Both the position numbers and the translations under genes were made by a program. Under the pieces are notes generated by a model. The model did not search any database, had not been told where the DNA came from, and saw nothing but the letters and a program-made list of their open reading frames with translations. A stretch of 26,023 nt of DNA from a virus: IMG/VR virus record IMGVR_UViG_3300010883_000379, positions 1 through 26,023 of that record; one strand, given 5' to 3'. Position 1 is the stretch's first letter; the number at the start of each line of letters is the position of its first letter. Below, piece after piece: positions 1 to 26,023 of this stretch.

Positions 1-2
1 AC

Positions 3-2123
3 CCTCAAGATATCGCCCAACTCCTGAATGCCCGCTTGCGGGCGGGTGTCGAGGAGGCGGGTGAGTGGGCAGACGAGGCGCGCCGCGCCAACAACTACTA
101 TGTCTCGGACCAATTTGAGGACATGGAAGATGGGGATGTTGGTAGGACGATGCCGTTTGTTGCTAATATCATCAGGCGGGATGTGGACCAGATCGTCGCG
201 CGGGTATTAGACGCTGAGCCGATGGTCAATCCTCGGGGGCGCCACGAAAAAGACTACGACTTCGGCAAGCTACTCGTCGACGTCTTACAGTGGACCCGCG
301 ATGAGGAGTTGAACTGGTGGGATGACCAAGAGGACGTCATCACCGACATGCTCCACACAGGCGAAGGCATCCTCCATGAGAAGTGGGACCCCGACGCGAT
401 GGGGGGGCTGGGTATGCCCATCGCAAAGCATATCGACCCCCGCTTTATCGTGTGGGACCCGGGCGCGCGCGAGTGGCAAAGAGGGGATGGGGCATGGGTG
501 ATTCACTTTGAGCCTACCCGGGTGTCGAGCCTTGAAAAAGAGTTCGGTCTTAAAGAGGTCACGGCGGACTACCCCGGATTTTTCCTCGAAGACAGCGCAG
601 GCAGTTACTCAAAGCGAGGTGGAAGCACTACAACGCCCTCGGGCGACGCCGCACCCTCCTCGGACGAACTCGACCCCATGGCCTACAAGAAGACCATGTA
701 CGAGAAAAAGGTCGAGTACGATGTTGTTTATTATGGTCCCGACGGCAAGATGGTGCAGGTGCCCGACTACGAAGGCGAAGGCGACGGCGAACTGCGCCCC
801 ATGGCCCGGAGCGACTATAACCTCCTCGACGACGATGCCAAGTCCAGCCTCACTAAGGGAAAGTTAAAGCGCGAAGAATTATGGGAGACGATCTGCGTCA
901 ACGACGAGATCGTTCACCGTGAGCTATCTGTTTATGATACTTCAAACGGCGGACACGGCATGTACCCCTTCGCCTTCTTCACCTACGTGCGTATGCGCGG
1001 ACGCAGTCACGGCAAGGGGGAGATCGACTACCTCATAGGACCACAGGACCTCATCAACCAGACGCTCAGCCGCTGGCTGGAGCAGTTGATGGTCGCCGGG
1101 TCCAACTTCGTAGTAGCCCCCAAGGGATCATTGCCCCGAGAGGACGAGGAGAAGCTCCTCAATATCGGACGCAACCCCATGCAGGTTTTACACCCCTACC
1201 CCGGCTTTGCTCCGCCTCAGATACAGGGCGCTAACCCCACGGGCGCCTCACTGTTTGCCAGCGGCTACTCGCTACTGCAAGATGTCAAGGACAAGGTTTC
1301 CGGTATTTACGACGTTCATCGGGGCGACATGCCCTACCAGACGTCTGGGCGCGGTATTCGCGCCTTGCAGTCCCAAGCAGACCTTCTCGGGACTATGCCT
1401 CGGCGCCACATTGAGTCCGCCTTACAGATGGCGACCTACTTACGCCTCTCTAATATCGTGCAGTTCATGCGCGGCCAGCGCATTGCCGAGGTCACCGACT
1501 TAGAGACCAAGGAAACTCGGGCGGTTTACATCGGTCAGTCCATGGCAGAGATAGAAGCTGAGTTTGGCATGCGCGCTAGCGTGGAGCCACAGACGGGCCT
1601 TGAGATGCGCGACGGGGGCGGGCAGGCAATGGCGCTGACCGACCCTCAAACAGAGGAAGATGCTCAGATTATTATCCTGACCGATGCCACGGGACGCTCC
1701 GTAGACCTCGGTCGTATAAAATTTGAACTCGACACAGGCAAAGAGCGCAACCGGGCCGAGCGGCAGGAGTTTGCCGAGATGGTTATGCAGAATATTGGCG
1801 CCCCAGCGGTGCCGTGGGCACTTGAACTGCTCGACGCCCCCAATAAAGAGACGCTAATCAACAGTATTGAAGAGAGTAACTCCGCCATGCGTATCATGGG
1901 CATGGTAGAGGATGCGGCGAAGGCGTCAGGTCTCGACCCACAGCAAATATTACAGCAATTTCAACAGCAACTACAACAACTTGCCCAAGGAGCGCAAAAT
2001 GCACAGCAAGGCCAACCCCAAAATGGGCGCCAAGGTCCGCCCCAAGGCCAAGGTCCGCCCCAAGGTCCGCCCCAAGGCCAAGGCCAGCCCCAAGGCCCGC
2101 CCCAAGGCCAAGGCCCGAGGTAA
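3..2123 (+). CDS. Portal protein, P22-like type (5' end outside window)
   Basis: The portal forms the dodecameric ring at the head vertex through which DNA is packaged and ejected. The frame is open to the first base of the window (reading PQDIAQLLNARL before the TTG at 36), so the true start lies upstream and about 706 residues are visible. Portal-like features are a helical start with VANIIRRDVDQI, a segment containing WDDQEDVITDMLHTGEGI, then HIDPRFIVWDPGA, and a long middle part with DYLIGPQDLINQTLSRW. The size fits P22-like portals. The last ~60 residues are first Gln-rich and then an irregular Pro/Gln/Gly repeat, which probably forms a disordered tail. Scaffold and capsid genes follow, as expected for a portal. 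The family assignment rests on remembered sequence patterns and gene order, not on a search. Confidence 0.85.
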   Translation, partial: PQDIAQLLNARLRAGVEEAGEWADEARRANNYYVSDQFEDMEDGDVGRTMPFVANIIRRDVDQIVARVLDAEPMVNPRGRHEKDYDFGKLLVDVLQWTRDEELNWWDDQEDVITDMLHTGEGILHEKWDPDAMGGLGMPIAKHIDPRFIVWDPGAREWQRGDGAWVIHFEPTRVSSLEKEFGLKEVTADYPGFFLEDSAGSYSKRGGSTTTPSGDAAPSSDELDPMAYKKTMYEKKVEYDVVYYGPDGKMVQVPDYEGEGDGELRPMARSDYNLLDDDAKSSLTKGKLKREELWETICVNDEIVHRELSVYDTSNGGHGMYPFAFFTYVRMRGRSHGKGEIDYLIGPQDLINQTLSRWLEQLMVAGSNFVVAPKGSLPREDEEKLLNIGRNPMQVLHPYPGFAPPQIQGANPTGASLFASGYSLLQDVKDKVSGIYDVHRGDMPYQTSGRGIRALQSQADLLGTMPRRHIESALQMATYLRLSNIVQFMRGQRIAEVTDLETKETRAVYIGQSMAEIEAEFGMRASVEPQTGLEMRDGGGQAMALTDPQTEEDAQIIILTDATGRSVDLGRIKFELDTGKERNRAERQEFAEMVMQNIGAPAVPWALELLDAPNKETLINSIEESNSAMRIMGMVEDAAKASGLDPQQILQQFQQQLQQLAQGAQNAQQGQPQNGRQGPPQGQGPPQGPPQGQGQPQGPPQGQGPR
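2029..2120 (+). repeat. Imperfect GC-rich tandem repeat coding the portal C-terminal tail
   Basis: Short units built on CCAAGGTCCGCCC or CCAAGGCC recur irregularly up to the portal stop codon. In the portal frame they encode Gly-Pro-Pro-Gln and Gly-Gln blocks. Glycines are not strictly every third residue, so this is not a classical collagen repeat. Such repeats change length easily, so the tail length probably varies between related phages. Confidence 0.8.
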
Positions 2124-2144
2124 TACGCGCAAAGCGTACTAATT

Positions 2145-2753
2145 ATGCCAAAATTTCCCAAGGTAGACGCCTATAAAGACCTCGGATACGAGCCAGAACA
2201 GCTTGTTACGGTCGATGAGGCGACGGAACATCAGTTTGAGGGCGACTTACCGCCCTTTGACCGCACTTTTATCCATGCTTTGCACGCCACCTCGAACAAT
2301 TTGCCCTTTGAACTGACTTTTAACCCCGAAATAACGGGCGAGGCGAGCCATGCGGCGAGTGATAAGGGGGTATTTGTTACTAATTTCGGCGGCGCGGACG
2401 GTAAAATGTGGTCTATAGCCCATAATTGGACCAAAAGGTGGAGCGGAAAGGTGCCTCCGGGGTATTGTGCGATAAGTTACCGCGATAACGACGTTGCCAT
2501 ACTTGGACCGTACATGACCATACGCACCTGCTGGTCCTGTCACTTATCGGGTTGGCTGGTCCCAGATAAAGTAGGCAATTGCATACCGGGCATGGATTGC
2601 CCAAGCTGTGGGAACATGGATTGGTTTGGAAAAGTCATTGATTCGGAACAAGGCCCTGCAATGTTTGAGAAAGACGTAGCTGTATATATCGCAGACAAGA
2701 GCGGCAAACTTGCCGACAAAATATATACAGGGTTTCGATCATATGGAAGATAA
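2145..2753 (+). CDS. Protein of unknown function with a zinc-ribbon-like four-cysteine motif
   Basis: 202 residues, not recognised as a named family. The visible feature is a pair of CxxC knuckles, Cys129-Cys132 (CWSC) and Cys152-Cys155 (CPSC), with extra cysteines at 108 and 146. This spacing fits a zinc ribbon. The flanks are rich in Trp, Phe and Tyr, with no membrane segment or signal peptide. The start is the first ATG after the portal stop and has no clear Shine-Dalgarno sequence; a short inverted repeat (TACGC at 2124-2128, GCGTA at 2134-2138) lies just upstream. Position between portal and scaffold suggests a head-assembly or packaging role, but it could also be a regulator carried in the late operon. 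Zinc binding is inferred from the cysteine spacing only. Confidence 0.7.
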   Translation: MPKFPKVDAYKDLGYEPEQLVTVDEATEHQFEGDLPPFDRTFIHALHATSNNLPFELTFNPEITGEASHAASDKGVFVTNFGGADGKMWSIAHNWTKRWSGKVPPGYCAISYRDNDVAILGPYMTIRTCWSCHLSGWLVPDKVGNCIPGMDCPSCGNMDWFGKVIDSEQGPAMFEKDVAVYIADKSGKLADKIYTGFRSYGR

Positions 2754-2836
2754 GTTTTTACAGTGGACCAACGAGCCTAACACGTCAGCTATGACTACTG
2801 CGACGGCTCGCGTCCTTAACGGTGGAGTAACACATC

Positions 2837-3691
2837 ATGGCGGAGAATCCAAAGGAAGCGTCGGAGACTACACAGTCTCAACCCGACCAACGTCCTACAG
2901 AGATCGAAGTCGATGGCGAAAAGATCAACGTGAGCGAGGCGGTCACTGCGCTAAAGAACAAGGAGCAGTGGCAAAAGAGTTTTACTCACCGCGACCAAGA
3001 ACTGGCATCCCAACGAAAACAACTCGACGGGATGTTGAACAAGGTAGTCGATGCGACTACCGCCAAACCCAAACCGGAGGCTGAGCCTGTGGAACTTCCA
3101 GATCCAGTCGAAGACAAGGGTGCGTTCGAGGAAGCGCTGAATAAACGAGAAGCCGCGACAGTGGCCAAGGCAGAAGAGCGGGCAAGGGAAGTTGCTGGGC
3201 AGGCCGAGAGGCGTGTTATGCAACAGCGTGCTGGCGAGAAGGTCGTTCAACAAAATGTCCAGATGGCTGATCGGTATCTTGATCAGAACCACAGCGACAT
3301 CTCTCCCCAAGAGAGGGACGCCGTCAAGCGCGAGTTAGCCCACATCGGGGGACCGCAGTATGGCCAATTGGACAAGGCGACGAATACGTTTCGCTACAAT
3401 GACGACGCCGTCAAGAAAGCCGTCAGGATGGTGGACTCAATCCATCAGCGTCAGATCGCTTCTGCCCAATCCCAAGGACGCAATGAAGGTCTTACGGGGA
3501 GGACGCAGGGGCAAGCGGCGGCAAATATGCCGCTACCCAACGTGCCGACAGCAGAGTCGCCAGTAGGCGAACGAGTAGAGTTTCTGAACAACCTCACACA
3601 ACAGGGTGTACAGGAAGTCGCGCGGACTCTGGATGTCGACGAAATAAATCAACTTATTAACGAAAACCGACGACGTTTAGAAAATCGGTAG
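2837..3691 (+). CDS. Capsid scaffolding protein
   Basis: 284 residues, highly charged and rich in Glu, Gln, Lys and Ala, with almost no aromatic residues. A long predicted helical or coiled-coil stretch covers about residues 45-150, including runs such as AEERAREVAGQAERRVMQQR. This composition is typical of phage scaffolds, which fill the procapsid and leave or are degraded before DNA packaging. The gene lies directly before the major capsid gene, the usual place for a scaffold. The start is well defined: GGTGGAG precedes the ATG and an in-frame TAA lies three codons upstream. The C-terminus (DVDEINQLINENRRRLENR) is a charged helix of the kind that contacts coat protein in other scaffolds; that role is inferred here. 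Confidence 0.8.
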   Translation: MAENPKEASETTQSQPDQRPTEIEVDGEKINVSEAVTALKNKEQWQKSFTHRDQELASQRKQLDGMLNKVVDATTAKPKPEAEPVELPDPVEDKGAFEEALNKREAATVAKAEERAREVAGQAERRVMQQRAGEKVVQQNVQMADRYLDQNHSDISPQERDAVKRELAHIGGPQYGQLDKATNTFRYNDDAVKKAVRMVDSIHQRQIASAQSQGRNEGLTGRTQGQAAANMPLPNVPTAESPVGERVEFLNNLTQQGVQEVARTLDVDEINQLINENRRRLENR

Positions 3692-3700
3692 GAGAGAATA

Positions 3701-4999
3701 ATGCCTTATTCAGCAGGACAGGGGTTTGTTACTGGCACCGGAAATGGGTCGTCCTCGACCGATTTCGGTACCATGTCAGACGACCTGATCCTTACTTTGT
3801 GGTCCTCCAAGTTGCACATGGAGACCAAGCGCGAACTGTGGTTCACGGATCGCGGCATGACCAAGCAGGAAACTGGGGACGAGAGTGTTTACACTCGCAA
3901 TTCAAGTGCCCCTGTTATTATCAAAGACGAGATGGGCGTGGGGCGCGGCCAGCGCATACGCTTAGCCCTTCGTAAGCAGTTGACGTCGGGGTTGCCCGCC
4001 TATAGCTCCGCAAATGCAGGCGACCACTCCGCCATCAATCGCTGGACGGCGGTGGCGGCTGAGACGGGTTATATTCACCCGAAGCATTTCAGCGTAGGCA
4101 CGACTGGCACTGCCGCTACCGAGGGGTCGCTGGTAGATGCTGAAGAAACCATGGAACTCTACGACCTGTCCTGCACGGTAGAGATGATGAAACATGCCGT
4201 TGCGTTCAGTGCGCCAGAGATCCAGAACATGCGTACCAGCTTCAATATGGAAGATGAAGCCGCTGTCGCCCTGCGCGACTGGCTCGTCGCTCAGAAAGAA
4301 GAGTCGATCCTCGACTCCTTCTATTTCGGCAACCCGGCCCATATCATTCGTGGCGGGACCGATGGCACTGCCGCCGCTCCTGTTACCCATCCCAACCATG
4401 TGTTGGCAGGTGATGCGACCGCCAATGCGGCTGGTTACTCCGCCGACTTGGTCTCCGACGATAAACTCGACGGCGCCGCACTTCGCAAGATCTACAAGGA
4501 GTGTCGCCAGAAGAACATCAACCCCATCAGCGTTGGTGGTCAAGACGTCTACGTTGTCTTGGCAAATGTTCGTTGTATGCAAGACCTCATGGCCGATAAT
4601 ACCTCCGCGCGCACGGGCGTGCTGGAAGTTATGAATCGTGCCGGGACGGGTTCGGACAACCCGATCATCAGTCGGTCGGAAGTCTACTACAGTGGTCTTT
4701 GTGTCCATGAATACAACCGTGTTCGTGGCGCCAATCTCGCTGGCACCACCGCTGCGGACGGCACTGGAGATCCCGGGACCGAGTCGGAGCACATTCACAA
4801 TATCGTCCTCGGTGCGGATGCGCTTGTTGAGGCAAATGCTACTGAGCCGCGCCTCGTTCGCCGTAAGGAGGACAGGTACGAAGATGTCTACGGTATTGGC
4901 ATCAAGCAGGTCTACGGTGGCACCCGGGCAGACTGGACGTCTGTCGGCGGCACTGTTATGAACCAGTCGTCGTTGCAGTTCACGGCGTGGGGCGCATAA
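3701..4999 (+). CDS. Major capsid protein, N4-gp56 / DUF4043 type
   Basis: 432 residues, the main shell protein of the head. It follows the pattern of the N4-gp56 family: an N-terminal LILTLWSSKLHMETKRELWF segment, a strand region with VGRGQRIRLALRKQLTSG, a domain with EGSLVDAEETMELYDLS, then the helical EDEAAVALRDWLVAQKEESI. The C-terminal part contains a conserved-looking ALVEANATEPRLV stretch and ends near LQFTAWGA. These proteins adopt the HK97 fold. AGGAGAG lies a few bases before the ATG and is the clearest ribosome-binding site in the window. The gene follows the scaffold by 9 bases and is closed by a hairpin terminator, as is common for the most highly expressed virion gene. Confidence 0.9.
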   Translation: MPYSAGQGFVTGTGNGSSSTDFGTMSDDLILTLWSSKLHMETKRELWFTDRGMTKQETGDESVYTRNSSAPVIIKDEMGVGRGQRIRLALRKQLTSGLPAYSSANAGDHSAINRWTAVAAETGYIHPKHFSVGTTGTAATEGSLVDAEETMELYDLSCTVEMMKHAVAFSAPEIQNMRTSFNMEDEAAVALRDWLVAQKEESILDSFYFGNPAHIIRGGTDGTAAAPVTHPNHVLAGDATANAAGYSADLVSDDKLDGAALRKIYKECRQKNINPISVGGQDVYVVLANVRCMQDLMADNTSARTGVLEVMNRAGTGSDNPIISRSEVYYSGLCVHEYNRVRGANLAGTTAADGTGDPGTESEHIHNIVLGADALVEANATEPRLVRRKEDRYEDVYGIGIKQVYGGTRADWTSVGGTVMNQSSLQFTAWGA

Positions 5000-5020
5000 G
5001 CGTAGTAATCTTTTCACTGA

Positions 5021-5053
5021 GCCGGGCGGAGTACAACCTCCGCTCGGCCCTTT
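5021..5053 (+). terminator. Hairpin terminator after the major capsid gene
   Basis: An 11-base stem, GCCGGGCGGAG paired with CTCCGCTCGGC and containing one G-U pair, encloses the loop TACAAC at 5032-5037. It is followed by CCCTTTCT. The stem is strong but the T-run is short, so it may terminate only partly, or act as an RNA-stabilising 3' end that raises capsid transcript levels relative to downstream genes. Confidence 0.65.
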
Positions 5054-5071
5054 CTACACAGAGAGGGTCGA

Positions 5072-5386
5072 ATGGCCACTTTTATTCTCGAAAGCAGTAC
5101 GGCACGAAGTGAGGTAGTAAACTACACACTTGACGTGCGAAGGTTTCAGGCGAAGCCTCACCCCGCCTTTGGTGGGCGAAAAGTTCTTGAAGTTTATGAC
5201 GAGCCGACATATGCGGCGCTCAACGCCAAGTATAAGTCACTGACGCCCGCCGAGGACCTCATAGAGGCCAAGGAGGGGGCGAACTTAGCAAAGGCACTAC
5301 AGGCGGCGCTGGAGCCTCTCCTTAGACGCATTGATAAACTAGAAGGCCAGCCAGCTAAACGACGAAAAAAGGAACCTGACGGATGA
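5072..5386 (+). CDS. Small head/neck-region protein of unknown function
   Basis: 104 residues, not recognised. The N-terminal half is mixed alpha/beta with a PHPAFGGRKVLEVYDEPTY segment. Residues 58-94 are helical and Ala/Leu/Glu-rich, possibly a coiled coil. The C-terminus is strongly basic (KRRKKEPDG). AGAGAGGG lies well placed before the ATG. The stop overlaps the start of the adaptor gene (ATGA), so the two are probably translated together. Position after the capsid gene and before the adaptor suggests a minor capsid, decoration or head-completion role. No membrane segment or catalytic motif is visible. Confidence 0.7.
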   Translation: MATFILESSTARSEVVNYTLDVRRFQAKPHPAFGGRKVLEVYDEPTYAALNAKYKSLTPAEDLIEAKEGANLAKALQAALEPLLRRIDKLEGQPAKRRKKEPDG

Positions 5387-6072
5387 GCCAACTGACATGG
5401 GGTGAACTCAAGGACCGGATCTCTCGCCGCTCCCACAAGAACCTGCAACGCACAGTGCAAAGCGAAGACGTTGAGTATTGGGCCAAGGCAGGTATTGAGA
5501 TGGTGGAGCAGGAGGAAGCATGGCCTTGGCTTCGGACGACCAACACGATCACCCTTGTCGCAGATCAATATGAATACAATTGGCCCGCCGCTCTCGCGCG
5601 CTACGACGCCGAGTCGTTTCGCTATGGGTCCTCGACGAGCTACCTTGTCGATATGGGACGTCCCGAGCGCATGGACTTCGCCCTCGGACCAGCATGGAGA
5701 GACAGCGCGACCACTTCTGCTACGCCCGAATACTTCTGTGCATTCGGGCGTAATTTTTGGATAGGCGCCAAGCCGGGTTCAACCTTCGTAACAGCAAACC
5801 CCACCGTATACTTTTATGGCTGGAAGTCAGACACCTACACACTGACCCAGTCGCCTACCGACGCAACAGTCCTATCTATTCCCCGCGAGGTCGCCGACTG
5901 CTATGTGGTGGCGGCGCTCTCCACAGGTCTCCAACAAGAAGACGATCCCGACTGGGCACGTCTGCGCCAGACGCATGATCAGAATATGATCAAGCTGAGA
6001 GGCATGGATGAGTCTATTGACGCCAATAAAGAGACGCGCCTACCGCGCTTCGCTCGGCACATGGAGTATTAA
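5383..6072 (+). CDS. Head-tail connector / adaptor protein
   Basis: 229 residues. Adaptor proteins form a ring under the portal and join it to the tail (compare P22 gp4, T7 gp11 and the SU10-type adaptor). Consistent features are the helical N-terminus (MSQLTWGELKDRISRR), a Trp-rich QEEAWPWLRTTN motif, a YEYNWPAALARYDAESFRY segment, a central beta region ending FYGWKSD, then IPREVADCYVVAALSTGL followed by a helical tail. The order 'helices, Trp motif, beta insert, P-E/R-V + helix' is what I associate with this family. It sits between the capsid gene and the fibre/nozzle genes, where adaptors are normally found. A gp4-like head-completion protein is the main alternative. Confidence 0.65.
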   Translation: MSQLTWGELKDRISRRSHKNLQRTVQSEDVEYWAKAGIEMVEQEEAWPWLRTTNTITLVADQYEYNWPAALARYDAESFRYGSSTSYLVDMGRPERMDFALGPAWRDSATTSATPEYFCAFGRNFWIGAKPGSTFVTANPTVYFYGWKSDTYTLTQSPTDATVLSIPREVADCYVVAALSTGLQQEDDPDWARLRQTHDQNMIKLRGMDESIDANKETRLPRFARHMEY

Positions 6073-6074
6073 AA

Positions 6075-6488
6075 ATGGCCAACGCTATATACCCCAAAGC
6101 AAAAGAGAAGTTTTTGTCGGGGAATATCAACATGACTTCGGACACCATCAAGCTCGCACTCATTGACACGGCGGACTACACCTACAGCGCCGCGCATGAG
6201 CACTATGACGACATCGCCGCCGGGGTTCCTACTAATGGCACGATTACCGTAGGAACAAATAAGAGCGTGACGAATGGTGTATTCGACGCTGACGACGTCA
6301 CCTTCGTTGGCATAGCCACCGACCTTGCCCATGAGGCGCTTGTCCTCTACAAGGACACTGGGGTCGCCACCTCCAGCCCGGTAATCCTATACATTGACGT
6401 GGTCACCAACGGCTTGCCTGTGACTCCAAATGGCGGAAACATTACCGTCTCTTTTGATTCGACGGCTAATAAGATCTTTGCCCTGTAA
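6075..6488 (+). CDS. Small beta-rich structural protein common in phages
   Basis: 137 residues of a type I recall from many phage structural clusters, usually annotated as hypothetical. Its signature is MANAIYPKAKEKFLSG near the start, then IKLALIDTADYTYSAAHEHY, a GVFDADDVTF strand, a VLYKDTG motif and a C-terminal PNGGNITVSFD. Composition is beta-rich with no membrane segment, which suits a minor virion component of head, neck or fibre base. The ATG lies three bases after the adaptor stop. The stop overlaps the next start (TAATG), so it is probably translated with the first fibre gene. The precise virion location is not known to me. Confidence 0.7.
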   Translation: MANAIYPKAKEKFLSGNINMTSDTIKLALIDTADYTYSAAHEHYDDIAAGVPTNGTITVGTNKSVTNGVFDADDVTFVGIATDLAHEALVLYKDTGVATSSPVILYIDVVTNGLPVTPNGGNITVSFDSTANKIFAL

Positions 6489-7630
6489 TGGCGCTTGCTG
6501 TAGGTGATCGCGTAAAGCATACCGCGACTACCACGGGGACAGGCACATTCACCCTCGGGAGCGCACCTGTTGGATTCCAGACGGTGGGGTCTGTCCTCAG
6601 TAACGGCGACACCACCTACTACACTATCCAGCATGGCACGGCGAATGAGTGGGAGGTAGGTCTCGGGACCTACACATCTTCCGGGACTACGCTCGCACGC
6701 ACTACGGTCTTGTCGAGTTCAAACAGTGGTTCAGCGGTAGACTTCAGTGCAGGCGACAAAGACGTCTTCATCACACTCCCTGCGGCGAAATCCATATACC
6801 TCGACGGAAGTGGGAATGCAACCGCACTCGGCACGGTGGGATCTGGCACATGGCAGGGAACTGCCATAGCCGACGCCTATATCGGCACCCTCTCTGCGGC
6901 CAGCAAGGTCTCTGGGTCGGCGGTGCAGTTGGCGAGCACCTCTGCCTTAGAGAACTCGACCGGGCTTCGCATAAAGAGCGCCATCGCAGGCACGGGCCTC
7001 TCGGAGGCAAGTCAGGTCTTATCTGTCGACGCATCTCAAACTCAAATCACAGCACTGGGCACAATTGCGACGGGGACATGGTCGGCAACGGACGTCGCCA
7101 TACTTCATGGGGGGACTGGCTCGTCCACGGCGGCGGGCGCGCGCACGAACTTGGGCGTGCAGTCATTTACTGGAGCAACGTCGGCGCCGGGGTCACCTGC
7201 CGCTGGCGACGAGTGGTATGATACGAACAGTGCCATCTTATACAAGCGTATTGTTGATTCTTCGAGCAACGCAACATGGTTAGACATAAGCGGCTCATCG
7301 TCGGTTGGTGGACTCATTGCGACTGCCGAAACCACATCCATTGGCACCAGCGTTACAACGATACAGGAGTTTGGCAAAAGCCTCTACCAGTCGGCCAAGG
7401 TGGTCGTAGAGGTGACCGACATAACCAATACCGAGTATCGCGTCTCAGAGGCGTTGATCCTCCATGACGGCACCAATGCCCACATCGTCGAATACGGCGT
7501 AGCCTATACTGGGTCGAGTGATTTCGCAACCCTGACGGTAGACATCAGCGGCGCCAATGTAAGATTGAGATGCGTAGGAACCAGTGCAAACAACACGGCG
7601 CAAGTCGTCTGGACTAAGGTGACAACCTAA
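6488..7630 (+). CDS. Tail-fibre-like structural protein 1 (380 aa)
   Basis: Ser/Thr/Gly/Ala-rich and beta-rich, as in trimeric fibres. Residues 1-105 form a recurrent phage module: GDRVKHTA at the start, TTYYTI, EWEVGLGTYTSSGTTLARTT, SAGDKDVFITLPA. Residues ~110-225 carry fibre repeats with the pattern GT(I/V)xxGTWxxTxIA and a HGGTG motif. Residues ~228-260 contain APGSPAAGDEWYDT, a short module also seen in fibres. The last 100 residues form a distinct small beta domain. The N-terminal module differs from those of the three following fibres, so this may be the adaptor fibre that docks on the virion and carries others. The stop overlaps the next start (TAATG). Confidence 0.75.
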   Translation: MALAVGDRVKHTATTTGTGTFTLGSAPVGFQTVGSVLSNGDTTYYTIQHGTANEWEVGLGTYTSSGTTLARTTVLSSSNSGSAVDFSAGDKDVFITLPAAKSIYLDGSGNATALGTVGSGTWQGTAIADAYIGTLSAASKVSGSAVQLASTSALENSTGLRIKSAIAGTGLSEASQVLSVDASQTQITALGTIATGTWSATDVAILHGGTGSSTAAGARTNLGVQSFTGATSAPGSPAAGDEWYDTNSAILYKRIVDSSSNATWLDISGSSSVGGLIATAETTSIGTSVTTIQEFGKSLYQSAKVVVEVTDITNTEYRVSEALILHDGTNAHIVEYGVAYTGSSDFATLTVDISGANVRLRCVGTSANNTAQVVWTKVTT

Positions 7631-9570
7631 TGGCAGTCAGTTTTCCAACCAGCCCATCTACGGGCGACACGTTTGATGTGGGTCGCGTAAAATATGAGTG
7701 GTCAGGGTCGGCATGGAAGCAGGTGGCGTCTCAGCCCGTCTCCACTGGCGCTGAAATGCCATTTACAAAATCGGACGGGACGACCAGCGACCCGATCAAG
7801 CTGGCGTCGAGCGTCATAGGCGATGCCCTTGTCAACGACACCACTCCGCAGTTGGGTGGATCTCTGGATGTCAACGGCAACGCCATCGTCTCTACATCAA
7901 ACGCGAATATTGCCATCACGCCCAATGGATCGGGTTCAGTTGCCTTGAGTAAGGTTGATATTGGTGGTGGTGCGATAGACGGCACGATAATTGGTGCCAC
8001 GACTACTGCGGCCATTTCTGGCACTACAGGGACGTTCAGCGGAGTAGTCACAGGGGCAACGCTGGCAGGGACTATATCTACCGCCGCACAGAACAGCATT
8101 ACTTCAGCTTCGTCACTGGCCACGGTCGGGACGGTTACCAGTGGCACTTGGTCGGGTGTGATTGATGGGTCCGCTACAATAACGATGGGATCAGATGCAA
8201 CAGGTGACATGTACTATCGGGCTGCATCTACGGGCTACCTGACACGATTAGCTGCGGGAGCCGATGGCACTGTTTTGACGGGAACGGGTACTGGGTCAAT
8301 CCCTGCATGGGAAAGTGTCTCGGCGGGTGTATCGCTGAGTGGTACGACCGACGGCACCATCGCCACCGTCACAGGGGCCAATGCGTTGATTGGCGAGACC
8401 GCCCTGACGTTTGACGGTACCACGCTCAATGTGGTTGGCAACGCAGGGGTCGGTCTTGCGCGTACCGATGGCACCCTGCACGTACAAACAGCCTCAGCAT
8501 CTGGTGGCTCTGGCATTACTCCAGTGGCCGACTGCGACGATCTGGTTATCGAAAATAATGGCGTGGCTGGAATCACAATCGGCACAACCGACGCAACTCT
8601 GGGTAAGATTTCATTCATCTCACCATCGCAGAATAATGGTGCGTTTATTGAGGGGGGTCACAATAGTGCTGATCCCGTGCTAAAATTTAGCACTTCAAAT
8701 ACAGAGCGTATGCGGATCACCAGTGGGGGCAACATTGAGGTCAACGGCGCGGCGCATCGCATTAATGCGGCTGGAACGTATTTCGTAAACGACACAGCCA
8801 ACGCCAAAATGACGCAAGGAATTACGATTCAGCAAGGCGCAAACGACAACGAGATCCTCGCCTTCAAGTCGAGCGATGTCGCGCATGGGATGACACTTAA
8901 CCCTGTTGAAACAGATACATTTGCACACTTTAGAAAAGCACATGCCGATTATGGTGGCCTTCAACTTGCATCACACGGCGAAGCGCAGACATCTGCCAAT
9001 CTCAGACTTGAAGGTGCTTGTGGCGCAGACACATCAGACACGACTTCGTCCTATGCGGCGGTTCAGTTGTATGGGTTTGTCAATAATCCCGTCGGGGTGC
9101 GCGATGGAATGACTGCTACGTCAAATGCTGTTGGGTTCAATAATGCGGGTACTACCCGAGTTATCATAAAAGGCGATGGTACTGTTCATGCCAGTGACAC
9201 CAGTTGGGCAACAGCGTTAGATGATATGCCCGATGCGTTGGCGGGTCGCGCATATACGACTGAAATGGCAGATCGTCAGGGCGAGGGGTTGTTTGGTGGC
9301 ATGAAGGTCAATGCCCCTGAGTTAGTGCAACGCATGGAAGATGCGGGTATCGTGACCCATGCTGAATTAGAGGGCGAAGGGTCTATCCCCGGTCATCGTT
9401 TCTTAAATGTCCAGAAGGGTATCAAATTCAGTTGGGACATGGGATTCCAAAACTTTTCCTTCCTCGCAGAGATCGCAAAAGTGCTATCGCCAGAACAACG
9501 CGAAGCATTGCCTGCGCAGATGCAACAAGCATTTGCCCAACTTGAAGAGAATAAAATGGAGTTAAACTGA
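7630..9570 (+). CDS. Tail-fibre protein 2 (646 aa) with a non-S74 C-terminal domain
   Basis: The N-terminus (FPTSPSTGDTFDVGRVKYEW) is a short module frequent at the start of phage fibres. Residues ~70-250 are low-complexity beta repeats rich in Gly, Thr, Ser and Ala, with ATVGTVTSGTWSG-type units. A TERMRITSGG motif, seen in two other fibres here, is encoded at about 8701-8730. The C-terminal ~90 residues differ from the repeats and contain GIVTHAELEG, PGHRF and KGI, followed by a Gln/Glu-rich helix that may trimerise. No S74 autocleavage motif is present. The C-terminal pattern resembles that of the 620-aa fibre, and both are followed by a related ~100-aa gene. Probably receptor binding. Confidence 0.8.
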   Translation: MAVSFPTSPSTGDTFDVGRVKYEWSGSAWKQVASQPVSTGAEMPFTKSDGTTSDPIKLASSVIGDALVNDTTPQLGGSLDVNGNAIVSTSNANIAITPNGSGSVALSKVDIGGGAIDGTIIGATTTAAISGTTGTFSGVVTGATLAGTISTAAQNSITSASSLATVGTVTSGTWSGVIDGSATITMGSDATGDMYYRAASTGYLTRLAAGADGTVLTGTGTGSIPAWESVSAGVSLSGTTDGTIATVTGANALIGETALTFDGTTLNVVGNAGVGLARTDGTLHVQTASASGGSGITPVADCDDLVIENNGVAGITIGTTDATLGKISFISPSQNNGAFIEGGHNSADPVLKFSTSNTERMRITSGGNIEVNGAAHRINAAGTYFVNDTANAKMTQGITIQQGANDNEILAFKSSDVAHGMTLNPVETDTFAHFRKAHADYGGLQLASHGEAQTSANLRLEGACGADTSDTTSSYAAVQLYGFVNNPVGVRDGMTATSNAVGFNNAGTTRVIIKGDGTVHASDTSWATALDDMPDALAGRAYTTEMADRQGEGLFGGMKVNAPELVQRMEDAGIVTHAELEGEGSIPGHRFLNVQKGIKFSWDMGFQNFSFLAEIAKVLSPEQREALPAQMQQAFAQLEENKMELN

Positions 9571-9878
9571 TGGCTATATCTGGAAACATTGTAACGATGG
9601 GAAACCTTACCGCAACGGGTGCGTATCTGCGGATTTCGGATCTAACAGTGAAGAAGATTATTGAGGGTGACAACGACGGCAAATGGCAGATGACGTATGG
9701 CGTGGATTGTTATGTCAGTGCTGATGAACGTGCTTCGGCCTTGCCTGTGACCTTGGTCGCGCCCACAGTGGATCGGTTCAAAGTGATTACCGATGACGAG
9801 CCGAGTGATCCGTATGCGGCGGCGTATGCTGATCTCAAGACACAGTCCACTGTTGCCAATCCGAGTGACTTGGTGTAA
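9570..9878 (+). CDS. Small fibre-associated protein, copy A (102 aa)
   Basis: Paralogue of the gene at 13711-14013. Shared features in order are an N-terminal MA(I/L), a TGxY(L/I)R motif, a V+KK segment, a (D/E)xYVS motif, VDRF in the middle, and a C-terminal pattern YAxxKxQSxxA followed by D-V or D-L-V. No function is recognised. Both copies lie directly downstream of a fibre with a similar C-terminal domain. This suggests a fibre partner, such as an assembly chaperone or tip subunit, by analogy with other phages where a small gene after the fibre serves this role; that is inference. The start overlaps the fibre stop (TGATG). Confidence 0.75.
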   Translation: MAISGNIVTMGNLTATGAYLRISDLTVKKIIEGDNDGKWQMTYGVDCYVSADERASALPVTLVAPTVDRFKVITDDEPSDPYAAAYADLKTQSTVANPSDLV

Positions 9879-9947
9879 TGCCACTTCCGATGCTGTTGAA
9901 CTCTGGATGATTCGATAACATGCACAAACTAATAAAGGACAATAACA

Positions 9948-11405
9948 ATGGCCGATAAGAAGCCGATCAAGGCCACCTTCGACGGTAGTGATACAAATGG
10001 CTTAGCTGAGTTTATTGACACCGACACGATTGCCATAGCAGACGGCGGCACGGGTGCTACAACGGCGGGCGCCGCGCTAACGGCTCTTGGTGCGTCTCCT
10101 ACGGCTGGCAGTAGTAGCGTAACCACTCTTGGCACGATTGCCACGGGAACGTGGGAGGCTACGGATATAGCTATAGCCCATGGCGGCACGGGTGCTTCCG
10201 ATGCCAGCACGGCACGCAGCAATCTCGGGATCACCGATACCACTCCCGGCGGGAGTCCTACGCACGTCCAGTACAATAACTCCGGTGCGTTTGGCGGCTC
10301 TGCGAACCTGACGTTTGACGGGACTACGTTGGCGGTTACAGGCGCATTGACAATGGCTAACGCCGCAGGGCCGACTATCGTCAACGAGGCCGCGACTGCG
10401 ACTAACCCAACGCTGATACCCAATAAGGCAGAAGTCGATACGGGTTACGGATGGGCGGCGGCTGATACGCTCACGGCGATCACGGGCGGTACGGAGCGTA
10501 TGCGGATCGACAGTGCGGGCAAAGTCGGCATTGGCAACGATGCGCCATCCAGTTATAGCAATGCCAGCGGCACAAGCGTAGTCATTGGCACTGACTCAGC
10601 GAATGACGGTCTGTCAATTATTACAGCAACTGACGGCACTGGTACCATAGCGTTTGGCGATGGTACCGGCGATCCCGGCCAGTGGAACGGCATTATAACA
10701 TACGCTCATTCAATCAATGCAATGCACTTATATACGGCGAACTCAGCACGATTGACAATCGGCAGTACAGGGAAAACGACAATCACGGCGAGCAATTCAG
10801 GAAACTATGCCCTGCAGGTAGACCAAACGGTGAGTGCCAATTTATCAAGTATGCGTTTCACCGCCCACGCGCCCGATTCGCGGAGCAATTACTTTTCTCT
10901 CTGGGCAGATACGGGAGACAATCGGTGCATTATCTATTCCGATGGGGATATTGAAAATCACGACAACTCGTACGGCGCGTTGAGCGACGAAAAACTAAAA
11001 CAGAATATTACAGATGTGCGAAGCTATTGGGATGATTTTAAGGCGATCAGATTTCGGAAATTCAAATTTAAAAGCGATGTGGTGGCGTATGGCGAGGACG
11101 CTAAAAGTCTCTTCGGCGTAATAGCGCAAGAAGCTGAGTTAGTTTTCCCGAGTCTGATTGCTGAGTCACCCGACACAGAAGAGCAACAGGTTGCCGTATT
11201 GGACGAGGATGGCAATCCCACGTACGAGGTGAATGAGGCTGGCGAGTCGATACCGATCACTGAGGAAAAACAAGTAGACCTTGGCACAACCACAAAAGGG
11301 TTCAAATATTCCATTCTCAGTCAGATCGGTCTCAAAGTGGTCCAAGAATTACAATCCCGCCTTGAAGCGGCAGAAGCGAAAATCACCGCATTGGAATCTG
11401 CGTAA
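9948..11405 (+). CDS. Tail fibre 3 (485 aa) with S74 intramolecular chaperone domain
   Basis: Residues ~30-130 contain the same repeat block as the 620-aa fibre (GGTGA, TTLGTIATGTW, SNLGITDTTPGG). A TERMRIDSAG motif follows, then a beta shaft. From residue 343 a Peptidase_S74 chaperone domain begins with GALSDEKLKQNI (Ser346, Lys351) and continues with FGVIAQEAE around residues 389-397; it ends in a coiled coil (LQSRLEAAEAKITALES). In this family the domain helps the trimer fold and is then released by self-cleavage just before the conserved Ser; here that is expected from the intact motif. AAAGGA precedes the ATG. The next gene starts right after the stop. Likely a receptor-binding fibre. 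Confidence 0.9.
   Translation: MADKKPIKATFDGSDTNGLAEFIDTDTIAIADGGTGATTAGAALTALGASPTAGSSSVTTLGTIATGTWEATDIAIAHGGTGASDASTARSNLGITDTTPGGSPTHVQYNNSGAFGGSANLTFDGTTLAVTGALTMANAAGPTIVNEAATATNPTLIPNKAEVDTGYGWAAADTLTAITGGTERMRIDSAGKVGIGNDAPSSYSNASGTSVVIGTDSANDGLSIITATDGTGTIAFGDGTGDPGQWNGIITYAHSINAMHLYTANSARLTIGSTGKTTITASNSGNYALQVDQTVSANLSSMRFTAHAPDSRSNYFSLWADTGDNRCIIYSDGDIENHDNSYGALSDEKLKQNITDVRSYWDDFKAIRFRKFKFKSDVVAYGEDAKSLFGVIAQEAELVFPSLIAESPDTEEQQVAVLDEDGNPTYEVNEAGESIPITEEKQVDLGTTTKGFKYSILSQIGLKVVQELQSRLEAAEAKITALESA
10044..10333 (+). repeat. 290-bp direct repeat, copy 1 (in fibre 3)
   Basis: Matches 12018-12307 in the 620-aa fibre without insertion or deletion (constant offset of 1974 bases). The last 95 bases (10239-10333) appear identical to 12213-12307. 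The rest differs mainly at third codon positions. It encodes about 97 residues of fibre shaft and marks recent duplication or gene conversion between the two fibres. Confidence 0.9.
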
Positions 11406-11816
11406 ATGCCTGCGCGACCGCCAAAAGACCCTGCAACTATTGGGAGTTTTGCTGAGTTGCGGGCGCACTATAATGTCCTCTATGGTATGTACGAGGATTG
11501 TTACAAAATGAAGGGCGCGACGAATGAAGCCCTTCGCCACCGGACAGGAGAGGTGCGTGGGACACAGGCGCAGCTAAAGCAGGCTCGGCGAGAGGTTGTA
11601 ACTTTAACAAAAAAAGAACACGCGCAGTCAAAAGAGCGGTCTTCAGCCGCTTTCGCAAGCACTGGTGCGACCGTCCTGATTATCACTTATCAGTTGGTCG
11701 AGGTGGGTGGGGGCTGGGGACGGTGGAGTCCAGTTTTTGAGCATGAGGCAACTATCGGTGTATTGCAAGTGATGATCGGAGCAATGATCGCATGGGCAAT
11801 GCGTCCTTTGAGATAG
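11406..11816 (+). CDS. Small membrane protein, possible holin (136 aa)
   Basis: Residues 1-17 (MPARPPKDPATIGSFAE) are shared exactly with the 47-aa protein at 14014. Residues ~40-80 are charged and helical, probably a coiled coil. Two hydrophobic segments follow: 79-100 (weaker, ending IITYQLVEV) and 115-132 (ATIGVLQVMIGAMIAWAM). A short basic tail (RPLR) ends the protein. Two membrane spans with a cytoplasmic coiled coil suit a holin or other membrane-active late protein, but many unrelated small phage proteins look like this and no endolysin lies nearby to support lysis. The gene starts directly after the S74-fibre stop. Confidence 0.7.
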   Translation: MPARPPKDPATIGSFAELRAHYNVLYGMYEDCYKMKGATNEALRHRTGEVRGTQAQLKQARREVVTLTKKEHAQSKERSSAAFASTGATVLIITYQLVEVGGGWGRWSPVFEHEATIGVLQVMIGAMIAWAMRPLR

Positions 11817-11846
11817 TCTACACATTAATCGTGGAAATGAAGCGAT

Positions 11847-13709
11847 ATGGCAAATAAAGAATTTGAAGCCAAGCATGGGCTGAACGCACCCGCTATTACG
11901 CTCGGGGGGACGGCCCTTGGGTCGCTCTATTCGCCTATTGCTGGCAGTAGTAGCCTAACCACTCTTGGCACGATTGCCACAGGGGTCTGGCAAGGCACGG
12001 ACGTTGCGGTAGCACATGGCGGCACGGGTGCATCAACGGCGGGTGCCGCGCTAACGGCTCTTGGTGCATCTCCCTTAGCTGGTAGCAGTAGCCTAACCAC
12101 TCTTGGCACGATAGGCACTGGAGTATGGGGGGCCACTGATGTGGCCGTAGCTCATGGCGGAACGGGTGCTTCCGATGCCAGCACGGCACGTTCCAATCTG
12201 GGTATCACCGACACCACTCCCGGCGGGAGTCCTACGCACGTCCAGTACAATAACTCCGGTGCGTTTGGCGGCTCTGCGAACCTGACGTTTGACGGGACTA
12301 CGTTGGCCGTTTCAGCGGATCAATATATAGCTAACGGCAAAGGTCTGGTCGTTGGCAATGCAACCGCAGTTGGTGGCAGTCACGGATACGAAATACAGGC
12401 ACTGGGGACAGGGGGGCTTGATGCAGGGGTAACAATGGGCAACTGGGCGGCATCTGCCGCTGGCCCCGTTATGAGTTTTATTAAATCGCGCAACGCAACT
12501 ATCGGCAGTCTTGGAAGAGTGCAAGATGATGATGTTCTTGGGTCTATTTATTTTATCGCGGATGATGGCACCGATTTCGAGTCCCGCGCCGCTGAAATTC
12601 GAGCAAATATAGACGGCGCAGTCGAGAGTGCAAATGACACCCCCGGACGCCTCACGTTTTACACTGCCGCTAATGGCGCAAATGCGGTAACTGAGCGTAT
12701 GCGGATCACCGCTGCGGGCTTGGTCGGCATTGGCGCTGTGGCCCCCACTGCTCAATTGAATGTGTATAAATCTGGTGGTGGCACCGCCGATGTGGTGACA
12801 AATATCGCTGGCTCAACAAGCACGGGGACGTTTACAAATTCCTTTGGAAACACATCTAATAGAGCCACCCTTGTGGTTGGCACAGCTTATACAAGTGGTG
12901 AGGGGATTCTTAATTTGGAGTCTGCTGGCAACAGCAGACTTTTCGTTACCGCTGCGGGCATGGTCGGCATTGGCACTACAACTAAACCCTCTAATCTGAC
13001 ATCGGGTTTAACTATAGACACAGGGTCGAATGACGATGACTCTATCCATTTTAAATCCAGCGATTGCAACACCCCACTGACGGGTGTAGTTGGTGAGAGT
13101 GATAGTTGGGGATCTATCCGTAAGTATTATGGGGTACATGGTGGAATGTATATGACGGGAGTGACGGACGCTTCGGCACAGGGAGCCATGTGGATTCGTG
13201 GAGTAACGGGGTCAACTTACCCTGACCTCACGAAGGGAGCATCGCAAGTTGCCCCAGTTAACATTATAGCAGCTCAAGACAATGACAGTGGGGGCCAAGG
13301 TGTGATGGACACAAACGCCAATCTTGTCACCATTCAAGATGGGGGCTGGCCCGGAACGAGGTTCATTTTCGACAAAGAAGGCGATTGCCACTATGACGGT
13401 GGAACCGTTGCAAATAGTTGGGACGATGAGGATGACATAGGACTACTAAGTACGTTCCGCAACCTAACTACGGGCAATCAGGCACAGCACGTTTTTGGTG
13501 AGTTCGTCCAAGACAATGCACAGATATTGCACGATACGGGCGTTATTACGATGAACGATGACGGGCATCATTTCGTCAGCACCAAGGGATTGAACGCACT
13601 CATCATTGATACTATTCGCCAAGAAGGTCAGAAGTGGCGTGAGGTCATTGGAGGCTATAGAGACAAAATCACCGCATTAGAATCGCGGCTTATGAGACTG
13701 GAGAACTAA
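11847..13709 (+). CDS. Tail-fibre protein 4 (620 aa) with a non-S74 C-terminal domain
   Basis: Residues ~30-155 hold two tandem 46-residue shaft repeats (SSLTTLGTI, VAHGGTGAS) and the block shared with fibre 3. A TERMRITAAG motif follows, then a second related AAGMVGIGTTT block, giving two shaft segments. The distal part has a FIFDKEGD / SWDDEDDIGLL stretch typical of some aquatic-phage fibres. The C-terminus contains GVITMNDDGHHF and TKGLNALI before a helical coil (YRDKITALESRLMRLEN). There is no S74 motif. The GH-F...KG pattern near the end resembles fibre 2, and a ~100-aa paralogous gene follows each. The start has only a weak ribosome-binding site (GAAG). Confidence 0.8.
   Translation: MANKEFEAKHGLNAPAITLGGTALGSLYSPIAGSSSLTTLGTIATGVWQGTDVAVAHGGTGASTAGAALTALGASPLAGSSSLTTLGTIGTGVWGATDVAVAHGGTGASDASTARSNLGITDTTPGGSPTHVQYNNSGAFGGSANLTFDGTTLAVSADQYIANGKGLVVGNATAVGGSHGYEIQALGTGGLDAGVTMGNWAASAAGPVMSFIKSRNATIGSLGRVQDDDVLGSIYFIADDGTDFESRAAEIRANIDGAVESANDTPGRLTFYTAANGANAVTERMRITAAGLVGIGAVAPTAQLNVYKSGGGTADVVTNIAGSTSTGTFTNSFGNTSNRATLVVGTAYTSGEGILNLESAGNSRLFVTAAGMVGIGTTTKPSNLTSGLTIDTGSNDDDSIHFKSSDCNTPLTGVVGESDSWGSIRKYYGVHGGMYMTGVTDASAQGAMWIRGVTGSTYPDLTKGASQVAPVNIIAAQDNDSGGQGVMDTNANLVTIQDGGWPGTRFIFDKEGDCHYDGGTVANSWDDEDDIGLLSTFRNLTTGNQAQHVFGEFVQDNAQILHDTGVITMNDDGHHFVSTKGLNALIIDTIRQEGQKWREVIGGYRDKITALESRLMRLEN
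11941..12203 (+). repeat. Tandem 138-bp fibre-shaft repeat, about 1.9 copies
   Basis: The sequence CTGGCAGTAGTAGCCTAACC at 11941 recurs with few changes at 12079, giving a 138-base (46-residue) period. Each unit encodes a TTLGTI strand, a G(V)W turn and a HGGTGAS loop, typical of repeating fibre shafts. The second unit runs into the 290-bp repeat shared with fibre 3. Confidence 0.8.
12018..12307 (+). repeat. 290-bp direct repeat, copy 2 (in fibre 4)
   Basis: Partner of 10044-10333. The stretch 12213-12307 reads the same base for base as 10239-10333, while the upstream part shows scattered third-position differences. A sharp step in identity within one repeat suggests a conversion tract or a recombination endpoint. 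Confidence 0.9.
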
Positions 13710-13710
13710 T

Positions 13711-14013
13711 ATGGCACTACAATGCGATGTAATAACGAGTGACGGCATTGCGGTAACGGGAGTCTACATACGTCCACAGTTTGAGGTGAGAAAAAAGTTT
13801 GATTTAGACGAAGGGAAGAAGAGTTACCTCTTCGTCCAGTGTGAGGTGTATGTCAGTGAGGCTGTCGCTAATACCGATGGCGGCAGACGCCTACAAGCGC
13901 GTAATGTAGACCGCTTTAGAGGTGCGTGGGATACCGATGGTGGGAGCTTGGAGGCTCAGGGCTATGCGCTGATGAAGGAGCAGTCGGCGCTCGCGGACGC
14001 GACCGACGTATAA
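13711..14013 (+). CDS. Small fibre-associated protein, copy B (100 aa)
   Basis: Paralogue of the 102-aa gene at 9570-9878, diverged but alignable end to end: TGVYIR against TGAYLR, a CEVYVS segment against CYVS, VDRFR against VDRFK, and the C-terminal pattern YAxxKxQSxxA. No named domain is recognised. It follows the 620-aa fibre by one base, just as copy A follows the 646-aa fibre. The repeated pairing points to a job tied to those fibres. The next gene begins immediately after the stop (TAAATG). No membrane segment is present. Confidence 0.75.
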   Translation: MALQCDVITSDGIAVTGVYIRPQFEVRKKFDLDEGKKSYLFVQCEVYVSEAVANTDGGRRLQARNVDRFRGAWDTDGGSLEAQGYALMKEQSALADATDV

Positions 14014-14157
14014 ATGCCAGCGCGACCGCCCAAAGACCCTGCGACTATCGGGAGTTTTGCTGAGTGGTATGCCGACTTTGAAGTCGAGGTCGATCTGTCG
14101 GCTAAGATCAACGACCTCAATAGCGGCCCTCTTGCTGTTGCGAATCCGTGGGCTTAA
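14014..14157 (+). CDS. 47-aa peptide sharing its first 17 residues with the 136-aa protein
   Basis: Reads MPARPPKDPATIGSFAEW, then YADFEVEVDLSAKINDL, and ends in NPWA. The first 17 residues equal those of the protein at 11406. In those 51 bases only four differ (Pro2, Pro6, Ala10, Ile12), all silent third positions, which points to selection on the peptide itself. The remainder is unrelated to the 136-aa protein and has no membrane segment. The ATG abuts the preceding TAA, the same arrangement as at 11406. It could be a true small protein, or the head of a gene that lost its membrane-spanning 3' part; the clean silent pattern favours a functional peptide. Confidence 0.6.
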   Translation: MPARPPKDPATIGSFAEWYADFEVEVDLSAKINDLNSGPLAVANPWA

Positions 14158-14172
14158 CGCACAGAGGTAGGA

Positions 14173-14373
14173 ATGGACGCTGATCACATTCTTTCTGCCG
14201 TGATTTTGGTTTTCGTTAGTTTGACTGGGGCGAGTCTATTTTTATTGCTGTCAATTAAAGATAAGGTTACCTCGTTCGACAAAAAGCTCCACGCGCAGGG
14301 CCAGAAATTCACACGCCTAGTCGAATGGGTCAATGAGCAAAAGGGCGTAAAGCGCAAGAGTAGAGATGACTGA
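14173..14373 (+). CDS. 66-aa single-span membrane protein
   Basis: Residues 6-28 (ILSAVILVFVSLTGASLFLLL) form one strong membrane span close to the N-terminus. The rest is a charged, basic helix ending KGVKRKSRDD. AGAGG and AGGA precede the ATG at good spacing. The stop overlaps the start of the MscS-like gene (TGATG), suggesting coupled expression and perhaps a physical partner. The layout suits a small holin, a pinholin-type protein or an anchoring subunit; no sequence motif separates these possibilities. Confidence 0.7.
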   Translation: MDADHILSAVILVFVSLTGASLFLLLSIKDKVTSFDKKLHAQGQKFTRLVEWVNEQKGVKRKSRDD

Positions 14374-14756
14374 TGGAAACTGATGTCGCCGAGGAGGCTT
14401 TACGCACCTTTGGGGCGCAGTCGGGGCTGGCGGTGCTGGTTGAGCAATATGTTTGGTATTTTGCAGTCGCATTTGCCTTGCTTTTTTTGAAAGATAGCGT
14501 GACGAATGCGCTTGCAGGAATAGCGATGTTTGTGGGGAGTGATTACGATGAAAATATGGTGTGTTACATCCAGACGAATGGGTCGCGCCGTCCAGCGCGA
14601 ATAACCAAAACTACACTGCTCAGCACCTCGTTTTATTTATATGAAGTGAAAGACGGAAAAATAGAAGGCGGGACCTTATTGACCGTCCCCAATTCTGAGC
14701 TTAAATCGCTTAGGATTGAACGACCATTAGACACCTTACACTTAACAAAGGAATAA
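14373..14756 (+). CDS. MscS-like mini-protein: one membrane helix plus beta domain (127 aa)
   Basis: Residues 26-43 are a membrane helix (YVWYFAVAFALLFLKDSV). They are followed by a stretch that matches the pore-helix end and beta domain of MscS mechanosensitive channels: DSVTNALAGI (41-50, compare the GSLSNLAAGV type in MscS), a strand region, LLSTS (82-86, compare the conserved 'FST' step), KDGKIEGG (93-100) and VPNSEL (105-110, compare 'IPN+K/L'). Full MscS has ~286 residues with three membrane helices and a C-terminal cage; this protein lacks the first two helices and the cage. In MscS the last helix lines the pore and seven subunits assemble. Channel activity here is not shown. It overlaps the one-span protein gene upstream, which might supply missing membrane parts. 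Confidence 0.6.
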   Translation: METDVAEEALRTFGAQSGLAVLVEQYVWYFAVAFALLFLKDSVTNALAGIAMFVGSDYDENMVCYIQTNGSRRPARITKTTLLSTSFYLYEVKDGKIEGGTLLTVPNSELKSLRIERPLDTLHLTKE

Positions 14757-14762
14757 AGTGCT

Positions 14763-14918
14763 GTGGATAAAACAATCGAACAAGTGCGGGAAGAACAGCA
14801 GGCTGTTTTAAATCGTCACACCGAGCTTCAGCAAGAATTAAAGCAACTGGAAGCCAGATGGAATTACTTACTTGGGCAAGTGGAGCTTCTTGCTCCCGAA
14901 GTAAAAGAAGAGGAGTAA
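14763..14918 (+). CDS. 51-aa coiled-coil protein with GTG start
   Basis: Reads MDKTIEQVREEQQAVLNRHT and continues as a charged helix through LKQLEARWNYLLGQVELL to a Glu-rich end. The heptad-like spacing of Val, Leu and Trp indicates a short coiled coil. The start is GTG (no ATG in frame), with AAAGGA about 11 bases upstream. It begins six bases after the MscS-like gene stop and ends three bases before the next ATG, so it fills the gap between two genes exactly, which supports it as real. No membrane segment or named domain. It could be a minor structural peptide or a regulator of the neighbouring membrane proteins. Confidence 0.65.
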   Translation: MDKTIEQVREEQQAVLNRHTELQQELKQLEARWNYLLGQVELLAPEVKEEE

Positions 14919-14921
14919 TAG

Positions 14922-15989
14922 ATGTTCGGTCACTCGCCTATAGCTACATCTCCATTTGGGGCACTGGGAGATTCGACGCCCATTATCGTCCTTTCGGGGA
15001 TAGCGCCCACTTCTGTCATAGGCGACCTGACCACAGCATACCATTTAACGGCGATCAGCGTAGCCGAGGCGGATGGGTTCGGCGACCTGACGACGGGGTA
15101 CCTCGCAACACTAGTAGGGGTCGCCGACTTGGATGGGCTTGGCGCCCTGACGGTCACCTCGCATATGTTAGCCTCTGGCGTAGCCGAGGCCGATGGGTTC
15201 GGCGACCTGACGACGTCGTATACCGTAGCTCCAATCGGGGTTGTGAACCCGACGCTGGAAATTGGGCGCATAGGCGACTTATCGACGGCTATTGCCATAT
15301 CGGCAATATCGCTGGTTTCATGGCCCGTACCATCTCAGCGATTTGGGCTGGCGGACGTAGTTCCCGGGACGGTAGTCTTACTGGGCGTCGGGGAGGACGA
15401 GTTGGCGCCCATTCTAAGCGCCGTCGCTGGCACCCCTACAGTCTTCTACGTCATACGGGGGTTGTCGATGGGGTCCGATGTTGGAATCGGCTCTATGGGC
15501 GTTACAGGAGACCAGACGCTATCTTTCTCTGGAGCAAAGCGGGGGGGCATATCATTTCCCGGCATCGCCGAGATAGTCGAGACTCCGGGATTTCGAGCGT
15601 TTGAAAATGGCGAGAGTGGAGTCCTTCCCTTTGGGGGCATTGTAGCATGGAAGGCGAGCACAGGCACGACGGTAACGCGAAGTCTGGCAGAGAAGCTGAC
15701 GGCGACAAATGTATTCGATATAGCAGGAGTCGTTGCGGGTGTGAACACTGAAGGAGAAAACGTCCCACCGGGCGGCTTTGGGTTCTTATATACCCGAGGG
15801 ATGACTCAAGTGTTGGTCATTGGACACGCCAGCCTCACGGCAGGGTCAGTAGTAGAGGGGACGGCAGGGCAGTACCACTTGCAGTATGCCTCCTCGCAGG
15901 CGGCAGTAAATCAATTTGTCATACATGAAGACCACACCTCAGTGGGAGCGGTGGCTTTAAAAATGGTCAATGTGAAAGTGGCGATATGA
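14922..15989 (+). CDS. Repeat-bearing structural protein (355 aa)
   Basis: Residues ~32-130 are built of 20-residue repeats around the core G(F/L/I)GDLTT, with units starting at residues 32, 52, 72 and 92 and a degenerate one at ~116. Linkers are of the type VAEAD or VADLD. The C-terminal half, from about residue 200, is a separate beta-rich domain with WKASTGTTVTRSLAEKL, GVVAGVNTEGENVPPGG and LVIGHASLTAGSVVEG, resembling small beta-barrel head-decoration or tail proteins. No membrane segment. GAAGAGGAG precedes the ATG and the stop overlaps the nozzle start (ATGA). The virion location is open: fibre, head spike or decoration. Confidence 0.7.
   Translation: MFGHSPIATSPFGALGDSTPIIVLSGIAPTSVIGDLTTAYHLTAISVAEADGFGDLTTGYLATLVGVADLDGLGALTVTSHMLASGVAEADGFGDLTTSYTVAPIGVVNPTLEIGRIGDLSTAIAISAISLVSWPVPSQRFGLADVVPGTVVLLGVGEDELAPILSAVAGTPTVFYVIRGLSMGSDVGIGSMGVTGDQTLSFSGAKRGGISFPGIAEIVETPGFRAFENGESGVLPFGGIVAWKASTGTTVTRSLAEKLTATNVFDIAGVVAGVNTEGENVPPGGFGFLYTRGMTQVLVIGHASLTAGSVVEGTAGQYHLQYASSQAAVNQFVIHEDHTSVGAVALKMVNVKVAI
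15015..15314 (+). repeat. 60-bp tandem repeats encoding 20-residue units
   Basis: Units start at 15015, 15075, 15135 and 15195, with a degenerate fifth near 15267. Units 2 and 4 are the most alike (GGGTTCGGCGACCTGACGAC in both), as if pairs of units had been duplicated with a 120-base period. The preceding GTAGCCGAGGC is likewise repeated at 15060 and 15180. Confidence 0.85.
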
Positions 15990-17722
15990 AACGACGACAT
16001 CACGTAAGACTACCCGAGCGCTCGCGTGGCTTTCTCGGCGAAAACAATACAGATGGGATGACTGATCCTATCTACCAGTCTGGCGCCCTGAGAGAGATGC
16101 GGAACTACCATCAGATAGGGCGAGGTCGATTACAGAAGAGGCAGGGGTGGGAGCCGTATCTGGTAGCTACGCCCACTGGGTCGGCACATGCACTTCAAAG
16201 CCTTCTCCACTTCCAGTTTGGCAATGAGACTCACTTGATAGCGCAGTCCCAAGGGAATATCTACAAGCTGGACGGCAATGGGACGTCGTGGACCGACCTG
16301 ACGGGGGCACTGTCGTTAAGCGCTCAGGTGGACAGGCATACTCGCTCGACAATGTTTAATAATAATACAACCAGCTTTTTAATTGCTACAGACAACAATG
16401 GTCCTGTCTGGTCTTGGGATGGCACTGCTTCAACGGTGACGGCAATGCCAACAGTGACTCAAGCGTCGGATGTGAAGACGTTTATTAATCGAATTTTTGC
16501 AATTAATATTTCGGGGCGTCCCACTGGGTTAAGGTGGACGGATTTAAACTCCTATAATGAGTGGACTGATGGCAATGTAATGGACTGCTCAAGAGAGTCC
16601 CATGGCGTTGCCTTGGCATCCCACTCTGCTGATGTCTTGCTGGTTTTCCATCGGCGATCTATACACGCAATGCGTCACGATGTGACTATTCACAAGTATT
16701 TTTATCCCAGCTTGGTCGATAGCTCAACTGGGTGCGTAGCGCGAGGGAGCGTTGTTACACGCGAAGGTCGAACTTATTTTGCCGATGATGATGGCATCTA
16801 TGTAGTTGGCGACCCCCGGCGCCCAGCTAAGTATATATCTCGCTCCATTGAAAGCTATTGGAATAAACTCAATAAGGCCCGCCTCTCTGAGATTGTAGGA
16901 TTCTCGCGCGGCGAGCCTTGGTCGGAAATATGCTTCCTTGTTTCTACAAATGAGTCGAGCACGTCAAATGCAGTGCTCATATACAACACAGCCATAGCAT
17001 CACTGTATGGCGACGAGTTTGCGTGGACAATATTCGACTCGGGAACTTCGAGCGCCCTGCCTTTTACTTGTGGGATGGACTACGAAGATGGGAACAAGGT
17101 TCACCACACGCTATTCGGGACGACCCGGGGTCTTGTCGCCAAGGCGTTTGGTAGCGTGGATAGCCAGACGCAGTTTACGGACGGCAAGAACACCGATACC
17201 AGTGGCGACTATAGCGCGACGGGCGCGGGGACGAAAGTGCGAAGTGTGCTGACGACGGGCCTTCTTGACATGGGGTTTGAGGGGATGAAGGGACTGCGCG
17301 AAACGTGGCTTGATTTGGAGATAGTATCCGATACACAGTTCAACCTCTCCGTGAATGGGATTGAGGAAGATCTTGTCACGACGACAGAGACGAGCATCGG
17401 AACATCTGGGATGATGTTGGGCGACATCCAGTATGATGCGGCGGGCGACCCGATCCTTGACGCCGACGGGCATGCTATACCCGTCGCTGGGCAGGCGAGC
17501 TTTATACTTGGAGATGGCATTATAGAAGACGGCATCCAAACCGGAGTCGTGAGTGGGAGTGGCTCGTTCCTTGTGGGATCAGGGTCAGCGCAAGAGCAGT
17601 TTCAGACCGAGGGGTCCAGTAGGTATTTTCAGTTTGGAGTCACCGAAGACAACATCAATCAGCCACACACGGTGTCCGGGATGCACTTCCTGTTCACAAC
17701 TCGTGGAATGAGGATTAAATAA
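15986..17722 (+). CDS. Tail nozzle / tail tubular protein B-like
   Basis: 578 residues. Nozzle proteins (T7 gp12, P22 gp10) end the short tail and gate the DNA channel through a beta-propeller-like body. Typical traits here are a basic start (MKRRHHVRLPERSRGF), the ALREMRNYHQIGRGRLQKRQ segment that introduces the fold, repeated propeller strands of the type GNIYKLDGNGTSW, a YFADDDGIYVVGDPRRP segment, then RSIESYWNKLN and a WTIFDSGTS strand before a divergent ~200-residue C-terminal beta region. Length is near that of P22 gp10 and shorter than T7 gp12. It lies directly before the giant ejection-type gene, as in podoviruses. The start overlaps the preceding stop (ATGA). Confidence 0.75.
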   Translation: MKRRHHVRLPERSRGFLGENNTDGMTDPIYQSGALREMRNYHQIGRGRLQKRQGWEPYLVATPTGSAHALQSLLHFQFGNETHLIAQSQGNIYKLDGNGTSWTDLTGALSLSAQVDRHTRSTMFNNNTTSFLIATDNNGPVWSWDGTASTVTAMPTVTQASDVKTFINRIFAINISGRPTGLRWTDLNSYNEWTDGNVMDCSRESHGVALASHSADVLLVFHRRSIHAMRHDVTIHKYFYPSLVDSSTGCVARGSVVTREGRTYFADDDGIYVVGDPRRPAKYISRSIESYWNKLNKARLSEIVGFSRGEPWSEICFLVSTNESSTSNAVLIYNTAIASLYGDEFAWTIFDSGTSSALPFTCGMDYEDGNKVHHTLFGTTRGLVAKAFGSVDSQTQFTDGKNTDTSGDYSATGAGTKVRSVLTTGLLDMGFEGMKGLRETWLDLEIVSDTQFNLSVNGIEEDLVTTTETSIGTSGMMLGDIQYDAAGDPILDADGHAIPVAGQASFILGDGIIEDGIQTGVVSGSGSFLVGSGSAQEQFQTEGSSRYFQFGVTEDNINQPHTVSGMHFLFTTRGMRIK

Positions 17723-17723
17723 A

Positions 17724-20700
17724 ATGACTAATGCGGCGGCGAGCACTCGATTCAGTGGCAACTCGGCAGACATCAACCCCGAGGACTACATGGACAGCAA
17801 AGGGCGCATAGATATTAGTAAGTTGCCCCCGGAGTTTCAACAGGCAATTAGCGATTGGGGTGGGCGAGTCAAAATTGGCGGCAAGACCTATGCGGTAGGA
17901 GGGGATGGCTACTTGTATGTGGGCGGCGTATTCCCGGGTTCGATGCAACCCGGCGCGCAGGGAAATGTGGCAGGGGGAGGGATGGATGGGCAACCCGTGC
18001 ATAACTTTACGACCGCCAATCAGGCGGAGGTCAAGGTCTTATCGGAAGACGATGAGTCGGGGAACTTAGGGGACACCCCAGAGAACGACGAGTTCGACCC
18101 AGAGGACGACGTCCTTGACCTTGACGACCTTGAGCAAGACCCCGCGCAGGATAGCTTTGACCTTTATAAGGAGTACATCGCAAACCAGCCAGACTTTAAA
18201 CAGGAGTTTAAGGACAAGCAGGAAGAGCCTATGCCCGAGTTGACTCCTCAGCAGAGGGAAGAGCTATTTGAGAAGGGGAGCATAATTATAGATGGGGAGC
18301 AATATTCCCATAGTAGCGGAGAGATCATCCGCATGCCAAACTGGGATAAATACAATCAGGAGAACGAACACGGAACTTTCACGGGGGAGAAAATTCCAGA
18401 GCTATTTTTAGACGGGCTTGAGGGGACAAATCTCTCTGGGACGAACAGAGACAACCCTAATGCCCCCCTCGGCGACCACTCCTTGCCCGGGTCGTCTGAG
18501 TATATTGAGGGCGGAAAATCATACCTCCCCCAATTATGGGGAGATGATGATTACTCGGCGCAATATAATGGGAAGCCGGGAGGGCAAGGAGTAATCACCC
18601 TTACGCCCCAAGAACAGGCGAAGTACGATAGTGACGGCTATGTTGTCCGGGATTCATGGGCTGGCTTCCCCTCCGCCCATAGTGAGGGACGATACCCGGT
18701 CTTTGCAAAGGGCGTAGATGGGCAGATGGTGCTACTTGGAGATGTGTCAGCCACGCGCATGAGACACTCCGACGCCGAAGAAATTATGATAAAAAATGAC
18801 AGGGGGGATTGGGTAAGGCAGTTCGCCCCAGAGGACCGGGGTGGTCTGGATATGGGCGACATACACAACAAGGTCATGGACCTAATCAAGCGTAGGGGCT
18901 TTGACCAAGAACTCCCCATGGAATACTACGACACCAGCCCGCTCGACGAGCGTGGCTATGATGACATAACTGGGCAAGATTCTTATGGCCCCAACGTCAT
19001 ACCGAGGGGGGATATAGGGCTAAGGGTTCCCAAGCTCGACCCCTTTGGGGGGGATATGGGTGAGTGGGCAAGGAGGTTTGAGAAGTTTGCGGAGGAGGAG
19101 GAGCGGGTTCAAGAAGGAAGGCAGGGACGTTTTGATGAAAGGGACAGGAAGTATGAGGAGTTGCACCCGGATGAGGAGAAAGATCCCGACACTGGAGAGT
19201 GGCGCAAAAAAGAGCAAGATCTCGAAAACTACCTTGATGACCGAAAGAAAGGTCAGGCTCTGAAGGCCGTTGACGCAGAGGACACTACCTCCGCATACGA
19301 ACTGATGGCTGACACATTCGCAGAGAGCAAAGACAGGGCAAATGGGGATGAGGATCTTGGAGCAAATGGAGACGTGACGAATGGCACAAACGACTTCACG
19401 ACGGATGGCACCCGCTTCGGCCCCCCGGGGGGTCTCGGGGCTTTCCCAGATGCGTTGCCCGAGGGGCTTACGTCATTTAGCGCATATCAGGAGAACTGGA
19501 TCGCCGAGCGCTACGCTGAGCTAGTCGAGGAGTTCGCGCGCGACCGCCCGCATCATTGGCGGCGGTTACCCAAGCGGGATGCCAGTAGACAGGCACGGAA
19601 AGAGGGGACGCCAGAAAACCTGCAAAGTGACTGGCTCTTTCGCATCTCCGATGAGCTTGAAGCACCCGGCATGACTAGTTGGGACGACCTGAGTGACGCG
19701 CAGAAGGAGACGCTTATGTCTGGCCTGCCCGAGAAGTCACGGGATGGGCTTATAAATCCGCCCAAGGTGGGAGAAGGGGCGCAAGAAGAGGGGGTGGAGG
19801 TGCCCAAGAGTCCGACGGATAAGTGGTTTGAGTCAGCCGCAAACATAGACGCCTATATCAAAGAGTTCGTATATGCGGCTGGCACCTCTGATGACATAGC
19901 CCAAGTGTATAAGGATTACGTGCAAATCGACCGACCGGACGTTAATGCGCGGTTGGTTGAGCTTGGCGTCAACAAGAACGCATTTTTTGAACAGGGCGCT
20001 GATGTTCCAGCCCTCGTTCGGGAGCTATACAGCAACCCGAATTGGACATCGTCCTTCACGACTGATCCTACTGACATCAACACACAATATCCGGTTGACA
20101 CCGGAAACGAACTGACGCCCGACTGGGAGCGGTATACCCGAGACCTGTCCGCGCAACTCAACGCAGGGACGATTGACTGGAATATCTTCTCCGGGGCTGA
20201 AGGCGATCAATTATCGCAGGGGTGGGAGTCGCCTGTGACGCTTTACGACGTCGACGGCGTGGCCCTATTCGGCATGGAACATGGCCGCATGCAGAGGTTC
20301 GAGGAGCTACCGGAGTCCGTACGCACCGCGCTGGCCGAGGAGGTTAATAGCCCTGTGTTTCAGTCTGCCCGCCGCAGGCGTGAAGGTCCCCCGGATGATG
20401 GCGGAACTTATGTGTGGGACGACGACCTTGGTGACTATAGGCAGGATCAGGCATATGATGGCCAAGGGGGGGAAGCTGACTGGGATGCTATCGGAAGGGG
20501 TATCCTTGGCGAGGTCAGCCACGGCGACCCCAGTCGATTCTTCCCGGGGAACATCGACAACTACACCTACACCGATTCGGATGGGATTGCCCGCCCATTT
20601 TCCACATTGCCGCCCGAGTTGCAGAACCAAATACGCACACAGTACCTGTCCAATCCCTCGTATGTAGAGCGAGCTAAAGAGCACGGGATGGCGAACAAGC

Positions 20701-23700
20701 CCGAGGGGTGGAATGACAGTTGGGTGTTCAATCCGCTGACATACCAGTGGGATGGGCCGAGTGGCTCTAGTAGTGACTTAGACAACGACGAGACCCACTA
20801 CACAGACGCGAATGGAAATCGCGTTAGGATACCAGAGAATCCCCTCGGTCCCGATGCCGTGTTTAACCCGACGACTGGGACATGGGGGGCGAGGGCGGTG
20901 GATAACCTTGGCAGTTTCCCCAACGACTTTGGCAATTACCCCGACCAAGGAGTGTCTACGGGCGAGGGGTGGTTTCAGGGAAGATCCATTCAGCGCCCCA
21001 ACGAATCGGCCCAGTGGGATGCGTCGACGGGCCTATGGGAAACGCCAGCGGTTAGCTCTCCTGTAAGCAGACAAGACTTTCAGTATCCTATTGATTTTGC
21101 TAATAACCCCAGCGAAGGGGGTGGTGGCGATGGTGGCGGTGACGCCACATGGACGGGTGACCAACCCGGAGGAGGTGGGGACCCCACGGGCGGCGGGTTT
21201 ACGAACATGGATCTGGTGGATCAAGCTGGTCAGGCGGCGAGTGACCTTATCAAGCAAGGTGGTCTATCGTCGGAAGAGCAGAAGGCGATCCTCGACAACA
21301 AGACGGAGCCATACTACGAAGAGGCTGGACGTAGCATGGATGACATATTAGAGGGGCACGCTGGCAGGGGAACATTCCATGGTGGCGGTCCCGACTCTGA
21401 GGTGGCGGAGTACATGACTGGATTTAGGCGCGATCTGGCCACAGATGTTTACTTGCCGTGGCTGGAAGGCAGGGAGACCAGCCAGCGCGAGAATATTCGC
21501 CTCGGTGCGGAGATCGGCGGTGAGGGATTCCGACTGGGCGAAGGAAGCGACAAGCAGGACTTCGACCAGCGCATGCAAGAGGCGGAGGTGACGGGCTTTC
21601 TGCCCGGCGCAGAGATCACCCTGAACGACCTCGGCTTCGACCTTAGAGACTACCAAGACAGTTCTGGGCTTACAGGTTCCGGGCAGGCCGAGAAGTGGCG
21701 CACGGACCTCCCGGACATTCAAACCAATTTCAACCGCATCATGGGCCGGGACATGACGAACAGCGAGGCTCAGAGAATGCTATCTGGGGGGTCGATTACC
21801 ACCTTCCAGCCCACCGCATCTCGGTATGCCTCTGAAAAAGAGATCCAGCAGAACTATGAGAATTTAAATCTCGAAGGGCGCCGTGTTGCCGTGGCAGAGG
21901 GCGGACTTGGAATAGAGAAGCACTTGGCCAAAATCAAAGAGTGGGAGGTGAAGGGCTACGACGACGAGGGCAAGAAAATCGCCAGCTATTGGCGCGAACA
22001 CGAAGACGATAAGTTTGAGGTATTAATGCGTATGGGCGGAGATTGGACCGTCTTGGACGAGTATGGCAACCCAGTTATAGACCCCGTAACGCTGAAGCCC
22101 AAAACAATACACGTCTACGGCACCGACGACCTTGCGAATCGTGAAAATATTCGCGCCGAAGATCGTCGAAATGGATACGAAAGGGTCTCTGTCTGGGTTG
22201 ACGAGAACGGAAAGCGCCACGTCAGGTATGACCCAGAGACAACCGATCCGATTATAGAGAGAGTGTACGGAACCGACGAGATCGGCAAGCTGAGTGGTGA
22301 TGACCGCCTGCAATGGGAGAAGGACAGGTACACGGGCTTCTACTTCGACCGGGGCACGGACGGTCATCCGATCTGGGTCACCGGGACGGTTGGCATAGAG
22401 AAAGAACGAATGAGTGTTCAAAAAGCGCTCCAGCGGGCTGGGTTTACTCAGGAGACAGCAGAGCGTGTAGCGACGCAAAACTACCAAGACAAGCTGGCCA
22501 CTGGATTTTGGGGGCACGACGGCCATAAGCCTATTTACATTATGGGGACGCAGTCTTTTGCCGCACACGTACAGAAGATGGCGTCTGAGTTGAATGTGTC
22601 GGAGGCGGAGGCGCAGATGTTCTTGCGCGCACAGGAGCGCGAGGGCTTCACGATGGTGTACGAGGTCCCCATTGGCCAAGACGAAGATGGCAACACTATC
22701 ACGTCTACGCGCTGGCGCAAGGTTCGGGGCACATGGGACCGCGAGGATGAGGTGCAGGGTAGGGCAGACCAGTTGGTGCGAGATGGGTGGGACGCTGATA
22801 CGGCACGCCTTTTTGTAGGCGAGCAAATCGCCGCCCGTGAGCGCAATGGATACTGGAGCGTCAAGACGGTCTGGAACCCCGACACGAAGAGGCACGAACC
22901 TCAATACACTCCCGACGGTAAGCCCGACCATGTGTGGGTTGATGGCTCCAAGCAAGCACAGGACTGGATTGCCCGCCAAGCCCACAAGCGGGGAATAGAG
23001 GAGATTTACGTCAAGGACGCCTTGGACAGGGCGACAGGTGACGCCGCGATTGTCAGGCAGGGCTATGCCACTGCGCGGGCGCAGTTCTTGATGACGCAGG
23101 GCTACTCCGAGAAGGAAGCATATAGGATTGCAACAGACGAGACGGACGACCTGACAGGCGAGGAGTTTAAAAAGAGGTACGGGATGACGCTTGCGGAGCG
23201 CATCGCCGAGAAAGACCTTGCGGCGGCAGACTCGCGGTATGAAGCGACACAGAAAAGGGCGCTTATCAACTCGTCGATACAGGCGCTGGCCATGATCGGG
23301 AAGGACATGTTCCCCCTCTTGGCTAACATACTTGGTTGGGATATAAATGAAAACAACGATCCCAATGACTCCTCTGTGCCCAACTTCGTCAATTTCTTCT
23401 CCAAAGCTTGGTACCTGAAAGAATTTGGAGATAGGGGGCACGACACGGAGACGCTCACAAAATCCTACAACAGCTTGATGAGCATATTTCAAGAGCAGGG
23501 ATTACAAGTGCGTGTAGTCGATGGGTGGTCCGTGACGGTTGACGATTCGGGGGATATTGTATCGTTTAGCCGCGAAGAAGAGCGGACCCATACTGTCAAG
23601 CCTGTGGCGGTTGACGCTGACGGCAATCCGGTGGTGGTGGAGACGGACGAGAAGGAACCTGACAACACCAGAGAGCAGGGCGCGGCGGCTGTTATCATAG

Positions 23701-25046
23701 AGCAGGGCGTTCACTGGGGGGCGATAGACCCGGGCCTTATTCAGAACAACCCCGGTCCTTGGAGCGATAATGACTGGAACTATTCCAAGTCCCAGTTGTG
23801 GGATTGGGGGGATTCCATATCAGACGAGCCAATCGCCTACGAGGACTTGAAGTACGTGCAATTCCCCTTCGACCTTCCTTCGGCGGGCTTTGATGTCGAG
23901 TTGAATGGATACGTCTACACGCCCCAAGGCATGGCTGACCTCAGCCAGCGCACCAAGGAGTGGGTCAACAACCCAGCCTCTGATTTTATGAGTGACACGG
24001 GGTATACGTGGGACGACTTTACTCCGACGGAACAGCTTTCCCTCGTAAAAAGCTACGAGTACATGCACGGGGGAGACATACAATTCAAGCGACCGTGGCA
24101 CGACTACCGAGGGCAGGGCAAGGTGGGGCTGATCAAGGCTGTTGGCAGGGCGCTCACATTCCAAAAGGGTTTTTTCCAAAGCTGGGATGGGCATGTCCCA
24201 AGCATGACAGATCAGGGGCTTCTCTTGGCCACAATGCACCTCAACCCAGCCACGGCGGGGTTTTATATAGCTGGAAGGGTGGCTGGCGGCATATTTAGCG
24301 ACATCACTGGCCATGCGCGAGAGCAGTGGATTAACGAGGGCATCGAATTATTCACGCCGGGAGTGGGGGGGAGTTCAATAAAGGCGTACTGGATGCAGAA
24401 GTTCCTTCCCCCAAACGTGCCCGACATGGGATATGAACTCAATGACATTCATATGATAGGCTTGCGGATGCAAGCAGAAGACACGGGCAGGGAAGACGAC
24501 AAGGGGAACCCCATCTATGAGATGAGGATGGTGTACACCAAGGGCACCCCCCGGGGCGGCGGGCGCCAAGAGGTATACGAAGAGACTATGGATGAGTTTA
24601 TAACTCGGACGGGGCAGGTCCCACGCTCCTTAGTCAGTATGGGAGGCATGCCCGAGCCAGTGCTTACTGGAGGTGCGGAGGTACAGTATGAACATCCGGG
24701 GGAGTTCCTTCAGGAGGTGTTTGACCTCAGACTAAAAGATGGAAGCCCGTGGACGCCAGAGTATGCACTGGTTGACGTGCCCGATCATATGCTCGCCGAG
24801 GGCGTCGAACGCCAGTTCCCGGGTGAGCAGGTGGTGCGCCTCATCGACGCAGACAACTTCAACAATTTCAAAATAATCACCTTGGATGAGTGGATCGCTG
24901 TGATGGATGACCTTGGGGTCGGCGACGCCGCCGCTGGCGTTGTAGTGCCAGCGTCGCGCACCCATGACCGCATCGGCGTAGACAGCGTAGAAGCGGGACA
25001 GGACGGCGAGGATAATGGAGAAGACCACGACAGGCTCGGCACATAA
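17724..25046 (+). CDS. Giant virion protein, putative DNA-ejection protein (2440 aa)
   Basis: Its place after the nozzle, its size and its acidity suit a large protein ejected with the DNA; no known enzyme domain is recognised. Regions: an acidic N-terminus; three LPxE helix motifs at residues 34, 863 and 962; Trp-rich FNPxTxxW motifs near 1002 and 1046 and a related one near 1096; a Gly/Asp-rich linker at ~1128-1160; seven modules opening with G(Y/F) at 1412, 1485, 1539, 1595, 1642, 1710 and 1781, most with V-x-GT strands and an Ala-rich helix; hydrophobic helices at ~1848-1872 and ~2165-2192 that could enter a membrane; and a C-terminal region ending in an Asp/Glu-rich tail. No polymerase motifs like those of the N4 virion RNA polymerase and no lysozyme motif were seen. 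Ejection is inferred. Confidence 0.7.
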   Translation: MTNAAASTRFSGNSADINPEDYMDSKGRIDISKLPPEFQQAISDWGGRVKIGGKTYAVGGDGYLYVGGVFPGSMQPGAQGNVAGGGMDGQPVHNFTTANQAEVKVLSEDDESGNLGDTPENDEFDPEDDVLDLDDLEQDPAQDSFDLYKEYIANQPDFKQEFKDKQEEPMPELTPQQREELFEKGSIIIDGEQYSHSSGEIIRMPNWDKYNQENEHGTFTGEKIPELFLDGLEGTNLSGTNRDNPNAPLGDHSLPGSSEYIEGGKSYLPQLWGDDDYSAQYNGKPGGQGVITLTPQEQAKYDSDGYVVRDSWAGFPSAHSEGRYPVFAKGVDGQMVLLGDVSATRMRHSDAEEIMIKNDRGDWVRQFAPEDRGGLDMGDIHNKVMDLIKRRGFDQELPMEYYDTSPLDERGYDDITGQDSYGPNVIPRGDIGLRVPKLDPFGGDMGEWARRFEKFAEEEERVQEGRQGRFDERDRKYEELHPDEEKDPDTGEWRKKEQDLENYLDDRKKGQALKAVDAEDTTSAYELMADTFAESKDRANGDEDLGANGDVTNGTNDFTTDGTRFGPPGGLGAFPDALPEGLTSFSAYQENWIAERYAELVEEFARDRPHHWRRLPKRDASRQARKEGTPENLQSDWLFRISDELEAPGMTSWDDLSDAQKETLMSGLPEKSRDGLINPPKVGEGAQEEGVEVPKSPTDKWFESAANIDAYIKEFVYAAGTSDDIAQVYKDYVQIDRPDVNARLVELGVNKNAFFEQGADVPALVRELYSNPNWTSSFTTDPTDINTQYPVDTGNELTPDWERYTRDLSAQLNAGTIDWNIFSGAEGDQLSQGWESPVTLYDVDGVALFGMEHGRMQRFEELPESVRTALAEEVNSPVFQSARRRREGPPDDGGTYVWDDDLGDYRQDQAYDGQGGEADWDAIGRGILGEVSHGDPSRFFPGNIDNYTYTDSDGIARPFSTLPPELQNQIRTQYLSNPSYVERAKEHGMANKPEGWNDSWVFNPLTYQWDGPSGSSSDLDNDETHYTDANGNRVRIPENPLGPDAVFNPTTGTWGARAVDNLGSFPNDFGNYPDQGVSTGEGWFQGRSIQRPNESAQWDASTGLWETPAVSSPVSRQDFQYPIDFANNPSEGGGGDGGGDATWTGDQPGGGGDPTGGGFTNMDLVDQAGQAASDLIKQGGLSSEEQKAILDNKTEPYYEEAGRSMDDILEGHAGRGTFHGGGPDSEVAEYMTGFRRDLATDVYLPWLEGRETSQRENIRLGAEIGGEGFRLGEGSDKQDFDQRMQEAEVTGFLPGAEITLNDLGFDLRDYQDSSGLTGSGQAEKWRTDLPDIQTNFNRIMGRDMTNSEAQRMLSGGSITTFQPTASRYASEKEIQQNYENLNLEGRRVAVAEGGLGIEKHLAKIKEWEVKGYDDEGKKIASYWREHEDDKFEVLMRMGGDWTVLDEYGNPVIDPVTLKPKTIHVYGTDDLANRENIRAEDRRNGYERVSVWVDENGKRHVRYDPETTDPIIERVYGTDEIGKLSGDDRLQWEKDRYTGFYFDRGTDGHPIWVTGTVGIEKERMSVQKALQRAGFTQETAERVATQNYQDKLATGFWGHDGHKPIYIMGTQSFAAHVQKMASELNVSEAEAQMFLRAQEREGFTMVYEVPIGQDEDGNTITSTRWRKVRGTWDREDEVQGRADQLVRDGWDADTARLFVGEQIAARERNGYWSVKTVWNPDTKRHEPQYTPDGKPDHVWVDGSKQAQDWIARQAHKRGIEEIYVKDALDRATGDAAIVRQGYATARAQFLMTQGYSEKEAYRIATDETDDLTGEEFKKRYGMTLAERIAEKDLAAADSRYEATQKRALINSSIQALAMIGKDMFPLLANILGWDINENNDPNDSSVPNFVNFFSKAWYLKEFGDRGHDTETLTKSYNSLMSIFQEQGLQVRVVDGWSVTVDDSGDIVSFSREEERTHTVKPVAVDADGNPVVVETDEKEPDNTREQGAAAVIIEQGVHWGAIDPGLIQNNPGPWSDNDWNYSKSQLWDWGDSISDEPIAYEDLKYVQFPFDLPSAGFDVELNGYVYTPQGMADLSQRTKEWVNNPASDFMSDTGYTWDDFTPTEQLSLVKSYEYMHGGDIQFKRPWHDYRGQGKVGLIKAVGRALTFQKGFFQSWDGHVPSMTDQGLLLATMHLNPATAGFYIAGRVAGGIFSDITGHAREQWINEGIELFTPGVGGSSIKAYWMQKFLPPNVPDMGYELNDIHMIGLRMQAEDTGREDDKGNPIYEMRMVYTKGTPRGGGRQEVYEETMDEFITRTGQVPRSLVSMGGMPEPVLTGGAEVQYEHPGEFLQEVFDLRLKDGSPWTPEYALVDVPDHMLAEGVERQFPGEQVVRLIDADNFNNFKIITLDEWIAVMDDLGVGDAAAGVVVPASRTHDRIGVDSVEAGQDGEDNGEDHDRLGT

Positions 25047-25064
25047 TAAAAGGGGACCACGACA

Positions 25065-25922
25065 ATGGCAATCGGAGAATTTTTAGGCAACCCACTTGTA
25101 GCTGGGGCACTCAGCTTAGGCTCGGGACTGGCTCAAGGCTACGCCAAGGAGCGGCAGACGCAATCAGACCATCGCCGTCGCATGGCAGAGATATCCTATC
25201 GTAATCGGCTTGGGCAGATGAACCGCTCCATGGAGCAGACGAACAGGCGGGGCATTCAAACGCCGAGCGGTGAGACGATTATGCCAGACGACCCGCGATA
25301 TGCGGGCTTAGCGGCGGCGAAGGATTTTGCGGCGGGCGGGGGTAGTGTTGGGCAGTTGCAAGCCCAAAATGACGTACTAACTGGGCGGGTCGGAGACCTG
25401 AGAAACAAAGCTGGTAGTCAATCGGCATCTTCTACTGCGGCGGCGCCAGAAAAGGAACCCCCGACTCACACTATGAGTTCGATTTTTGATGGTGTGGCCA
25501 GAGGCGACATCAAGCCGTCTGCGGCGTTTTCGGTTTTGATGGAGTTGCCCGAGCCAGACGACCCAAGACTGGCCGCGCAACTGACCGACTATAGGAATAT
25601 AATTGGCGACTACGCGAAAAAAGACATGGATTATGCGGACAAGGCCAGAAACAAGCCCAGCGATTTTAAGCCGAGAAAGTATGAGATAACAACCCGTGAA
25701 GAGTTGATGGAGTATATCAAACAGCTATCTCCACCCTCCTTTGAGACTCAATATGGCGACCCGACGTCTATGGGCGGAGGTGGGGACCCGGCAGGGAACG
25801 CCGTTGGCACCCAAGTGGCGATAGGGCCAAATCAGGTGATGCCTAAGTCGACTCTTGATGCAATGAACCCGGAGCAATTCGCCGCACTTGAGCGCCAACT
25901 TGGATCAGGAGGATTTGCGTAA
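25065..25922 (+). CDS. Putative small internal virion protein (285 aa)
   Basis: The N-terminus (GEFLGNPLVAGALSLGSGLA) is Gly/Ala-rich and hydrophobic and may form a membrane-active helix. It is followed by a basic coiled-coil stretch to about residue 50, then low-complexity Ala/Ser and Pro-rich linkers, a helical domain around 138-190 with LMELPEPDDPRLAAQL, and a Gly-rich C-terminus. AGGGGA precedes the ATG. Podovirus ejection proteins such as T7 gp14 also combine a hydrophobic N-terminus with coiled coil and are encoded beside the larger ejected proteins, so this gene is probably the partner of the 2440-aa protein. This rests on position and composition only. Confidence 0.5.
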   Translation: MAIGEFLGNPLVAGALSLGSGLAQGYAKERQTQSDHRRRMAEISYRNRLGQMNRSMEQTNRRGIQTPSGETIMPDDPRYAGLAAAKDFAAGGGSVGQLQAQNDVLTGRVGDLRNKAGSQSASSTAAAPEKEPPTHTMSSIFDGVARGDIKPSAAFSVLMELPEPDDPRLAAQLTDYRNIIGDYAKKDMDYADKARNKPSDFKPRKYEITTREELMEYIKQLSPPSFETQYGDPTSMGGGGDPAGNAVGTQVAIGPNQVMPKSTLDAMNPEQFAALERQLGSGGFA

Positions 25923-25923
25923 T

Positions 25924-26023
25924 ATGACAACTCTATCGTGGGGGGACTACCTCGAACAGCGACGAAAAGAAGAGTTGGTAGGGGGTTCCCGTGGCTCAGA
26001 GTCCGCGAATGTCGAGACGGACG
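25924..26023 (+). CDS. Start of a further gene (3' end outside window)
   Basis: The frame opens at ATG one base after the preceding stop and stays open to the window end, giving 33 residues that begin MTTLSWGDYLEQRRKEE. GGAGGA lies about 12 bases upstream. Too little is visible for a function; position suggests another internal or tail protein of the same operon. Confidence 0.5.
   Translation, partial: MTTLSWGDYLEQRRKEELVGGSRGSESANVETD

Follow-up and report, generated by a model that had tools for sequence, protein, structure and literature searches.

A phage-encoded single-helix protein family homologous to the TM3b helix and beta domain of MscS

MscS is a bacterial pressure-release channel that guards cells against bursting, and phages must burst their hosts on time. 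A 26 kb viral contig (IMG/VR record IMGVR_UViG_3300010883_000379; the whole stretch of 26,023 nucleotides is called the window below) carries an open reading frame that raises the question of what a phage might do with a part of such a channel. The ORF starts with ATG, lies on the + strand at 14373-14756 and encodes 127 residues, METDVAEEALRTFGAQSGLAVLVEQYVWYFAVAFALLFLKDSVTNALAGIAMFVGSDYDENMVCYIQTNGSRRPARITKTTLLSTSFYLYEVKDGKIEGGTLLTVPNSELKSLRIERPLDTLHLTKE; we call its product mini-MscS. The initial annotation had described it as a fragment of an MscS-type channel, with one membrane helix and a series of motifs in the order and spacing of MscS. The ORF, the single hydrophobic helix and, after it, the motifs DSVTNALAGI, LLSTS, DGK and VPNSEL are all present in this order. 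The MscS-like order of the motifs thus holds; the spacing differs somewhat, as there is an insertion in the first beta hairpin and the second hairpin is longer than that of MscS.

The AlphaFold model gives the layout of the protein. DSSP assigns an acidic N-terminal helix to residues 3-16 (14379-14420, + strand), which is kept in close relatives and is shortened or missing in distant ones. A long helix follows at residues 19-54 (14427-14534, + strand), with the membrane span first and then a TM3b-like part. This part holds an N-x-x-A-G motif (N45-G49), and A48 and G49 are present in at least 90% of 27 aligned members of the family. The MscS-type beta domain occupies residues 61-119 (14553-14729, + strand). 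Its model strands are 63-68, 71-80, 84-93, 96-106 and 115-119, and VPNSEL (residues 105-110) precedes the last of them.

As a single sequence, the window protein had no match in Pfam, PHROGs, PDB sequences or 50,697 named phage records. Searches of PDB sequences with early family profiles gave nothing meaningful, and tblastn of five diverged relatives against the named phages gave only weak matches, with E about 1 or worse. We collected relatives by iterated searches of IMG/VR, the last round of which returned 113 matching stretches, 80 of them kept. Identity over the successive rounds was 80-86%, 54-69%, 34-61% and 30-66%. The family is found on at least 106 unique uncultured viral contigs, the window counted, that is, on at least 105 others. 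Nearly every member that we read has about 100-160 residues and the same plan: a short N-terminus, a single membrane helix, an amphipathic helix of the TM3b type, the beta domain and then a stop. Among close members for which dS could be computed, dN/dS was about 0.02-0.16, with many dS values near saturation, and this indicates strong purifying selection on the gene. The word "fragment" was therefore too weak for what is a complete and strongly conserved family. The family was not found above the Pfam threshold, nor among PHROGs and the named phage records, yet it occurs on more than 100 uncultured viral contigs. A 138-residue viral protein in BFVD (A0A1B1IQW5) is 60% identical to the window protein, despite the empty tblastn search of named phages. 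One match on a genome contig, L019, was set aside as due to chance: it is a 54-residue stretch within an ORF of 1850 residues from a Candidatus Zapsychrus MAG.

Comparison of family profiles tied the protein to MscS. As a reference for hhalign we used 32 MscS proteins from the phylum around a Candidatus Zapsychrus genome. With 27 members, the alignment reached a probability of 94.7% and a score of 49.0, and placed window residues 36-115 on the end of TM3a, TM3b and the beta domain of MscS; it begins close to the TM3a/TM3b boundary. Nine close members gave a score of 31.9 (69%), and 82 members a probability of 95.7%. The best of 100 column shuffles scored 18.6, and the reversed alignment 13.3. 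Thus, the expected profile match to MscS was obtained, in register and far above the shuffled and reversed controls. The Pfam profile of the MscS beta domain, PF00924, matched six of the eight members scanned separately, all six of them distant (E 0.0026-0.047). These matches are in register and always start from profile position 2-3, yet they remain under the gathering cut-off of 20.2 bits. Judged by these profiles, mini-MscS is homologous to the pore-helix end (TM3b) and the beta domain of MscS.

The predicted fold agrees with this assignment. Already with the model built from 9 sequences (pLDDT 60.5), the MscS of E. coli and of Trypanosoma cruzi were at the top in Foldseek. With the model from 27 sequences (pLDDT 70.9), T. 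cruzi MscS took the first three places with E 0.008-0.011; the E values for MscS chains are modest overall, 0.008-0.06. In VIA, chains of the MscS family made up the majority of the 50 top matches, with Z about 7-8, which is weak if taken alone. The VIA superposition places model residues 21-120 on residues 92-180 of E. coli MscS with an rmsd of about 3.5 over 88 residues. MscS structures are thus the best match of the model, as was anticipated from the motifs. Could the likeness nevertheless be a matter of chance or convergence, a helix joined to a small SH3/Tudor-like barrel that has nothing to do with MscS? Taken by itself, the barrel of the model has myosin X and Tudor domains among its matches too, and the Pfam matches stay below the cut-off. 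However, the profile match covers helix and barrel in register and exceeds every shuffle, and members of the MscS family dominate the list of folds. We strongly disfavor this explanation and regard it as very improbable. Since Z alone is weak and the barrel resembles other domains, the assignment to MscS rests on two things, the profile result and the match of helix and barrel in register.

Which features of the MscS superfamily does the protein keep? The beta domain is present, homologous by hhalign and by fold though below the Pfam gathering cut-off, and so is the amphipathic TM3b helix joined to it at the N-x-x-A-G region. The TM1 and TM2 tension-sensing paddle is absent, as is the C-terminal alpha/beta cage in the members read; in the window, a single span within about 127 residues and a stop soon after the beta domain bear out the initial annotation on this point. 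The Gly/Ala-rich, pore-lining TM3a is absent too. Gly and Ala make up 17% of the phage membrane helix versus 40% of MscS TM3a, and aromatic residues 25% versus 6%. Because the Gly/Ala-rich packing face of TM3a is not conserved, the pore, if there is one, must pack in another way.

The part that is retained is the subunit-contact core of MscS, and the tension-sensing TM1-TM2 is missing. This would suit a protein that imitates an MscS subunit, its beta domain and TM3b helix docking onto host channels of the MscS family and blocking, jamming or opening them. On the other hand, the phage family has strongly diverged from the 32 reference MscS proteins, with 15% identity over the aligned residues, and its own members are conserved in phages of different types. 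Both are as expected of a protein that assembles with itself, and docking onto host channels appears unlikely to us.

The surroundings of the gene give further indications of its role. It had been placed among late phage genes and in overlap with a gene for a one-span membrane protein, and indeed tail-fibre-like genes lie on one side and virion genes on the other; PHROGs matches in the window include a major capsid protein and a virion protein among the nearby virion genes. The late region also contains a very large ORF of 2440 residues (17724-25046), possibly an internal virion protein. Two paralogous genes of about 100 residues, at 9570-9878 and 13711-14013, each follow a tail-fibre-like gene, and in some relatives such a small gene directly precedes mini-MscS or its partner. 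In the window, the start of mini-MscS overlaps an ORF for a 66-residue membrane protein with one span and a charged C-terminal tail (14173-14373, + strand). The overlap that had been reported is real and amounts to one shared base (TGATG). Directly downstream lies a GTG-start ORF for a coiled-coil-like protein of 51 residues (14763-14918, + strand).

The 66-residue protein has a clear relative in L024 (5544-5747) and, by eye, another in L086. Thus, the proposed search for the same gene pair in other phages did not reveal a constant pair: this partner is only occasional, and the commoner neighbour is a protein of 136-144 residues with a coiled coil and two membrane helices. In 31 other contigs, a coiled-coil/2-TM protein of this kind is encoded within 1 kb of mini-MscS and on its strand. 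The intact window copy (11406-11816, + strand) has 136 residues, starts with a coiled coil and ends in a membrane hairpin, and is located 2.6 kb upstream of mini-MscS; it matched no known family. Just before the gene for the 66-residue protein, an ORF of 47 residues (14014-14157, + strand) shares its first 17 residues identically with the 136-residue protein and is then unrelated. By its sequence, this ORF is likely to be a remnant of the usual neighbour or a recombination scar. We also considered whether the hairpin of the neighbour could supply the missing TM1-TM2. This is disfavored, as its charges, read by eye, suggest that both ends are inside, and the MscS hairpin is oriented the other way.

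In the relatives of the window, mini-MscS stands directly after the last tail-fibre gene and beside the 136-144 residue protein; often, small coiled-coil and small membrane proteins come after it, and convergent genes often follow too. Different coiled-coil-like proteins of 63-75 residues occur near mini-MscS in L021, L025, L096 and L116. Other neighbours are a lipoprotein-like protein in L037 and L038, and a protein with a membrane helix and a coiled coil in L032 and L074. The conserved pairing with coiled-coil proteins, together with the loss of the MscS pore-helix signature, is what one would see if mini-MscS formed no pore and served as a membrane-anchored scaffold, a cytoplasmic oligomeric platform that supports the coiled-coil/2-TM partner or the assembly of virions at the membrane. 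Of 26 loci with the partner, 15 lack mini-MscS, and contig ends truncate some of these. The contig L096 carries mini-MscS (2042-2467); about 14 bases stand there instead in L092 (3411-3428), with flanks about 90% identical on both sides. In the phage group of the window, mini-MscS is thus optional, a single gene inserted into a late cassette of a lysis-like kind. Gain and loss of this one gene while the rest of the cassette stays intact argue against an essential structural role, and we think a scaffold without a pore quite unlikely.

No endolysin or known holin family was recognized beside mini-MscS in the window. Among the relatives, L030 has a GTA_holin_3TM gene (E 7e-20) 0.6 kb downstream of mini-MscS, and L001 and L005 have Peptidase_M15_3 genes a few kb away. 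The cassette ends with a protein of 174-185 residues in L088 (3849-4373, - strand) and also in L090, L092, L096, L101 and L103; its motifs HPHGDAVD and GIGLYPHW..FHxD resemble those of M15 peptidases, with no Pfam or hhalign support.

A second large group of relatives is myovirus-like, as read from the sequences of the neighbours, and here mini-MscS stands apart and has no lysis-like cassette. An upstream element, [AG]ATATTTAT, accompanies 16 of the 24 mini-MscS copies of this group. Its density upstream of genes is 14 times that within them, and it occurs before other phage genes as well. In L131, L142, L146, L158 and others it lies about 40-60 bases before mini-MscS. This hints that the element may be a shared, possibly late, promoter, with the copies coming from related sequences. 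The occurrence of mini-MscS outside lysis-like cassettes would fit an osmotic safety valve. In this reading, mini-MscS is a minimal mechanosensitive channel through which solutes leave the swelling infected cell, which thereby stays intact until the virions are done. TcMscS of T. cruzi has neither TM1 nor the cage and works as a mechanosensitive channel (PMC12334622). However, the phage protein is one helix short of TcMscS, and the packing face of the pore helix is lost. It seems to us rather improbable that the protein acts in this way.

The explanation that we prefer, at a little under an even chance, is that mini-MscS is an oligomeric membrane protein of a minimal MscS type, produced late in infection and probably acting as a small pore or tension element. 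The single helix would cross the inner membrane, and the acidic N-terminus of the protein would point outward. The TM3b-like helix and the beta domain would then be on the cytoplasmic side, which is where the beta domains of MscS are arranged in a ring. The protein would most likely assemble as a homo-oligomer, by analogy a heptamer, which may make a small pore or a tension-responsive membrane element late in infection. As a member of the late cassette, it would probably modulate the permeability of the membrane, the turgor of the cell or the time at which the host lyses. We infer these steps, channel activity and gating included. A stronger version, possible but doubtful, is that environmental phages acquired the MscS core with its single helix as an accessory gene, whose product is a minimal tension-sensitive pore that controls turgor or lysis timing. 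If so, this pore would be a class of phage membrane proteins apart from the known holins, and mini-MscS would be among the smallest known MscS-type channels. A viral family with only the MscS core raises two questions that can be tested: what is the least of MscS that makes a membrane pore, and do phages manipulate the turgor of the cell or the tension of its membrane?

Among open-licence papers we found none on phage-encoded MscS channels, and a survey of virus-encoded transport proteins lists only large DNA viruses, and no phage proteins, under mechanosensitive channels (PMC6163359). These putative channels, MscS-like in an Aureococcus virus and MscL-like in a Tetraselmis virus and CroV, are virus-encoded and resemble mechanosensitive channels, as mini-MscS does; they differ in belonging to viruses of eukaryotes, and the MscS-like one has 261 residues and three membrane helices (PMC6163359). 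Phage holins, for example GTA_holin_3TM (PF11351), are likewise small membrane proteins of late regions, but we saw no sequence relationship to mini-MscS. With E. coli MscS and PF00924 (MS_channel_2nd), the phage protein shares the TM3b motif, the beta domain and a P-N motif in register; it lacks TM1/TM2, the alpha/beta cage and the Gly/Ala packing of TM3a, and its Pfam score is under the cut-off. TcMscS, the miniature MscS of T. cruzi (PDB 9bgq/9bgt/9bgu) and the top Foldseek match, has the beta domain and lacks TM1 and the cage, like the phage protein, and is nevertheless mechanosensitive (PMC12334622); unlike the phage protein, it has an N helix and two membrane helices (TM2 and TM3). The microsporidian MscS2 of Nematocida displodere has kept TM3 and the beta domain and lacks the cage; it is compact, like the phage protein, and cryo-EM shows that it forms a heptameric membrane channel (PMC11262690). 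In these two precedents a very small part of MscS is enough, and this favors a minimal MscS-type oligomeric membrane protein as the explanation of mini-MscS. MscS2 is a gene of bacterial origin in a eukaryotic parasite and its homo-heptamer has been seen, whereas the phage protein is known from its sequence and a model; the phage proteins have, in addition, a conserved acidic N-terminal helix in the close group and a longer beta hairpin.
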